Positions 1 to 64,000 of a stretch of DNA of 64,000 nt are shown here, piece after piece. The DNA is from Paraglaciecola arctica BSs20135 (lineage in GTDB: Bacteria > Pseudomonadota > Gammaproteobacteria > Enterobacterales > Alteromonadaceae). Location of the stretch: positions 248,001-312,000 of the forward strand of contig NZ_BAEO01000065.1 in assembly GCF_000314995.1 (NCBI RefSeq), in the 5' to 3' direction. Within the stretch, counting starts at the first letter, position 1; each line of letters starts with the position of its first letter. A program made the translations under genes and the position numbers. The notes below the pieces were generated by a model that ran no database searches, had not been told where the DNA came from, and was given only the letters and a program-made list of their open reading frames with translations.

Positions 1-263
1 TGTTGTTAGTTACCCCAGGTTTTATCACAGATGGTATTGGATTTTTATTGAGTTTACCTATGACCCGCCCTCTTATCGCCAAGGGGTTAGTCAAACATTT
101 ATCCATCAAAATGGTTAATCCATCTTTTGATGGCGGTTTTGCGCAACACCAGCAACCTCATTCAACAAATCAATCTGACGATATCATCGAGGGTGAATTT
201 GAACATAAAGATAAATCGCCAGTAAACCCAGCACTTAAGGATGACTTAAGAAAACCTGACTAA
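1..263 (+). CDS. fxsA: FxsA family membrane protein, C-terminal part
   Basis: This is the C-terminal part of an FxsA-type inner-membrane protein; the start lies before the window. The visible part opens with the family's hydrophobic segment (VTPGFITDGIGFLLSLP), which in FxsA follows the early membrane helices, and then has a hydrophilic, acidic tail. FxsA of E. coli is a cytoplasmic-membrane protein known for relieving F-plasmid exclusion of phage T7; its normal role is not clear. Often fxsA sits upstream of groESL, but here a TPR protein follows on the same strand. Confidence 0.8.
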   Translation, partial: LLVTPGFITDGIGFLLSLPMTRPLIAKGLVKHLSIKMVNPSFDGGFAQHQQPHSTNQSDDIIEGEFEHKDKSPVNPALKDDLRKPD

Positions 264-306
264 GCTATATTTTACATTTTCAATAACCTTTAGCAGGTAG
301 GTTCTG

Positions 307-984
307 ATGTTTTGGCGTTGTTTGGTTTTTTTTAGCCTGTTTGTTTGTCTATCAGCTCACAGCTTTGAGCATGACGAGCACGCAGTATCAGAGCTTTATC
401 AAAAATGGTTAGCACTGCAAGTGCAAGTAAACGAACCTCTACCCAAATTAGTTACCTTAGCTAACCAAGCTGAAACTCTCACTAAACAATACCCTTTGGT
501 CCCGGATTGCTGGGCGTTGCTGGGTATGATAAAAGCCCAACAAGCAAGCTTAGTCAGTGGTCTAGAGGGGCTGAAGTTGGCCAAACAGGCTAAAGATATG
601 TTGCAAAACGCCTTGTCCCTCGATCCTTACGTTTTTTATGGTGTAGCTTACGCCGAGTTAGGTTGGCTTTATCATCGCACCCCAGGTTGGCCATTTTCCT
701 TTGGTAGCGACAAGATGGCAAGACACCTGTTTAACAAAGCCGTTAACATTAACCCAAGAAGCATAGCTGCGAATTTTCGCTACGCAGAATATTGGTTTGA
801 CCAAAAAGACTACGCTCAAGCAGAGGCCTTCTATAACGCCACTTTGAAGGCGATTAAACTACATAGCCCAATTGAACCTTACAATCGAGATTGGAGCGAA
901 CATAAAAAACAACTCGCAGACCAAATGTTAGTAAAAATACATAATAAAAACATCTACCTAAGTAAGCTTAGCCTTTCAAACTAG
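307..984 (+). CDS. Exported TPR-containing protein of unknown function
   Basis: A 225-residue protein with an N-terminal signal peptide (hydrophobic residues about 3-17, likely cleaved near SAHS-F), so periplasmic or membrane attached. The rest is helical with TPR-like periodicity: segments near residues 60-100 and 130-185 have the spacing of alanine, tyrosine and tryptophan seen in TPR arrays (for example NINPRSIAANFRYAEYWF). No enzyme motif is visible. It lies about 57 bp upstream of the response regulator of the metal-type operon and could be read with it, but the gap makes this uncertain. TPR proteins usually act as scaffolds; the partner is unknown. Confidence 0.7.
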   Translation: MFWRCLVFFSLFVCLSAHSFEHDEHAVSELYQKWLALQVQVNEPLPKLVTLANQAETLTKQYPLVPDCWALLGMIKAQQASLVSGLEGLKLAKQAKDMLQNALSLDPYVFYGVAYAELGWLYHRTPGWPFSFGSDKMARHLFNKAVNINPRSIAANFRYAEYWFDQKDYAQAEAFYNATLKAIKLHSPIEPYNRDWSEHKKQLADQMLVKIHNKNIYLSKLSLSN

Positions 985-1041
985 ATCCCTTTGGGCTACC
1001 TTATGGCCTAGAGTAGTGAGACTTTAAATAGAGTTATCAAA

Positions 1042-1716
1042 ATGCGAATTTTATTAGTCGAAGATGATGTGCAATTAGCCAGAGCCCTGCACCAATCTCT
1101 ACGTTCGGAGGGTTTTACGGCCAATCACGTCACAAATGCTAAGTCTGCTCTGTTGACCATAAAAACCAATGAATGTGACATGTTAATATTGGACTTAGGC
1201 TTACCAGATATGGATGGCCTGACATTGCTTAAGAACATTAGGCAGATGAAGGTTAATATCCCAGTTTTGGTACTCACGGCAAGAGACTCAATCGAGGATA
1301 AAATTAAGGGATTAGACCAAGGTGCAGATGATTATCTAAGTAAACCATTCGATGTAAACGAACTTATCGCACGTTTACGGGTAATCGAGAGAAGATTGGG
1401 TACGGCAACCACTTCAACTATTACAATTGGCGAGGTATGCCTAGATTGCGCTTCACATCAGTTAAGTGTCGCTGGTCAAGTCGTTGAACTGTCACGTAAA
1501 GAATTTATGTTATTGAAGGTATTGTTAGAACAAGCCGGTCGAATTCAATCAAGAGAGCAGCTTGAATCTAAGCTATACGAATGGGGTGAAGAGGTTGCAA
1601 GTAATGCGATTGAGGTACATATTCACCATTTACGCAAAAAACTCCCCGAAGCTTTTATCAAAACAATCCGCGGAGTAGGTTACAGTGTTAAAACTAACCC
1701 AAGTATAGAGGCATAA
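1042..1716 (+). CDS. OmpR/QseB-type response regulator
   Basis: A 224-residue response regulator: receiver domain at residues 1-115 with acidic pocket E7-D8-D9, phosphoacceptor D51 (LILDLGLPDMDG) and K101 (LSKPFD), followed by an OmpR-type winged helix (about 125-218) ending in the usual IKTIRGVGYSV motif. Its histidine kinase starts 2 bp after its stop, and the next three genes all overlap end to start, so it probably controls the cupredoxin/FTR1-like/outer-membrane unit downstream. The sequence is closest in style to QseB/PmrA/BasR regulators. The signal is unknown; metal or envelope stress is an inference from the neighbours. Confidence 0.88.
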   Translation: MRILLVEDDVQLARALHQSLRSEGFTANHVTNAKSALLTIKTNECDMLILDLGLPDMDGLTLLKNIRQMKVNIPVLVLTARDSIEDKIKGLDQGADDYLSKPFDVNELIARLRVIERRLGTATTSTITIGEVCLDCASHQLSVAGQVVELSRKEFMLLKVLLEQAGRIQSREQLESKLYEWGEEVASNAIEVHIHHLRKKLPEAFIKTIRGVGYSVKTNPSIEA

Positions 1717-1718
1717 AT

Positions 1719-3044
1719 TTGTCTATTCGCCGCTATCTAACACTGATTTTGTTATCCGTGATCACATTAGTTACCTTTGCGGCAGCCATTCAGGGGTATC
1801 GCAGCAGTATGGTCAAGGCAACCAGTGTATTTGACAATGAATTGCGATCTTTGACCCATGTGTTGATTAATATCACCGACTTGAGTACCCAATCATTAGC
1901 ACCACAACCTGACGCTGCTTTTATCTACCAAATATGGCAACACAACAGATTAATTGTTAGCTCCCATCCTGAGCTTAAATCCGCTATTAGTGAGTTCAAA
2001 AATGAATTTTCTGAGAACAACTTTTTAGCTCAACGTTGGCGAACCTATGGAATTTTTTTAGGATCTGAGAATAAATGGGTGCTGGTTGCACAACCTTTAA
2101 ACCGGCGTTTTGAGCTAGCAGAACAAATGATCTTGGCAGCTGTCACGCCACTCATATTAAGCATTCCGTTGTTAGCCATTATAATATTTGTATTAGTTAG
2201 CACAGGATTGCGGCCACTAAGGCGTTTATCTGACAACCTGCGCGCCAAAAAGGCTGATGACCTTACTCCAATCATCCAGAAAAATCAGCAAAACGAACTC
2301 AGCCCAGTATTAGAAACTTTGAATCAATTGTTTGAGCGATTAAACGCAGCATTTTCAAGAGAAAGGCGCTTTGCTTCAGACGCAGCCCATGAATTACGCA
2401 CCCCACTAAGTGTATTAAAAATCAATGCCCATAACCTAGCGTTAGAGCTTAACAATAACAGTACTACAAACACCAATATGCAATACCTACAACAAGGTAT
2501 TGAACGTATGAGCCATGTAGTAGAGCAAATTTTATTGTTAAACCGTACCAACCCTGAACAATACCAAGGCCAGTTTAAACCAATAAATACGGCTTCACTT
2601 TGCCAAACCGTTATCGCTAGTTTATTCCCGCAAATTGAAGCTAAAAAACAGGAGATTGAACTTCTAGGTCAAGGTGCAAACATTCAAGGCGATGAGTTTT
2701 CTCTAGGTATACTGCTGCAAAATTTAATATCCAATGCCAGTAAATACTCACCTGAAGGGTCAATGATTAGAGTCACTTTGAAAAATGTGAATAATCAGGA
2801 CATTATTCAAGTCGAAGATTCTGGCCCAGGTATTGATAAAACAGAATATCAAAGAGTATTTGAACGTTTTTATCGAATTGGAGGTGATCGTCATGCCAGT
2901 AACACTCCGGGATGTGGTTTAGGGCTAGCCATTTCCAAGCATATTGCTGAGCTGCATAATGCCACATTGAAGCTTAGCCGCTCAGAGCAACTATCAGGCT
3001 TGTCAGTTGAGCTATTATTGCCACAGGGGCAGTTCAGTGAATAA
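1719..3044 (+). CDS. QseC-type sensor histidine kinase
   Basis: A 441-residue membrane sensor kinase paired with the regulator just upstream. It has a TTG start 2 bp after that gene's stop; no better start is visible. Order of parts: transmembrane helix at about 7-25, periplasmic sensor of about 110 residues, second transmembrane helix at about 145-168, HAMP-like linker, HisKA box with phosphoacceptor H224 (AAHELRTPLS), then HATPase_c with N box (NLISNASKYSPEGS), G1 box (DSGPGID) and G2 box (GCGLGLAISK). All catalytic boxes look intact. The periplasmic part shows no recognisable ligand motif. The cupredoxin gene starts inside its 3' end. Confidence 0.88.
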   Translation: MSIRRYLTLILLSVITLVTFAAAIQGYRSSMVKATSVFDNELRSLTHVLINITDLSTQSLAPQPDAAFIYQIWQHNRLIVSSHPELKSAISEFKNEFSENNFLAQRWRTYGIFLGSENKWVLVAQPLNRRFELAEQMILAAVTPLILSIPLLAIIIFVLVSTGLRPLRRLSDNLRAKKADDLTPIIQKNQQNELSPVLETLNQLFERLNAAFSRERRFASDAAHELRTPLSVLKINAHNLALELNNNSTTNTNMQYLQQGIERMSHVVEQILLLNRTNPEQYQGQFKPINTASLCQTVIASLFPQIEAKKQEIELLGQGANIQGDEFSLGILLQNLISNASKYSPEGSMIRVTLKNVNNQDIIQVEDSGPGIDKTEYQRVFERFYRIGGDRHASNTPGCGLGLAISKHIAELHNATLKLSRSEQLSGLSVELLLPQGQFSE

Positions 3045-3408
3045 ACCTGTGAATAAAACCTTTGGCTGCGCCGCTTTATTTTTTGGCTTATTTTGTCAGT
3101 CCATTTTAGCAGCGGTTCCTGAGTATCATATTCAGCTCAAGGATCATCTGTTTTTCCCCTCGCGTATCATTATACCGGCAAATCAAAAAGTAAAACTGGT
3201 GATCGATAATCAAGACAACACACCAGAGGAGTTTGATAGTTTTTCACTAAACCGCGAGAAGGTCATTTTTGCGCATCGTAAAGCAAAAATATTTATTGGC
3301 CCTCTAAAGCCAGGAGAATACGGTTTTTTTGGCGAATATAATCCTAATACCGCCCGCGGCACTGTGATTGTTGAGCATTCAAAAAAGGAGTCACCTGATG
3401 CTAATTAA
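3037..3408 (+). CDS. Exported cupredoxin-like protein (EfeO/cupredoxin type)
   Basis: About 123 residues from a GTG start that overlaps the kinase stop by 8 bp and has a GGGG Shine-Dalgarno about 8 bp upstream; an in-frame TTG at 3007 is possible but poorer. There is a signal peptide (about 1-22, SILAA) and then a single cupredoxin beta-sandwich. The sequence PEEFDS...LNREKVI...GPLKPGEYGFFGEYN is typical of the small cupredoxins found beside FTR1 permeases and in the N-terminal domain of EfeO. The classical type 1 copper Cys/His/Met set is not obvious. It likely acts in the periplasm as a metal-handling partner of the permease encoded next. Confidence 0.8.
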   Translation: MNKPVNKTFGCAALFFGLFCQSILAAVPEYHIQLKDHLFFPSRIIIPANQKVKLVIDNQDNTPEEFDSFSLNREKVIFAHRKAKIFIGPLKPGEYGFFGEYNPNTARGTVIVEHSKKESPDAN

Positions 3409-4177
3409 TACAGTGATTTTGTTTTTGCGCGATGCTTTACCCATTTTTGTACTAGTTGTGTACTTATATGCGCACCTGCCAGCCAGTAAGTTGTGGTTAT
3501 TCTTTTGCTTGGTAGCTGGAGCCCTGTTGAGCTTGGCATATATCAATCAAATTCATATTATTGGTCAATGGTTTGATGGCAACGGAATTGAATTATCTTT
3601 ATGGCTGTCGCAATTATTAATCTACTTGTTAACCCTCGTTTTAGGATATGGATTAACTCGCGTTCAGACTTCATATCAATATTTTATGTTTTGGGTAGCG
3701 GGCTTAATGATCAGCCTAACCTTAGTGTCTAAAGGCAGTAACTTTATCTTGTACTTTGATGGCTATTTAAATCAAAGCAATGTTCTGCAACCCCTGCTGC
3801 TCGGTACTTTTTTGGGTTTAGGCATATGTTTAAGTTTAGCCGTATTGTTGTATTTAGCAGCACAGTGGTTAAAACAACAATTCGGCCCTTGGGCAACATG
3901 GTCACTAATACTTGTGTACGTTACTGGCCAACTCGTCAACGCATTACCTTTATTGGTACAGGTCGACCTTATAGATCCATCAGCCATAGCTTGGAGTAGC
4001 CAGCATCTTGTTAGCGATGAGTTTGAGTTTGGTCATTTATTTAACGTGTTATTCGGCTATCAGGCTGCACCATCTAATGCCCAAGTGACTGTTTATGTTC
4101 TCGCTTTATTGATCCCTTTGGCTATTTTTTATTGGCTTAAGCAACGTTCAGCTTCACAATCAGGTAATAAACAATGA
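3398..4177 (+). CDS. FTR1-family permease-like membrane protein with altered metal motif
   Basis: A 259-residue polytopic inner-membrane protein with about seven hydrophobic helices. The ATG at 3398 has an AAAGGAG ribosome site and overlaps the cupredoxin gene by 11 bp. The N-terminus (FLRDALPIFVLVVYL) lines up with the first FTR1 helix, normally FLREGLEA, and the C-terminal part (EFGHLFNVLFGYQAAPS, last helix after it) matches the FTR1 end. The glutamates of the REXXE iron motif are missing in helix 1 (R-D-A-L-P), and no second REXXE is seen in the middle. FTR1 proteins carry ferric iron with an oxidase or a periplasmic partner; whether this one moves iron, another metal or nothing is open. 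Confidence 0.72.
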   Translation: MLINTVILFLRDALPIFVLVVYLYAHLPASKLWLFFCLVAGALLSLAYINQIHIIGQWFDGNGIELSLWLSQLLIYLLTLVLGYGLTRVQTSYQYFMFWVAGLMISLTLVSKGSNFILYFDGYLNQSNVLQPLLLGTFLGLGICLSLAVLLYLAAQWLKQQFGPWATWSLILVYVTGQLVNALPLLVQVDLIDPSAIAWSSQHLVSDEFEFGHLFNVLFGYQAAPSNAQVTVYVLALLIPLAIFYWLKQRSASQSGNKQ

Positions 4178-4881
4178 AAGCCTTTTCTCGCCTATCCATC
4201 GCGCTTTTTTACTCACTATTTTGCATCTCAGTAAGCTGGGCTGACGGTTTCCCAGTCGACAAGGTGTATCACCCATATGTATTGGCGAATGAACGGGAAT
4301 TAGAATGGCGTTTAACCTCGAGACAAAACGACGATGGCAATGTACTGGCGCAACGATTTGCTTATGGGCATTCGGTGTCAGAATACCTAACTATTGAAGG
4401 TTACATAGTAGGAGAAAGAGACGACACTGGAGATTTTGGTCTGCAAGCTTATGAAATTGAAGCCCGCTGGATGTTAACTGACCAAGGTGAATTATGGGCT
4501 GATTGGGGCATGTTATTCGAACTCGAAAAACAACATAGAGAAGATATTTACGAATTTACCAGCGGTTTGTTATTTGAAAAAGAATTTACACAAACCAGTT
4601 TAACAATCAACGCATTGCTTGTTTATGAATGGGGTAAAGACATTCAAGATGAATTTGAAACAGAATTTAGACTCAAATATCGTTATAGGTATTTGCCTGC
4701 CTTACAACCTTCTATCGAAATCTACACAGGTGAGGATTTTGTGGGTATTGGCCCAGGCTTTATGGGGGTGCATAGATACGAAGGGCAAAAACAACTGAAA
4801 TGGGAATTAGCCTTTATTGCAGGCTTAAACGGCGACGCTAAAGACCACACTCTAAGGTTTGCACTAGAATATGAATTTTAA
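4174..4881 (+). CDS. Predicted outer-membrane beta-barrel protein
   Basis: A 235-residue exported protein; signal peptide about 1-23 (ending SVSWA-DG). The start overlaps the permease stop (ATGA). The mature part is built of alternating polar/aromatic strands with turns rich in Asp/Gly and ends in Phe (LRFALEYEF), the usual C-terminal signal for BAM-dependent barrel insertion. No named family is recognised. Its place as the last gene of the two-component/cupredoxin/FTR1-like unit suggests an outer-membrane channel or binding partner for the same substrate; this is inference. Confidence 0.65.
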   Translation: MKAFSRLSIALFYSLFCISVSWADGFPVDKVYHPYVLANERELEWRLTSRQNDDGNVLAQRFAYGHSVSEYLTIEGYIVGERDDTGDFGLQAYEIEARWMLTDQGELWADWGMLFELEKQHREDIYEFTSGLLFEKEFTQTSLTINALLVYEWGKDIQDEFETEFRLKYRYRYLPALQPSIEIYTGEDFVGIGPGFMGVHRYEGQKQLKWELAFIAGLNGDAKDHTLRFALEYEF

Positions 4882-4995
4882 CCACTCATATCTGGCCTAA
4901 AAGGTGCTTGGTGTTATTTTAGACCTGAATAGATTTACCCTAAAGTAACTGAGTAAATCCCTGAAGCCCCTTTAAAAATAAGCGAAGGATAAGAT

Positions 4996-7170
4996 ATGAG
5001 TGGAATGACACCTCGTAAAAATGCAATAACTGAAATCACTAATCGCGCACCAAAATCGTGCAAAATGCCTGAACCATTGACCAAGATTTGGGCAACAGAC
5101 GTATTTAGCCTAACAGCCATGGAAGAAGCATTATCAAAAAATGCATTTAAAGCGATTAAAAAAACCGTTCAAACAGGCGCTACATTAGATTCAGCAACAG
5201 CGGATATTGTTGCCGCTGCCATGAAAGATTGGGCGATAGGCAAAGGGGTAAAGTTCTTCTCTCATATTTTTTACCCTATGACCAATATTACTGCTGAAAA
5301 ACACGATGGCTTTATCATCACTAATTCAGACGGCGGGGCCATTACCGAGTTCACCGGCAGCTTGTTAATTAAGGGTGAGCCTGATGGTTCTTCTTTCCCA
5401 AATGGCAGCTTACGCATGACCAATGCAGCGCGAGGTTATACGGCTTGGGATCCAACCAGCCCAGCCTATGTCATGCACACTGCTAACGGCGCGACATTAA
5501 TGATCCCCAGTGTGTTTATGTCGTGGACTGGTGAAGCCTTAGATAAAAAAATACCGTTGCTTCGATCAAATAAAGCCATGGACAAAGCAGCACAAAAAGT
5601 ATTGTCTCTTATGGGTGAGACAGAGATTGCCACCCTAAATTCCAGTTGTGGTGCTGAGCAAGAATACTTCCTAGTAGATGAACATTTTGCCAACGCTCGT
5701 CCAGATTTATTATTAGCAGGGCGCACCTTATTTGGTGCACCACCTGCTAAAGGTCAACAATTTGATGATCACTATTTCGGTGCAATCCCAGCTCGCGTAC
5801 AAGTTTTCATGCAAGATTTCGAAGACAAACTCTACCGCTTAGGTATTCCAGCCAAAACTCATCATAACGAAGTGGCACCTGGGCAATTTGAAATCGCTCC
5901 ATATTATGAAGCTGCCAATGTTGCAGCAGATCATCAACAACTGTTGATGACACTTATGAAAAGCACCGCTAAAGAGCATGGTTTTTTATGTTTATTACAT
6001 GAAAAACCTTTTGCTGGAGTTAATGGTTCAGGTAAACACGTTAATTGGTCGGTCGGTAACGCCACTCAAGGTAATTTACTCGATCCAGGTAGCACTCCTC
6101 ACTCCAACCTAAACTTCTTATTATTCTGTGGCGCAGTTATTCGTGGCGTACACAAATATGGTCCACTTTTAAGAGCAGTGATCGCGTCAGCTGCAAATGA
6201 TCACCGTCTTGGTGCAAACGAAGCGCCACCAGCTATTTTATCTGTCTACTTGGGTACCCAATTAGAAAGTGTGTTTAACGATATTAAAGAAGGCAAATTG
6301 TTAGAAAAAGCCAAGGGCGGCTTGATGGATCTTGGCCTATCACAAATTCTCCAATTTGAACGTGATCCCGGCGACCGTAACCGTACCTCACCATTTGCCT
6401 TTACTGGCAATCGTTTTGAATTTAGAGCGGTAGGTTCATCGCAGTCGGTATCAGGCCCATTAGTAGCCATGAATACCATGTTAGCCGATTCACTCAATTG
6501 GATAGCCGACAAACTCGAAGCGGTAATGGCCAAAGGTGAAGACCAAACGGCTGCTGTTATCACTGTATTGCAAGAGTTAATGGAACTACATGGTAATGTG
6601 ATATTTGGTGGTGATGGGTATTCTAGCGAATGGCACCAAGAGGCAGTAGAAAAACGTGGTCTGAAGAACATTCCTACTAGCGCTGATGCCTTGCCTGCCT
6701 TTAAAGAAGAATCGATAATAAAACTGTTTGAATCAACTGGCGTATTCTCACCTGCAGAGCTTGCGAGTAGATTTGAGGTTTATTCAGAACAATACATTCT
6801 GACTATAGAGATGGAAGCAAAATTAGTTGTCGGCATGGCCAATACTAGAATATATCCAGCCACCATTGAATATCTAGACAGCCTTTCCAGCACAGCGACT
6901 AATCTTAGCAAACTGAACATTACCATCAGCCATAATAGCATTGATGAAATTGCCTCTGAAACCGACGCCATGATGGCTGCGGTTAGCAAACTTAAAGATG
7001 CTTTAAGTCTTGCAGACTTTGCCAGCACAGAAGCGCATATGAACCATTGTGCAGATGTTTTATGTCCGCTTATGTTAGAAGTGCGTTCTCATGCAGACGC
7101 CCTAGAGCTAATGGTATCAGATGACTTATGGCCATTGCCTAAGTATCAAGAAATGCTGTTTATCAAGTAA
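4996..7170 (+). CDS. glnN: Type III glutamine synthetase
   Basis: A 724-residue glutamine synthetase of the GSIII class, which makes glutamine from glutamate, ammonia and ATP in the cytoplasm. The length is that of GSIII (about 700-730) and not of GlnA (about 470). Visible catalytic blocks: EQEYFLVDE near residue 218, the block HHNEVAPGQFEIAP near 293-306, and the nucleotide/glutamate region with NGSGKHVNWSVGN near 343-355, followed by RDPGDRNRTSPFAFTGNRFEFR. It stands alone with its own terminator. GSIII is scattered in marine gammaproteobacteria, often beside a type I enzyme, probably for nitrogen-poor conditions. Confidence 0.95.
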   Translation: MSGMTPRKNAITEITNRAPKSCKMPEPLTKIWATDVFSLTAMEEALSKNAFKAIKKTVQTGATLDSATADIVAAAMKDWAIGKGVKFFSHIFYPMTNITAEKHDGFIITNSDGGAITEFTGSLLIKGEPDGSSFPNGSLRMTNAARGYTAWDPTSPAYVMHTANGATLMIPSVFMSWTGEALDKKIPLLRSNKAMDKAAQKVLSLMGETEIATLNSSCGAEQEYFLVDEHFANARPDLLLAGRTLFGAPPAKGQQFDDHYFGAIPARVQVFMQDFEDKLYRLGIPAKTHHNEVAPGQFEIAPYYEAANVAADHQQLLMTLMKSTAKEHGFLCLLHEKPFAGVNGSGKHVNWSVGNATQGNLLDPGSTPHSNLNFLLFCGAVIRGVHKYGPLLRAVIASAANDHRLGANEAPPAILSVYLGTQLESVFNDIKEGKLLEKAKGGLMDLGLSQILQFERDPGDRNRTSPFAFTGNRFEFRAVGSSQSVSGPLVAMNTMLADSLNWIADKLEAVMAKGEDQTAAVITVLQELMELHGNVIFGGDGYSSEWHQEAVEKRGLKNIPTSADALPAFKEESIIKLFESTGVFSPAELASRFEVYSEQYILTIEMEAKLVVGMANTRIYPATIEYLDSLSSTATNLSKLNITISHNSIDEIASETDAMMAAVSKLKDALSLADFASTEAHMNHCADVLCPLMLEVRSHADALELMVSDDLWPLPKYQEMLFIK

Positions 7171-7187
7171 TAAACTAAAAGCAAACC

Positions 7188-7223
7188 AAAAAGGAAAAGA
7201 GCTTAGGCTCTTTTCCTTTTTTT
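7188..7223 (+). terminator. Rho-independent terminator after glnN
   Basis: A hairpin of about 14 bp (AAAGGAAAAGAGC pairing with GCTCTTTTCCTTT around a 4-base loop) followed by a run of seven T, starting 17 bp after the glnN stop. Confidence 0.88.
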
Positions 7224-7298
7224 GTGCCCACTTAAAGCTTGCTAAATGTTATCCTCAGCAAACTGATTTACCGTTAAAAATTCACTGAGAAAGACAAA

Positions 7299-7574
7299 AT
7301 GAAAGCCTGCGCCTGCCATATTTTAGTCAAAGACAAAGCCCTAGCCGAAAAACTCAAAAGCCAACTCGATAAAGGCGGTAACTTTCATCAATTAGCAAAA
7401 AAGCACTCTATTTGTCCAACAGGAAAAAAAGGTGGTGACTTAGGTGAGTTTAGTCCAGGTACTATGGTCAAAGCCTTTGATAATGTGGTGTTTAAAAAGG
7501 AAATACTGACAGTACATGGTCCAGTGAAAACCCAGTTTGGTTATCATTTGATTAAGACACTTTATCGAAGTTAA
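7299..7574 (+). CDS. ppiC: Parvulin-type peptidyl-prolyl cis-trans isomerase
   Basis: A 91-residue stand-alone parvulin, the size of E. coli PpiC (93). It speeds cis-trans isomerisation of prolyl peptide bonds. There is no signal peptide, so it is cytoplasmic. Family motifs seen: ACHILVKD at the N-terminus, [23 protein letters not shown] in two adjoining parts in the middle, and [12 protein letters not shown] at the end, including the conserved active-site histidines. It is monocistronic between the glnN terminator and a long gene-free stretch. Confidence 0.93.
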
Positions 7575-8437
7575 ATACTAGGCTCGCCTTGGTAATGTTA
7601 GACAAGGTATATCATTACCTAAACATAGTTAGGCGGAACATCCTGTACAAGATCAGTGATTTAATATAAATGAGGCATAACCAGCTTTGTTAGGAGGACG
7701 AAGAAAGCACGCTTCGCGCCATCCTCCATGATGGTTTGAGTAATTCAAGATCGGCTTCCTTAACTTTTGTAGAGCAAATTTGTCAAAGCGATCATAGGCC
7801 TATGAATCAGGAATTAATGTTTTATCCCATTTGCATAAGTTGAGAAGGGCTGGGGTGACAGGCCGCTTCGATACCGGACGGTCGAGCGTTAAGCCTGATG
7901 GTGAAGTTTGTGCCAATACCCGACAGACATAGCTCGCTGTCCGACTTAGCGGTTATAGCAGATTACAGACGGTGAGGTTTTTTAAGATATTACACCTCGC
8001 TGACGGCGCAGATATTGAAGATATTACACGTCATTCCCTCGGAGGAGGGAACCCACTAACATTTACCGTGCAGCCAATTTTAATCGTTTAAAAACAGTAT
8101 GATATTAGTGTATTTCAATCAATTTTAACTTTGGAAATAAGATACTTTATTACCATCCACAGATGTTGTTGGAGGTTCCCGCCTTCGCGGGAATGACGGA
8201 TAATATATGGGAGGATGTCAGCGACTGCTTTCTCAGTAAACTTGCCATTGAAGGCGTCATTACTGACAGGCGGTTGATCGCTCAAAGTTCCAATTGAAAG
8301 AGCCAAACGCGACTGGCAGCTATCTTGGGCAAAGCAGTCATTCGACTGAGATAAATCGAACGACAGTTCCTCGTTCATTTAGACAATCACTATTCTTCTA
8401 TAAACGGCTCATTAAGCCTTCAGTGCCTATCAGCACT
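7575..8437. other. Gene-free stretch with palindromic repeats
   Basis: No convincing gene was found in these 863 bases on either strand. They hold two related palindromic units in opposite orientation (about 8029-8055 and 8171-8200), a short repeated string (AAGATATTACAC at 7985-7996 and again near 8018-8029) and an inverted pair GGAGGA/TCCTCC near 7693-7730. An open frame on the minus strand (8115-8378) is carried partly by one of the palindromes and is not believed. Confidence 0.55.
8171..8200. repeat. REP-like palindrome (GTTCCCGC/GCGGGAA type)
   Basis: A short hairpin (TTCCCGC, loop CTTC, GCGGGAA) flanked by GGAGG and ATGACGG. This class of small extragenic palindrome is frequent in proteobacterial genomes. 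A diverged unit in the other direction lies near 8029-8055 (CATTCCCTCGGAGGAGGGAA). Neither sits next to a recognisable transposase. Confidence 0.6.
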
Positions 8438-9331
8438 CTATCGATAACACCAAAACTTTATATCTTGCTCCTGCAAAAACGTTTCTGCATTGGCACCTTG
8501 CAATAAGGCTAAAGTCGCTAATAATCCTGCTTGAATACAATAGGGGGCTGCAATGGTCACCGATCTTGCGGCATCTTCAATTGGATATCCTGTTTCAGGA
8601 TCAAGTATATGACTATAACGTTTACCGTCTTTTAATAGATAACGCCTTGCATCACCACTAGTCGCTAATCCACCACTTATGATTTTTAACACCTTGGTCG
8701 CTTCTGCATTTTCAGGGCTTTCAATACCTATATACCATGGCTGTTTGTTGTGTCGTGCTCTTGTCACTTGAATATCACCGCCAAAATTCACTACTACTGA
8801 TGTGGTTGCAGCATACTCAGCGCATAACTTAGCAACACAGTCGACGGCGTATTCTTTACCTATGCCACCAAAATCCAATTCCATACCTTTGGGTAAAGTG
8901 ATTGATGACTGATCATATTTTACTTTTGCCCAACCGATATAGGGCATTAATTTCTTCACCATTTCGGGAGTAGGTAGTCTATCTGAACCATCAAATTTCC
9001 ATGCCTTGCGTAATACACCAGAGGTAATATCAAACATGCCCTCACTTAGCTCAAAGCAACTATTAGCAAATTCCAGTAGGCGAAAAATTTCTCCGTCAAT
9101 ATTTACCGGATTACCCTGACTTTGATTAATTTTGGCCATAGGATTGCTCGGCAAATAACGACTGAATTTTAGTTCGATACGTTTAGCTTCTGAATAAGCG
9201 AGTGACGTTAGGTGATTGGCAAGCATCGAGTCTTGGGTTTCAATCAGCAGCTCGCAAGGGCTGGCCATTGCAGAAAAGCGACCAATAAAATGGTCGCTTT
9301 TTTGTTCTATTGTAAAATCGCTAACTGACAA
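8438..9331 (-). CDS. apbE: ApbE family FAD:protein FMN transferase
   Basis: A 297-residue ApbE-type enzyme, which attaches FMN from FAD to a Thr/Ser of a target flavoprotein. Motifs seen: FGGIGKEYAVD near residue 153, the TSGDARRY box near 224 and YSHILDPETGYPI near 238. The start is a TTG with an AAGGG ribosome site 6 bp away; an in-frame stop just upstream rules out a longer protein. No signal peptide or lipobox is seen, unlike the usual exported ApbE lipoproteins, so flavinylation would occur in the cytoplasm. It is the last gene of a TlpA-DUF4266-DUF3570-ApbE operon (28 bp after DUF3570). No classical flavinylation target is visible nearby. Confidence 0.9.
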   Translation of the reverse strand: MSVSDFTIEQKSDHFIGRFSAMASPCELLIETQDSMLANHLTSLAYSEAKRIELKFSRYLPSNPMAKINQSQGNPVNIDGEIFRLLEFANSCFELSEGMFDITSGVLRKAWKFDGSDRLPTPEMVKKLMPYIGWAKVKYDQSSITLPKGMELDFGGIGKEYAVDCVAKLCAEYAATTSVVVNFGGDIQVTRARHNKQPWYIGIESPENAEATKVLKIISGGLATSGDARRYLLKDGKRYSHILDPETGYPIEDAARSVTIAAPYCIQAGLLATLALLQGANAETFLQEQDIKFWCYR

Positions 9332-9359
9332 AGGCAGCCCTTAAGATAAAAACACTAGA

Positions 9360-10682
9360 TTAGAAGCTATAACTAACTTGTGCAATCACCGCTTTCACGC
9401 TGGGGTATAAGTCGAGCTGCTGCAATACACCAGGCGCTTCGAAACCGGCGTTTTTAGGATCTTGTTGATAATATTCCAATCTAAATGCCCATTCGTTGCC
9501 ACTAGGCATTTTCATTCCATATTTTAGGCCAAGTGTATAAGCGGTCATTTCACCTAAACGATAGTCTGCGCTAGCAAAGCTAGGCAACGTTGTACCTTCC
9601 AGTAAAAATGGTTGATAGAACTCCGCTGCTGCTTGTTGGTAATACCTAAAATGTGGCTGAATATAAGTATTGTCAGTCAAATTAAACCGCAATCTTGAAT
9701 CAATAGTATGGGAATTGATGTCCCAGTCATCAGTAGCGTATCGATAGGAAATATCGGCAACACCACTATCCAAAGCATACTTAGTTTGCCAATAGAAACT
9801 GTGCCGGGTGCGCTCTGTTGGCCTGTCTTCATGTACTAACGATTGAGTTAACCCTTGGTCATTAACTACACTCAAAACCTTAAAGGGGTCGGTATGATAG
9901 CCATCAGACTTAGCGTAGCCATAATTAAATTGCATCAACATTCGTCGATTGATGACTTGTGTGACGCCTAACATCAAATCTACAGTGCTTTTATCGTCTG
10001 TATCTTCTTGTCTTGTGGCATCAAAAGCAGCTTGATAGGCTTGTTCATTAGCGAATTGACCTTGATCGATCACCATTTCAGAAAAAGCTACTGGGCGCCC
10101 ACCTTCGGGATCTATAGTGTCAAAAGCTAGTGATAATCCAGCCGATACTGTAGTGTTTTTCTGATTAAAATCTTTAGCAAGTGAACCATTAACTGAAATA
10201 GATAGGTAGTCATACTCTTTTGATAAATGCACACCAGTACTACCACGCATGTCATCCCAAAGAGGTTGTGTCCATTGGGCTTCTAGTTGTACACGGGTAT
10301 CCTTAAATGTGTCGTCTAAGGGTATTTCACCCGCACCTATGACATATTGTCCTTTGCCTGAAGGTCGCGTGAATGTTTGTGCGTTTGGTTGAGAAACAGC
10401 GCCTGACGCTGACGCACCTGTTAGCGTATCAAGAACAAGTTTTCCAGAGAAAATGTGTTCATCTCCAAAATCTTTTTTAGCTGAAAATACACCTTCAACT
10501 GCTGTGACTCTGTCTGTTTCACCGTAGTACAACAAAGCAGTATCCATTTCCCACACGCCTTCATCAGCTTGCACCAATGGAGTTGTGCCTAGCAGCGCGC
10601 ACGTCGCGGCTGCAAGTGCGGTATTTACGTTAGCTACTTTTTTTGTTTTTCCTGTTACATTGTTTTTCGATATTAATTGCAT
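9360..10682 (-). CDS. DUF3570 outer-membrane barrel protein
   Basis: About 440 residues from the ATG at 10682, which lies inside the end of the DUF4266 gene; the GGAGG ribosome site is formed by the glycine codons of that gene's tail. A TTG two codons upstream is possible but not needed. A signal peptide with a long n-region (about 1-40, cleaved near LVQA-DE) is followed by a sequence dense in amphipathic strands, ending in Phe (VIAQVSYSF), as in outer-membrane barrels. The opening WEMDTALLYYGETDRV and later blocks fit DUF3570, a family commonly found with DUF4266 and ApbE. Function is unknown; an outer-membrane partner for the redox lipoprotein is plausible. Confidence 0.82.
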   Translation of the reverse strand: MQLISKNNVTGKTKKVANVNTALAAATCALLGTTPLVQADEGVWEMDTALLYYGETDRVTAVEGVFSAKKDFGDEHIFSGKLVLDTLTGASASGAVSQPNAQTFTRPSGKGQYVIGAGEIPLDDTFKDTRVQLEAQWTQPLWDDMRGSTGVHLSKEYDYLSISVNGSLAKDFNQKNTTVSAGLSLAFDTIDPEGGRPVAFSEMVIDQGQFANEQAYQAAFDATRQEDTDDKSTVDLMLGVTQVINRRMLMQFNYGYAKSDGYHTDPFKVLSVVNDQGLTQSLVHEDRPTERTRHSFYWQTKYALDSGVADISYRYATDDWDINSHTIDSRLRFNLTDNTYIQPHFRYYQQAAAEFYQPFLLEGTTLPSFASADYRLGEMTAYTLGLKYGMKMPSGNEWAFRLEYYQQDPKNAGFEAPGVLQQLDLYPSVKAVIAQVSYSF

Positions 10683-10897
10683 CCACAACCTCCACCAGCA
10701 AACGCACGGCCACCACTAGTCGCTTCTTTACTAAAATAAATATGGTCATCTAAACCAAGGTCGTTACCTTCTGCGTCCAAAGCCATTTCTTCTTTGGCTA
10801 ATAGATCGCGCTCCCAAGGTTGCACGCCAAGATTGGCACAACCAACAAGCTGGGTACTGATTAAAAATGCGAGCATAATTTGTGCTTTTCTTAACAT
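10673..10897 (-). CDS. DUF4266 lipoprotein with Gly/Cys tail
   Basis: A 74-residue lipoprotein: signal peptide with lipobox VGC at Cys20, then a short hydrophilic body and the C-terminal tail GGRAFAGGGCGCN. The PWERDLLA motif near residue 27 and this tail are the marks of DUF4266. The two tail cysteines (CGC) could bind a metal, take part in thiol chemistry with the TlpA-like protein encoded upstream, or be a site of modification; none of this is shown here. The tail codons also serve as the ribosome site of the DUF3570 gene, which overlaps by 10 bp. Confidence 0.82.
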   Translation of the reverse strand: MLRKAQIMLAFLISTQLVGCANLGVQPWERDLLAKEEMALDAEGNDLGLDDHIYFSKEATSGGRAFAGGGCGCN

Positions 10898-10909
10898 AAC
10901 TGCTTCTCT

Positions 10910-11008
10910 TTATTAGTTAATGACTTCTTATTGGTTAATGACTTCTTATTAGTTAACGACTTCTTATTGGTTAATGGATTCTTCTAGGTAATGGATTCTA
11001 TTCGTTAA
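10910..11008. repeat. Degenerate 18-bp tandem repeat between tlpA-like and DUF4266 genes
   Basis: About five and a half head-to-tail copies of TTATTAGTTAATGACTTC. The copies at 10910, 10928, 10946 and 10964 differ by one to three bases; the one at 10982 is 17 bp and more diverged. The array fills the whole gap between the stop of the thioredoxin-like gene and the ribosome site region of the DUF4266 gene, and its last partial copy runs into the thioredoxin-like gene end. Confidence 0.85.
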
Positions 11009-11486
11009 GCAGTAAAACTAATTCTTGTTCGTATAAAGGTTCGCTACGGGTGAAAAAACCTTTATGTGAAAAACGAATTTTTCCCGTTTTATCAATTAGA
11101 TAACTGCTGGGCATACCTATTAATTGGTAGTCGCTGGCGATCTTGCCTTCAGGGTCATAAACTATCGGCATTTGTGCAGGTACTTTTTCTAAAAAAGTTT
11201 TTGCCAACGCTTTCTCAGTATCTAAATTGATGGCAATAATCTGTAAACCTTGCCCAGCATACTTCTGATGCATTTGGTTCATCCAAGGAAAGGATTTACG
11301 ACAGGGTTTGCACCAACTCGCCCAAAAATCGAGGTAAACAACCTGCCCTTTTAAAGCAGATAATTTTTCGGGCAACTGCTCATGAGTGATTGCAAAGTCA
11401 GGAGCTTCGCTCTGCTGTGCAAAACTTATAGAGAGCGGAGCTAAGCTGAGAATAAAAAACAACAGACTTAATCGGAATTGACGCAA
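10998..11486 (-). CDS. TlpA/ResA-like exported thioredoxin
   Basis: A 162-residue periplasmic thioredoxin-fold protein: signal peptide about 1-23 (ending SFAQQ), then an AhpC/TSA-Redoxin type domain with the active site WASWCKPCRK near residues 52-61 and the cis-proline region GMPSSYLID near 128-136. Such TlpA/ResA proteins reduce disulfides on apocytochromes or metal sites. It is the first gene of the TlpA-DUF4266-DUF3570-ApbE operon, so its substrate may be the CGC tail of the DUF4266 lipoprotein; that is inference from position. Confidence 0.88.
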   Translation of the reverse strand: MRQFRLSLLFFILSLAPLSISFAQQSEAPDFAITHEQLPEKLSALKGQVVYLDFWASWCKPCRKSFPWMNQMHQKYAGQGLQIIAINLDTEKALAKTFLEKVPAQMPIVYDPEGKIASDYQLIGMPSSYLIDKTGKIRFSHKGFFTRSEPLYEQELVLLLNE

Positions 11487-11562
11487 AATATTTACCTTCT
11501 AAATAATGTATAGCCATATTAGGCACCGAACCTTAAGTAAAGCTTAAGGATTGTTTAAGGCA

Positions 11563-11588
11563 ATAAAAAAGCTCCCGTAGGAGCTTTA
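11563..11588 (-). terminator. Rho-independent terminator of arcA
   Basis: On the minus strand the hairpin AAAGCTCC-loop-GGAGCTTT is followed by a run of six T (seen as AAAAAA at 11565-11570 on the plus strand). It lies about 25 bp after the arcA stop. Confidence 0.85.
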
Positions 11589-11612
11589 TAAATTAATTAA
11601 CTAAAAGAGATT

Positions 11613-12320
11613 CTATGAATCTACAGTGCCGCAGAAACGATAACCTTCACCGTGAATAGTCACAATCAAATCATCGGCGTTAATTTCTGATTCAAAATGT
11701 TTTCGGATCCTACGGATAGTCACGTCAACTGTGCGGTCATTAGGGCGTAATTCGCGGCCAGTCATTTCCATAATCAGTTGTTCACGAGTTAGAATTTTAC
11801 CTGGGTTGTTCAAAAACAAATGTAACGCTCTAAACTCACTACGTGGTAAACGAAATTCTTTGCTACTAGGAGAAATCAAACTACGGCTATCGCCGTCTAA
11901 TATCCAACCGTTAAAGTTTACACGGCTTGGTAGGTCATCATCTTCACTACTGTTAGTAGTGCGTGCCAATAAGTTACGAGCACGTATAGTCAATTCACGA
12001 GGATTGAAAGGTTTAGTCAGGTAGTCATCAGCACCAATTTCTAGACCTAAAATTCGGTCTACATCATTGTCTCTGCCAGTTAAAAATATCAAACCAACAT
12101 TCTTACGACCACGCACTTCGCGCGCCAGCAGCAAGCCATTTTTGCCAGGTAAATTGATATCCATGATGACCAGGTTGATGGTGTTGTTTTCGAAGATGTC
12201 ATGCATCTGTTCGCCATGTTCGGCTTCAAATACATTGTACCCTTCTGCTTCGAATAAGCTTTTAAGGGTGGTACGTGTGACCACTTCATCTTCAACAATT
12301 AATACGTTAGGAGTCTGCAT
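11613..12320 (-). CDS. arcA: Aerobic respiration response regulator ArcA
   Basis: A 235-residue OmpR-family regulator, nearly the size of E. coli ArcA (238) and alike along its length: [12 protein letters not shown] at the start, phosphoacceptor D54 in [39 protein letters not shown], and the winged-helix end [15 protein letters not shown]...HGEGYRFCG. ArcA adjusts respiratory and carbon metabolism genes to oxygen supply. It has its own terminator. The kinase gene upstream on the same strand is not an ArcB-type tripartite hybrid, so the cognate ArcB is presumably elsewhere. Confidence 0.96.
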
Positions 12321-12491
12321 GTTTCAGCCCTGGTTAGGAATTTATGTAAAAGTTTATCAGAAAATATCGAAAAATCAGGGTTTTATCTAGCATAAATTGA
12401 TTTTATAAATAATATTTATGCATTTATGCTGCTCGTTCCTAACAATTCTCCAGTTATTTCCACTTACAGAGGCTGTCAGGGTGGATTAGAG

Positions 12492-14141
12492 TCACATAAA
12501 AGAACCAACATGAACTTTGTCGGTATTAACCTTTTTCACAGGGAACAAAATTTTAAATTGAATGCCCTGCCCCTCTTCACTAACAATAGATATTGAGCCG
12601 TTTAAGGCTTGTGTCACTAAATTGTAAACCAAGTGCATACCTAGGCCACTGCCCCCCTGACCACGTTTGGTGGTGACAAAAGGATCAAAAATACGTTTGC
12701 GTAAATGCTCAGGAATTCCTTTGCCATTATCTTTAAATTCTATACTGACTTTAGTGTCATCAACAGACTCAATAGTAATATCTATTTGGCCTTTATCCAT
12801 GTCCTCAAAACCATGAATAATAGAATTCATAATTAAATTAATCATAATCTGATTAATTGGCCCAGCTTTAGATTCAACCACTAAATTATCTGCACAATTC
12901 ACGTTTATCTGATGTTTTACCTTTTTTAACTTAGGTCGCATCGACATTAATATTTCGTCCATCAACTTAGAAAAAGAGAAAACGCGATTATTTTCCGAGG
13001 ACTGATCAACAGCAACTTGTTTAAAGCTTGAAATTAGCTCTGCTGCCCGATTCAGATTGCGATATATGATATTAAGGTTTTCTTCGCCCTCAGCAATGAA
13101 CTTCGACAAAGAACTGGCTTTGAGAGTTTTGTCTTCAAAAGCTTTACGCATATCGGACAGTCTATCTAACATCATGGTAGATGCCGTCACACCTAGTCCA
13201 ATTGGAGTATTAACTTCATGAGCAACCCCAGCTACCATATCTCCTAAAGAAGCCATTTTTTCATTTTGAACTATTTGCCGCTGAAACTGATGTAGCTTCT
13301 CTAGAGTTTGGATTAACTCGCTATTCGCTTCTTTTAAGGCATTGGTGCGCTGTTTAACCTTTTCTTCTAAACTGGCATTTAATTTAGCTTGCTCTGTTTC
13401 AGCTGCAGTCTGCCGCATCATATGTTCTTGGGTTCGCTGCAACATGTTATTAAATGCTTCACCCAATATATCTAGTTCTTTAATACCATTTAATTCAGCT
13501 CTACTTGAAAAGTCTTTTTGGCGAGATATTCGCTGCACAAGTTTAACCAAAACGTTGATGGGTGCTGTAATGGCTCTTTGGAGTTTTAACGTAAGTAAAA
13601 AACAGATCAGCAAACACACAACCAACACACTTATAGTGAGCAAGATTGAGTTGGCGGTTAGGTTTTGTAATTCATCTTCTGATGCGCGCAGATAAAGGTA
13701 ACCCACAACTTGATTTTCACTTCGAATAGGGCGAATAATTTCTACTACCCCAGCAGCCATTTTAGGTTGAAATAATTGTTCTACCTGATCAAATTTAGCT
13801 TTTACGGGAGCGATACCTTCTTTATTGTAACTGGCAAAAAAAGCGATGTTTTCATCATCTAAAATTTTATAAATGTGTACATTTTCAATCAATTTTGAAG
13901 CGGCTAATATCTTCAGATTTTTCTCTTCAAGCAAACCTTCATCTTGAAGCAAGGACTCAACTGAATCACGTCCAATAACCTCAGCAAAAATCACCAAATT
14001 GTCTTGTAGCGATTGTCTATAAGTACTAATTTGACTATATAAATTGACACCTGAAGACAATATCAATGACAAAGTAGTGATACCCATAACGACCCAAATT
14101 ATCAGGCTTTTAATTGATAAAAATTTAGTGTCTGAGGCCAT
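12492..14141 (-). CDS. Membrane sensor histidine kinase
   Basis: About 550 residues. Two transmembrane helices (about 14-36 and 165-187) bracket a periplasmic sensor of about 125 residues; then HAMP (about 190-240), a long coiled coil, a dimerisation box with His near residue 308 (GVAHEVNTPIGLG) and HATPase_c with N box (MNLIMNSIIHGFED), G1 (DNGKGIPEH) and G2 (GQGGSGLGMHLVYNLV). The HEVNTP form is typical of NtrB/DctB-like kinases. No receiver or Hpt domain, so it is not ArcB although it lies upstream of arcA. The ATG at 14141 has AAGGAG 14 bp before it; a GTG at 14156 would overlap that site. Partner regulator not visible. Confidence 0.85.
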   Translation of the reverse strand: MASDTKFLSIKSLIIWVVMGITTLSLILSSGVNLYSQISTYRQSLQDNLVIFAEVIGRDSVESLLQDEGLLEEKNLKILAASKLIENVHIYKILDDENIAFFASYNKEGIAPVKAKFDQVEQLFQPKMAAGVVEIIRPIRSENQVVGYLYLRASEDELQNLTANSILLTISVLVVCLLICFLLTLKLQRAITAPINVLVKLVQRISRQKDFSSRAELNGIKELDILGEAFNNMLQRTQEHMMRQTAAETEQAKLNASLEEKVKQRTNALKEANSELIQTLEKLHQFQRQIVQNEKMASLGDMVAGVAHEVNTPIGLGVTASTMMLDRLSDMRKAFEDKTLKASSLSKFIAEGEENLNIIYRNLNRAAELISSFKQVAVDQSSENNRVFSFSKLMDEILMSMRPKLKKVKHQINVNCADNLVVESKAGPINQIMINLIMNSIIHGFEDMDKGQIDITIESVDDTKVSIEFKDNGKGIPEHLRKRIFDPFVTTKRGQGGSGLGMHLVYNLVTQALNGSISIVSEEGQGIQFKILFPVKKVNTDKVHVGSFM

Positions 14142-14249
14142 ATTACTTTTACGCACTCCTTGGACTGAGGACTTGTCATTAATGATATTGATACAAAAAC
14201 CTTCGAATTGAAACTAGTAGACTGAATTTACTAGATTTCATTCACACAA

Positions 14250-14576
14250 CTAGTGTCTGATTAAAGTGAAGATATCTTGCTCACTCAACTGGTGTTTTTC
14301 TGCAATACGTTGCAGCGTGACTTGTTGATCTATCCGCTCAACTTTGCTCGTTACAGCATTGCGCAAAGCGTTAAGATCGCTTAAACAGATACAAATCACC
14401 TCACCCATCTTTACATCCAATGATGCTACCGTTAAAGCAGCCTTTTTATAAATAAGATGTGGACACACATTTTGCCTTTCTGGAGCCTGCAAACATTTAG
14501 ATGGCAATGCGTAGGCATTTGCTGTCAATCCAAGCAACAATAAACAACAAAAAACAACAATCCTGTAATTCATCAT
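14250..14576 (-). CDS. Small exported cysteine-containing protein of unknown function
   Basis: About 108 residues from ATG 14576 (a second ATG follows at once). It has a clear signal peptide (about 1-23, ending ANAYA-LPSK). The mature part has four cysteines, including a CIC pair near residue 61 (GEVICICLSD), and a C-terminal stretch (QRIAEKHQLSEQDIFTLIRH) that looks like a small helical domain. It starts about 5 bp after the glgA stop, so it is probably co-transcribed with glycogen synthase, though an exported protein has no obvious link with glycogen. No family is recognised. Confidence 0.65.
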   Translation of the reverse strand: MMNYRIVVFCCLLLLGLTANAYALPSKCLQAPERQNVCPHLIYKKAALTVASLDVKMGEVICICLSDLNALRNAVTSKVERIDQQVTLQRIAEKHQLSEQDIFTLIRH

Positions 14577-14581
14577 TATCT

Positions 14582-16000
14582 CTAACTTAGATATAGTGCT
14601 TGATATTCTTGTGCAGCCGTTTCCCAAGTAAAGCGGCTTTGCATCGCTCGCTGTTGTGTTTGCACAAATAACTTAGGGGCTTCATGGTAAAACAGCAATG
14701 CACGCTCTATACATGATAACAATGCGCTGCTATCGGGTTGTTTAAATATAAATCCAGTGGCATTGCTTGGATCTTCTGCTAAATCTATCACTGTGTCGGT
14801 AAGCCCACCCACAGCTCTGACAATGGGTAAAGTACCATATGCCAAACTGTACATTTGATTCAAGCCACAAGGCTCAAACAAAGAAGGCATTAAAAAGAAA
14901 TCACTACCGGCTTCAATCATGTGAGCTTTTTGTACACTAAAATCTTCAACAAACACCAATTTTTGTGGATATTTATCTGCAACTTCTCGTAAAAGCTGGC
15001 TAATTTCGGGGTCTCCGGTACCAATAATGGCGACTTGTACATCATGTTGCAGCAGTTTTTCTAACATAGGCAAAATAAAGCCAAAACCCTTTTGCTCTGT
15101 TAGACGACACACCATTCCAATAATAGGTACGCGCATTTTTTTAGGAAACTTTAACTCTTTTTGTAACGCCACTTTGCAGTCTTTTTTACCGGATAAATCA
15201 TCACAATGATAGGTTTTTGCAATATGTGGATCATTAATAGGATCCCACTGACTATAGTCACAACCATTTAAAATGCCCGATACGTCACTGCGCCGATTTT
15301 GGAATTCATCAAATAGGTGATGTGAACCTAAAGGCGTGAGTAGCTCTTGCGCATAGTTCGGACTAACTGCATTAATTTTGTTGGCGTAACGAATACCCAT
15401 ACGTACAAAATTTAAGGCATCGCCATCCAGTTGACTGTGCAGTTGATAATGGGGTTGTAGAAAGGCAATATCACTAAACCTATGGGTACCTTGATAAGCG
15501 CCATTATGTATAGTGAAAATGGTTTTTGCCTGAGCAAAAAAACCAGAGTCGTCAATGCTGACAAAATAAGGTGTGAGTGCAGTGTGCCAGTCATTGCAAT
15601 GCACTATATCAGGCTGAAAACCTACTGCTTTTGCGGCTTGTAATGCGGCACTTGCAAAAAATGCAAAACGTTCCGCGTTATCTGGATAAGCATGATAATC
15701 GTCAGAATACAGACCCTTACGGTCAAAATACTCGGGAAAGTCCACAGCTAATACTTGCAAGCCCTCTAAGCTTAAACTTTTAATAGCAAACTCATAGGGC
15801 TTTTGACCCGAATATAAGGTTTGTCTGTCGCAACAGTCAGCGGCGTTAAATTTATCCGCTAGCTGTTTGTAGTAGGGCATCACTATTGTCACGTCGTGAC
15901 CCAGCTTTGCCAATGCCAATGGCAAAGCTTTACCAACATCGGCTAAGCCACCTGTTTTAACCAAATCTTCTACTTCAGACACAACAAACAATATTTTCAT
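14582..16000 (-). CDS. glgA: Glycogen synthase (ADP-glucose type)
   Basis: A 472-residue GT5 glycogen synthase, near the usual 477. It transfers glucose from ADP-glucose to the non-reducing end of alpha-1,4-glucan in the cytoplasm. The ADP-glucose lysine motif KTGGLADVGKALP is at residue 15, HNGAYQG near 164, and the C-terminal Rossmann domain has EPCGLNQMYSLAYG near 377 with AVGGLTDTV after it. No other glg gene is in the window, so glgA here is separated from the branching enzyme and ADP-glucose pyrophosphorylase genes. Confidence 0.95.
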   Translation of the reverse strand: MKILFVVSEVEDLVKTGGLADVGKALPLALAKLGHDVTIVMPYYKQLADKFNAADCCDRQTLYSGQKPYEFAIKSLSLEGLQVLAVDFPEYFDRKGLYSDDYHAYPDNAERFAFFASAALQAAKAVGFQPDIVHCNDWHTALTPYFVSIDDSGFFAQAKTIFTIHNGAYQGTHRFSDIAFLQPHYQLHSQLDGDALNFVRMGIRYANKINAVSPNYAQELLTPLGSHHLFDEFQNRRSDVSGILNGCDYSQWDPINDPHIAKTYHCDDLSGKKDCKVALQKELKFPKKMRVPIIGMVCRLTEQKGFGFILPMLEKLLQHDVQVAIIGTGDPEISQLLREVADKYPQKLVFVEDFSVQKAHMIEAGSDFFLMPSLFEPCGLNQMYSLAYGTLPIVRAVGGLTDTVIDLAEDPSNATGFIFKQPDSSALLSCIERALLFYHEAPKLFVQTQQRAMQSRFTWETAAQEYQALYLS

Positions 16001-16018
16001 TCGAGCTGCTACCTTTTT

Positions 16019-17047
16019 CTATTTAATGCGGGAACACTGATAAAGACTAAATTTAGTGGTTTGAGCAATAAGACCCACAGCGCTGAAACGCTGTTCAAGT
16101 AACTCAGAATAACGCAAAAATTTATTTGCCACTAATGTCAGGGAACCACCTTTAGCAAGGAATGTTTTGAGCTGGGCAATAAAACCTTCAGTAACAGAAT
16201 AATCAGTCTGAATACCGGTATGAAAAGGCGGGTTAGTATAAATAGCAGAGAACTTACCTTGCACATCCATCAAACCGTTAGATGCGATCACCCGAATGTC
16301 GAGATTATTCAGCTTGGCACTTTCTTTTGAGCAGTACACGGCTAAAGCACTGACGTCGCTCATAACCACTTCACTTTCTGGACTTTTCAAGCCAAGATAA
16401 CAACCAATCACACCTGCACCACAACCAAAGTCTAATAGTCGTCCCGTTTTTATATCAGGTAAGTTATCTAGCAACACTCTTGTACCTAGATCAACGGCGC
16501 CATGATTAAATACTCCCGGTAGAGAGCATATTTTATAATCTAAACCAGCAACAGAAATCTCAATTTCACTCTGCCATTTACTGAGCTCAAAAGGTTTTAC
16601 TGGTTTATCTATTTGTGCACCAAATAACGCACAATGACGGGCTGAATCGACTTTATTCACTTGAGAACTAATAGTCTCGAGAATTTTAGCAGCACTTTTG
16701 ACACCGCTTTTATTTTCACCCACCAGTAAAAGACTGGCATTTTCATCAAGACAAGCTGCAACATTGGCAATTAACATTTTCGCCTGATCTTTAGACTTAG
16801 GCATGTAAATCACTGCACCAACAAATTTTTCATCAGTAGGGTAAGCAGCAGCAAAGGTATGTTGCGCCGATTTTCCGGCCGCACAACTTTGCTGATAGAT
16901 ATCAAAATATTGGTGAAACACTTTAATGTCAGGATTATTTAGTTGTGTAGCGATTTGGCTATCGGTAGGGTTTACCAGTAACCATTTTCCTTGTGCGAAG
17001 GTATTTTCACTGCGCATCAATAATTGACTAGAAGCAGACAGCATCAA
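16019..17047 (-). CDS. rsmC: 16S rRNA (guanine1207-N2)-methyltransferase
   Basis: A 342-residue enzyme matching RsmC in size and layout: an N-terminal degenerate methyltransferase-like half (with [10 protein letters not shown] and [11 protein letters not shown]) and a C-terminal SAM-binding half with [14 protein letters not shown] near residue 198, the acidic end of strand 2, and the N-methyltransferase motif NPPFH near 268. RsmC methylates G1207 of 16S rRNA in the 30S subunit. The gene overlaps trmB by 4 bp, so the two RNA methyltransferases are translated together. Confidence 0.93.
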
Positions 17048-17763
17048 GATACCCTCTCAAACATTAAGTCCCATACACCGTGACCTAATCTATGGCCACG
17101 CTGTTCAAATTTAGTAAGCGGTCGTTGCTCTGGTCTAGGCACATAATCATGAGTCTCTGATTGATTTTTAAAACCTTCAGCTTCTGACATAACAGCTAAC
17201 ATATGCACAGCATACTCTTCCCAATCAGTAGCCATATGAAATACTCCACCAATGGCTAACTTGTTTTTTAGCTTTTGCACAAAATCAGGCTGCACTATAC
17301 GCCTTTTGTGATGACGTTTTTTATGCCAAGGGTCGGGGAAAAATAATTGCACTCTAGCCAGACTATTATCTGCGATACAATCAGCGAATACTTCCACTGC
17401 ATCATGCTCATAAACTCGCAAATTATGCACATTATGCTCAGCCGCTTCGCTTAAACAAGTGCCCACACCTGGGCGGTGAACTTCTATACCAACAAAATCC
17501 TTATCTGGCTCATTTACAGCCATCTCTACCAAAGACTTGCCCATGCCAAAACCAATTTCTAACACTACAGGTGCTACTCGCCCAAAGGTTTCAGCAAAAT
17601 TTTGCAAACCACTTTTATGCTCTAAGCCCATGGTCGGCCAGTTTTGCTCAATGGATTTTGCTTGACCTGTAGTTAAGCGCCCTTCTCTTTTTACAAAACT
17701 CTGAATTTTGCGAATATACACCCCTGATTCGGCGGCTTCTTGTTCAGATTTAAACTGACTCAT
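17044..17763 (-). CDS. trmB: tRNA (guanine46-N7)-methyltransferase
   Basis: A 239-residue TrmB, the size of the E. coli enzyme. It makes m7G at position 46 of tRNA variable loops. Motifs seen: [14 protein letters not shown] (SAM binding) near residue 71, EHDAVEVF, and the family block [17 protein letters not shown] near 143-159; the C-terminus has the TKFEQRG signature. It is the first gene of the trmB-rsmC pair. In many gammaproteobacteria trmB lies next to mutY and yggX, as here across the divergent gap. Confidence 0.95.
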
Positions 17764-17862
17764 ATTGGGATCTCATCTCAAAAAAATTACTGGTTACATG
17801 TCCATGCTTAATGTGGCGCATTATCCAGCGACACAGTCTGATTGCAAGGCAGACTGCCTAGT

Positions 17863-18585
17863 TTATGCAATTTTTGACGCTAAATATTCAGCTAACTGTC
17901 TAGATTGCTCTATTGGCAACATATGCCCAGCGTTTTCAATTAACGTCATATCACTATTAGTTAGTTGTTTATGCATGGCAAGCATGGTTGATTTATCCAC
18001 AAAGTTATCTTCTTCGCCACTGACTAAATGAATAGGAAAAGCACATTTAGCTAAGGATGGCAGCAAGTTTGTTCTTGGTTGAGTTGCAGCAATTTGTGCA
18101 GCCAAAACCGCAGCGCCTAGATCCTGCTCCATTTGTTTTACGATATTCAAATATTCACTATGCTGATGATGGCTGTTATGAAAAAAATGCTTTAAACGCT
18201 TTTCAGTCATGCCAGTGTATTGTTTATTTTTAATCAACTTAAGCAATTGTTGCCTTTGCTGAATTTCATCCTTAGGTAATTCGTCACATGCGCTGCCAAT
18301 AAGCGTTAGAGATGCAATTCTGTTTTTGTTTTCTATAGCAGTCAGCGCAGCAATGTATCCTCCCATGGAATACCCTACCAAATGCACAGGTTGCTCAAAA
18401 TAAGCTAAACGGTCTGTGCTTAACATTTTCATTTGCGCTAAATCTTCAGCCCACTGCAAAGGAACAAAAGCTCGCATGGGAATATCTAGATGCTGCCAAC
18501 ATGAATTAAAAATCCTTTCATCACACAATGTGCCAGGAAAAAAGACTACAGGTTGGTCAATTAGGTAAGTTGTATTATTTGGCAA
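17863..18585 (-). CDS. Alpha/beta hydrolase of the BioH/MenH type
   Basis: A 240-residue cytoplasmic alpha/beta hydrolase. Nucleophile elbow GYSMGG near residue 73, acid in GEEDNFVD near 193, and histidine in NAGHMLPIEQ near 222 make a full catalytic triad. The start FFPGTLCDERIF carries the oxyanion-type turn. The substrate cannot be told from sequence; esterase or thioesterase activity is likely. It lies divergent to mutY with a gap of about 90 bp and 100 bp from trmB. Confidence 0.85.
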   Translation of the reverse strand: MPNNTTYLIDQPVVFFPGTLCDERIFNSCWQHLDIPMRAFVPLQWAEDLAQMKMLSTDRLAYFEQPVHLVGYSMGGYIAALTAIENKNRIASLTLIGSACDELPKDEIQQRQQLLKLIKNKQYTGMTEKRLKHFFHNSHHQHSEYLNIVKQMEQDLGAAVLAAQIAATQPRTNLLPSLAKCAFPIHLVSGEEDNFVDKSTMLAMHKQLTNSDMTLIENAGHMLPIEQSRQLAEYLASKIA

Positions 18586-18673
18586 TCGATTCTCAAGTGA
18601 ACTATTTCAAGTTTGTTGAGGTATTATACCGTTCTGCAAAAAGAATTACCTAAGAACAACAGATCCTTACAGG

Positions 18674-19741
18674 GTGCAAAATAATATTAAATCTACTAAT
18701 CAATCCTTCAGTCAAAGAGTTTTAACTTGGTTCGACCTTAATGGTAGAAAAAACTTGCCTTGGCAGCTAAATAAAACGCCCTACACAGTTTGGGTATCTG
18801 AAATAATGTTACAACAGACTCAGGTAAAAACGGTTATCCCCTATTACCAAGCATTTATGCAGCGTTTTCCTGATGTATTAAGTTTAGCCAACGCACCTCA
18901 AGATGAAGTGCTACACCATTGGACTGGTTTAGGCTATTACGCCCGCGCTAGGAATTTGCAAAAAGCAGCGCAAATTATTAGAGATGAACATCAAGGGGCA
19001 TTCCCCGAACAGATAGAACAACTAATAGCCTTGCCTGGCATTGGTCGCTCGACTGCTGCTGCTATTTTATCTCTGGCCTGTGGTCAGCACCACAGTATTC
19101 TCGATGGTAATGTTAAACGTGTTTTAGCCCGTTATTTTGCTGTTGAAGGTTGGCCTGGCAATAAAAAAGTCGAAACTGATTTATGGCAGTACGCTGATAG
19201 TTTAACTCCTAAAAACAGAACGGCAGACTACACTCAAGCCATGATGGACATGGGTGCAACACTCTGCACCCGCAGCAAGCCACAATGTGACATCTGCCCC
19301 CTACACACAGACTGCTTAGCCTTTGTGCAAGGAAGGCAAACTGAGTTGCCACATAAAAAACCCAAAAAGACGATCCCAATACGCTCTACTATTATGCTAA
19401 TCCCCATGTGGCAAAAACAGCTGTTGATATACAAACGCCCACCATCAGGATTATGGGGTGGACTATGGGGATTCCACGAAGTTGAACATGCACAACAAAT
19501 TGTTGAACGGGCCGCTAGCCTAGGGTTTAACGATATCCAGCAACAAACACTCAGCCCTTTTCGGCACACCTTCAGCCATTTTCATTTAGACATTCAACCT
19601 GTTGTTCTGCACTTAAAACAACAACCCATTGGCCAAGTAATGGAAGACACCCAAATGTGGTACGACTTAACAGAACCACAAAATGTTGGATTAGCCGCGC
19701 CAACTAAGAAACTATTTAGTACAATCAATACATCATTTTAA
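18674..19741 (+). CDS. mutY: A/G-specific adenine DNA glycosylase
   Basis: A 355-residue MutY, which removes adenine mispaired with 8-oxoguanine; it works with MutM, encoded in this window at 52.8 kb. The GTG start gives the typical MutY N-terminus (MQ...[25 protein letters not shown] in adjoining pieces). The HhH-GPD fold has the helix-hairpin-helix with [13 protein letters not shown] near 120 and the catalytic Asp in SILDGNVKR near 139. The 4Fe-4S loop has C-x6-C-x2-C-x5-C at about 197-213. The C-terminal MutT-like domain recognises 8-oxoG. yggX follows after 23 bp. Confidence 0.96.
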
Positions 19742-19764
19742 TTAACCGGTTTGATTAGAACATT

Positions 19765-20037
19765 ATGAGCAGAACAGTATTTTGTCAGCGCCTACAAAAA
19801 GAAGCAGATGGTCTGGATTTTCAACTTTATCCTGGTGAGCTTGGTAAGAAGATTTTCGACAATATTTGCAAAGAAGCATGGACCGATTGGCAAAAGAAAC
19901 AAACCATGCTGATCAACGAAAATAAACTCAACATGATGGAGCCAACCGCTAGAACATTTCTAGAAACCCAAATGAAAGGTTATTTATTCGAAGGTAAAGA
20001 ACCTGATATCGAAGGTTACGTACCACCAAAAAGCTAA
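19765..20037 (+). CDS. yggX: Probable Fe(2+)-trafficking protein
   Basis: A 90-residue YggX, the usual length. It is a cytoplasmic protein linked to iron-sulfur cluster protection and repair after oxidative stress. The start ([16 protein letters not shown]) carries the conserved cysteine, followed by [13 protein letters not shown] and the end motif MKGYLFEG. The mutY-yggX pair is conserved in gammaproteobacteria; MutY needs an iron-sulfur cluster, which fits the coupling. Confidence 0.96.
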
Positions 20038-20147
20038 AACAATCAGACTTTAAAGCAACAGTTAACCCCAACTTAGCTGTTTTAGTAGAGATTTTGCGCA
20101 ATCTATCAACAATCTGCAAAATTTAACTAACTTTCTATAAAAAGGGG

Positions 20148-20176
20148 TTGACTTAAAAGCCCTAAATCCGTTTAAT
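20148..20176 (+). promoter_or_regulatory. Sigma-70 promoter of tRNA-Phe
   Basis: TTGACT at 20148-20153, a spacer of 17 bp and TTTAAT at 20171-20176, then a GC-rich discriminator (ACGCACCC) as in stable-RNA promoters under stringent control. The tRNA begins about 50 bp downstream. Confidence 0.75.
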
Positions 20177-20232
20177 ACGCACCCTCAGCGAAACGGACGC
20201 AGTCTTTAAAGACAAACTCTTGTTAAGTTGAT

Positions 20233-20308
20233 GCCCAGATAGCTCAGTTGGTAGAGCAGAGGATTGAAAATCCTCGTGTCCTTGGTTCGATTCCGAGTCT
20301 GGGCACCA
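20233..20308 (+). tRNA. tRNA-Phe (GAA)
   Basis: A 76-base tRNA with encoded CCA. Acceptor arms GCCCAGA and TCTGGGC, D stem GCTC/GAGC, anticodon stem GAGGA/TCCTC with loop TTGAAAA (anticodon GAA), variable loop GTGTC, T arm CTTGG-TTCGATT-CCGAG. Almost identical in layout to E. coli tRNA-Phe. From base 20260 to 20353 the sequence is repeated exactly at 25159-25252, so this gene is the insertion site of a genomic island. Confidence 0.98.
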
Positions 20309-20353
20309 TTATTCTAGAAGCCCTGAACAGCAATGTTCGGGGTTTTTTAGTTT
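20260..20353 (+). repeat. Left attachment-site repeat of the tRNA-Phe island
   Basis: The 94 bases that cover the anticodon stem to CCA of tRNA-Phe, its terminator and a few further bases. They are identical to 25159-25252. Before and after the repeat the two places share no sequence, which marks the ends of the duplication and makes it the expected product of site-specific integration in a tRNA gene. Confidence 0.93.
20321..20348 (+). terminator. Rho-independent terminator of tRNA-Phe
   Basis: CCCTGAAC, loop, GTTCGGGG and a run of six T, 12 bases after the tRNA CCA end. An identical copy lies at 25220-25247 in the right repeat. Confidence 0.9.
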
Positions 20354-20795
20354 CTGAGATAGCAGCATTCACTTCGTTCACCGCAATCCATTGCGGATTT
20401 TCGATTGGTATCCATGGCGATTGCACTACAAAAGTGAATAGATGATTGGCGAACATATAGTCGAGAAAACGTCAAAAGCATCGGCTTTGCCGACAAAGAA
20501 AATAAAGCTACCTCTTCATGCATATAAAGCAAGCAGGAAACCGGCTATGAGCAGGCAAAAAAGTCGATTTATTGAATCAAAGTGTCTGGCCTCATAGATT
20601 AGCCAAGGCTTAATATATTATTTAAGAATCAGCAGCGCGCTTAATCAGTAATTCGATTATGAAGGTTAATGATTATCTCTTTGAAAGGATGGCAGCGTAA
20701 TTAATTTAAAATAAGCGACAATTGTGAACAGAGTTGATAAATAATTATTTTAATGCCGTAATGCTCACTCAAAAAGCTATTTAAGGATGGAAAGC
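20354..20795. other. Gene-free left end of the island
   Basis: About 440 bases between the left repeat and the lipoprotein start, where an integrase would be expected in a complete island. No supported gene is present on either strand. There are small hairpins only (for example CGGCTTTGCCG near 20481). The last part is AT-rich and may hold the promoter of the lipoprotein gene. Confidence 0.6.
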
Positions 20796-21425
20796 ATGAC
20801 AAAAATAATCACATTATTTATTGCGGCGCTAATAACAGGTTGCACTTCTTACACCCCATATGAAAAACAAATCCCTAGCTTAAATAAAACTCATAAGGAA
20901 CCAGTTTATTTTTCTGTTCTTGATCAAAGGGAAAGGATACAGAAAAAAAGAAAACCTAATAGCTTCATTGGTGTTTATCGGGTTTCTTTTGGCATACCAG
21001 TAAGCAAAACCATCAAAGATATTACTGATCCAAAAGACCCTCGTAAAAACGACACTCTTGCAGAGTTTATTCAGGCTAGAGTGGTGGATGGTATCAAAAA
21101 TGCTGGCGGTGAATTTAAAGTCAGAGACCTTAACAGATATCCAGATACCGATTTTATTAAAAAAGATATGAAGGATGGCAACGTAAATAAATGGGTAATA
21201 ATGAAAATCAAGGAGTGGTATTTCAGCACTGATATGCACTTTAACACTAGTTTTAACTTTGACTCTGACGTTGAAGTACTGGTTTACAACTCCGATGCTA
21301 AAGTTATCTTCCAAGAAGTCTTTAAGAATAGGGATATAATTGATGAAAACTCAGATAGGCATAACGACATACTGAGGGCCTACAAAAGTAAGCTGCAAGA
21401 GATTTTTAATTCAATTGAAATATAA
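20796..21425 (+). CDS. Orphan lipoprotein in the tRNA-Phe island
   Basis: About 209 residues from ATG 20796, which has TAAGGA 8-9 bp upstream (an ATG 9 bp earlier overlaps that site). The N-terminus is a lipoprotein signal peptide with lipobox ITGC at about Cys16. The mature protein is mixed alpha/beta, rich in Lys, Asp and Asn: FSVLDQRERIQ near 38, a helical segment LAEFIQARVVDGIKNAGGEF near 87, and a strand pair SFNFDSDVEVLVYN near 155. This layout recalls envelope lipoproteins of the YajG/DUF type, but no family can be named. It is the first gene inside the island and is probably cargo. Confidence 0.72.
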   Translation: MTKIITLFIAALITGCTSYTPYEKQIPSLNKTHKEPVYFSVLDQRERIQKKRKPNSFIGVYRVSFGIPVSKTIKDITDPKDPRKNDTLAEFIQARVVDGIKNAGGEFKVRDLNRYPDTDFIKKDMKDGNVNKWVIMKIKEWYFSTDMHFNTSFNFDSDVEVLVYNSDAKVIFQEVFKNRDIIDENSDRHNDILRAYKSKLQEIFNSIEI

Positions 21426-21536
21426 ACGTTTTGTCACTTATGCACTGCATAAATACACATTAAAGACCTGAGGTGTCACCCATAAGTCAGCCGTTGTCAA
21501 CAGTGCGATAAAAGTCGGATCGCTTTTTATATAGAC

Positions 21537-21893
21537 AATTAGCAGGACAGCCATAGTAAGAAGGCAAGAGAATCAACTTAGCCGAAAACAGTTTTGGCAC
21601 TAACATGGCTGTCCATGTAATTAGAAATCATTTTATTTTTAGTGGGCAATACAAATTCAGACTCCTTTTTATATTAAAATAGGCAAGGCGCTTGCTTTTG
21701 ACTTTCTCTCGACTCAAGGCTCGCCAATTATCAGGTGAATTTAGTAGGGCATTTAACACGGATGTTAAATGAGTTTGCCATTGCCGGGAGCAAATGCAAA
21801 CGACCTGCTAAATTTGCCTGATAATTGGAAGAAGAGCATTGCCCTCGAGCGGCATTTTTTGCTTACTTTTTGTTGCTGTAGGCAAAAAGTAAG
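21537..21893. repeat. Composite structured repeat, copy A
   Basis: Three structured modules in a row. (1) 21537-21623, bounded by a perfect inverted repeat GGACAGCCAT/ATGGCTGTCC. (2) 21666-21828, with 25-base arms (CCAATTATCAGG... at 21724-21748 and its near-complement at 21804-21828, three mismatches) around an inner hairpin GCATTTAAC/GTTAAATG. (3) 21862-21893, a perfect 11-bp hairpin CTTACTTTTTG/CAAAAAGTAAG. Modules 1 and 2 recur as copy B at 22861. No coding function is supported. Confidence 0.8.
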
Positions 21894-22211
21894 TCGGACG
21901 AAAGGGATTTCGTTTGAAAAAAGCTAAGGATAGCGGTGCTCGTCAGAGCATTAATTTCCCAAAAGACGAATTACGAAGGCATGATAATTCGATCTCTGCA
22001 ACTGCCTGAGTATTGTTAACGATTTATCTGAGGAAAAATGCGAAGGAATCAAAAGGCGAGTTTCCCTTTACAGCCGCACCACTAATCAAATTTTTATGTG
22101 CAACAAATAAGGATCTTTTTTTCGTCATTTAAAAAAGTATCTCTTTACCCTAAACCTGCGTTTTCAGAACCAATAAGCTCAAATCTCATATTAATAATTT
22201 GGAGAGTTATC

Positions 22212-22427
22212 ATGCTTAAAGAAAATATAAAAACGTTCGACGATGATGGACAGTTAATAGAAGGATATCGGGTTATGACAGGGAAAAGAGAACTTCACCA
22301 AGTCATATATTTTAAGGATAAAAAAGAATCAGATACAACGATTTATGAGCTGGGTCAAAAAGACTCGGTGATGCTTCGTTACGCTGAGCTGATAGTTTGG
22401 CAAATGAGTGCAGGTAGACATATTTAG
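22212..22427 (+). CDS. Small protein of unknown function
   Basis: A 71-residue protein starting at ATG 22212 with a GGAGAG ribosome site 6 bp upstream; earlier in-frame starts lack one. It is soluble, with no signal peptide or membrane segment. It starts LKENIKTFDDDGQLIEGYRV and has a charged middle (YFKDKKESDTTIYELGQ). No family is recognised. It lies between the two composite repeats inside the tRNA-Phe island, with its own ribosome site, so it is likely a real cargo gene. Confidence 0.5.
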   Translation: MLKENIKTFDDDGQLIEGYRVMTGKRELHQVIYFKDKKESDTTIYELGQKDSVMLRYAELIVWQMSAGRHI

Positions 22428-22629
22428 CCAAAGACTTAGGGGGCGGTTACAATCTCTGTGACCTGTGTCACTTAGTACCGTCGCCCTAGCTTTTGTTACA
22501 CACCTGCAACTTCAGAAACTTTTATAGCAATAATTTTCCCGTTTTGACGAGATAGAAATCAAGCCTTTTCAATATTGTTCAGATTGCGTAAGGTACTATT
22601 ATGATTATCGGTTATGTATATGCAAAGTA

Positions 22630-22866
22630 ATGGACGAACTACAAATATATCAAAGTGATAATGGCGCTTTAGAGTTAGATGCGACTGTCAAAGATGAAAG
22701 CGTTTGGCTTACACAACAGCAAATGGCAGATTTGTTCGATACTAAAAGGCCTGCTATCACTAAGCACCTTGGGAATATATTTAAGTCTGGGGAATTAGAT
22801 AGAGAAAGCACATGTTCCATTTTGGAACACATGGCTGAACATGGGCAAAAATACAAAAATAATTAA
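22630..22866 (+). pseudogene. RhuM-family gene cut short by a repeat element
   Basis: Only 78 residues. The sequence matches the N-terminus of RhuM-type proteins of mobile islands: ALELDATVKDESVWLTQQQMADLF near residues 14-37 (two adjoining pieces), then KHLGNIFKSGELDRES. This N-terminal part is a helix-turn-helix-like domain. Whole family members run to about 300 residues or more. Here homology ends at about residue 73 and the frame stops exactly where composite repeat copy B starts (22861), so the rest was lost when the repeat came in or by deletion next to it. A short remnant protein could still be made. Confidence 0.75.
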
Positions 22867-23122
22867 CAGGACAGCCATAGTAAGAAGGCAAGAGAATCAA
22901 CTTAGCCGAAAACAGTTTTGGCACTAACATGGCTGTCCATGTAATTAATTGTTTTTATATTAAAATAAGCAAGGCGCATGCTTTTGACTTTCTCTCGACT
23001 CAAGGCTCGCCATTTATCAGGTGAATTTAGTAGGGCATTTAACACGGATGTTAAATGAGTTTGCCATTGCCGGGAGCAAGTGCAAAAGCCACTAACATGA
23101 CTGTCCATGGAATTGATAATTG
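22861..23122. repeat. Composite structured repeat, copy B
   Basis: Module 1 (22861-22947, inverted ends GGACAGCCAT at 22869 and ATGGCTGTCC at 22929) is identical to copy A over about 80 bases. Module 2 (22951-23086) has only a few changes against copy A, and the about 45 bases that separate the modules in copy A are absent. Then 23087-23122 repeats the right end of module 1 in a diverged form (GCCACTAACATGACTGTCCA). The element touches the end of the cut RhuM gene. Confidence 0.8.
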
Positions 23123-23132
23123 TACAACGGCG

Positions 23133-24695
23133 CTAATCTGTCTTAATCACTAAATTTTGAATATTAATGTCAAATTTCTCTTGGATTTCAGAAATAATTT
23201 TAATAGATTTTTGTTCGATTTCGATGAGTTGTTCTTCATCTAAATACTGAAGAAACATCGCTCTTTTTCTTTTTGAGACTGTTCCGCCACCACTAACAAT
23301 TATTGACACTAGAGTGTCTAATTTCATGTTAGGAATATCTTCAATTTGATCCATTGATTTTTTGATGATGTCGAAAACTAATAGCAAGCATATTTCTTCA
23401 ATCAGATCGTTTGAGATTGCAAAGTTCATCATCTCGTAGACAAATTTCACATGTTCTGTGTAATCAGGAAAACGATACATGTAGTCGATATCATTATTAA
23501 TAATAATTCCATTGCCATTTTCTGCGTCTAGTTCCCAGTCTAGCATCGCCATAATTGGCTTAGAAATCGATTCAAGAACCTCGTCGTACCTTTCTGTATT
23601 CTTTAAAATTGCGGCTGAAATAGGAATAATGAATTTATGAGCAGGCTCTCTTTGCTTCATAACATCATGGATGAGATAACGATGTATTCTGCCATTACCA
23701 TCATCAAATGGGTGTATGTAAACTTCAGCGAAAGATATAACGGCTGCATGAATTAACGAAGGAATTTTACCATCGAGCATAAGATTGTCGTGTGTTCTGA
23801 GCAAACCGCTCATCATGCTTTCTAGCTGTTCAGCTTTAGCGCCTACATAATGAACGTCTTCATCCACAATTCCGTATTTTTGAATGGTAGTACCAACATA
23901 AATCTCTATTGTTCTGTAGTCTGAGGCACGCACATTTTCAGCAACAATTTGGTTTTGAATATCAATCAGTTTATCTTTTGATAACTCAAATAACCCTGCG
24001 TTTTTAATGGCATTGAGAAACCGTTGCATCCTTTTTTTGTCAGGCTTTTCATTTTCAATTTCCGTAGAAGAACGGGTTTCTTTTGTATATAAATAGTTTA
24101 TAGAACGGCCGATAACATCTGCCGAAATAGTCTTACCTAACCTTTGTACTTCTTCATAGGCTGTTTGATATACGTCCGTTTCGGAAAGCTTAACGATTTC
24201 TGGTGTTTTACGAACAGTTGGGCAAAAATCCTTTGTTCCGATAGCGTTGTTTACAACTCTAGTTCGTTTGTCTCGGACGCCTTCAGTAAGCGTAAAATAG
24301 AATCTATCATCGAACAGTTGAACATAATTACCAGATGTAAGCGCTGACAAGTCTAGGCGTTTATTTGTGAGCCATTCATACAAATACCAAATAACGCGGT
24401 TTAACTGCGCCATGGGTTTGTCAGCGATAAATGCTGTCAGTTCTTTTTCGTCTACGACTTTAAATATTGCTGCAAAAAAATGTAAGCGAATACCTTGATA
24501 CTTTATTGCGGCCAGCATATTTTCGTATGGTGTTGATAAATTTTTTCGGGATTTAGGTAAGACGAGTCGTTTAGAGGCACCATATGTAACAGTCTTCTCT
24601 ACGTCAGAGTCCATATCTTGATATACTTCTAAACCTAACTTGGGTAGAAGTAAGTTGTAGTGTTGATTGAGAAATGTATAGCCGACTGGATTCAT
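23133..24695 (-). CDS. Fic family protein, class II (AMPylase type)
   Basis: A 520-residue cytoplasmic Fic protein. The catalytic motif HPFDDGNGRIHR (HxFx[D/E]GNGRxxR) has its His at about residue 328. An inhibitory helix motif [S/T]xxxE[G/N] is present before it as STEIEN at about 209-214, which puts it in class II, where the glutamate blocks ATP until released. Fic enzymes transfer AMP (or other phosphate-containing groups) to Ser, Thr or Tyr of target proteins. The C-terminal 150 residues are helical and may hold a winged helix (KRKRAMFLQYLDEEQLIEI). No toxin-antitoxin partner gene is adjacent. It is the largest gene of the island. Confidence 0.9.
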   Translation of the reverse strand: MNPVGYTFLNQHYNLLLPKLGLEVYQDMDSDVEKTVTYGASKRLVLPKSRKNLSTPYENMLAAIKYQGIRLHFFAAIFKVVDEKELTAFIADKPMAQLNRVIWYLYEWLTNKRLDLSALTSGNYVQLFDDRFYFTLTEGVRDKRTRVVNNAIGTKDFCPTVRKTPEIVKLSETDVYQTAYEEVQRLGKTISADVIGRSINYLYTKETRSSTEIENEKPDKKRMQRFLNAIKNAGLFELSKDKLIDIQNQIVAENVRASDYRTIEIYVGTTIQKYGIVDEDVHYVGAKAEQLESMMSGLLRTHDNLMLDGKIPSLIHAAVISFAEVYIHPFDDGNGRIHRYLIHDVMKQREPAHKFIIPISAAILKNTERYDEVLESISKPIMAMLDWELDAENGNGIIINNDIDYMYRFPDYTEHVKFVYEMMNFAISNDLIEEICLLLVFDIIKKSMDQIEDIPNMKLDTLVSIIVSGGGTVSKRKRAMFLQYLDEEQLIEIEQKSIKIISEIQEKFDINIQNLVIKTD

Positions 24696-24800
24696 ATTTA
24701 TATTTTATTTGAGTAAGGAGCTTTATTTTTAAAGTGAGATGATGCATATTGAGTTTTATAGGGATATGCTCATTTCCCAGCTTTCCCAGCCGTTCACATT

Positions 24801-24870
24801 TTCACTTATATTTCCAGATTTCACTTACAACTTTCGAAATCCACTTACAAATCAAAATATCACTTATAAA
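24801..24870 (-). promoter_or_regulatory. Iteron-like array upstream of the Fic gene
   Basis: Four direct copies of TTRTAAGTGR on the minus strand (plus strand TCACTTAYAA) beginning at 24802, 24821, 24841 and 24860, so at a steady step of 19-20 bp, about two helix turns. They lie 107-175 bp upstream of the Fic start. Such phased repeats are usual for operators bound by several regulator dimers or for replication iterons. What binds is unknown; autoregulation by the Fic protein is a guess. Confidence 0.6.
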
Positions 24871-25158
24871 TTTCAATTTCTAGTTATTATTTTAATAACT
24901 ACTTATACACCTTGTTTGTGTTAAATCGAGCAAGAAGCTAAGTATTTAGATGTAATATCACTTTACTTTTGATCGCTAAAATCAAGCATCATTCATTTCA
25001 TAATCCTTTAATATATTGATACAAAGAGTGTGATTAAGCTTGCTACATCATAGTGTTTCATGTGTGACGATTATTTGCCTGCGTCACACTTTTGTTACAA
25101 ACCAATTCGCTTACAGCCCTTTATTTATAAGCGCCCTATCATTTGACACCCTCTGTCA
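24871..25158. other. Gene-free right end of the island
   Basis: AT-rich, no supported gene. There is one hairpin, GTGTGACG/CGTCACAC with a 12-base loop at 25062-25089 followed by TTTTG, which could be a weak terminator reading rightward. The right attachment repeat starts directly after. Confidence 0.5.
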
Positions 25159-25252
25159 AGGATTGAAAATCCTCGTGTCCTTGGTTCGATTCCGAGTCTG
25201 GGCACCATTATTCTAGAAGCCCTGAACAGCAATGTTCGGGGTTTTTTAGTTT
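25159..25252 (+). repeat. Right attachment-site repeat (tRNA-Phe fragment and terminator)
   Basis: An exact copy of 20260-20353: the 3' part of tRNA-Phe from the anticodon stem, the CCA end and the terminator hairpin (25220-25247). The 5' half of the tRNA is missing, so it cannot make a tRNA. It marks the chromosomal junction of the island; the carboxylesterase gene follows about 140 bp later. Confidence 0.93.
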
Positions 25253-25391
25253 TAAAACCTAAATTTATTATTCAAACCCACTCTTCTAACAAATAAATGT
25301 ACATTTGAGCCGAATTTAACGATATTAGATTTATTGAGAATACCCGCCTGCTTAATCTTGGGCCAACAGCATTTATTAAAGGTTGCCTAAA

Positions 25392-26975
25392 ATGTTCAGT
25401 AAAAAACAACTACTAACCATGATGTGTTTTTGTGTAATGGCACATGGCCAGTTATTTGCCGAAACAAAAGTTAATATATCCTCAGGCGCATTGGTTGGAA
25501 CAGGCGCTGACTCAAACAAGGTTGTATCATTTAAGGGCATCCCTTTTGCTGCGCCTCCTGTAGATGAGTTGCGTTGGAAGGCACCACAGCCGGTTGCACC
25601 TTGGCAAGAAACAAGGCAGGCCACTGAGTTCGGTCCGCAGTGTATGCAAAACCTTATCTATGATGATATGAAATTTCGCTCTTCGGGTATGAGTGAAGAT
25701 TGTTTGTATTTGAACGTTTGGGCTCCTAGTAAAATGCAAAACCAAAAGCGCCCTGTTTTATTGTATTTTTATGGTGGTGGATTTGTTGCTGGGGATGGTT
25801 CTGAGCGTCGTTACGATGGTGCCAGTATGGCGCACAAAGACATAGTGGTGATTACCGCTAACTATCGCTTAGGTTTATTTGGATTAATGGCACACCCGTT
25901 ATTATCCGCTGAAACGTCATATGCAGGCAGTGGTAATTATACCTTCTTAGATCAAGTAGCAGCGTTAAACTGGGTGGTTAAAAACATTGCGGCCTTTGGT
26001 GGAGACCCTTCACGGATTACTATCGCGGGAGAATCGGCAGGTTCAGTTGCTGTCAGTGCACTCATGGCCTCGCCTTTATCAAGAAACCTTATTGCTGGCG
26101 CTATAGGTGAAAGTGGAGCAATTCTTGGGCCACCACTCATGGCTGTACCTTTAGCCGAAGCATACAAAAAAGGACAAGCGCTGGTCAATGCGATAGCAAG
26201 CGATAAGGCTAAATTAAGTGAGTTACGAAAAATACCAGCAACACAATTATTGAGTTTGGCAAATGATGCTGGTATCACTTGGTTCAAACCGACAATCGAC
26301 AACTACTTTTTACCTATATCTCCCCAAGAACTATTTGCCAAAAAGCAGTTTTCTCAGGTGCCTTTATTGGCTGGGGTAAATTCTCAGGAAGCGAGTTACC
26401 ATGATATTTTAGGCGAAAACAAACCCACAATAACTCACTACACAGAAGCACTGCAGCGGCTATATCCCGATAGCCATGAACAGGTTTTTAATTTATATCC
26501 AGCAAAAAACATCGAACAAGTGATGGATGCTGCGCAAGATTTAGCTTCTGATAGGTTTATCAGTTATGGCACTTATCATTGGATGGACACTGTTACCCAG
26601 TCTAGTGGCAAACCCAGTTTTTACTATCGTTATGAGCATATTCGTCCCGCAAACATAGAAAAAGAAACACCCAAAATCCCCCCACGAGGCGCTACTCACT
26701 CCGCAGAAATTGAATACGCTCTGGGTAATTTAGATGTGAATAAGCTATATCTGTGGCAGGAAGCAGACTACCAAGTATCAAAACTGATGCAGCAATATTT
26801 TGCCAATTTTATCAAATTTGGCGATCCTAACGGCGAGGATTTACCTTCTTGGCCTGAGTTCAGTGAAGATAAGTTTATGACTCTATCTATTATCCCTGAA
26901 GCGCAATCGACTGATACGCTCAAAAGAAGATATGCATTCCATCAAAAAAACTTACTAAAAGTGAAGCAAAAATAA
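25392..26975 (+). CDS. Exported type B carboxylesterase
   Basis: About 527 residues from ATG 25392 (an in-frame TTG lies 9 bp before). Signal peptide about 1-24 (ending QLFA-ETK), so periplasmic or secreted. Family marks: FKGIPFAAPP near 46, EDCLYLNVWAP near 100, oxyanion hole YGGGFVAGDG near 125, and nucleophile S215 in AGESAGS. An acid (NSQEASYHD region) and the catalytic His (GATHSAEIEYALGN) are present. Type B carboxylesterases cleave carboxylic esters; the substrate is not known. It lies just outside the island. Confidence 0.92.
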   Translation: MFSKKQLLTMMCFCVMAHGQLFAETKVNISSGALVGTGADSNKVVSFKGIPFAAPPVDELRWKAPQPVAPWQETRQATEFGPQCMQNLIYDDMKFRSSGMSEDCLYLNVWAPSKMQNQKRPVLLYFYGGGFVAGDGSERRYDGASMAHKDIVVITANYRLGLFGLMAHPLLSAETSYAGSGNYTFLDQVAALNWVVKNIAAFGGDPSRITIAGESAGSVAVSALMASPLSRNLIAGAIGESGAILGPPLMAVPLAEAYKKGQALVNAIASDKAKLSELRKIPATQLLSLANDAGITWFKPTIDNYFLPISPQELFAKKQFSQVPLLAGVNSQEASYHDILGENKPTITHYTEALQRLYPDSHEQVFNLYPAKNIEQVMDAAQDLASDRFISYGTYHWMDTVTQSSGKPSFYYRYEHIRPANIEKETPKIPPRGATHSAEIEYALGNLDVNKLYLWQEADYQVSKLMQQYFANFIKFGDPNGEDLPSWPEFSEDKFMTLSIIPEAQSTDTLKRRYAFHQKNLLKVKQK

Positions 26976-27287
26976 CCTCTGCTTTTGTCATAAAAGCAGG
27001 TCTGTGATTTAGCTGCAAAATAAACGAATGGACCTGAACTCTGGTTAATGCCTATCTAACTTGAGGTAAGTAATAGTTTTGCCTTAAAAAGACCGAGTGC
27101 TAACCCTAGATTTTTTGAAAGAAGACGCTTACTCTACCTATACTCGCCCTTCTTTGGGCCTTATGTATCTTGTAAAGAATCGGCGTGATGTTGCTTTTCT
27201 AGGTTATCCGAGCTGGGTAGACTAGTTAAGTATAGGTTAACAGTAAGCGGACATTCTTCTAGAATTTACCCTAATAGATGTAAGTGA
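26976..27287. other. Gene-free stretch between esterase and hybrid kinase
   Basis: No gene is supported. Just after the esterase stop there is a perfect 8-bp hairpin (CTGCTTTT/AAAAGCAG, 26979-26999) without a T run, which may be a weak transcription end. The rest shows no clear promoter or repeat. Confidence 0.45.
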
Positions 27288-29012
27288 TTGTCCCTATTGA
27301 ATCAACCAAGTCTTAAAATCCACAATAATATTGAAACCATGGACCTACTTAGGCCAGTTGCCTACTTTTTTGCGGTTCTCTATTTTTTTCTGACATTTGC
27401 ACATTTATTGGTTCTGCAAGAGACATTTAAGTGGATCCTGTTTACTACGGCCCTATTGACTGCAACTGTAAGTGTTGTCATCGGACTCAAAGCCCCAAAG
27501 ATTTCTTTGCCCCTACATAGCCTGACGATCCTATTACTGATGTTAATGGGCAGTGCAAACAGCCTTATTCATTTATGGTTTTCTGAAGCGCCAGAACAAA
27601 CTACCAACATATTCGTGACTATTATCGCGTCAGGCATTGTGTTATCGGATCGTAGTCACTGGTTAGCGTCAATTCTGTTCAATTGGATTGGATGGATAAT
27701 CATCAACTTCGCTCTTGAAATCGCGTTAATCCAACATTTTTTCTTCGCCATGGCGATGAGCACCCTGCTCAGTTGGTTCGCCCATTTAGCCCGAAAAAAT
27801 TTAGTAGAAAAACAACTAGAGCTCTCTAAGGAGAGAGACCTTGCTATACAACATGAGCAAGAGGCTAAGGCAGCAACCGAAGCAAAAAGCGCATTTTTGG
27901 CAAACATGAGTCACGAAATTCGCACACCAATGAACGGAGTCATTGGCATGATTGAGGTTATCTCACATTCGAAACTAGATGAAAAACAGAAGAATTTTAT
28001 TGCTTCAGCTAAGCGTAGCGCCGACTCACTAATGAATATCATCAACGACATATTAGATTTCTCGAAGATAGAGGCGGGAGAACTGACTATAGAGCGGGTG
28101 GAATTTGATGTTGAACAGCTGTTTTCTGAGTTAATTCATGATCAGCAATTTCAGGCTAACAAAAAAGGACTGAAGCTCGAACTAGAGAAAGAACATATCC
28201 AACACGCAAAAGTGCTGGGCGACCCTCATCGAATCATCCAAATTATGAACAATCTATTGTCCAATGCGATCAAGTTTACGGAATCTGGCAACATCCATGT
28301 CCAATATGGTTTGAATACGCTCAACGGTCATATCTACCTAAATGTGGTAGTGACCGATACTGGCATTGGTGTTAGCGACGTGTCACTGCCCTATCTATTT
28401 GACTCGTTCTCTCAGGCCGATATGTCGACAACAAGGAATTTCGGAGGCACGGGTCTTGGCCTAGCGATAACTAGGGAGCTCTGTGAATTGATGGGTGGAG
28501 CCATAACTGCCAAGAGTAAATTAGGAGAGGGATCAGTCTTCCAATTTTCAGTTCAACTTGCTTTTGCAGATCCCGAAACAACCCAGCAACAAAAACCGAA
28601 CACCGCCACGTCTTTAGTCAACATATCTAAGTTGCGTGTCCTGCTGGTTGAAGACAATTTTATCAACCAGGAGGTGATGACTGCTATTTTGAATGACCTA
28701 GAAATTGAAGTTGATGTTGCGAACGATGGGCTTGAGGCGCTTTCGCTACTCAGACATTCCCAGCCGACAACATTTGACCTGATACTAATGGATTGTCAGA
28801 TGCCGAATATGGATGGTTACGAAGCAACACGCCGCATACGCGCTGGTGATGCTGGCGACTTGTTTAGTAAAATACCTATAATCGCACTCACTGCAAATAC
28901 CATGAATAGTGAGCGCGAAAAATGTCTTGAAGCAGGCATGAACGAATATCTCACCAAACCAATAAACACCGATGCCTTGAAGTCATTATTGACAAAGTAC
29001 CAGCCAATCTAG
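27288..29012 (+). CDS. Hybrid sensor histidine kinase/response regulator
   Basis: A 574-residue inner-membrane hybrid kinase. The N-terminal 170 residues form about six membrane helices without a loop domain, like a membrane-embedded sensor. A short coiled coil leads to HisKA (FLANMSHEIRTPMNGVIGM, His near 209), HATPase_c (NNLLSNAIKFTESG, TDTGIG, GGTGLGLAITRELC) and a C-terminal receiver with phosphoacceptor in LILMDCQMPNMDGY near 503 and Lys in YLTKPIN near 555. The start is a TTG at 27288 with no good ribosome site; TTG 27297 or ATG 27339 are alternatives. No Hpt domain, so the phosphoryl group must go on to a separate protein. Confidence 0.88.
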   Translation: MSLLNQPSLKIHNNIETMDLLRPVAYFFAVLYFFLTFAHLLVLQETFKWILFTTALLTATVSVVIGLKAPKISLPLHSLTILLLMLMGSANSLIHLWFSEAPEQTTNIFVTIIASGIVLSDRSHWLASILFNWIGWIIINFALEIALIQHFFFAMAMSTLLSWFAHLARKNLVEKQLELSKERDLAIQHEQEAKAATEAKSAFLANMSHEIRTPMNGVIGMIEVISHSKLDEKQKNFIASAKRSADSLMNIINDILDFSKIEAGELTIERVEFDVEQLFSELIHDQQFQANKKGLKLELEKEHIQHAKVLGDPHRIIQIMNNLLSNAIKFTESGNIHVQYGLNTLNGHIYLNVVVTDTGIGVSDVSLPYLFDSFSQADMSTTRNFGGTGLGLAITRELCELMGGAITAKSKLGEGSVFQFSVQLAFADPETTQQQKPNTATSLVNISKLRVLLVEDNFINQEVMTAILNDLEIEVDVANDGLEALSLLRHSQPTTFDLILMDCQMPNMDGYEATRRIRAGDAGDLFSKIPIIALTANTMNSEREKCLEAGMNEYLTKPINTDALKSLLTKYQPI

Positions 29013-29059
29013 CGTTGCCCTAATCAAAATGGTAGTGATATCACTGCGTAACAAGAATT

Positions 29060-30196
29060 TTAAATAGCGCTCACAGGCACTATTTTAAATATCCCTGAGC
29101 CATCAGTCGCAACATAAAGATAACCGTCAGCGCCTTGTTTAACATTACGCACCCGACCTATTCCTGGAAACAACACTTCTTGACTGAGTACTTTATTACC
29201 ATCTAATTCTAGTGCGACTAGATAAGCAAACTTTAATGAGCCGACTATTATTTTACCTTTCCAATCAGGGTAGATATCACTGGTCACAAAAGTCATGCCT
29301 GATGGAGCGATTGAGGGTACCCAATACCAAGCAGGTTGCTGCATACCTTCTTTTTCAGTCAACTCTGTAAATGAGGTACCGCTGTAATTCACACCATAGC
29401 TGATGACTGGCCAGCCATAATTTGCACCTTGTTGGATAATGTTGACTTCATCACCGCCTTTAGGCCCATGTTCGTGAGTCCAAATGTCACCTGTTACTGG
29501 ATGCATTGCCATCCCCTGTGGATTGCGATGGCCATATGAATAAATTGAAGCAAGGGCATCTTTTTGTGCCACAAATGGATTATCTTCAGGAATACTACCG
29601 TCGCTGTAAATTCTATGAATTTTACCTGCGTATCGCTCTAAACTTTGCGGGTTAACGTCACGGTTCCCTCTATCACCATTAGAAATATACAAATAACCTT
29701 GTTTGTCGAATGTTAGGCGGCTACCGTAATGTTGGCCTTTGGTAGAATTGAGGCCACCAGCAAAAATCACAGTTTGTTCAGTCAGTTTAAAATCTTTTAA
29801 TTTGGCGCGCATAACAGAGGTATGTCCGCCTTCACCCTCACCTTCGATACTAGAATAAGAAAAGTAAATAAGACTATTTAGAGCATAATTTGGGTCAACT
29901 GCCACATCTAATAAACCGCCCTGCCCCTGTGCCCTAAGTTCAGGCAATCCTATAATTTTTTCACTTAATAGTTCACCGTTTCTGATAATCCTCAGCTCGC
30001 CCTTACGGTCGGAAACAAGTATGCTCTTTTCGTCCAACCATGCCATACCCCAAGGGATATCTATTCCCTTAGTAACTAGTCGGTATTCGTATGCTTGATT
30101 ACTATCTGAAAGTGGGATTGTTGGTTGCTGAGCACAGGCTGAACCAGTTAATAAAATACACCCCATTATGCTCAACAGGCACTTTAATTTTGACAT
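29060..30196 (-). CDS. PQQ-dependent aldose sugar dehydrogenase (YliI/GdhB-like)
   Basis: A 378-residue exported protein: signal peptide about 1-22 (ending SACA-QQ), then a six-bladed propeller of the soluble quinoprotein glucose dehydrogenase family. Signatures: DIPWGMAWL near 46, GQGGLLDVAVDP near 91, GHRNPQGMAMHP near 222, HEHGPKGGDEVN near 241 and GANYGWPVISYG near 256. Members oxidise free aldose sugars with PQQ in the periplasm, passing electrons to the respiratory chain; the cytochrome c5 gene is divergent to it. PQQ may come from outside, since no pqq genes are in the window. Confidence 0.9.
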   Translation of the reverse strand: MSKLKCLLSIMGCILLTGSACAQQPTIPLSDSNQAYEYRLVTKGIDIPWGMAWLDEKSILVSDRKGELRIIRNGELLSEKIIGLPELRAQGQGGLLDVAVDPNYALNSLIYFSYSSIEGEGEGGHTSVMRAKLKDFKLTEQTVIFAGGLNSTKGQHYGSRLTFDKQGYLYISNGDRGNRDVNPQSLERYAGKIHRIYSDGSIPEDNPFVAQKDALASIYSYGHRNPQGMAMHPVTGDIWTHEHGPKGGDEVNIIQQGANYGWPVISYGVNYSGTSFTELTEKEGMQQPAWYWVPSIAPSGMTFVTSDIYPDWKGKIIVGSLKFAYLVALELDGNKVLSQEVLFPGIGRVRNVKQGADGYLYVATDGSGIFKIVPVSAI

Positions 30197-30431
30197 TTTT
30201 AATCCCCCTATATAAAAACTTTATTAAGCACAAATAGTACATTGAGCTGAGTATATTAGAGCAGCCATCTAAGGCTGTAATCTCTGTAAACAATTAAAAA
30301 AACTGCTTTTAGTTTAAACAAAAAATACAAATTCATTTAGATTTTTGAGTTAATTAGTTGTTCACACAATATTAGTGGTTATAATCTGTCCCAGTTTTTT
30401 AAGGTAAACAAAGCCTGATTTGGAGAATTTT

Positions 30432-30827
30432 GTGAAATTTAAAGCTTTTTTATGTATCTGTATGGGTGTTTTTAGCGTCTTGGCGGTACAAGCACAAGAA
30501 ATGACTGAAGATGATATAAAGGCTCGTATTCAGCCTGTAGGTAAGGTGCATATAGCCGGTGCAAAGGCAGAAACAGCATCTTCAGGACCAAGAGCAGGTT
30601 CAGATATTTACGCTAAAGCTTGTGTTGCTTGTCACAGTGTTGGTGTTTTAAATGCGCCTAAACTTCAAAACGCGGCAGACTGGTCTCCTCGTTTAGAAAA
30701 AGGCTTTGATGCAGTTTGGAAAAATGCAATTAATGGTATAGGCGCCATGCCTCCAAAGGGTACTTGTGGCGATTGTTCGGATGACGAAATTAAGGCAGCC
30801 ATTGAACATATGATTGAAGGTATCTAG
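30432..30827 (+). CDS. Cytochrome c5 family protein
   Basis: About 131 residues from a GTG at 30432 with GGAGA 5 bp upstream; the TTG 12 bp earlier would lie on that ribosome site. Signal peptide about 1-22 (AVQA-QE). One haem-binding motif CVACH near residue 68, axial Met in GAMPPKG near 108, and a nearby Cys pair (CGDC), the latter typical of the c5 type. It is a periplasmic single-haem electron carrier. It could take electrons from the divergently encoded quinoprotein dehydrogenase, but that is a guess from position. Confidence 0.9.
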   Translation: MKFKAFLCICMGVFSVLAVQAQEMTEDDIKARIQPVGKVHIAGAKAETASSGPRAGSDIYAKACVACHSVGVLNAPKLQNAADWSPRLEKGFDAVWKNAINGIGAMPPKGTCGDCSDDEIKAAIEHMIEGI

Positions 30828-30856
30828 ATTTAGAAGATTAACCACAACTTTGATGT

Positions 30857-30886
30857 AAAAAAGACCACTCCTAGGGTGGTCTTTTT
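30857..30886 (+). terminator. Rho-independent terminator of the cytochrome c5 gene
   Basis: AAAAAGACCACTC, short loop, GGGTGGTCTTTTT: a strong stem with five T at the end, about 30 bp after the stop codon. The symmetric A run allows use in both directions. Confidence 0.85.
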
Positions 30887-30953
30887 GATCTGAATAGTTT
30901 ACTTTTGATAGCTTGATTTTTGTACTTACTTCAACATAAAAGAACAATAAACT

Positions 30954-33587
30954 TTGCAGAATACGCCGAAACATATTTCCGATAAACTGTCCTTAGAGGA
31001 ACTGCGAGAGCTTGTTCCTCAATTGCAGCAGATAACGCGAAAATATAAGCGTTCTGAGTCAATTCAGAAATCACTTTTTGATATTTCGGAATTAGCTAGT
31101 TCAATCAATGAGTTATCAAGTTTATATCCTGCAATTCATGAAATTGTGAGCGGCTTTATGCCAGCCAAAAATTTTTATGTGGCCTTTTATGAAGATGAAA
31201 ATTCCATCATTGATTTTACCTATTTTGTCGACGAATTCGAAAATCTCGAGATTAAGCAACTCCCTGCAAAAGAAATGGAAAATAGCCTAACAAGTTATAT
31301 CTTAAACAGTGGTAACCATTTATTTCTGACCAAAGAAGATTTCAATTATCAATCCAAATCACTTGGCATAAATCACATAGGGCCCAGCGCTGTTGACTGG
31401 ATTGGCGTACCATTAAAACGAGGCTCCCATGTCATTGGCGCCATGGTGGTACAAAGTTACGAGGAATCCATTCGTTATGAGCAAGAAGATTTAGAAATAT
31501 TACTTTTTGTTTCTCAACATATAGTTAACTGTGTTGACAGAGTCAAGAACCGCGAATTAACTGAAAGAAGTATTCGCCAACGTACTAAACAGTTAAGACA
31601 AATCAATGATGAGTTACAGGAAGAAATTAGCGAAAGACAAAAAGTAGAGTCTTTACAACAGGCTTTATTTGAAATATCAGAATTGTCCGCCTCAGTAGAA
31701 GGAAATATGGATGACTTTTACGCGGCTATTCATGATATTTTATCCCACCTAATTGGTGCACCCAACTGTTATGTAGCAACTATAAACAATAAAACTCAAA
31801 CTCAAACATTAGATTTTCCTTATTACAAAGATCAGTTTGAACCTCATATCGAGCCTCGTAATATGGGGTTAGGGTTAACCGAGTATATTATTCGCAACGG
31901 AAATGCTGAATTAATCGACTCATCAAATGCAAAAAGGCTGTACGAAGCAGGCGAATTAAATGAAGAGGTCGCGAACAGCATTTATCGAAATTCTCACTCT
32001 TGGCTAGGCGCACCATTAGTAGTAGATGGCATAATATCAGGTGTCATAGTTGTGCAGAGTTATAAAAACTCCAAACAATATACCCTAAAAGATTTAGAGT
32101 TTTTGCGATTCGTTTCTCATCACATTGCCGTTGCATTAACTCGTAAACAAGCTTCTGATGCTATGCAAGCCTATAACCAACGTTTGGCGGAAGAAGTAAA
32201 ACTACGCACTCAAGAGTTGAATTCCACCAACAAATTTTTGCAAAAACAAATTGAAGAACGAAAACTCGCACAATTACAATTGGAATATGATACCCAACAT
32301 GATTCTTTAACGGGCTTGGCTAATAGGGTGTTATTTAACAGCCGACTTGAATTAGCCATCGCTAGCAAACAGAGATATAACGCCAACAACTTCGCTGTAA
32401 TTTTTATTGATCTAGATAGATTCAAACAAATTAACGACACCTTAGGTCATTTAGCTGGTGATGCATTTTTAAAAGAAGTGGCTAGCCGAATCAATTCTTG
32501 TATCAGAGGCCACGACTTACTAGCTCGATTAGGTGGAGATGAATTTGTTGTATTATTTGATAACTTTGAAACTGCTACAGATATAGAAGAAATATCAGCT
32601 CGTATCATTGAATCAATAGCTAAGCCTTTTAAGATCGAAAATAAAGAAATGTACTCTGGCGCCAGCATAGGTATTACCTATTTGGAAAACGCTTATGTTA
32701 AAGCAGACGAAGTGTTGCGAGATGCAGATGCCGCCATGTATCAAGCTAAGGCAATGGGGCGTGGAAGGTACATAATTTTTGATAAAACCATGCGTGAAAA
32801 ACTACTGGTAGAATTAGAAATTGAAGAAGAATTCAGGAAAGTGCTACAAGCACGGGCTTTCGAACATTACTCTCAACCGATAATAGATTTACACACAAAA
32901 CAAATTTTGTACGAAGAATGTTACATTCGTTGGGAACACCTAAGCTTAGGCAAGATTAAACGAGAGCAATACTGGCAAGTAGCAGAACAGTGCGGTCTTA
33001 CGGTTGAAATGGATAGGTATATTTTGTCTAAAGCATGTGAAATGTTAGTCACTTGGCAAAATGGAACCCCTAGTGATCAAAAAAGAGTGGTAGCAATTAA
33101 CCTATCGATTCATCACTTGACGCAAACATCCTTGGCTCAACAATTAATTGAATATTGCCTTAATGCAGGAGCTGACCCTAAAAAATTGGTCATCGAATTT
33201 GACGAGAATACCCTAAACAGCCGTTCACTGTTTTTATTACCCGCTATAAAAATCTTAAAAAGAGCAGGTATTACTTTAGTACTTGATAACTTTGGTAGTG
33301 GATTAGCATCGTTAAGTTACTTATATTCATATCCATTTGATTATGTAAAAGTAGATCATCATTTTGTGAAAACTTTACCCCGTTCAGAACGTAATCTTAA
33401 GCTCATCCAATCTGTATTATCTATATCTAGTCATCTGAAGTTTAAGCTGATTGCGGAAGGCATAACCAAAGAAGAACAATATATTGCCTTAGTTGAGGCT
33501 GGCTGCGAGTTTGGTCAAGGAAAGTATTTGCAGCAAGCAAAAAGAATTGAGCTTGATAGTGATACAGACAAGGCAATTAGTGCTTAA
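30954..33587 (+). CDS. GAF-GAF-GGDEF protein with degenerate EAL domain
   Basis: An 877-residue cytoplasmic c-di-GMP protein. Two similar sensor halves (about 35-205 and 235-400) look like GAF domains: both begin QKSLFDISELAS or QQALFEISELSA and end with VIGAMVVQSYE or ISGVIVVQSYK. A coiled coil leads to a GGDEF domain with intact RLGGDEFVVLF near 525, so cyclase activity is possible. The EAL domain has lost its signature: YEECYIRW in place of ExLxRW, LDNFGSG in place of DDFGTG, and EGIT in place of EGVE, so phosphodiesterase activity is unlikely. The start is a TTG with no clear ribosome site. Confidence 0.85.
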   Translation: MQNTPKHISDKLSLEELRELVPQLQQITRKYKRSESIQKSLFDISELASSINELSSLYPAIHEIVSGFMPAKNFYVAFYEDENSIIDFTYFVDEFENLEIKQLPAKEMENSLTSYILNSGNHLFLTKEDFNYQSKSLGINHIGPSAVDWIGVPLKRGSHVIGAMVVQSYEESIRYEQEDLEILLFVSQHIVNCVDRVKNRELTERSIRQRTKQLRQINDELQEEISERQKVESLQQALFEISELSASVEGNMDDFYAAIHDILSHLIGAPNCYVATINNKTQTQTLDFPYYKDQFEPHIEPRNMGLGLTEYIIRNGNAELIDSSNAKRLYEAGELNEEVANSIYRNSHSWLGAPLVVDGIISGVIVVQSYKNSKQYTLKDLEFLRFVSHHIAVALTRKQASDAMQAYNQRLAEEVKLRTQELNSTNKFLQKQIEERKLAQLQLEYDTQHDSLTGLANRVLFNSRLELAIASKQRYNANNFAVIFIDLDRFKQINDTLGHLAGDAFLKEVASRINSCIRGHDLLARLGGDEFVVLFDNFETATDIEEISARIIESIAKPFKIENKEMYSGASIGITYLENAYVKADEVLRDADAAMYQAKAMGRGRYIIFDKTMREKLLVELEIEEEFRKVLQARAFEHYSQPIIDLHTKQILYEECYIRWEHLSLGKIKREQYWQVAEQCGLTVEMDRYILSKACEMLVTWQNGTPSDQKRVVAINLSIHHLTQTSLAQQLIEYCLNAGADPKKLVIEFDENTLNSRSLFLLPAIKILKRAGITLVLDNFGSGLASLSYLYSYPFDYVKVDHHFVKTLPRSERNLKLIQSVLSISSHLKFKLIAEGITKEEQYIALVEAGCEFGQGKYLQQAKRIELDSDTDKAISA

Positions 33588-35603
33588 TTAATTCTTATTC
33601 ATCATATTACGCAGATTGGCTATCCCAACTTGAGATTTTTGCTGACGCTCTTGTGCTGACACTTTGGGTTTTTTATGCTCCCATACCAAATCATCTTGGG
33701 GCAATTCGTGCAAAAATCGACTAGGTTCGGGATTTATCACTTCACCATATTGACGTCTTTCTTTCACTAAGGTCATAAACAACACTTTTTGTGCTCGGGT
33801 TATACCCACATAAGCTAAACGTCTTTCCTCGTCGATATTGTCTTCGTCTATGCTACTCTGATGGGGCAACAACCCCTCTTCCATACCCACCATAAATACG
33901 TAAGGGAACTCTAGTCCTTTTGATGCATGCAAAGTCATCAGCTGTACTTGATCTGATTCTTCATCATCTTCACTACGTTCCATCATATCCCGCAAAATCA
34001 GTCGATTAACCACCTCTTGTAATGTCATTGGTGGGTCGAGTTCACTGCCTTCAAGCATGTCGCTGATCCAGCCAAACAAGGTGCTGATATTAGCCATCCC
34101 CATTTCTGCCGCTTTAGGGCTAGTACTTGACTCATACAACCACTCTTCGTAACCCATGGCTTTGATCATTTCACGTATGGTCGCTATGCCATCACCTCTG
34201 ACCGCTCTATCTGATAATTCGACTATCCAACGGCCAAATTGCTCTACAGATACCAAAGCTTTGCCGGATAAAACATCCTGTAGATTGGGGTCAAAAGTAG
34301 CTTCAAACATAGAAGTCCGATTATGATTAGCTAAATTACCGAGTTTTTCTAAACTGACACGACCAATACCGCGAGTAGGCGTATTTATCACTCTCAAAAG
34401 AGCATTGTCATCGTCCTGATTTACCAACAAACGTAAATAAGCCATGATGTCTTTGACTTCGGTACGCCCAAAAAACGACATTCCACCACTAATTTTGTAA
34501 GGAATACGGTTGCTCATCAACACTTTTTCGAACACCCGAGACTGGAAGTTACCGCGATACAAAATGGCATAATCTTTAAATTTTGTGGCCCCCATAAACT
34601 TGTGGGCCATTAACTCGGCAACTACACGCTCAGCTTCATGTTCTTCATTTTTAGCGGTAATCACTTGTAAAGGTTCACCGTAGCCCAACTCTGAAAATAA
34701 CTTTTTTTCAAACACATGAGGGTTGTTCTGAATAAGAATATTGGCACAATGCAAAATTCGTTCAGACGAGCGATAGTTTTGTTCCAGCTTAATGACTCTT
34801 AATTTAGGGAAGTCAGTCTGCAGTAAAACTAAGTTCTGTGGCCTAGCTCCGCGCCAGGAGTAAATAGATTGATCGTCATCACCTACTACAGTGAATCTGG
34901 ATCTTTCACCCACCAGCAGTCGCACTAATTCATATTGGCTGGTGTTGGTATCTTGATATTCATCCACCAACAAATAACGTATTTTGTTTTGCCATTTTTG
35001 TCTTACTGTCTCATTATTTTTAAGCAGTACCGTAGGCAGTAAGATCAAGTCATCAAAATCTAAAGCATTATAAGCTCGCAAGTGATTATGATAACGCTGA
35101 TAGAATTCAGCATGTTCAAGGTCACTGGGAGACAGAGTCTGATGTTTTAGGTCTTCCGGTAAAATCAGCGCGTTTTTCCAGTTAGATATACAAGTTTGCA
35201 ACCCAGACAACAGCTCTTTGTCACCATCAAACTCGACTTCGGTCAAATCTTTGAGCAGTGACATACTGTCTTTATCATCAAATAGAGAGAAGCCGGGTTT
35301 TAAACCCAAGGTTTTGACTTCCGATTTAATGATATTTAAACCTAAAGTGTGAAAAGTAGATATTTTTAAACCCCGAGCTTCCTTTTTACCCAGTGTTTGC
35401 GCCACACGCTCTTTCATTTCTCGCGCGGCTTTATTGGTAAAGGTCACTGCGGCAATATAACGAGCGGGAAGCTCACACTCTCTCACTAAATAGGCAATTT
35501 TATTAATGATAACCCGGGTTTTTCCACTACCAGCACCCGCTAACACTAGGCAAGGGCCAGAAATAAAATTTACAGCTTCGTTCTGACCAGGGTTAAGTTT
35601 CAT
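33588..35603 (-). CDS. rep: ATP-dependent DNA helicase Rep
   Basis: A 671-residue SF1A helicase, the size of E. coli Rep (673) and like it from the first residues ([13 protein letters not shown]). It moves 3' to 5' on single-stranded DNA and clears proteins ahead of replication forks. Motifs seen: Walker [10 protein letters not shown] near 22, [12 protein letters not shown] (Ia), VDEYQDTN (II) near 214, [13 protein letters not shown] (III) near 241, [12 protein letters not shown] (IV), and the late motifs [18 protein letters not shown] and [12 protein letters not shown]. The gene stop touches the stop of the convergent GGDEF gene. Confidence 0.97.
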
Positions 35604-35750
35604 GCTAAATTAAACAACCAATGATGATGGGGCGGTGATTGTAAGAGAATACGCTGGTTAGTCCAAGTAGATTAACAACCTATAACTTTTAAACTAAGCC
35701 CAAATTTCGTTTATGTAACCAATTTGAACTCGAAAGGTAAACAGACTCTA

Positions 35751-35996
35751 ATGCTAAATCCTAAAAAACTAGAAGAAATTGCTAAACAAATCTCTGATTC
35801 GCTACCACCAGGTGTTAAAAACATGGCAGAAGGTGCAGAGGCCAAAGTTAAACAAGTATTACAATCTCAGATCAGCCGCTTAGATTTTGTTAGTCGCGAG
35901 GAATTTGATATTCAAAGCCAAGTGTTAATGCGTACTCGTGAAAAACTTGAAGCACTGGAAGCTCGTCTTGCTAAGTTGGAGCAACCACAAGGGTAA
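35751..35996 (+). CDS. ubiK: Ubiquinone biosynthesis accessory factor UbiK (YqiC)
   Basis: About 81 residues from ATG 35751. The N-terminus (MLNPKKLEEIAKQISDSLPPG) is amphipathic, and the C-terminal half is a coiled coil (REKLEALEARLAKLE) that forms trimers in the BMFP/YqiC family. UbiK binds UbiJ and helps the ubiquinone-making complex in aerobic cells. Fittingly, ubiA and ubiC are the next genes, on the other strand. Divergent to rep. Confidence 0.9.
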   Translation: MLNPKKLEEIAKQISDSLPPGVKNMAEGAEAKVKQVLQSQISRLDFVSREEFDIQSQVLMRTREKLEALEARLAKLEQPQG

Positions 35997-36061
35997 CAAG
36001 TCATCACCCTTCTATGAGCCATTCAAATCATAGGTGTGGCTTATGACACACCTATGTAAAC

Positions 36062-36946
36062 TTAAGTAGGGTAAATGCTGTAATCTACAATTATACCTAT
36101 GGCAAACACTAAGCCCACATAGTGGTTATGCAAAAATGCCTTGAAACACAAGTTCCTATCTCGATCTTTAATTAGTCTGTGTTGATATAAAAACAACCCT
36201 ATGCTGATAACTAGCGCTATGTAAAAAGGCCAACTGAGTTTTAACGCGACTGCTACTACAGCCAACAATAACAGACTAGTAATTTGTAACAGCAAAATGA
36301 TCAACTTATCGTACTGCCCAAATAAGATAGCCGTTGATTTCACACCTACTTTAATATCATCGTTTTTATCGACCATAGCGTATTCTGTATCATAGGCCAC
36401 AGTCCAAGCTAAATTAGCAAAATACAACGTCCATACTATCCAGTTTAAAGGTTGCCCTGTCGCCACAAAAACCATCGGAATAGACCAACCAAAAGCGGCG
36501 CCAAGTACAACCTGAGGCAAGTGAGTATAACGTTTCATAAAGGGATAAATGGTGGCCAATATTAAACCGCCAACTGACATAAAAACCGTTTGCCAAGTTA
36601 AGGTTAAGACCAGTAAAAAGGCGCAAAATAGCAGTATGAAGAATAACCCCAATGCCTCTTTTTCGGTTACGTCTCCAGCCACTAGAGGGCGACTCGAAGA
36701 TCGTTCGACTAGACCATCTACCTTACGATCAGCATAATCGTTAATCACACAACCAGCCGATCGCATCACCACTACACCCAATACAAACACCACTAATATA
36801 TGGAGGTCTGGAAACCCTGCAGAAGCTATCCACAATGCCCATACACAGGGCCACAGCAATAAGTAGATACCTATAGGTTTGTCGGCACGCATTAAACGCC
36901 AATAAGCGTTTAACTTTGCAGTTGATAATGGGCCTGAATTGTCCAT
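36062..36946 (-). CDS. ubiA: 4-hydroxybenzoate octaprenyltransferase
   Basis: A 294-residue inner-membrane prenyltransferase with about eight helices. The aspartate-rich motif NDYADRKVDGL near residue 68 and the second one YDTEYAMVDKNDD near 185 bind Mg-prenyl diphosphate. UbiA joins the polyprenyl chain to 4-hydroxybenzoate, the second step of ubiquinone synthesis. It lies 6 bp downstream of ubiC, which makes its substrate. Confidence 0.96.
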   Translation of the reverse strand: MDNSGPLSTAKLNAYWRLMRADKPIGIYLLLWPCVWALWIASAGFPDLHILVVFVLGVVVMRSAGCVINDYADRKVDGLVERSSSRPLVAGDVTEKEALGLFFILLFCAFLLVLTLTWQTVFMSVGGLILATIYPFMKRYTHLPQVVLGAAFGWSIPMVFVATGQPLNWIVWTLYFANLAWTVAYDTEYAMVDKNDDIKVGVKSTAILFGQYDKLIILLLQITSLLLLAVVAVALKLSWPFYIALVISIGLFLYQHRLIKDRDRNLCFKAFLHNHYVGLVFAIGIIVDYSIYPT

Positions 36947-36952
36947 ATTAGT

Positions 36953-37528
36953 CTATTTCATCTCTTGGTAAGCTGGAGAACGGGGCAGAAACACCTCACT
37001 AACTGACATTTTTAGTCCTTCAAAACTAAATACAGAACGGCGGCCCCACAAGTTCATCTCCGAAGAGATGTGTAATTGTGCAAGAAAAGCTTTGCTTGGG
37101 CATATTTCGGTTATTTCAAATGGCATCCGCTTAAATCGCTCATCATTAAATATCAGTTTACCTAGAGGTTTGGTATTGAGATTAACAAAATCATTTTCGC
37201 ATAGTATTTGCGGGATAATCGAACGAGCAAAAACCCAAGGCTGATTATCGCCCCACAATAACACTTCTCTAACTTGCCACTCTTGTGGATTGAACTGTTG
37301 CTGCGGTGCACATACTCGTTGAAATTCCTCAAGAGTTATCTCTGTCTGCCGTTGACCTATCAAGGTTAGATTGAATAACCTACATTGTGATTGTAACCTT
37401 TCAGTTAACGAACTTGTGTCTAGTAACCAATTTTTTAAACATGGACTAGGGATAGTAATCTGTTCGGGTTCGGCCCATAGTGACGGGATACCGATTGGAA
37501 AAGTATAAGATGAGTTCAATTTTAACAA
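36953..37528 (-). CDS. ubiC: Chorismate--pyruvate lyase
   Basis: A 191-residue UbiC-type enzyme that converts chorismate to 4-hydroxybenzoate and pyruvate, the first step of ubiquinone synthesis. Family features: VREVLLWGDNQPWVFARSIIP near residue 86 with the active-site Arg, KPLGKLIF near 120, and WGRRSVFSFEG near 160. The E. coli protein has 165 residues, so this form is a little longer. First gene of a ubiC-ubiA pair. Confidence 0.93.
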   Translation of the reverse strand: MLKLNSSYTFPIGIPSLWAEPEQITIPSPCLKNWLLDTSSLTERLQSQCRLFNLTLIGQRQTEITLEEFQRVCAPQQQFNPQEWQVREVLLWGDNQPWVFARSIIPQILCENDFVNLNTKPLGKLIFNDERFKRMPFEITEICPSKAFLAQLHISSEMNLWGRRSVFSFEGLKMSVSEVFLPRSPAYQEMK

Positions 37529-37675
37529 CGTTATTAATTAGCAAAAAGGAATAATAACAAGTGCATCACTCAGACTAAAGTTAAATACGATTCAGACAAA
37601 TTTAGTTTTAAGAGCCTAACAAAAAATTGTTAAGCTTAAGGCAACTGTAATGATTACTAACAAAAGAAACTACCA

Positions 37676-38116
37676 ATGAAAAAAATCTTATGGCTATTTT
37701 CTAGCTTATGGCTACTTGCTAGTTTACTGGCTCTTATGAGTTATCACAGTGTGGTAAACGGGCAGGAAGTAGCCAAGATCCAAAAAAACTACGCTTATTT
37801 CAGCCTTGAGCCAGAAATCGTGACAAATTACTTAGGTACTAGCGCTAGAAAATTAGGATTTGTTAGAGTCTCAATAGAATTAATGTTGGAAGATGCTGAC
37901 TTTCTTGAAGCCGCAGAACATCATTCACCTCTGATAAGAGCAGCAGTAATTGAAGTATTCGGTAGCCAACCAGCAGAAAAAGTAAAATCGCTTACCGGCC
38001 GCGAGGATATTAGGCGGAGCTGTTTAGAAAAGATAAAAGAACTTATGCTCAGGGAAACGGGCTCTGAAATGGTTAAGGATGTTATTTTTACTAAGTACCT
38101 TTATTTCCAGAGCTAA
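37676..38116 (+). CDS. FliL-like protein outside a flagellar cluster
   Basis: A 146-residue protein with one N-terminal membrane segment (about 4-24) and a periplasmic FliL-type domain: YAYFSLEPEIVTNYLG near 40, FVRVSIELML, HHSPLIRAAVIEVFG near 85, LRETGSEMVKDVIFTKYLYFQ at the end. FliL proteins surround the flagellar stator and aid torque. No other flagellar gene is in the window, so this is a second, orphan FliL-like protein. Its stop overlaps the convergent glpG stop by 4 bp. Confidence 0.85.
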   Translation: MKKILWLFSSLWLLASLLALMSYHSVVNGQEVAKIQKNYAYFSLEPEIVTNYLGTSARKLGFVRVSIELMLEDADFLEAAEHHSPLIRAAVIEVFGSQPAEKVKSLTGREDIRRSCLEKIKELMLRETGSEMVKDVIFTKYLYFQS

Positions 38117-38985
38117 AATTCTGACTTATTAATCCTTGGCGCTTTGGCTCTAGTCGCCAAAAACCAAGCAAACAGACAACCACAGGTTAGCCCTACTGTA
38201 TGGGCTGTATTTGCCATATGCACAGGTAAAATATCCAAATAACCTACAACTAACCAAACTAACAAAAACACAACTATGGGTTTAGGCAGTGATAGCCCCC
38301 AACTGGGTTTTAACCAGCCCAACCACCAAACACAACCGACTAATGCATACACGACACCTGAAAGACCACCAAAGTTGGGGCCACTGACCATCAACTGAGC
38401 AACATTAGACACCACAGCAGAAAACACAAATAGCAATAACAAACTACTTAGGCCGAAGGTTATTTCAATTTGTTTACCTAATGTCCACCACCACAGCAGG
38501 TTAAATGCGATATGTAAAACTGAAAAATGGATCAGTGCGGGCCCCAATAATCGCCACCATTGCCCCGTATCTACAAGCATCGCGATAGGTTGGATCTTCA
38601 GCCATAAATAGGGTGCTGAAACACCTACCATTGCCAGTAGATAAATAAGCAGACAAATTGCTAATATACTTGACGTAAATGGAGCCTGCTTTAAGTCATA
38701 AAGAGTTTTAGCTGCAGAAAGAGATGCATCAGGGATTAAGCTAACCGTTTCTCCAGAGTGCCACGCTGCCGTTTGATATTTTACGTTATTCGGGTTGAGT
38801 ACAAATTCTTCGGCCAGTTTTTTGGCTTTTATTTGATCCGATGACTCCAACAACATCACCCCATGGGAATACTCATTATCTGAATATTGATACTCTACCT
38901 GAATACCTTGCTCTATAAGGTAAATAGTGAGTAATCTTGCCGGTTGTTCTTTAGAAAAAGCGACTAACTTAAGCGGAGTAGACAA
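38113..38985 (-). CDS. glpG: Rhomboid intramembrane serine protease GlpG
   Basis: A 290-residue rhomboid protease with the usual GlpG layout: a cytoplasmic N-terminal domain of about 75 residues, then six or seven membrane helices. The catalytic serine is in GGLSGVVYA near 210 and the catalytic histidine in AHTVGLTCG near 264; the HFSVLHIAFNLLWWW loop-helix near 154 is the family's HxxxN oxyanion region. It cuts membrane proteins within the bilayer. It follows glpE after 5 bp, as in E. coli glpEG. Confidence 0.93.
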   Translation of the reverse strand: MSTPLKLVAFSKEQPARLLTIYLIEQGIQVEYQYSDNEYSHGVMLLESSDQIKAKKLAEEFVLNPNNVKYQTAAWHSGETVSLIPDASLSAAKTLYDLKQAPFTSSILAICLLIYLLAMVGVSAPYLWLKIQPIAMLVDTGQWWRLLGPALIHFSVLHIAFNLLWWWTLGKQIEITFGLSSLLLLFVFSAVVSNVAQLMVSGPNFGGLSGVVYALVGCVWWLGWLKPSWGLSLPKPIVVFLLVWLVVGYLDILPVHMANTAHTVGLTCGCLFAWFLATRAKAPRINKSEF

Positions 38986-38990
38986 TTAAA

Positions 38991-39317
38991 TTATATTTCC
39001 TGTGATGTTACTGAGATCTGTTCTTTGCGCCACGCCTCAAAGCCACCGTCTAAGCTATATACTTCTTCAAAACCTTGGTGAATTAAAAACTGTGCTGCTT
39101 GTTGGCTACTAATACCATGATAACAACAGACGATCACAGGTGTATCAAATTCCACCTCAGACATAAAACTATGTAACGAACCATTGGTTAACTGGGTGGA
39201 ATCTTTAATATGCCCAGCGGCAAAAGCAGCATCGTCGCGGATATCGACAACGCGCACTGTACCTTCAGATAGTTTTTGTTGTGCCTGTTGCACAGATATA
39301 TGGGCAAATTGCTCCAT
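38991..39317 (-). CDS. glpE: Thiosulfate sulfurtransferase GlpE
   Basis: A 108-residue single-domain rhodanese, the size of E. coli GlpE (108). Catalytic Cys in the loop [13 protein letters not shown] near 64-66. It moves sulfane sulfur from thiosulfate to cyanide or thiols; cytoplasmic. Together with glpG it forms a conserved pair; here both follow kbl-tdh at short distance (31 bp), probably as one transcript. Confidence 0.93.
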
Positions 39318-39348
39318 TTAGCTGACTCCCCTCATAAATATATAGCTA

Positions 39349-40374
39349 CTACTGCCAATTTAGGATCACCTTACCAGATTGGCCGGACCCCATAACATCG
39401 AAACCTTGTTGAAAATCATCAATCGCAAATTGATGGGTAACCATAGGCTTTAAATCTAACCCACTTTGGATCAGGCTGGCCATTTTATACCATGTTTCAA
39501 ACATTTCGCGACCATAAACGCCTTTTATCATCAGACCTTTAAAAATCACTTGATTCCAATCTATTGCAACATCATTGGGTGGTATGCCTAACATTGCAAT
39601 TTTACCGCCATTATTCATTTTGTCGAGCATATCACGCAATGCAGTGGGCACTCCCGACATCTCAAGTCCAACATCAAACCCTTCTGTCATGCCTAGGTCT
39701 TGCATCACTTCTTTTAATCCGGTTTTAGTGACATTAATGGCGCGATCCGCGCCCATTTTTAGTGCTAAGTTTAGGCGATATTCGTTTACATCAGTGATCA
39801 CGACATATCTTGCACCAACATGACGCGCGACAGCGGCAGCCATGATACCAATTGGTCCTGCACCTGTTATCAAAACATCTTCGCCGACTAAATCAAAAGA
39901 TAAAGCTGTGTGTACTGCGTTTCCAAAAGGGTCAAAAATAGCAGCTAGATCACTGGAAATATTGTGGGGGATTTTAAAGGCATTAAATGCGGGTATGACC
40001 AAATATTCGGCAAAGGCACCTTGCCTGTTGACTCCCACACCTGTGGTATTTCTGCATAAGTGGCGACGACCTGCACGGCAATTACGGCAGTGACCACAAG
40101 TAATATGTCCTTCACCAGAAACCCTATCACCTAACGCAAACCCAAGCACTTCTTGACCTATTTCTACTACTTCGCCGACGTATTCATGGCCAACAACCAT
40201 AGGCACAGGTATGGTCTTTTGTGCCCACTCATCCCATTGGTAGATATGCATATCAGTACCACAAATTGCAGTTTTATGAATTTTAATCATTAAATCATTG
40301 TGACCAACTGTGGGTTTTTCACACTCGGTCATCCAAATGCCTTTTTTTGCATGTAACTTGGCTAATGCCTTCAT
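39349..40374 (-). CDS. tdh: L-threonine 3-dehydrogenase
   Basis: A 341-residue zinc-dependent medium-chain dehydrogenase, exactly the size of E. coli Tdh (341). It oxidises threonine to 2-amino-3-ketobutyrate with NAD. Catalytic zinc residues in [16 protein letters not shown] near 38 and GHEYVGEV near 62; structural zinc in [15 protein letters not shown] near 93-107; NAD site [11 protein letters not shown] near 171. The start shares one base with the kbl stop, so product passes to Kbl at once. Confidence 0.97.
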
Positions 40375-41567
40375 CAGATAACTCCCAACTCTTTGCCGAC
40401 TTCAATAAAAGCATCCACTGCTAGATCAATTTGTTCGATACTATGTGCAGCAGACATCTGAGTACGGATGCGCGCTTGCCCTTTGGGCACTACAGGAAAT
40501 GAAAATCCTACAACATAAACCCCTTTTTGCAGCATCTTATCGGCCATATCGCTGGCTAACTGCGCATCACCTAACATTACGGGTATTATCGCATGGTCTT
40601 TACCAGAAAGCGTAAAACCGGCGTCTGACATTCGTTGACGAAAATGTGCAGCGTTGCTTGTTAATTGTTTACGCAGTGCATCTCCATGCTGCATCATTTC
40701 AAACACTTTAATAGATGCCGCAACTATGGGCGGTGCCACAGAATTTGAAAACAAATACGGACGAGAACGTTGACGTAGCCAACTAACCACTTCTTTCTTA
40801 CCCGATGTATATCCACCAGAAGCACCACCTAATGCTTTACCCAGAGTGCCCGTTAAAATATCGACTCGCCCCATCACATTACAATATTCATGACTACCGC
40901 GACCGTTTTCACCAACAAACCCAGTAGCATGACAATCGTCTACCATGACCAACGCCTGATACTTGTCTGCCAAATCACAAATTGCTGCTAAATCAGCAAT
41001 CACACCATCCATGGAGAATACGCCATCGGTGGCAATAAGCTTGGTGCGCGCGCCATCGGCATCGGCTTGAATAAGCTGCGCTTCTAGGGCTTGCATATCA
41101 TTATTTGCGTAACGATAACGTTTAGCTTTTGATAATCTCACCCCGTCTATAATACTTGCGTGGTTCAGCGAATCGGAAATGATGGCATCTTCAGCATCCA
41201 ATATTGTTTCAAATAACCCACCGTTGGCATCAAAACAAGAAGGATACAAAATGGTCTCTTGTGTGCCTAAAAAGTCACTTATGGTTGCTTCTAACTGTTT
41301 GTGGATATCTTGGGTACCACAAATAAAGCGCACCGACGCCATACCAAAACCGTGGCTGTCTAAACCTGCTTTTGCGGCGTTTATCAGCTCTGGGTGATTG
41401 GCTAACCCTAAATAGTTATTGGCACAAAAGTTGAGTACCTGTTGCTCATGATTAACTTCAATATCAGCTTGTTGGCTTGAGGTAATAATGCGTTCATTTT
41501 TGAAAAGTCCTTGCGCCTTAGTGTCTTCAATTTGCTGAGCCAAGCGAGTATAAAAGTCATGTTTCAT
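40374..41567 (-). CDS. kbl: 2-amino-3-ketobutyrate CoA ligase (glycine C-acetyltransferase)
   Basis: A 397-residue PLP enzyme (E. coli Kbl 398) that splits 2-amino-3-ketobutyrate with CoA to glycine and acetyl-CoA. The PLP lysine is in [16 protein letters not shown] near 244; other marks are [11 protein letters not shown] near 50, [15 protein letters not shown] near 208 and the C-terminal [11 protein letters not shown]. It is the first gene of kbl-tdh-glpE-glpG, and a 170-bp gap lies upstream. Confidence 0.97.
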
Positions 41568-41740
41568 GAGAAATCCTAAGTATCGGAAGAGAGGTAAGAC
41601 AGATCATATATATTCAATATGATAAATGATAATTTTTAATGCAGATGGTTATACTCTGAAGGCACACTTTTGTACACTTTTGTACTCAAACCACCTTAAA
41701 ATGCGCATGCTATTTTGAGATGGTAAGGGTATAAGCACTT

Positions 41741-44215
41741 CTAATATGAAGGTAAATTGGGATTGGCACCTAATTTGTCTAACTGATCCCACACACCGAA
41801 TTGTAACTTTTCAGGCAAAAGAGCGTATAGGTCATTCTCCGGTATCGGGCGTGAGATGAAATACCCTTGGCCTATTTCACAATGTAAACCTTGCAACAAC
41901 TTCATCTGAGCTGCAGTTTCAACACCTTCTGCAACCACTTGCATTCCTAACTTTTGCACCATAGCAATGGTCGATGAAACAATTTGCATGTCAGCATTAT
42001 TGTCACTCATTCCAGAAACAAAACTGCGGTCTATCTTGATAATATCTACAGGCATTTGTTTTAAGTAAGCTAGAGACGAATACCCTGTTCCAAAATCATC
42101 AATAGAAAATATAAATCCCATAGCCTTTAATTGTTGCATAGTATCTAAAGTTTGGTCGATATCAGCCACTACGGTTCTTTCTGTTAGCTCTAATTCAATT
42201 TGTGAAGGGTCACGTTTAAATACTTTAATCTGCTCACTTAGGAATGGCAAAAGGTCGGGATCCAAAAACTGACTAGCAGATAAATTGACCGCTATCTTAA
42301 GGCCGGTAAATCCTAACTCATCTAATTTCTGTAATATTTCGAATGCTTTTTTGAGACCCCAATAGCCAATTTCTAACATGGTTTTTGTATTTTCAATCAG
42401 CGGAATAAATTCATCAGGGGGAATAAAACCTCGATCAGGATGACACCAACGAATTAGCGCTTCAAATCCAAATAGTTCTCCCGAAGCAATTTCTACCTGA
42501 GGTTGCAGAGCAAAACTAAACTCATCTCTTTCGAGGGCGTCACGTACTTCGTTCTCTAACTCCACTTTACGCAATACAGCTTTTTGCATCACGTGACTGA
42601 AGGTACTGTATTTATTGCCCCCAGAATCCTTAGAAACATACATCGCCATATCCGACTGCCTCACTAAGTCATCCATCAGTACTGAAGAATCTTCAGTACT
42701 GGCAATACCGATACTACTAGAGGTGTAAAAAAGTAACTCATTGACTGCAATCGGCTCTCTAAAACTTTCAATTAGTTTAGTTGCTAATATTGTGGCTCCT
42801 TTACCTATTCTTTTTTCTAAAAACACCACCACAAATTCATCCGCGCCAAAACGAAACAACATATCCGAATCACGTAAACACCCACGTATTCTTTGAGCGG
42901 CATTTATCAAAAATGCATCACCGATATCATGACCGTGAGTATCGTTGACCTTGCGGAACTTGTCGAAATCAACAAACATAACAGTTAATTTGTTTGCTTC
43001 TCTTTTCATAGTAGCCAGCAATTTTTTCAATTGATGATTTAGCATATTGCGATTAGGTAGTCCGGTCAGACGGTCATACATTGCAATATTTTCTAACTCA
43101 CGAGTATTCTGTTCTATTTTTTGATCTAGAGACTCCAATTCTTCACCGAGTAAGCTTGCAGAGTCTTGTAGTAGTTCAATTTCATCGACAAAAAAGCGAT
43201 TTTTAGCGAACTTATGGGCACGAAACTCTTGGTACTTTTTTTGTGCTAAAAGAGGCAATTGTTCAGCTACCAGCAACAGACGACGACGAAATTGCCAGGT
43301 CATTAAAAATAGCGCCAAAACACAAAGCACCACCACAACAATAGAGATCATCAATACTTGAGCCTGATATTCTTTATGCGCCAAAGACGCCTCGCTGATA
43401 TCGTGCAAAAACATTAAGTAAGTTGAACCGTCTAGATGCGGATCGATTGGCAATAAATTTAACAAATATATGTTATCTCCACTTGCTAACCGATGCCCTG
43501 AATCAAGCATTTGTGAAAGTAGCAGGTTTTTGGGTAGCGCTGATAGAATACCTTCCATAAATTGCTTATTTGCAAAACTAATGGGGGGCTTTACCACTAA
43601 GTTCTGCAATTTTATGGTTTTAGAATTTGCTTCATCAGAGCCTAAAATGGCTAACTTGGCAAAAGTTGAACGATTAAGTGCCGCCAATGCTTCCAACAGT
43701 GAACTGCTGATGGATAGTATGACCATCTCTCCAGAGTTAGATAAAATTGGCATACTGATTTGTTGCTGACATTTTTCAGCACAGCGAATATGCGAGATCG
43801 ATGATTGGGTGTTAATGACCTCTGAAACATCTTCAAAAACATAATTTGGTGTCGAGCTAGTTGTGCCAAAACGTAAATTATTATCTTTATCAAATAACCA
43901 TAAATTATTTATTTGCCAGTTAAGTTGTAGATAGTCAAACTCATGCTTGAAGAAAAACGCTGTGGCTTCAATATTGTCAGAATAGTTAGCTTGAAAATGT
44001 ACGAAGGACTCAAACCAAGATTCGACCCTAGTTCGCAATAAATCTCGGATCAATTCAAATTGCTTTTGATCTTGAGCCCGCAACGTTTGTTGCTGAACAT
44101 AATAATCCTGATTATTTTTGTTCACCCAAAGATAGGTTAGCGAGCCACTAGCAACCAATAAAAAAGCCATTAAAAGGCTCATGATTTTAGTGGATAAACT
44201 GACAAATTTACGCAT
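41741..44215 (-). CDS. Membrane GGDEF-EAL protein, probable c-di-GMP phosphodiesterase
   Basis: An 824-residue inner-membrane protein. Helix at about 10-30, a periplasmic sensor of about 250 residues (with a Cys pair, RCAEKC, near 145), a second helix near 295-315, then GGDEF and EAL domains. The cyclase signature is altered to FGADEF near 465, so it may be inactive or act as a GTP-binding regulatory part. The EAL domain is intact (FGFEALIRW near 590, DDFGTGYSSL, IKIDRSFV, AEGVET), so phosphodiesterase is the likely activity. It is the last gene of a binding protein-porin-GGDEF/EAL operon (3 bp after the porin stop). Confidence 0.9.
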   Translation of the reverse strand: MRKFVSLSTKIMSLLMAFLLVASGSLTYLWVNKNNQDYYVQQQTLRAQDQKQFELIRDLLRTRVESWFESFVHFQANYSDNIEATAFFFKHEFDYLQLNWQINNLWLFDKDNNLRFGTTSSTPNYVFEDVSEVINTQSSISHIRCAEKCQQQISMPILSNSGEMVILSISSSLLEALAALNRSTFAKLAILGSDEANSKTIKLQNLVVKPPISFANKQFMEGILSALPKNLLLSQMLDSGHRLASGDNIYLLNLLPIDPHLDGSTYLMFLHDISEASLAHKEYQAQVLMISIVVVVLCVLALFLMTWQFRRRLLLVAEQLPLLAQKKYQEFRAHKFAKNRFFVDEIELLQDSASLLGEELESLDQKIEQNTRELENIAMYDRLTGLPNRNMLNHQLKKLLATMKREANKLTVMFVDFDKFRKVNDTHGHDIGDAFLINAAQRIRGCLRDSDMLFRFGADEFVVVFLEKRIGKGATILATKLIESFREPIAVNELLFYTSSSIGIASTEDSSVLMDDLVRQSDMAMYVSKDSGGNKYSTFSHVMQKAVLRKVELENEVRDALERDEFSFALQPQVEIASGELFGFEALIRWCHPDRGFIPPDEFIPLIENTKTMLEIGYWGLKKAFEILQKLDELGFTGLKIAVNLSASQFLDPDLLPFLSEQIKVFKRDPSQIELELTERTVVADIDQTLDTMQQLKAMGFIFSIDDFGTGYSSLAYLKQMPVDIIKIDRSFVSGMSDNNADMQIVSSTIAMVQKLGMQVVAEGVETAAQMKLLQGLHCEIGQGYFISRPIPENDLYALLPEKLQFGVWDQLDKLGANPNLPSY

Positions 44216-44218
44216 CGG

Positions 44219-45400
44219 TTAAAACCAGTACATAAGCTGTACTGCCCACATATCCCAATATTTATCTGCATTTAGAACAGTGTTCGGCGTGAAAATTGGC
44301 GCTAATCTGCCAGTACCTTTTATTTTGTGATATTCGGCTTGTATCTGAATGTTTTTAGCAAACTTCCAAGTGACCCCAACTGTTGCTTGATCCATCAGAC
44401 CAAAATAACCTGGCACCAAACCTTGACTCAAGGTTTGAATATTTCTTCCATCTCTGTCTTGCCTATCTCGATCATAGATATCTAGCCTAGTAAGCAAGGT
44501 TAATTGGTTAGATAAAAAGTACCTAGCTTGCAGATACCCTCCTTCTGCGGTGACATCGCTGGTAAACCCAGGAAACAGCATGTTTTCGACGATCACTCTC
44601 TCACGCATGACTTCCGAGGCAATTTCCCAGCTTTTTCCTTGATATAAAAGATTGAACATTATTCTTTGAGATGTCTCATCACCGGTAAAAAAGGTGTCGT
44701 TTTCACCTTGATGATAGCTAAAATCTGCATCCAAAAGAGAAAAACCTAATTGAAAATTGCTTAATTTAGGACGCCAATAGACACTAAACTGCGTATCTTC
44801 ATCATGCCTCAATTTTCCAGTAGTATTTGAACCTAATAAATTATTTTTCTGTTCTTCACTGATCCTTGAATTTCCATAACTGAAATTAATGTCCCACTCA
44901 CCCAAATTGTTGTGTGTTTGAGCCATTAATACTAACCCATCAACACCTATAGCCACATCACGAAAAACATCAAAATATAAAGATTGCGGCAGGACAATAG
45001 AAGGACGTGTATGGGGCACATCTCGAGTCGATGAATATAACCAATGATAATTTTTGTTTCGTCCAATCTGGGTTTTAATCTGCCAGTTAGCACTATTAAG
45101 CAATTGCCACTCTAAAAACAAATAATCAATTCTAAAACCGTCTGGATAGCGATTTCCCCCATCTAAATATACCGCCTGTCCTGCCACCCGGAGTGAAGGA
45201 TTAATACGGTAAGCACTATTCACTCCAACTTCCGTCAGCTTAAGTGACACGTCACCGCTGTCATTTACAAAATTCGAATCTTTTGCCTGTACAATGCCCT
45301 GTGCAACAAAACCATTTATTTTGAGTGATTCAGCATTAAGGCAAAATGACTGAAATATTAACCCTAGCCCCAAACAGGTAATCCGTGTTGTAAGTTTCAT
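44219..45400 (-). CDS. Outer-membrane porin-like protein
   Basis: A 393-residue exported protein: signal peptide about 1-23 (ending LNA-ES), then a dense series of amphipathic strands ending in Phe (WAVQLMYWF), as in 16-strand-type porins. The family cannot be named with certainty; phosphate-selective or general porin-like. It sits between a PstS-like binding protein gene (6 bp) and a membrane GGDEF/EAL gene (3 bp), so it seems to take in, or sense in, the same solute. Confidence 0.75.
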   Translation of the reverse strand: MKLTTRITCLGLGLIFQSFCLNAESLKINGFVAQGIVQAKDSNFVNDSGDVSLKLTEVGVNSAYRINPSLRVAGQAVYLDGGNRYPDGFRIDYLFLEWQLLNSANWQIKTQIGRNKNYHWLYSSTRDVPHTRPSIVLPQSLYFDVFRDVAIGVDGLVLMAQTHNNLGEWDINFSYGNSRISEEQKNNLLGSNTTGKLRHDEDTQFSVYWRPKLSNFQLGFSLLDADFSYHQGENDTFFTGDETSQRIMFNLLYQGKSWEIASEVMRERVIVENMLFPGFTSDVTAEGGYLQARYFLSNQLTLLTRLDIYDRDRQDRDGRNIQTLSQGLVPGYFGLMDQATVGVTWKFAKNIQIQAEYHKIKGTGRLAPIFTPNTVLNADKYWDMWAVQLMYWF

Positions 45401-45406
45401 ATTGAC

Positions 45407-45919
45407 TTATTCCTCCAACACTTTGATAACTTTGACATTATTGTCATTAACCTGCTGCATTACATACCCAATCGCACCTGGCTTTTGACTAACACGCTCA
45501 AGCATTTCTTGCTCACTTTTCACCTTAATAGGTTCTTCTCCTAATCCTGAATACACCAATTTGTTCCAAATGCGATCTAATTGATAGGGAAACATGCCGA
45601 GCACTTTAGTACTAAAAGCTTGGTGTGTTTGATGCTGATTTGAAAGAACATAAACTGTGATTTTTGTGTCATTAGACCAAGTAGTTTGACGCATAGAAAA
45701 AATTCTTCGAATTTGTGCGACGCTTAGATCTTTAGATTCAACTGAAGGATTTACAACAATTTGTACTTCAGGCACCTGACTATCAACCGAAAAAGCGATA
45801 GATAAGAGACAGCTCAGACTAATAATTAAAATCCGAAAAAAATGTTGACGGGCATGATCCAAAAACAAACTCCATTCAGGGTGAATTTTTATACTAAATG
45901 AGTTTTGAAAAAAAGCCAT
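45407..45919 (-). CDS. PstS-like periplasmic binding protein, single short domain
   Basis: A 170-residue exported protein. A long n-region precedes a hydrophobic helix at about 28-45, so signal peptide or membrane anchor. The mature part matches the short phosphate-binding-like family: VVNPSVESKDLSVAQIRRIFSM near 55-76, SNQHQTHQAFSTKVLGM, and KPGAIGYVMQ near 148. It is about half the size of PstS and has no ABC transporter genes beside it, so it may be a sensor protein. First gene of the operon with a porin and a GGDEF/EAL protein. Confidence 0.8.
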   Translation of the reverse strand: MAFFQNSFSIKIHPEWSLFLDHARQHFFRILIISLSCLLSIAFSVDSQVPEVQIVVNPSVESKDLSVAQIRRIFSMRQTTWSNDTKITVYVLSNQHQTHQAFSTKVLGMFPYQLDRIWNKLVYSGLGEEPIKVKSEQEMLERVSQKPGAIGYVMQQVNDNNVKVIKVLEE

Positions 45920-46047
45920 AACTTAATAAAAATTAATTACGATTCAAAATGTTAGATTAACCAATTTAGTCTAAACGTACTTTCACAATTAGTAAAATCT
46001 GCTACAGTAACTTTTGTTTTATTTACTGTCATCTACACGTATTAACC

Positions 46048-47349
46048 ATGATCACATCTTTTAAATCCAGTACCAAGCAAAAAATTGTGTTACTCGGTTA
46101 TTCATTATTATGGCTACTGATTATTCCTTTCGCTCTGTGTCACTTTATTTTTCAAATAATCAGGCGCAAACCCGGATACACAAAAGCACGTCTTTCTCGT
46201 TATGGCCTTACAGTAAGTCAAGATAACCCAAAGGATACATTACACATCCATTGCGCCTCGGTGGGTGAAGTTGTGGCAATACAAAATTTGGTTGAACAGC
46301 TTTTAGCTAATACTCTTAAGCAACAAATCATCATCACCACTAATACCACCACAGGTGCTGACAGGGTGAGACTATTATTTACAGATCGTGTTGAACACGC
46401 TTATTTACCTTATGATTTCCCTCTTTTTATAAAGCTTTTTCTGAATAGAAAACGCCCCACTAAAGTACTCATTAATGAAATGGAATTATGGCCAAATTTA
46501 TGTCATCAATGTTGGCGTTCGAATATCCCTATTTTTATCATAAATGGCCGAATGAGTGAGAAGTCGACCAAAACCTATCTAAAATTTCCCTCTTTATTTC
46601 AACCTATGTTCGAAAAAATCACTGCAGTGTGCGCTCAGGGCCAAAGAGATTACGAGAACTATCTGACCCTTGGAGTGAGCCCTGACAAGCTAACCTTGAC
46701 CAATAATATTAAATTTGACTTAACCATTTCTGCTCACGACATGGCACAGAGCCAAACCATTCAATCAAACTTTGATTTAGAGCAACGTTTACTGATAGTG
46801 GCCGGCAGCACCCATGAACCAGAGGAACAAATCTTATTGGATGCCTATTTAGCCTTACAGAAAGATTATCCGGCGTTATTATTAGTTATTGTTCCTCGTC
46901 ACCCACAACGCTTTGAAAAGGTTCATCAACTGCTACAAAAACAAAATATCACAACCGTTTTGATGAGTGAACAAAAGCCATGTACACCCAATACTCAAGT
47001 ACTACTATGTGATCAAATGGGAAAATTGCGTTCCATTTACGCATTGGCAGATATCAGTTTTGTAGGCGGCAGTATTGCCGATAGAGGTGGCCACAATGCA
47101 TTAGAGCCTGCCGCTGTAGGAGTGCCGATATTGATGGGTGAGTCAACTTATAACAATCCGGCTATTTGCCAGGCATTGGCAGATAGCGGCGCGTTGCTAA
47201 CCGTGACAGACGCTCAGCAAATTGAATCGGCTTGTAAAAATTGGTTAAACAATCCCCAACAAAAAAAGCAAGCAGGTGATGCCGGCAAACAAGTCTTAAT
47301 ACTCAACAAAGGTGCCATTCAAAAAACCCTGAATGTCATCACGTCTTAA
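46048..47349 (+). CDS. waaA: 3-deoxy-D-manno-octulosonic acid transferase
   Basis: A 433-residue WaaA/KdtA, which adds Kdo to lipid IVA at the cytoplasmic face of the inner membrane. N-terminal membrane anchor at about 10-32, then the GT30 fold: the block HIHCASVGEV with the catalytic Glu near 69, NTTTGADRV near 100, NEMELWPN near 148, AGSTHEPEEQ near 251 and SIADRGGHNALEPAA near 338. A slightly altered MSEKS block follows INGR. It opens a region of lipid A-core and surface polysaccharide genes. Confidence 0.95.
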   Translation: MITSFKSSTKQKIVLLGYSLLWLLIIPFALCHFIFQIIRRKPGYTKARLSRYGLTVSQDNPKDTLHIHCASVGEVVAIQNLVEQLLANTLKQQIIITTNTTTGADRVRLLFTDRVEHAYLPYDFPLFIKLFLNRKRPTKVLINEMELWPNLCHQCWRSNIPIFIINGRMSEKSTKTYLKFPSLFQPMFEKITAVCAQGQRDYENYLTLGVSPDKLTLTNNIKFDLTISAHDMAQSQTIQSNFDLEQRLLIVAGSTHEPEEQILLDAYLALQKDYPALLLVIVPRHPQRFEKVHQLLQKQNITTVLMSEQKPCTPNTQVLLCDQMGKLRSIYALADISFVGGSIADRGGHNALEPAAVGVPILMGESTYNNPAICQALADSGALLTVTDAQQIESACKNWLNNPQQKKQAGDAGKQVLILNKGAIQKTLNVITS

Positions 47350-47384
47350 TACCGGCTCATATAACTCACTCCCTAAAGAGTGCT

Positions 47385-48461
47385 TTATTGTAAGCTACGG
47401 AAAAATTCAATTAAGCGTGTTGCTTCGTCTTCCACTCGATAGTTTGTCTCGACGTGCTTTCGCCCTTCTATGCCCATTTGGGTTAATTTTTCTGGGTTAG
47501 ATAACATCAAGTCCATCTTTTCAGTCACGGCTTGTTGATTATTCACTGGCACAATATAGCCGTCTATTGCCGGACGAACGATGTCCTCCCAAGCGCCGGC
47601 TTCGGTTGCCAAAACTGCTGCACCACTGCTCATGGCTTCCAAAACAGTTAAACCAAACCCCTCGTTATCACTCAAAGCTGCAACCAAAGATAAGGCACTG
47701 AATATTTTAGGTATTTGTTCAAATGGCAACTCACCTGTAAAGGTAATCCGATCACTCATATTGGCTTTTTCAGCTTTACTTTTTAACTGTTCGACAAACT
47801 CTTTATTGCTAGATGAAATTGCGCCAACAACCACACAATGATAGTCAGGGTACTTATCAAATAGTTGAATACATGCCTCAACCATTAAGTGCACCCCTTT
47901 TTGTTTTCTGACGCGGCCCAGAATACCGACACCATATTTGCCTCCAAAACCTAAATCAGCCCATGCTTGTAGTTTATCCTTGGCAGGTAAATAATCATCA
48001 ACTTGCACACCATGAGGGCTAACAAGGTTTGGCGGGTCACACAAAAACCCAGCCGACCTTTTACTTACCGCAATCACAGCATCCATTTTTCGAGTTAACC
48101 ACACAGTTGATGCAGAACGTTTGCGCTGCGCGGCAGAACTAAACACAAGTTTAATTTTTGCTTTGAACAGATATTTGAGTAATACCCCTTGGATCATTTC
48201 ATCGACTCGACGAGCATGAAAAACACGCCACTTACCATTTTTGAGTGGCGCCCGGCACATTTTTGCAGTTTGCCAAAAACTGATAGCCAAAGACTGGTCA
48301 GGTAAAAAATGGGTGCCCATTACCCTTAAATTGATTTGTGTTTTTTGATAAGATAACACTTGCAGCATGGTAGAAGTCACGCCTGAAAAGTTGGAACTAG
48401 AGTTTCCAATTATCAATTCTATTTCTTCATTGGAATGGGTTTGAACTGATTTGTAGGTCAT
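47385..48461 (-). CDS. GT4 family glycosyltransferase (LPS core type)
   Basis: A 358-residue GT-B transferase. N-terminal acceptor domain with SSNFSGVTSTML near 23, C-terminal donor domain with GRVRKQKGVHLMVEA near 183 and the EX7E motif in DNEGFGLTVLEAMSSGA near 270. No membrane segment. It lies between waaA and kdkA on the opposite strand, so addition of a sugar to the inner core is likely; donor and linkage are not known. Confidence 0.85.
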   Translation of the reverse strand: MTYKSVQTHSNEEIELIIGNSSSNFSGVTSTMLQVLSYQKTQINLRVMGTHFLPDQSLAISFWQTAKMCRAPLKNGKWRVFHARRVDEMIQGVLLKYLFKAKIKLVFSSAAQRKRSASTVWLTRKMDAVIAVSKRSAGFLCDPPNLVSPHGVQVDDYLPAKDKLQAWADLGFGGKYGVGILGRVRKQKGVHLMVEACIQLFDKYPDYHCVVVGAISSSNKEFVEQLKSKAEKANMSDRITFTGELPFEQIPKIFSALSLVAALSDNEGFGLTVLEAMSSGAAVLATEAGAWEDIVRPAIDGYIVPVNNQQAVTEKMDLMLSNPEKLTQMGIEGRKHVETNYRVEDEATRLIEFFRSLQ

Positions 48462-48578
48462 ATAAATAAAGCACTCAATTTTTTAGTCAAAATAACCAAA
48501 GCATGCCACAGCGAAATTACTGGATCGGCTAGGAATGCTTTACACTATATCAAAACGTTTTAAGCAATAAAGTGCAAT

Positions 48579-49301
48579 ATGGCAGACATTTCGCAAAATA
48601 TTATTGGTAACAATACCATCTTATTCGACCAAAACTTTTTTTCTAAAGCCTCAACAAGTTGGTTTGAAAAAGACTATTGGCAAAACCAAGGCGCTATAAC
48701 AGGTTCAGCCGAAGGCCGTGGTACAACCTATTTTTTTCAACATCAGAAAGTTGATATGGTGCTACGTCATTACAAAAGAGGGGGGCTAATAGGTAAAATT
48801 GTTGATGACCACTTTCTGTTTAACAATATTGCCAGCACCCGACCTTGGGTTGAGTTTAATTTATTAACAAAACTAACGGAATGGGATCTGCCTGTACCTC
48901 AACCAGTAGCAGCTAGGATAATAAAAACAGGTATTATATACACCGCAGATATCATTATTAAACGCATTCCGGATAGTAACGACTGTTTTGAACGACTCTG
49001 CCGTGCCCCCTTAGAAAAAAATGTTTGGATAGATGTGGGACGCTGTATTCGCAGATTTCATGACAAACAGGTATTTCACCACGATTTGAATATCCACAAT
49101 ATTATGCTCAATGACAGTAATATTTGGCTGATTGACTTCGATAAATGTTTTATCCGTAAAGGAAATAAATGGAAAAGCCTTAACCTAGAACGACTACTGC
49201 GTTCGTTGCGAAAAGAAAAAAATAAAGCTAAAGATTTTTTTTGGCAGGATAGCGATTGGCAATACTTTATTAGGGGTTACAATACGCCTTCTTTTTCATA
49301 G
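48579..49301 (+). CDS. kdkA: 3-deoxy-D-manno-octulosonic acid kinase
   Basis: A 240-residue KdkA, which phosphorylates the Kdo residue of lipid A-Kdo at position 4 with ATP. The fold is protein-kinase-like: a glycine-rich start (GSAEGRGTTYFF near 40), Lys region VDMVLRHYKRGG near 60, catalytic loop HHDLNIHNIML near 167 and metal site LIDFDKC near 184. Organisms with KdkA usually have a single Kdo in the core, as in Haemophilus, Vibrio and Shewanella. Found here 11 bp ahead of the frame that leads into the Wzi-like gene. Confidence 0.93.
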   Translation: MADISQNIIGNNTILFDQNFFSKASTSWFEKDYWQNQGAITGSAEGRGTTYFFQHQKVDMVLRHYKRGGLIGKIVDDHFLFNNIASTRPWVEFNLLTKLTEWDLPVPQPVAARIIKTGIIYTADIIIKRIPDSNDCFERLCRAPLEKNVWIDVGRCIRRFHDKQVFHHDLNIHNIMLNDSNIWLIDFDKCFIRKGNKWKSLNLERLLRSLRKEKNKAKDFFWQDSDWQYFIRGYNTPSFS

Positions 49302-49348
49302 ACCAATAGTGATTGGTTAAAATAAAATCTAACAGTTATAAGAGTTTC

Positions 49349-50770
49349 ATGTTTCAAAAATTTTTGATCTTATTTGTATGTGTATTCACTGCCACTTCGA
49401 GTTTTGCTAAGGGGATCTCACCTTATTTACCACTCAACTTGTCACCTGAAATAGAGCTTATGATAGAGAAGGCCTTTGCATTAACACAAGGTGTACCACT
49501 GAGTAAGCCTTATAAAGCTGCAGATTTACAACGCAGTATCAAACAAATTTCCGACACTCATCCACAACTCTATCAACAATTAAAACACTACTTAAGCAGG
49601 TTCGAACAGGTTCGAGGTATTACTCACAAAAGTGCGACGCTTTCAGTTACCAACAATGCAGATAAGGCAATACCAAACAGTCGAAATATAGAAGTATCCT
49701 CAAATTTAGAAGTAAGCCTTGGTGGATTTTCATTTTTTTCACCATACGTCTACATTGCAACAGGTTCAGTGTGGTCTGAGCAGGCAGACTTAACACATTT
49801 TAATACCCATATTGGATTTGGATACGAGTACGCACAAGTTGAGCTGGGGTATCGCGAACACTGGTTTTCACCCTTTGTTGATGGGGCAATGATCCTAAGT
49901 ACCCATGCTAAACCTTCGCCTTCAATTACCATTAGTAATAGTACTGCCATTAGTCATTGGAAAATTCGCTATGAGGTTTTTTATTCCGAACTAGAAGAAG
50001 TGTCAGGTATTGTTTTGGGTAACCAGAGTTTTCCAGGTAAACCTAAATTAGCAGGTATACACCTTAGTCTAGTACCATTAGACAATTGGACGTTAGGAGT
50101 TAGTCGAGTTGCTCAGTTTGGTGGAGGACAGAGGAAAGTCGGTTTTTCAGATGTCATTCAAGCTATTTTTAACCCAGCTGGCATAGACAATGTAGGTGAT
50201 TACGAAGGAGACGATCCTAACTTTGAATTTGGTAACCAACTTGCGTCTGTTACCAGCAAAGTGAATTTTAATTGGGGTATGCCAATTTCAGTTTATGCAG
50301 AGATCGGCGCTGAAGATACCGAAGGAGAAAAAAACTACAAACTGGGTAATGAATCCTTCTCCTTCGGGTTATTTTTACCTATGTTTACAGATAAAATGTC
50401 GTTACGCTACGAATTCAATCGTTGGTCGACTGCTTGGTATGTTCACCATTTATATGAACAAGGGTATACCAACGAAGGGCAGGTTATAGGACACTGGGCA
50501 GGGGGAGAACGCGACTTGTCAATGGATACCCCCGCTCAGGTACATGCAGTTAACCTAGCTTGGCAATTATCCTCCAAACAAATATTAGACACTACTATTC
50601 GGCATATTAAGAATGAAAATGAAGAAGACTTCTCTTATAAAGCGGGCATAGAGATAAACATGCGTTATAGCCATGCTACACAGTACGGTTTTTTGGGTTT
50701 TGAATTATATCTAGGCCGTGACGTTTTCAATCACGATTTCGGTCGTTTATCTGGATTTTATCGATGGTAA
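49349..50770 (+). CDS. Capsule assembly Wzi family outer-membrane protein
   Basis: About 473 residues from ATG 49349 (signal peptide about 1-21, ending SSFA-KG); the frame is open 36 bp further but without a better start. The body has an N-terminal helical section followed by strands, with the family's pattern around SVWSEQADLTHFNTHIGFGYEYAQVELGYREHW (in pieces) and GVSRVAQFGGGQR, and ends LSGFYRW. Wzi proteins form an outer-membrane barrel that holds group 1 capsule at the cell surface. It lies between Kdo kinase and CDP-glycerol-type genes, so it may hold or export a surface polymer made with them. Confidence 0.85.
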   Translation: MFQKFLILFVCVFTATSSFAKGISPYLPLNLSPEIELMIEKAFALTQGVPLSKPYKAADLQRSIKQISDTHPQLYQQLKHYLSRFEQVRGITHKSATLSVTNNADKAIPNSRNIEVSSNLEVSLGGFSFFSPYVYIATGSVWSEQADLTHFNTHIGFGYEYAQVELGYREHWFSPFVDGAMILSTHAKPSPSITISNSTAISHWKIRYEVFYSELEEVSGIVLGNQSFPGKPKLAGIHLSLVPLDNWTLGVSRVAQFGGGQRKVGFSDVIQAIFNPAGIDNVGDYEGDDPNFEFGNQLASVTSKVNFNWGMPISVYAEIGAEDTEGEKNYKLGNESFSFGLFLPMFTDKMSLRYEFNRWSTAWYVHHLYEQGYTNEGQVIGHWAGGERDLSMDTPAQVHAVNLAWQLSSKQILDTTIRHIKNENEEDFSYKAGIEINMRYSHATQYGFLGFELYLGRDVFNHDFGRLSGFYRW

Positions 50771-50777
50771 GAACAAA

Positions 50778-51173
50778 ATGAGCAGAATCATCACTTTTGG
50801 CACCTTTGACGTATTACATATTGGCCACATTAGGCTATTAAAACGGGCAAAATCCTTTGGTTCACACCTCATAGTAGGTGTGTCGTCAGATGAACTAAAT
50901 GTCAGTAAAAAAGGTCGGGCGCCTGTTTACCCGTTGAATAGTCGTTTAGAGATCCTTTCTTCTCTAAGATTTGTTGATGACGTATTCGTAGAAGACTCAT
51001 TAGAATTAAAAGCTGAATACATTAAGTCTACGAATGCAGATATTTTAGTTATGGGTGATGATTGGCAAGGGCGGTTTGACCATCTAAACGAATACTGCAA
51101 AGTAGTTTATTTGCCTAGAACACCTTCTATTTCAACAACTGAAGTCATTGAAATAATTAAGGAAAGCATGTGA
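50778..51173 (+). CDS. Glycerol-3-phosphate cytidylyltransferase-like protein (TagD type)
   Basis: A 131-residue nucleotidyltransferase, the length of TagD (129). Motifs: ITFGTFDVLHIGHIRLLKRA with the HxGH site near residue 14-17, KGRAPVYPLNSRLEIL, and the second motif PRTPSISTTEVI near 115 (RTxxISTT). TagD enzymes join CTP and glycerol-3-phosphate to CDP-glycerol. The next gene overlaps by 4 bp (ATGTGA type) and encodes a CDP-glycerol-using transferase, which supports this substrate. Confidence 0.88.
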   Translation: MSRIITFGTFDVLHIGHIRLLKRAKSFGSHLIVGVSSDELNVSKKGRAPVYPLNSRLEILSSLRFVDDVFVEDSLELKAEYIKSTNADILVMGDDWQGRFDHLNEYCKVVYLPRTPSISTTEVIEIIKESM

Positions 51174-52198
51174 AGCACTACCTGTTTTATATCGCCCACA
51201 ATTACGATTTTGAAATTTTACGTCCTCTACAACAAGAGATACTCCGACGTGGTGATGATGTAGCTTGGTTTGTCGAGGGAAAGGAATTTAATCCCGACTA
51301 TTTTCATCAACATGAACGTGTACTAGACAACATAAATCAAGTAGTAGATTACAATCCTCGAGCAGTATTTACGCCTAGTAACCTAGTACCACTTTTTATT
51401 CCTGGCATTAAAGTACAAGTGTTTCATGGCTTTGAATGGAAGAAAAAAGGACATTTAAAAATACGAGGATGTTTTGATCTCTACTGTACTCAAGGACCCT
51501 TTTTCACTCAAAAATTCAATCAGCTCAAAACGCGCCACCCACATTTCAGTGTAATAGAAACTGGTTGGCCAAAAGTTGACAGTCTATTCAACGCCCAGGC
51601 CTACACATGGCCCAGTCAACGCTCTGTTAAGACAATATTGTACGCTCCTACTTTTTCTCCAGCTTTAACCTCTGCTGAGGCGTTATATGAAGAAATAAGT
51701 AGATTATCAAAGGACCAGAAGTGGCAGTGGATAATAAAATTCCATCCCAAAATGGATAGCCTTTGGGTAAAAAAATATCAAAACCTTTGTTCTGAAAATC
51801 TACATATTGCTGAAACAGATTCCTTAGCGCCCATATTACAATCTGCTGATCTTATTGTGTCCGATACATCTTCGATAATCACCGAGTTTGGCCTGTTAAA
51901 TAAGCCAATCATCACTCTTAACAACAGAGCCCCTGAAGAACATTTGCTAAATATAACGCAAGCCAGTTACCTTGAAGAAACGATTATCCAAGCATTAAAA
52001 GCTGAGGGAAATCTATTGAAATTAATAAAACTAAATATGCAACAAATGCACCCTTATTCTGATGGAGCCTCCTCAGCCAGAGTATTAGATGCAGCAGAAA
52101 AAATAATCCAATCACCACCTACAGAATTGAAAGCCAAACCCTATAATTTGATACGAAAACTTAAAATGCGAAAAAAACTAAACTATTGGAAGTTGTGA
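51170..52198 (+). CDS. CDP-glycerol glycerophosphotransferase family protein
   Basis: A 342-residue cytoplasmic GT-B-like protein of the TagB/TagF type. GTG start overlapping the cytidylyltransferase stop. Motifs: VFHGFEWKKKGH near 84 (catalytic His region), ETGWPKVDSLF near 127, ILYAPTFSP near 153, IIKFHPKMDSLW near 190 and SADLIVSDTSSIITEFG near 226, which is the family's CDP-glycerol site. It would add glycerol-phosphate units to an LPS core or capsule acceptor. Unlike TagF it is short and has no second domain, so it may add only one or few units. Confidence 0.87.
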   Translation: MKHYLFYIAHNYDFEILRPLQQEILRRGDDVAWFVEGKEFNPDYFHQHERVLDNINQVVDYNPRAVFTPSNLVPLFIPGIKVQVFHGFEWKKKGHLKIRGCFDLYCTQGPFFTQKFNQLKTRHPHFSVIETGWPKVDSLFNAQAYTWPSQRSVKTILYAPTFSPALTSAEALYEEISRLSKDQKWQWIIKFHPKMDSLWVKKYQNLCSENLHIAETDSLAPILQSADLIVSDTSSIITEFGLLNKPIITLNNRAPEEHLLNITQASYLEETIIQALKAEGNLLKLIKLNMQQMHPYSDGASSARVLDAAEKIIQSPPTELKAKPYNLIRKLKMRKKLNYWKL

Positions 52199-52248
52199 TA
52201 CCTACCATAATACAAATAAATTAGTAAAATCGATCCTAATCAGGTTAG

Positions 52249-52764
<516 letters not shown>

Positions 52765-52794
52765 CCCCACTAACACCTCCGAGGGCCTCTGTAC

Positions 52795-53607
52795 TTAACG
52801 CTGACAAGTTTCACAGTAAAAAGTATTACGTTGCCCAATGGTCACAGACTTAATGGGCGAGAGGCATGCATCGCAATTTTCACCGGCACGACCATAAACC
52901 AGAAGTTGCTGCGCAAAATAGCCTGGTTGTCCGTCAGCTTGCATAAAGTCTTTAAGAGTCGTGCCCCCTTGCTCAATGGCGCTGGCTAACACTTTTTTGA
53001 TGATATCAGCGAGCTGCAAGTACCGCTTCTTAGTCACTTTAGAGGCGGACTTACGAGGGTCGATACCAGCAATAAATAATGATTCATTAGCATAAATATT
53101 ACCCACCCCAACCACTACTTTATTGTCCATAATAAACTTTTTCACTGCCACCGATTTACCACGGGACAACTCAAACAACCTATCACCATCAAAATCATCT
53201 GTTAATGGCTCAGGACCAAGGGATGCGAATACACTTAGCATAGGCTCATTACATCCTTGCCATAAACAAGAACCGAATCTTCGCGCATCATTAAAACGTA
53301 GACACACGCCATTTTGCATCACGATATCCAAATGATCGTGTTTTTTCACTTCTGTATCACTATCCACCACACAAAGTTTGCCTGACATGCCCAAGTGCAA
53401 AACAATACTTCCTTTACTGGTATCCAATAATAAATACTTAGCACGGCGACGGATCGAAGTGATTACTAAACCTTCGGCTTGGTGAATGGTTTCTGGAATA
53501 AGCCAACGTAACTGACGTTTGCGTACAATAATCTCTTTAATGACTTGGTTTTCGAGATGCGGGGTAATACCCAACCGACTTACTTCCACTTCTGGTAATT
53601 CAGGCAT
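52795..53607 (-). CDS. mutM: Formamidopyrimidine-DNA glycosylase
   Basis: A 270-residue Fpg/MutM (E. coli 269) that removes 8-oxoguanine and cuts the abasic site. It begins MPELPEVE, with catalytic P2 and E3 (initiator Met removed), has the helix-two-turn-helix NIYANESLFIAGIDP near 170 and a C-terminal zinc finger with four Cys (CDAC...CETC) that ends the protein. It works with MutY of this window against oxidised guanine. Confidence 0.97.
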   Translation of the reverse strand: MPELPEVEVSRLGITPHLENQVIKEIIVRKRQLRWLIPETIHQAEGLVITSIRRRAKYLLLDTSKGSIVLHLGMSGKLCVVDSDTEVKKHDHLDIVMQNGVCLRFNDARRFGSCLWQGCNEPMLSVFASLGPEPLTDDFDGDRLFELSRGKSVAVKKFIMDNKVVVGVGNIYANESLFIAGIDPRKSASKVTKKRYLQLADIIKKVLASAIEQGGTTLKDFMQADGQPGYFAQQLLVYGRAGENCDACLSPIKSVTIGQRNTFYCETCQR

Positions 53608-53610
53608 GTT

Positions 53611-54072
53611 TTACTCTGATAAGGTTAACAGTTGATAATTGGGGCTGATTAGCAGGTATGTTTTTTGGTTTATTTTGACTAAAGTTTTGTCTGCCAGTTG
53701 CATAAACTGATACTCAATGGGCAGCGCTTGCCCAGCAAACCATAGTTTTACTGTTGAGGTAGGCAACTGCCAATTGGGGCTTTGTTCAAACAAATTGATT
53801 TCAGCATTCATCCATTGTTCGACTAAGCTAGCAAGCCTTTGGTTACTGTACACCCCAGATGTTGCTCGCCAGCCTTGACCAATTCGTTCAACTTTTTGTT
53901 GTTCAAAGGTTATGGTGGTGATGGTCATATTGGCAGGCACTAGAGTGAATAAAGATGAAGCTTCGTCGCTGCTGCCATTTAAAAAATCACTGCTGAAATT
54001 GAATAACATGATCAGCATTAACATACTGACAATGATGACATTGTTCCAAGCGCGTTGAGATAACTTGATCAT
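53611..54072 (-). CDS. Membrane-anchored protein of unknown function
   Basis: A 153-residue protein with one N-terminal membrane helix (about 10-28) and a periplasmic domain with LVPANMTITTITFEQQKVERIG and a later strand section (LWFAGQALPIEYQFMQ, KTYLLISPNYQLL). It lies 3 bp before mutM and is probably read with it. No family name is recognised. Its neighbours do not tell its function. Confidence 0.7.
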   Translation of the reverse strand: MIKLSQRAWNNVIIVSMLMLIMLFNFSSDFLNGSSDEASSLFTLVPANMTITTITFEQQKVERIGQGWRATSGVYSNQRLASLVEQWMNAEINLFEQSPNWQLPTSTVKLWFAGQALPIEYQFMQLADKTLVKINQKTYLLISPNYQLLTLSE

Positions 54073-54173
54073 TTAAAAGTAAAAACCAAATAATTGAGTA
54101 AGGAGGATTATGACATAAGGTGTCATACCAATCCCAACAAAGAAGTGTTCATTCAAAAGGACGAGATTAAAAC

Positions 54174-54200
54174 GCAAAAAACCCGGCAAAGGCCGGGTTC
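54174..54200 (-). terminator. Rho-independent terminator after rpmG
   Basis: On the minus strand AACCCGGCC, loop, GCCGGGTT then a T run (plus strand AAAAAACCCGGC). It begins about 24 bp after the rpmG stop. Confidence 0.88.
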
Positions 54201-54223
54201 TTCAGGAGACAAAACCAGTAAAT

Positions 54224-54379
54224 TTACTTGATTTTGGCTTCTTTGAACAAAACGTGCTGACGAATTTTAGGATCAAACTTTTTGATCTCCATTTTGCCAG
54301 GCATATTACGTTTGTTTTTATCTGTAGTGTAGTAAAAGCCTGTACCAGCACTAGACACTAATTTAATTTTTTCGCGCAT
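54224..54379 (-). CDS. rpmG: Ribosomal protein L33
   Basis: A 51-residue L33. It begins [19 protein letters not shown] and ends ...[12 protein letters not shown], the standard gammaproteobacterial form without the zinc-binding Cys pairs. It is a large-subunit protein near the tRNA exit site. It follows rpmB after 11 bp and is ended by a strong terminator. Confidence 0.96.
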
Positions 54380-54390
54380 AATCTGATTCC

Positions 54391-54627
54391 TTAAACTTTA
54401 ACACCGTTGGCTCGCATATCAGACAATACTGTATCGATACCTTTTTTATCAATAATACGCATACCTTTAACAGATAAACGCAACTTAACGAAACGGTTTT
54501 CACTTTCAACCCAAAAACGGTGGGATTGAAGGTTTGGCAAAAAACGACGACGAGTCGAATTTTTAGCGTGAGAACGGTTGTTACCTACCGCTGGACGCTT
54601 GCCTGTAACTTGACATACTTTGGCCAT
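54391..54627 (-). CDS. rpmB: Ribosomal protein L28
   Basis: A 78-residue L28 from the ATG at 54627 ([20 protein letters not shown]), which has a GGAG site about 9 bp upstream; the frame is open further but those residues do not belong to the family. It has the basic blocks [13 protein letters not shown] and [14 protein letters not shown]. rpmB-rpmG is a conserved operon for large-subunit proteins. Confidence 0.97.
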
Positions 54628-54725
54628 GGCCTTTGTCTCCAAACAATCTAAAAAATTTAGCTCTGACTCACATTTAATCGTAATCAATCTATGTGTCAGC
54701 TAACGCTATTAACAAGAGGGCGCAT

Positions 54726-54754
54726 TTTATACAGTAAAGAACCTATTAATTCAA
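54726..54754 (-). promoter_or_regulatory. Sigma-70 promoter of rpmB-rpmG
   Basis: Reading the minus strand: TTGAAT (54754-54749), a 17-bp spacer, TATAAA (54731-54726), then the GC-rich ATGCGCCCTC as expected for a ribosomal promoter under growth-rate control. About 100 bp upstream of rpmB. Confidence 0.75.
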
Positions 54755-54889
54755 GAATAATGTGTAAATAGCGATCATTTTTATAAAAAAACTATATCAG
54801 CAGCTTTTCCCTAAGCTGCCATTAGGCCTTTGGCATATTCAAAACTTTGTAATAACCGATTGAAAAAAACATTTTAAGCTATCAGCAAA

Positions 54890-55981
54890 TTATTGTGTTT
54901 TACATAATGACCGAAATAGCGCTTTATATTCACCCGCCATTCGTTCAAGGGAAAACTGGCTTCGAGCCTTATTTTGGCCATTAGTCGCCATTTTTGCGGT
55001 AAAATCTTTGTCAGCCAATAACCTTTCAATAGCATTAGCCAAAGCTTGTGGAGATTGCGGTTCTACTAAATATCCGTCTTCAGCGTGCACAAACATTTCT
55101 TTCACGCCCACCACTTCACTGGCCACAATAGCGCATCCAGAGGCCATAGCTTCAATCAGAACCAGTGGCATCCCTTCATAATGGGTGCTTAGTGCAAATA
55201 TTTGATATTGAGCCAGAAGTTCAGGCAAATTTGTACAATGGCCTAAAAATGTAATTTGTTGCTCAAGATCTAACTTCTTGACTAGCTTTTGAGCCGCAAC
55301 CAAGTGTGAAGTTTTACCTAAGCCAGCGAAGCTCAATTTAACTTCAATACCTTTAATTTTTAACAGGGAAATTGCCTTTATCAAGCTAGTTTGATCTTTC
55401 TGCCTTGCGAATCTAGCTGCCATGATAATTTCAGCTTTTCTCTGATTAAAAGGCACCTGAATTGATGGATCGAAACGAGTTAAATTTATGCCATTAGGAA
55501 TACTGATGACTTTCTCTGCGGGAAAGCCTAAGCGCAATAAGTTTTGCTTAACACCTTCAGAGCAACCAATAATTTTGGCTGTATATTGTGACAACCATTT
55601 AGCTTGCTTAAGCCTTAGCCAAGTATACCTTTCTCTTGAGTTGTGCTCTACGTGAATAAGGTGAGGAACCTTTGCTAATAGACCCGCATAGCGGCCCCAA
55701 ATATGTTCACTGAAACCATGTACAACTAAAATATCAGGCTTATATTCTTTACATATTCTGTAGAGTTGTTGAATGGTTAAAATGTGCAACTTACCCGTGA
55801 CCAATCGTGTATCAATACCTAAGTTACGGAAGCTTTTTAGCTTTTCTTCAGTAGTGGACTTTTTCTTACGTAATACCAAAATAGATTCAATATCCGAAGT
55901 TTGATTGGTATTTTCAATAATTTCTTTTGCAACATTTGTTGAACCCGAAAAGCCACCCGTTACAAAATGTACTACGCGCAT
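54890..55981 (-). CDS. GT4 family glycosyltransferase
   Basis: A 363-residue GT-B transferase: N-terminal VVHFVTGGFSGSTNVAKE, middle IEHNSRE-like segment VEHNSRERYTW near 118, donor domain start PNGINLTRFDP near 163 and AARFARQKDQTSLIKA near 190, and the EX7E motif HYEGMPLVLIEAMASG near 269. It lies alone between rpmB and radC, where closely related gene orders have nothing, so it was probably added. The acceptor is unknown; LPS core or surface polymer is likely given the genes at 46-52 kb. Confidence 0.85.
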   Translation of the reverse strand: MRVVHFVTGGFSGSTNVAKEIIENTNQTSDIESILVLRKKKSTTEEKLKSFRNLGIDTRLVTGKLHILTIQQLYRICKEYKPDILVVHGFSEHIWGRYAGLLAKVPHLIHVEHNSRERYTWLRLKQAKWLSQYTAKIIGCSEGVKQNLLRLGFPAEKVISIPNGINLTRFDPSIQVPFNQRKAEIIMAARFARQKDQTSLIKAISLLKIKGIEVKLSFAGLGKTSHLVAAQKLVKKLDLEQQITFLGHCTNLPELLAQYQIFALSTHYEGMPLVLIEAMASGCAIVASEVVGVKEMFVHAEDGYLVEPQSPQALANAIERLLADKDFTAKMATNGQNKARSQFSLERMAGEYKALFRSLCKTQ

Positions 55982-56335
55982 TAAAGACTTCCTTACCTTA
56001 TCAATATTTCATTGGGACATAGATGGTAACAGTAACATTCATCGGCACATAAATTAACTTCAGAGGATTAAATCTACTTATTTTAGAGAAGGTGTATTTG
56101 ATAGATTAAAAAATAACGGTTTCAGCTGATTATGTCAGACAAAAATTCCAATGAGCTATGCAGTGTATTTTTACCCGCTTAGTTCAGCAATGTCCGGGAA
56201 GTGGTTATTAGTGAGTCGCAGCAACGTTATCAATTAGTGTTTGTTATTCTGAAAATACCGCCAATCTAAGTCAATACCAAGGCCGATTATTCTGGGCGAT
56301 ATCATGTATAAGCATTAGAGATGAGTGAATCTTTT
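55982..56335. other. Gene-free stretch upstream of the GT4 gene
   Basis: Three hundred and fifty-four bases with no supported gene, RNA, repeat or clear promoter. It may be left over from the event that brought the GT4 gene in. Confidence 0.4.
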
Positions 56336-57010
56336 TTACATCAAACCTCTTTGCGCAAATGAGACGGCAATTCCATCGCCAATCACAAAATGATCGAGCA
56401 CTTTAATATCCATTAGATTAAAGGCATCTATGACACGCTTGGTGATACTTTTATCTGCTTGGCTTGGCTCAGCAACACCCGAAGGGTGATTATGAGCTAG
56501 GATCACTGCAGCGGCGTTATCTAGCAATGCTTGTTGCACTAAAACACGAGGATAAACTGAGGCACTGTCAATTGTGCCGTAAAACATAGGCCGATATTTT
56601 ATAAGCCTATGCTGACTATCGAGTAACAACATCGCAAACACCTCATGTGGTTGATCTCTTAGTTTGGCAATTAAATACGACTGAGTTTGTTCTACTGAGT
56701 TAAAGGCGTCCGTTTTATCTAAGGCTTCAGCCATAAAGCGTTGACTCATTTCCAAGCTTGCTTGAAGTTGTGCAAACTTAGCCTGACCTAAACCTTTTGT
56801 TTGACAAAAATCATGTTCTGAAGCACCTAGCAAGCCCCGCAAACCACCAAATTTTGTAAGGGAATTTCTAGCAAGGTCAATTGCGCTACAACCTTTAATA
56901 CCTGTGCGTAGGAAGATAGCCAAAAGCTCGGAATCGGAAAGTGCCTCTGCCCCTTGCGCCAGAAGTTTTTCTCTGGGGCGCTCTTGTTTGGGCCAATCTG
57001 TAATTTTCAT
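56336..57010 (-). CDS. radC: RadC family JAB-domain protein
   Basis: A 224-residue RadC (E. coli 222). N-terminal helix-hairpin-helix ([19 protein letters not shown], then [12 protein letters not shown]), C-terminal JAB/MPN metalloprotease-like domain with the metal motif [14 protein letters not shown] near 170. It was once linked to DNA repair, but its function is unsettled. Divergent to coaBC, as in E. coli. Confidence 0.95.
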
Positions 57011-57128
57011 GCGTCCTTGCCTTAATCTTGATGGTGATAGTGATTAACTTCAAAATAAGCCTAGCAAATGCTGGCTATTCCAGCCAATATTGTGACTATT
57101 GAGCCCAGCAACATGTTAAAAAGAGCCA

Positions 57129-58334
57129 ATGCAACTCGAAAAAACCAATATTATTCTAGGCATTACTGGCGGCATTGCAGCCTACAAAACCCCAGATTTA
57201 GTACGTAAACTCATTGCCAAAGGCGCAAAAGTGCGTGTGGTCATGACTGAATCAGCTAAGGAGTTTGTTAGTCCTTTGGCGTTGCAAGCTGTATCAGGCA
57301 ATCCAGTTTCCGATGATTTATTAGATAAAGATGCCGAAGCCGCTATGGGGCATATTGAACTAGCACGCTGGGCGGATAAGTTATTAGTAGCGCCAGCCAC
57401 GGCTAATTTTATGGCTAAGCTCACACATGGTTTGGCAGATGATTTATTATCTACCTTATGCCTTGCTACACCGGCTCCGATTGTTATCGCCCCAGCGATG
57501 AATCAACAAATGTGGCTTGCCGATGCAACCCAGGCCAATTTAAAAATATTAGAGCAACGTAGAATACAATTATTGGGACCTGCACAAGGTGAGCAAGCCT
57601 GCGGAGACGTGGGTCCAGGGCGTATGCTTGAACCACAAGAGATTGCAGACTTATTGGCGCAACAGATTTTCGAACAAGTGTTGGCCGGCAAACGTATTAC
57701 CATAACCGCTGGTCCTACTCGTGAAGAAATTGATCCGGTGCGATATTTGTCTAATCATAGCTCAGGGAAAATGGGTTATGCTTTGGCCATTGCAGCCCAA
57801 GAACTAGGGGCAACGGTGACCTTAATTAGTGGCCCTGTAAATTTACTGCCACCAGCTAAGATTAAAACAATATCAGTTTCCAGTGCACAACAGATGCATG
57901 ATGCTGTGATGCAAACTACCCATGACTGCGATATTTTTATTGGTTGTGCCGCTGTTGCCGATTATAGAGTGCAACAAAAAACCAATCAAAAAATTAAGAA
58001 GTCAGATAGTGAGTTAACACTTACTTTTATTAAAAACCCTGATATTCTTAGTGATGTAGCACATTTAGCGAATGCGCCATTTACTTTAGGTTTTGCCGCA
58101 GAAACACAAAATTTGCGTGAATATGCCTTAGGTAAATTACAGCGTAAAAAGCTCAATATGATCGCTGCAAATGATGTATCTGATAGTACAATTGGTTTTA
58201 ACAGTGAGCAAAATGCACTTAGCGTATTTTGGTCAAAGGGTGAAAAAAAGCTAGATGTTGCCGATAAGCAATTACTTGCTAGGCAGTTAATGCGCCTAGT
58301 AGCCCAAAGATACACAGAAGACACTAACGACTGA
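57129..58334 (+). CDS. coaBC: Bifunctional phosphopantothenoylcysteine decarboxylase/synthetase
   Basis: A 401-residue fused CoaBC (E. coli 406), two steps of CoA synthesis. N-terminal CoaC half: GITGGIAAYKTPDL near 11, the FMN/His region MGHIELARWADKLLVAPAT near 75 and PAMNQQMW near 123. C-terminal CoaB half: TAGPTREEIDPVRYLSNHSSGKMG in two pieces near 193 and the CTP region AVADYR near 278, KKLNMIAANDVS near 340. Cytoplasmic. slmA starts 25 bp later. Confidence 0.96.
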   Translation: MQLEKTNIILGITGGIAAYKTPDLVRKLIAKGAKVRVVMTESAKEFVSPLALQAVSGNPVSDDLLDKDAEAAMGHIELARWADKLLVAPATANFMAKLTHGLADDLLSTLCLATPAPIVIAPAMNQQMWLADATQANLKILEQRRIQLLGPAQGEQACGDVGPGRMLEPQEIADLLAQQIFEQVLAGKRITITAGPTREEIDPVRYLSNHSSGKMGYALAIAAQELGATVTLISGPVNLLPPAKIKTISVSSAQQMHDAVMQTTHDCDIFIGCAAVADYRVQQKTNQKIKKSDSELTLTFIKNPDILSDVAHLANAPFTLGFAAETQNLREYALGKLQRKKLNMIAANDVSDSTIGFNSEQNALSVFWSKGEKKLDVADKQLLARQLMRLVAQRYTEDTND

Positions 58335-58359
58335 CGCCACTTTCGCCTAGGAACCCAGA

Positions 58360-58950
58360 ATGCCAGCTATAAAACGCCCCAATCGCCGTGCTCAAATCCT
58401 TCAAGCACTGGCTAGCATGTTACAAACCAACCCAGGACAACGGATCACCACAGCCAAACTAGCAGCACATGTGGGTGTATCTGAGGCGGCTTTATACCGC
58501 CACTTCCCAAGCAAAGCACGCATGTTTGAGGGATTGATTGAGTTTATTGAAGAAACCTTATTCTCTCGTATCAATAAAATAATCAATGAAGAAAAAGACA
58601 CGGCTACTCGCTGCCAGCTTATATTGCATCTTATTTTAGGTTTTGCCGAAAAAAATCCAGGGATCACCCGTATTTTAAATGGCGATGCTTTAATGGGCGA
58701 GCAAGACAGGTTGAGGGAACGTATAGCACAATTGTATGAACGTTTGGAAACCCAATTGAAGCAAGTTTTACGCGAACGTAAATTGCGTGAAGGTAAAACA
58801 CTACCCGCTGAAGAAGGTATCATTGCTAATATATTAATTTGTTTTGCAGATGGGCGAATTAATCAGTTTATTCGCAGCGAATTTACCAAAAGACCCACAG
58901 AAAATTTTGCCGAACAATGGCAATTAATCAATAGACAATTTTTTACCTAA
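58360..58950 (+). CDS. slmA: Nucleoid occlusion factor SlmA
   Basis: A 196-residue TetR-like DNA-binding protein (E. coli SlmA 198). It binds specific DNA sites over the nucleoid and there blocks FtsZ. HTH region [23 protein letters not shown] (in two pieces) near 30-52; conserved end [25 protein letters not shown]. In E. coli dut lies between coaBC and slmA; here the gap is only 25 bp and dut is not present. Confidence 0.96.
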
Positions 58951-58976
58951 GATTAAGCCCAGACAATTCAATATAT

Positions 58977-59010
58977 AAAAAAAGCGGACTCAATTGAGTC
59001 CGCTTTTTTG
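58977..59010. terminator. Bidirectional terminator between slmA and the M28 peptidase gene
   Basis: AAAAAGCGGACTCAA and TTGAGTCCGCTTTTTT make a perfect long stem with T runs in both directions. It serves slmA (plus) and the peptidase gene (minus), whose stops are about 30 and 17 bp away. Confidence 0.92.
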
Positions 59011-59026
59011 ATCTGGTTTTAATTCT

Positions 59027-60667
59027 TTATTTTGAGAAGGTATCACCAAAAAAATCACCTTCATTCCAGCTAGAACGTTGTGCTTGGTTAGCCAACGTCA
59101 TGCCTATGTGGTAATTCACCTCAGCAAATTTAGTCGCAGCTTTCCAATTGAAGGCTTGGCTAAATTCGTCGCCTGGCTTGTGATAGTTAGTTTTAAGAAA
59201 ATGACTAAATTGTTTACTTCCATCAACCTCAGGATCGGCCGATTTAAAACCTGGCACTAAAAATACTGAAGGAATACCTTGTTTGACAAAACTGTAATGG
59301 TCAGAGCGGGTAAAGAGCGCTTGCTCTGGCATCGGATCTGGGCTTAACTCTAAGCCAATTTTCTCAGCTGCTTTTGCCACAGAACTTTTCATATCACTAT
59401 GATCAGCACCAAATGCAATAACATCAGCAAACTCATAGAGCAGTATTGGCATATCAAGATTGACGGTAGCAACCATTGACCCTACGGGTACAGTAGGGTT
59501 TTGCGCATAATAGTCTGAACCCAACAATCCTTTTTCTTCTCCCGTCACAGCTACAAATAAAATGGAACGCTTAGGGCGCTCTTCAAGTTGACTAAACAAA
59601 CGAGCAGTTTCCAACAACACAGAAGTTCCCGTGGCATTATCCATTGCGCCATTATTAATTTTGTCTTTCTTTACTGTTTTAGCGAAACCAATGTGGTCAG
59701 AGTGAGCTGAATACACCACATATTCATTTTTAAGTTTAGGATCTGAGCCTTCTAGGATAGCAACCACGTTAGGGCTAGAGATAGACTTGTGGGTGCTTGT
59801 AGATTCCAGCTTGATCTCCAAAGGCAAATCAAACCCCTTAGGCGACTCATCTTTTTCCAACATGGCATAAATTTGTTCTAAATTTTGTGGTGCATCTGCA
59901 AATACAATCTCTGCCGCTTCTTTGCTGAAATATGCTGAACCTTTAATTTGTGGAAACACACCAGATGGTTTTCCATCTTTGTCCAACCAACGAACAGAAG
60001 GTGTATGCAAATAGTTTAATAAGTTTTGATAAGGTCTTACTTTTTCACCCGTTGGGGTACTAATAGTAATAAAACCTACAGCTCCGTTTTCAGATGCATG
60101 ACGTAACTTTTCGCGGCTTGAACCAAAGTGCGCTCCCTCTTCACTAGGAAAAGACTTAGGTTTGCCCGATAAGACAACCACTACCTTGCCCTTTACTTCC
60201 ATATCTTGATAATCATTGTGCTGCAACTCGGGGGCGACGATACCGTAACCAACAAACACTAACTTACCCGCCATCTGAGTCATTTCTTCTACAGGGTTAG
60301 GGGAAGTGAGAAATTGTTTAGGATAACTTAGCAACATATCCCCTTGTGAACCAGTTAACGACAATTTGATTGACGATTGGTCAATATTAGCCTGAACAAA
60401 ATTCACCCTCTGCATATAAGTGCCATCGTCACCGGCTGGTGTTAAAGCGTATTTTTCAAATTCGGCAGCAATATATAACGACGCAATTTCGTGTCCTCGA
60501 GCCCCTGTATCTCTACCTTCTAATAAATCATCCGATAAAAACCTAAGATGCGATTTAATCCGTGATGCATCAGCAGAAACTTCTGATGTTTGTTGAACTT
60601 GCTCAGATTGACACGCAACTAATAGTACAGCCGTCAAAATGGCTCCAAAACCAAGATGTAACTTCAT
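59027..60667 (-). CDS. M28 family metallopeptidase lipoprotein with PA domain
   Basis: A 546-residue exported protein with lipoprotein signal peptide (lipobox VAC at Cys19). N-terminal part, inserted PA domain (about 120-260), and an M28 di-zinc peptidase domain: AHSDHIGFA near 321, GAMDNATGTSVLLE near 339, the catalytic Glu pair in AVTGEEKGLLG near 372, NLDMP near 402 and SDHYSFVKQGIPSVFL near 456. It probably trims amino acids from peptides at the cell envelope. A 9-bp tandem repeat lies just before its ribosome site (GGGAGA). Confidence 0.93.
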   Translation of the reverse strand: MKLHLGFGAILTAVLLVACQSEQVQQTSEVSADASRIKSHLRFLSDDLLEGRDTGARGHEIASLYIAAEFEKYALTPAGDDGTYMQRVNFVQANIDQSSIKLSLTGSQGDMLLSYPKQFLTSPNPVEEMTQMAGKLVFVGYGIVAPELQHNDYQDMEVKGKVVVVLSGKPKSFPSEEGAHFGSSREKLRHASENGAVGFITISTPTGEKVRPYQNLLNYLHTPSVRWLDKDGKPSGVFPQIKGSAYFSKEAAEIVFADAPQNLEQIYAMLEKDESPKGFDLPLEIKLESTSTHKSISSPNVVAILEGSDPKLKNEYVVYSAHSDHIGFAKTVKKDKINNGAMDNATGTSVLLETARLFSQLEERPKRSILFVAVTGEEKGLLGSDYYAQNPTVPVGSMVATVNLDMPILLYEFADVIAFGADHSDMKSSVAKAAEKIGLELSPDPMPEQALFTRSDHYSFVKQGIPSVFLVPGFKSADPEVDGSKQFSHFLKTNYHKPGDEFSQAFNWKAATKFAEVNYHIGMTLANQAQRSSWNEGDFFGDTFSK

Positions 60668-60680
60668 TATTTTCTCCCTT

Positions 60681-60732
60681 TAATTGTTTTAATTGTTTTA
60701 ATTGTTTTAATTGTTTTAATTGTTTTAATTGT
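60681..60732. repeat. 9-bp tandem repeat upstream of the M28 peptidase gene
   Basis: Five exact copies and a partial sixth of TAATTGTTT (minus strand AAACAATTA), ending 14 bp before the ATG on the minus strand and only a few bases from its ribosome site. Copies are identical, which suggests recent growth or loss by slipping. Confidence 0.92.
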
Positions 60733-60830
60733 CAGATTAAGCGAGATGTCTGGCGACTACAACCTTGACAGATAATTTAACTCGGCTACCCTGTAAAGAA
60801 CATATATTCTGCCAACATTAGTTAATTACA

Positions 60831-61406
60831 ATGCCGCGTAAAGCCCAATACAACGTTGATGACGTGTTAAGCCAAGCTATTGATGTATTTTTGGAACATG
60901 GCTATCACGGGGCCATTATGGATGAAATTATTGCTAGAACCGACTTCAACAGAAGGGGGTTTTATATCGAATTTGGCAGTAAGCAAACATTTCTTTACAT
61001 GGTTTTAAAACACTATCAAACCACACACCTAAACAAATTAATGAAACATTTGGAATCTAATCACGGGCTTGATTCTATTAATGCGTTTTTTACTGACTAC
61101 GTTGAACATATCAAAGGCAAAGGGTGTTTGTTAATCAATTGCATCACTGAATTAGGTTTTTACAACCAAAAAGTACAAGAAATTGGGCGTCACTATCTTG
61201 ACCGGTTACAGATAGACTTTATTGGTTGTTTAGAAAAAGCCCAAGGGTTAGGACAAGTGCACAATCATATAAATATAGAATCAACGGCACTGCAGCTAAC
61301 CAGTTACGTTCAGGGGTTTGCGGTGAATGCTATTTTGGCTGGTGATACGGATGAATTACAATTAGCCACTCAAGCTTTATTGGGTCCGTTAGCGGTTAAA
61401 CAATAA
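60831..61406 (+). CDS. TetR family transcriptional regulator
   Basis: A 191-residue TetR/AcrR-type repressor. HTH at about 25-47 (MDEIIARTDFNRRGFYIEFGSK, in two pieces), with a ligand domain that carries the KGCLLINCITELG motif near 103, usual in AcrR/NemR-like regulators that respond to electrophiles or drugs. Two cysteines are there. Divergent to the M28 peptidase gene, which it may control; the sequence between has no obvious operator other than the tandem repeat. Confidence 0.87.
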   Translation: MPRKAQYNVDDVLSQAIDVFLEHGYHGAIMDEIIARTDFNRRGFYIEFGSKQTFLYMVLKHYQTTHLNKLMKHLESNHGLDSINAFFTDYVEHIKGKGCLLINCITELGFYNQKVQEIGRHYLDRLQIDFIGCLEKAQGLGQVHNHINIESTALQLTSYVQGFAVNAILAGDTDELQLATQALLGPLAVKQ

Positions 61407-61459
61407 CGCCTTTTTTTTGAGGTTCATTTATTTCCTTTTTAACGATTAGGAAATACCTT

Positions 61460-61549
61460 ATGAAACTTCTGGTTGATAAAAAACATCCCAAAACAACTTT
61501 GTTATCCTTGCTATTAGCTAGACCATCTCCATTGATAGGTAAAGTGTAA
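61460..61549 (+). CDS. Possible 29-residue small protein
   Basis: ATG with AGGAAA 7 bp before it, then 29 codons to TAA (starts MKLLVDKKHPKTTLL). There is no homology that I recognise. It may be the remnant of a gene once under the TetR protein, a leader peptide or chance. Confidence 0.2.
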   Translation: MKLLVDKKHPKTTLLSLLLARPSPLIGKV

Positions 61550-61612
61550 CATCCTATTTGTAACCCTGTTTATTGTGACCGGGGAAATAGCTTAATATAT
61601 TGAGTAGTTATT

Positions 61613-61945
61613 ATGTCCAGTGAAAAACATTTGTTTCGGATCCAATTTATCGCTAACGGCGAACGTTATGAACTTTATGTGCGAGAAGTGTGCCAGGGAA
61701 GTATGTTTGGATTTATTGAAATAGGTGACTTTGTTTGGGATACCCACACCAGTTTGGTACTGGATCCTAGTCACGAAAAACTTAAAGATGAGTTTGCTGA
61801 CGTCACTCGTACGTACCTACCAATGCACAGCGTATTACGTATCGATGAGGTGAAGAAACAAGGTACTTCAAAAATTACCGCATTATCGGATAAGGTAACT
61901 GCTTTTCCAACGCCAATTTATACACCTAAAAATACACTTAAATAG
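61613..61945 (+). CDS. DUF1820 family protein
   Basis: A 110-residue cytoplasmic protein with the DUF1820 pattern: FRIQFIANGERYELYVREV near the start, SMFGFIEIGDFVWD near 30, LVLDPSHEKLKDEF near 50, and YLPMHSVLRIDEVKKQG near 68. The family is widespread in gammaproteobacteria; its function is not known. Likely read on into the DUF885 peptidase gene 25 bp downstream. Confidence 0.9.
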   Translation: MSSEKHLFRIQFIANGERYELYVREVCQGSMFGFIEIGDFVWDTHTSLVLDPSHEKLKDEFADVTRTYLPMHSVLRIDEVKKQGTSKITALSDKVTAFPTPIYTPKNTLK

Positions 61946-61969
61946 CGTTATTCACACTAGGATAAAAGT

Positions 61970-63724
61970 ATGAAAAAGTTATACTATTTATTGATATTGA
62001 GTCTTTTATCCAATGTGTGTGCAGCTACAGAATCAAAAAATTTACAGCCTCTGCTTGATGAAATTTGGCAGTATGAATTATCCATAACCCCTGTCCAAGC
62101 AAGTCGGCAAGGGATACATCACTTTGATGATAAGTTGGCGGATATTTCTCCTAAAGCGCTAGCGAAACAAGACATTCGATATCGCGAATTCCTGAAAAAC
62201 CTATCCCATTTAGACAAAGCCGAATTAAATAGGGCCGAGCAAATCAGCTTGTTAATTCAGCAAAGACGACTGCAAAATCATGTCGACCAATACCACTTTA
62301 ATGACCATTATATGCCACTTACAGCTGAGTCAGGCTTTCATAGTGATTTAGCCTTTTTACCTCGCTCTAGCCGTTTTAAAACCTTAGTTGATTATCAAAA
62401 TTACTTAACACGCCTTGAACAGTTTCCTACTTATTTTGAACAGCAAATTAATTGGATGAAAAAAGGCATTCAAACCGGCTTAGTGCAACCTAAAGTAGTG
62501 CTGCAAGGTTTTGAAAATTCGGTCAAAGCCTTTATCCAAGACTCACCTGAAGACAGCGTGTTTTACGCACCCTTTGATAATTTTCAGGGAGTTAACATTG
62601 ACTCTATTCAACAACAAAATTTACGTGAGCAAGCTGGTTTAGTTATCAATAATCAGGTGTTTAGTGCTTACCAAACATTTTATGATTTTCTAACTACTGA
62701 ATATATTCCTAAGAGTAAAATTGATATTGCCGCCAAGTCTTTACCAAACGGTTTGGCTTACTATCAAAATCGTAGTGATTTTTATACCACCACTAAAATG
62801 TCGGTGAATGACATTCATTCCTTAGGTTTAGACGAGGTAAAACGCATTCGTGGTGAGATGCAGACTGTCGTCGACCAGTTGGAATACAAAGGTAATATCA
62901 ACCAGTTCATCCAATATTTGCGTACTGACAAAAAGTTTTATGCGCAAACAGCAGATGAGCTGATCAAACAAGCCTCATATATCGCAAAAAAAATAGATGC
63001 CAAACTACCGCAACTATTTAATTATTTACCTCGTACTCCATACGGCGTCGAAGCAGTGCCTGAAAACATCGCACCAAAATATACAACAGGCCGTTATATT
63101 TCGCCCACTAAAGATGATCAACCAGGTTATTATTGGGTGAATACCTATGCCCTAGATAAACGCCCCCTATATGCCCTAACTGCATTAACATTGCACGAAG
63201 CAGTACCGGGTCATCATTTACAAATATCATTATCCAGAGAAATGCAGGATTTACCTGAAGTAAGACGTTATACCTATATCTCCGCATTCGGAGAAGGTTG
63301 GGGCTTATATTCAGAATTTTTGGGTAAAGAGGTCGGGATGTATACCGATCCCTACGATGAATTTGGCCGCTTAAGTTATGAAATGTGGCGAGCTTGTCGT
63401 TTAGTGGTAGATACAGGTATGCATATAAAAGGTTGGTCTAGACAGCAGGCCATAGACTATATGTTGGAGAATACCGCCCTCTCTGAACATAATGTTACAA
63501 CCGAAATCGATCGCTATATTTCCTGGCCAGCACAAGCCTTGTCCTACAAAATTGGGGAACTAACGATAAAAAGGCTACGTATTCAAGCCGAGGAAGCACT
63601 AGGCGATAATTTTGATTTGCGGGCATTTCATCATGCGGTGTTAGAACATGGCTCAGTTCCCTTGTCTATTTTAGAAGAAAACATTCAGGGTTTTATTAAC
63701 CAACGTAAAAAACTATCGCACTAG
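61970..63724 (+). CDS. DUF885 family exported metallopeptidase-like protein
   Basis: A 584-residue protein with signal peptide about 1-19 (NVCA-AT). It is mostly helical, and holds the family's metal motif LHEAVPGHHLQ near 408, followed by EGWGLYSEFLG near 443, the probable second metal ligand. DUF885 proteins are related to zinc carboxypeptidases/oligopeptidases; many are lipoproteins or periplasmic. The stop touches the stop of the convergent EVE gene. Confidence 0.9.
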   Translation: MKKLYYLLILSLLSNVCAATESKNLQPLLDEIWQYELSITPVQASRQGIHHFDDKLADISPKALAKQDIRYREFLKNLSHLDKAELNRAEQISLLIQQRRLQNHVDQYHFNDHYMPLTAESGFHSDLAFLPRSSRFKTLVDYQNYLTRLEQFPTYFEQQINWMKKGIQTGLVQPKVVLQGFENSVKAFIQDSPEDSVFYAPFDNFQGVNIDSIQQQNLREQAGLVINNQVFSAYQTFYDFLTTEYIPKSKIDIAAKSLPNGLAYYQNRSDFYTTTKMSVNDIHSLGLDEVKRIRGEMQTVVDQLEYKGNINQFIQYLRTDKKFYAQTADELIKQASYIAKKIDAKLPQLFNYLPRTPYGVEAVPENIAPKYTTGRYISPTKDDQPGYYWVNTYALDKRPLYALTALTLHEAVPGHHLQISLSREMQDLPEVRRYTYISAFGEGWGLYSEFLGKEVGMYTDPYDEFGRLSYEMWRACRLVVDTGMHIKGWSRQQAIDYMLENTALSEHNVTTEIDRYISWPAQALSYKIGELTIKRLRIQAEEALGDNFDLRAFHHAVLEHGSVPLSILEENIQGFINQRKKLSH

Positions 63725-64000
63725 CTAACTTGCCTCTTTACAGCGACTTAATAAATATTCAAATTCTGATTGCTGCACTGGCATAATGGATAATCTATGG
63801 CCTTTTTTTACTAAGCCTATTTCGGTGATTTCCGGCATACTTTTTATTACCTTAAGTGGCAATAGTTTAGAAAATTTTTGCTTAAATTGAATATCTACCA
63901 TCACCCATCTAGGGTTATCTGGTGATGACTTGGGATCGTAATATTTAGACTCAGGATCGAATTGTGTGTGGTCCGGATACGCCTCTTTAACCACTTGGGC
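63725..64000 (-). CDS. EVE-domain protein, C-terminal part
   Basis: The C-terminal 90 or so residues of an EVE-domain protein; the start is beyond the window. Seen: VKEAYPDHTQFDPESKYYD, then WVMVDIQFKQKF, EITEIGLVKKGHRLSIMPV and EFEYLLS at the end. EVE domains have a PUA-like fold that binds modified bases in DNA or RNA. Stand-alone members like this are common housekeeping genes of unclear role. Confidence 0.9.
   Translation of the reverse strand, partial: AQVVKEAYPDHTQFDPESKYYDPKSSPDNPRWVMVDIQFKQKFSKLLPLKVIKSMPEITEIGLVKKGHRLSIMPVQQSEFEYLLSRCKEAS

Follow-up and report, generated by a model that had tools for sequence, protein, structure and literature searches.

The covalent attachment of FMN by ApbE is treated in the available literature as a mostly extracytosolic process. 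The closest described systems to the locus analysed here are the gene clusters of Meheust et al. 2021 (PMC8238504), which, as far as the available part of that paper goes, combine ApbE, DUF3570, a thioredoxin-like protein and a DUF4266 protein with a C-terminal CxC. DUF3570 of Chlorobium luteolum was shown experimentally to be flavinylated by its cognate ApbE, on [ST]GA[ST] sites of which two were reported, and redox cycling was proposed for the CxC of DUF4266. The clusters occur with DsbD, proposed as the electron source, or without it (316 of the latter were counted), and they were retained when any one target gene had a signal. In the available text, the term 'outer membrane' appears once, about TonB receptors, and there is no discussion of an ApbE that lacks a signal while its target is exported, of the loss of the Mg-binding Asp or of DUF3570 as an outer-membrane barrel.

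Composition of the locus

The window, which is the whole stretch of 64,000 nucleotides from Paraglaciecola arctica BSs20135 that was analysed, encodes these features:

10998..11486, minus strand: TlpA/ResA-like thioredoxin, predicted to be periplasmic, with a WCKPC active site and a signal peptide
10673..10897, minus strand: DUF4266 (74 aa), predicted outer-membrane lipoprotein from its lipobox LVGC with Ala at +2; PF14086, 1.3e-21
10676..10696, minus strand: codons of the GGGCGCN tail of DUF4266 with the CGC thiol pair, a proposed relay; they overlap the DUF3570 start
9360..10682, minus strand: DUF3570 (PF12094, 6.9e-178) with a Sec-type signal peptide, predicted 16-strand outer-membrane beta-barrel
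10410..10430, minus strand: flavinylation motif D85-T-L-T-G-A-S91 of DUF3570, Ser91 codon at 10412-10410
8438..9331, minus strand: ApbE FAD:protein FMN transferase (PF02424, 2.9e-66), TTG start, no signal peptide
8525..8527, minus strand: Gly269 of ApbE, replacing the Mg-binding Asp of characterised ApbEs (D285 in V. cholerae, D301 in Listeria FmnB)
8852..8854, minus strand: Glu160 of ApbE in GGIGKEY; the set's three secreted ApbEs have Gly instead

The genes for DUF4266 and DUF3570 overlap (DUF3570 starts at ATG 10682, with an alternative TTG at 10688, and ends at 9360), and 28 bases separate DUF3570 from ApbE. The TlpA-type gene matches AhpC-TSA (1.8e-23) and a ResA-like family (5.6e-32, under the NCBIfam cut-off), and its thioredoxin is not of the PF13899 type of the clusters in the available part of PMC8238504. 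Between positions 7500 and 12500 there was no Rfam match at the gathering score.

The original prediction described the four genes as one envelope redox unit, and this is supported. A check of the co-occurrence of the four families, with a scan keyed to DUF3570 alone, covered 80 loci, from the best 80 of 465 contig matches with no Chlorobium among them. The full set is present in 56, and hence the arrangement goes beyond chance. Zhongshania marina (L097) and Glaciecola sp. (L167) are relatives that carry the complete cluster. The operon is real and of an already described kind.

DUF3570 and the DUF4266 tail as candidate flavin sites

It had been proposed that no usual ApbE target is encoded at the locus and that the Gly/Cys tail of DUF4266 may be the modified or metal-binding site. 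The absence of a target and the modification of the tail are both unsupported, because DUF3570 is an ApbE substrate (PMC8238504, available part) and the window copy carries a perfect site, D85-TLTGA-S91. It is the single site of this protein, the next candidate being SGAV, and in the aligned motif column [ST]G[AS][ST] is present in 119 of 134 DUF3570 rows. DUF3570 is, as judged from these sequences, a well-supported candidate for the ApbE target.

The C-terminus of DUF4266 is GGRAFAGGGCGCN, exactly as quoted in the original prediction, and its conservation was confirmed, with 117 of 119 distinct DUF4266 sequences ending in CGCx and the window protein in CGCN. This conservation, the presence of the gene in the same operon as ApbE and the fact that CGC could bind metal speak for the tail as the modified or metal-binding site. 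However, no D-x-x-[ST]-G-A-[ST] occurs in the tail of the 119 distinct sequences and none of the last 18 positions holds an invariant Ser/Thr, while the adjoining DUF3570 has the motif, and a DUF3570 of another species is a proven substrate. The tail was rejected as a flavin site since both the motif and the invariant residue are absent, and its role as an ApbE-modified or metal-binding site is regarded as highly improbable. A function of CGCN as a thiol relay is more likely. The AlphaFold model of DUF4266 presents a helix at residues 21-39 and is uninformative for the tail, where the last eight residues have a pLDDT below 50.

The AlphaFold model of DUF3570 (pLDDT 90.9) is a barrel of 16 strands, counted by hand from the DSSP line. 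All the long links (19-38 residues) follow odd strands and links of 2-5 residues follow even strands, so that the model has the even strand number and the long outer and short inner links that mark such barrels. The best PDB matches in Foldseek are outer-membrane barrels, including AlgE, FadL and OmpG; with TM-scores of about 0.3-0.5, there is no close relative. In the model, Ser91 is among the last residues of strand 3, at its outer end. This residue would then lie at the cell surface, out of the reach of a periplasmic enzyme once the barrel is assembled, and the FMN would have a surface position in the living cell.

A signal-less ApbE with a changed metal site

The lack of a signal peptide in ApbE, pointed out in the original prediction, holds. 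Upstream of the gene an in-frame stop is followed by three codons and the TTG start. From this stop to the conserved AMASPCE motif there are just 23 residues, which leaves no room for a signal peptide. Signals were called with a 12-residue hydrophobicity window, with TlpA and DUF4266 of the same loci as controls. At a mean of at least 1.9, a hydrophobic N-terminus was found in one (L084) of 101 DUF3570-linked ApbE ORFs, a set that includes the duplicate loci L074/L166, L080/L155 and L081/L115 and the two-piece gene L050, versus 120 of 126 DUF4266 and 97 of 111 TlpA proteins. The absence is therefore general among the relatives sampled, which were chosen by DUF3570 score, so that short types are under-sampled. 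The value of 1.6 is reached by 4 of 102 ApbE N-termini, two of these unlinked, and by 101 of 129 DUF3570 N-termini, of which 32 reach 1.9. The ApbE of L071 scores 1.65, which is owed to an upstream alternative start.

Export signals in orthologous ApbEs had been named as evidence against modification before export. They are mostly absent, as the count above indicates, but they are present in L202, L203 and Hymenobacter L214, which were found later and lie outside the 101. Since the linked ApbE is secreted in these loci and in L084, cytosolic modification is not universal. In the window, the enzyme that attaches the flavin is apparently retained in the cytosol. Flavin attachment therefore probably precedes export of the barrel, and this remains the likeliest reading of the locus. 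The new feature is that ApbE is seemingly cytosolic while its flavin-bearing target is exported. The ApbE of Klebsiella pneumoniae that serves a soluble fumarate reductase (Bertsova et al. 2014, according to the available part of PMC12052999) likewise has no signal peptide; there, however, the target remains cytosolic, whereas the target in the window is an exported outer-membrane protein.

The signal peptides of DUF3570 have a median hydrophobicity of 1.83 in the long types (n=120) and 2.53 in the short types or those with a secreted ApbE (n=12), a contrast of DUF3570 types in which 2 of 134 rows were left out. Five of these 12 adjoin a secreted ApbE, and for at least three (L079, L210, L211) a cytosolic-type ApbE is encoded elsewhere in the genome; among the long types, ApbE is in the locus for 97 of 122 rows.

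Alternatively, DUF3570 could be flavinylated in the periplasm by a secreted ApbE while the cluster ApbE serves another, cytosolic protein. The P. arctica genome encodes two secreted ApbEs, C46 (adjoining NQR genes) and C5, both of which keep the Asp, and a cytosolic ApbE for a cytosolic target is known from Klebsiella (PMC12052999, available part). On the other hand, the cluster ApbE is linked to DUF3570, and a cytosolic-type ApbE is present in 39 of 40 genomes with a long-type DUF3570 versus 3 of 234 others, with thresholds set after the lists were seen (E<=1e-45 for DUF3570, score and residue reading for the ApbE type) and kin counted as they stand. The three exceptions favour the alternative. 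Moreover, the genome offers other candidate targets for the secreted ApbEs: its two FMN_bind proteins, encoded within NQR-like and Rnf-like sets of genes, and its one DUF2271, on C18. Periplasmic flavinylation is thus considered unlikely.

The active site was compared in 94 distinct ApbEs, with 7 short ORFs excluded. The catalytic Ser and His (Ser225 and His241 in the window) are kept in 93, the remaining one being gapped, and the neighbouring Thr in 90. The Asp binds Mg according to the available parts of PMC12052999 and PMC8906456. Gly takes its place in each of the 89 signal-less sequences that could be read at this position (Gly269 in the window), and six signal-bearing ones keep the Asp. 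In a tree of 58 of 106 rows, the losses of the signal peptide and of the Asp are one event and do not amount to many independent cases.

The cluster ApbE clearly belongs to its Pfam family. The missing Asp counts against FMN transfer by this enzyme, given that replacement of Mg-contacting residues of FmnB by Ala greatly reduced or abolished activity (PMC8906456, available part). The enzyme could then be a chaperone, or put another group on Ser91. This is quite improbable, with the catalytic residues retained and with Glu160, present in 90 of the 94 sequences and four residues past the counterpart of the FmnB Mg contact Ala187, as a conjectural substitute for the lost Asp.

Proposed electron route and mechanism

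DsbD is not in the operon, which thus falls outside the DsbD systems of PMC8238504 (available part). The genome has one DsbD_TM match, in a gene on the same contig that lies 0.6 kb outside the window, before its start, and about 9 kb from the operon. Regarding the acceptor, the neighbouring genes were grouped by single linkage, and a Pfam scan covered one representative per group. The cytochrome PSCyt, DUF1501 and DUF1552 recur near some relatives, but none of these groups includes the window locus, so no acceptor is named.

The preferred reading, with a probability of roughly 0.6, is an electron-transfer system based on thiols and a flavin, of the known DUF3570-DUF4266-thioredoxin-ApbE kind. 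Its ApbE, remodelled and cytosolic, would act ahead of export and transfer FMN from FAD to Ser91 of the DUF3570 precursor, which bears a weakly hydrophobic signal peptide. The flavinylated chain would then pass through SecYEG with its FMN and be inserted as an outer-membrane barrel, with the FMN at loop L2, where strand 3 ends on the extracellular side. In the periplasm, DsbD would feed TlpA, which would reduce the C-terminal Cys-Gly-Cys of DUF4266, and the flexible Gly-rich tail could reach or enter the barrel and reduce the FMN, from which electrons would go to an acceptor outside the cell.

This route from DsbD to the surface FMN is hypothetical, its direction included. Nothing in the sequences fixes the direction, and reversal is possible in principle (PMC8238504, available part), with the surface flavin oxidising thiols and O2 as the final acceptor. 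This seems improbable when set against DsbD, a source of reductant, near 11 of 126 clusters and adjoining the cluster on a Vibrio plasmid (L215).

A further-reaching reading of the preferred system is tentative, with the odds somewhat against it: a haem-free outer-membrane conduit with covalent FMN on the outer face. The FMN would be added in the cytosol by members of an ApbE clade whose metal site has been rebuilt (Asp to Gly, Gly to Glu), and the flavinylated chain would cross both Sec and BAM. Such a site may be less sensitive to inhibition by the nucleotides of the cytosol, and the relay may consist of the CGC tail reaching into the barrel. In the MtrCAB porin-cytochrome conduits, electrons cross the outer membrane via a barrel with haems. 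The proposed role is similar, with thiols and a flavin in place of haems in the system of the window.

If true, a cytosolic ApbE clade with an outer-membrane partner would imply the attachment of a bulky cofactor ahead of Sec export. The Asp-to-Gly change in ApbE poses a clear enzymological question. Furthermore, the covalent flavin that such a clade would place on the cell surface would make iron reduction or other extracellular electron transfer open to direct test.

Operon layout and candidate flavin site

The four genes of the operon are arranged as follows:
11486-10998, minus strand, thioredoxin of the TlpA/ResA kind
10897-10673, minus strand, DUF4266 lipoprotein
start at 10682 or 10688, end at 9360, minus strand, DUF3570 protein
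9331-8438, minus strand, ApbE

The operon and the two-component genes (11613-14156) are probably separate units, since a terminator-like hairpin (11587-11568, consensus match only) lies 3' of the response regulator gene, on the strand of that gene; nine terminator-like sites were found, versus 3.7 in shuffles. An 18-bp unit is repeated in tandem (5.6 copies, 10910-11008) between the TlpA and DUF4266 genes, and a 15-pair hairpin (9270-9305), terminator-like on the plus strand, is located within the 5' coding end of apbE, where it might have an effect on apbE translation. At 3.5 kb from the operon (3007-4881), a cupredoxin (PF13473) is followed by a multi-pass membrane protein, FTR1-like by eye, and by another protein, the latter two having no Pfam match; a function of these genes in metal uptake is possible.

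According to the original prediction, none of the usual ApbE targets is present here. Nevertheless, DUF3570 of Chlorobium luteolum is flavinylated by its cognate ApbE (Meheust et al. 2021, PMC8238504). The DUF3570 protein of the operon carries D85-T-L-T-G-A-S91, which fits the flavinylation motif D-x-x-[ST]-G-A-[ST] given in a review (PMC12052999), and the motif column reads [ST]G[AS][ST] in 119 of 134 aligned DUF3570 rows. Judging by its sequence, the protein probably bears one flavin, because the next candidate site reads SGAV. Short-type DUF3570 proteins often show SSAS or TAAS rather than [ST]GA[ST] where ApbE is secreted or absent from the locus (loci L084-L087, L202, L203, L213 and L214), and SGAS occupies this column in L079 and L083. 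L079 (6306-8310, G000:C46) belongs to the same genome as the window and is a second TlpA-DUF4266-DUF3570 set, of short type, with the motif DTISGAS and no adjoining ApbE. Two loci (L036, 5882-8641; L044, 4966-7677) encode DUF3570 with a His- and Met-rich C-terminal extension of about 360-370 residues, without any Pfam match in the L036 extension, and in a Hymenobacter plasmid (L214, 6542-7884) DUF3570 is split over two frames and annotated as two genes.

The Gly/Cys tail of DUF4266 had been proposed as a possible modified or metal-binding site. Its conservation was confirmed (C-terminal CGCx in 117 and GCGCN in 112 of 119 distinct sequences), but none of the last 18 positions in these sequences holds an invariant Ser/Thr, which makes a flavin there unlikely. 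A thiol relay fits better than a flavin site; redox cycling of the CxC is regarded as possible by Meheust et al. 2021 (PMC8238504). AlphaFold gave a helix and an unstructured tail for DUF4266 (mean pLDDT 69.1).

The genome encodes three ApbEs in all, and its two secreted ones could also flavinylate DUF3570. However, these have candidate targets of their own, since the genome also encodes one DUF2271 and two FMN_bind proteins, the latter within NQR-like and Rnf-like gene sets. A single DsbD is encoded, by a gene that begins 0.6 kb ahead of the window.

ApbE signal peptide and metal site

Of the 103 ApbE ORFs in the loci, 101 are linked to DUF3570 (distance up to 6 kb); the secreted ApbEs of the window genome itself make up the other two. 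A hydrophobic N-terminal segment (12-residue mean of at least 1.9) was found in one of the 101 (L084); the same cut-off was passed by 120/126 DUF4266 and 97/111 TlpA, but by 32/129 DUF3570, and at 1.6 by 101/129 DUF3570 and 4/102 ApbE. Secreted ApbEs beside DUF3570 were found later in L202 (G157, peak 2.39), L203 (G268, 2.28) and the Hymenobacter L214 (3.02). The absence of an export signal is the rule in the sampled clusters (100/101 linked ORFs), with L084, L202, L203 and L214 departing from it. In the Vibrio plasmid L215, the ApbE is of the cytosolic type, with DsbD downstream of it.

Of 94 distinct ApbE sequences, 93 retain the catalytic Ser and His, and the remaining one has a gap. At the position of the Mg-contacting Asp of FmnB, a characterised Listeria ApbE (PMC8906456), all 89 readable signal-less sequences have Gly (two more are gapped) and the three signal-bearing ones have Asp. 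The position following the active-site Lys holds Glu in 90 sequences, Lys in one and Gly in the three with a signal. Asp is likewise retained in the L202, L203 and L214 ApbEs; the L215 ApbE carries Gly and Glu at these two positions. The signal-peptide and metal-site change is one event on the tree, because the six signal-bearing rows in a tree of 58 split off by a single branch (support 100/99).

In E. coli ApbE, Glu169 binds the second metal, and Thr166, three residues earlier, binds the first through its main chain (PMC4767422); by spacing, Glu160 of the window protein (in GGIGKEY) falls one residue past the Glu169 place. We conjecture that Glu replaces the function of Asp in signal-less ApbEs. 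FmnB is inhibited by AMP, ADP and ATP (PMC8906456), and, as a second conjecture, the metal-site change could reduce inhibition by cytosolic nucleotides.

Distribution and gene neighbourhood

DUF3570 occurs in 71 of 274 genomes of the class. In these genomes, an ApbE of the same type is present in 39/40 with long-type DUF3570 versus 3/234 others, with thresholds fixed after the data were seen and counts that take no account of relatedness. The one long-type genome lacking it, G052, carries DUF3570 on a contig of 3.9 kb. The three loci L199, L200 and L201 (G034, G056 and G193) present the cytosolic-type ApbE but no long-type DUF3570. Five DUF3570 sequences served as queries in a scan of named genomes, which gave relatives in 465 stretches; among the best 80, 56 have the full four-gene set and 66 have ApbE, and contigs titled Myxococcota and Deltaproteobacteria are included.

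Near DUF3570 clusters (L074, L081, L106, L120, L151 and others), PSCyt/DUF1592-like cytochrome genes appear in 17/126 loci, DUF1501-like genes in two groups of 8 and DUF1552-like genes in 6, as identified by scanning one representative per gene group. Their products are possible electron partners.

The DUF3570-DUF4266-thioredoxin-ApbE system is already published. No published description of the cytosolic Asp-less ApbE clade, or of a surface position of the DUF3570 flavin, was found in searches of an open-access library.

Predicted flavin position and proposed modification before export

The AlphaFold model of DUF3570 (65 sequences, pLDDT 90.9) shows 16 barrel strands, counted by hand from the strand list, with links of 2-5 residues after even strands and all long links (19-38) after odd strands. 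This modelled pattern resembles that of outer-membrane proteins whose two termini are periplasmic. Since Ser91 is among the last residues of strand 3, ahead of the 29-residue loop L2, it is predicted to lie on the outside. Foldseek matches of the model include AlgE, FadL and OmpG, with low TM-scores, and DUF3570 is not named as a barrel in the parts of PMC8238504 consulted.

A surface site would need modification ahead of barrel assembly, either in the cytosol or in the periplasm, and the lack of a signal peptide in ApbE argues for the cytosol. DUF3570 of C. luteolum made in E. coli was mainly in the pellet, yet flavinylated (PMC8238504), and a folded LOV protein was not modifiable while co-expression was successful (PMC10722498); these two results fit modification of an unfolded chain.

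The median hydrophobic peak of the DUF3570 signal peptide is 1.83 in long types (n=120) versus 2.53 in short/secreted-ApbE types (n=12; p=2.3e-6, taking no account of relatedness), a contrast by DUF3570 type in which a secreted ApbE adjoins no more than 5 of the 12. Signal peptides of low hydrophobicity tend to direct proteins to post-translational export, and this route would give time for flavinylation of DUF3570.
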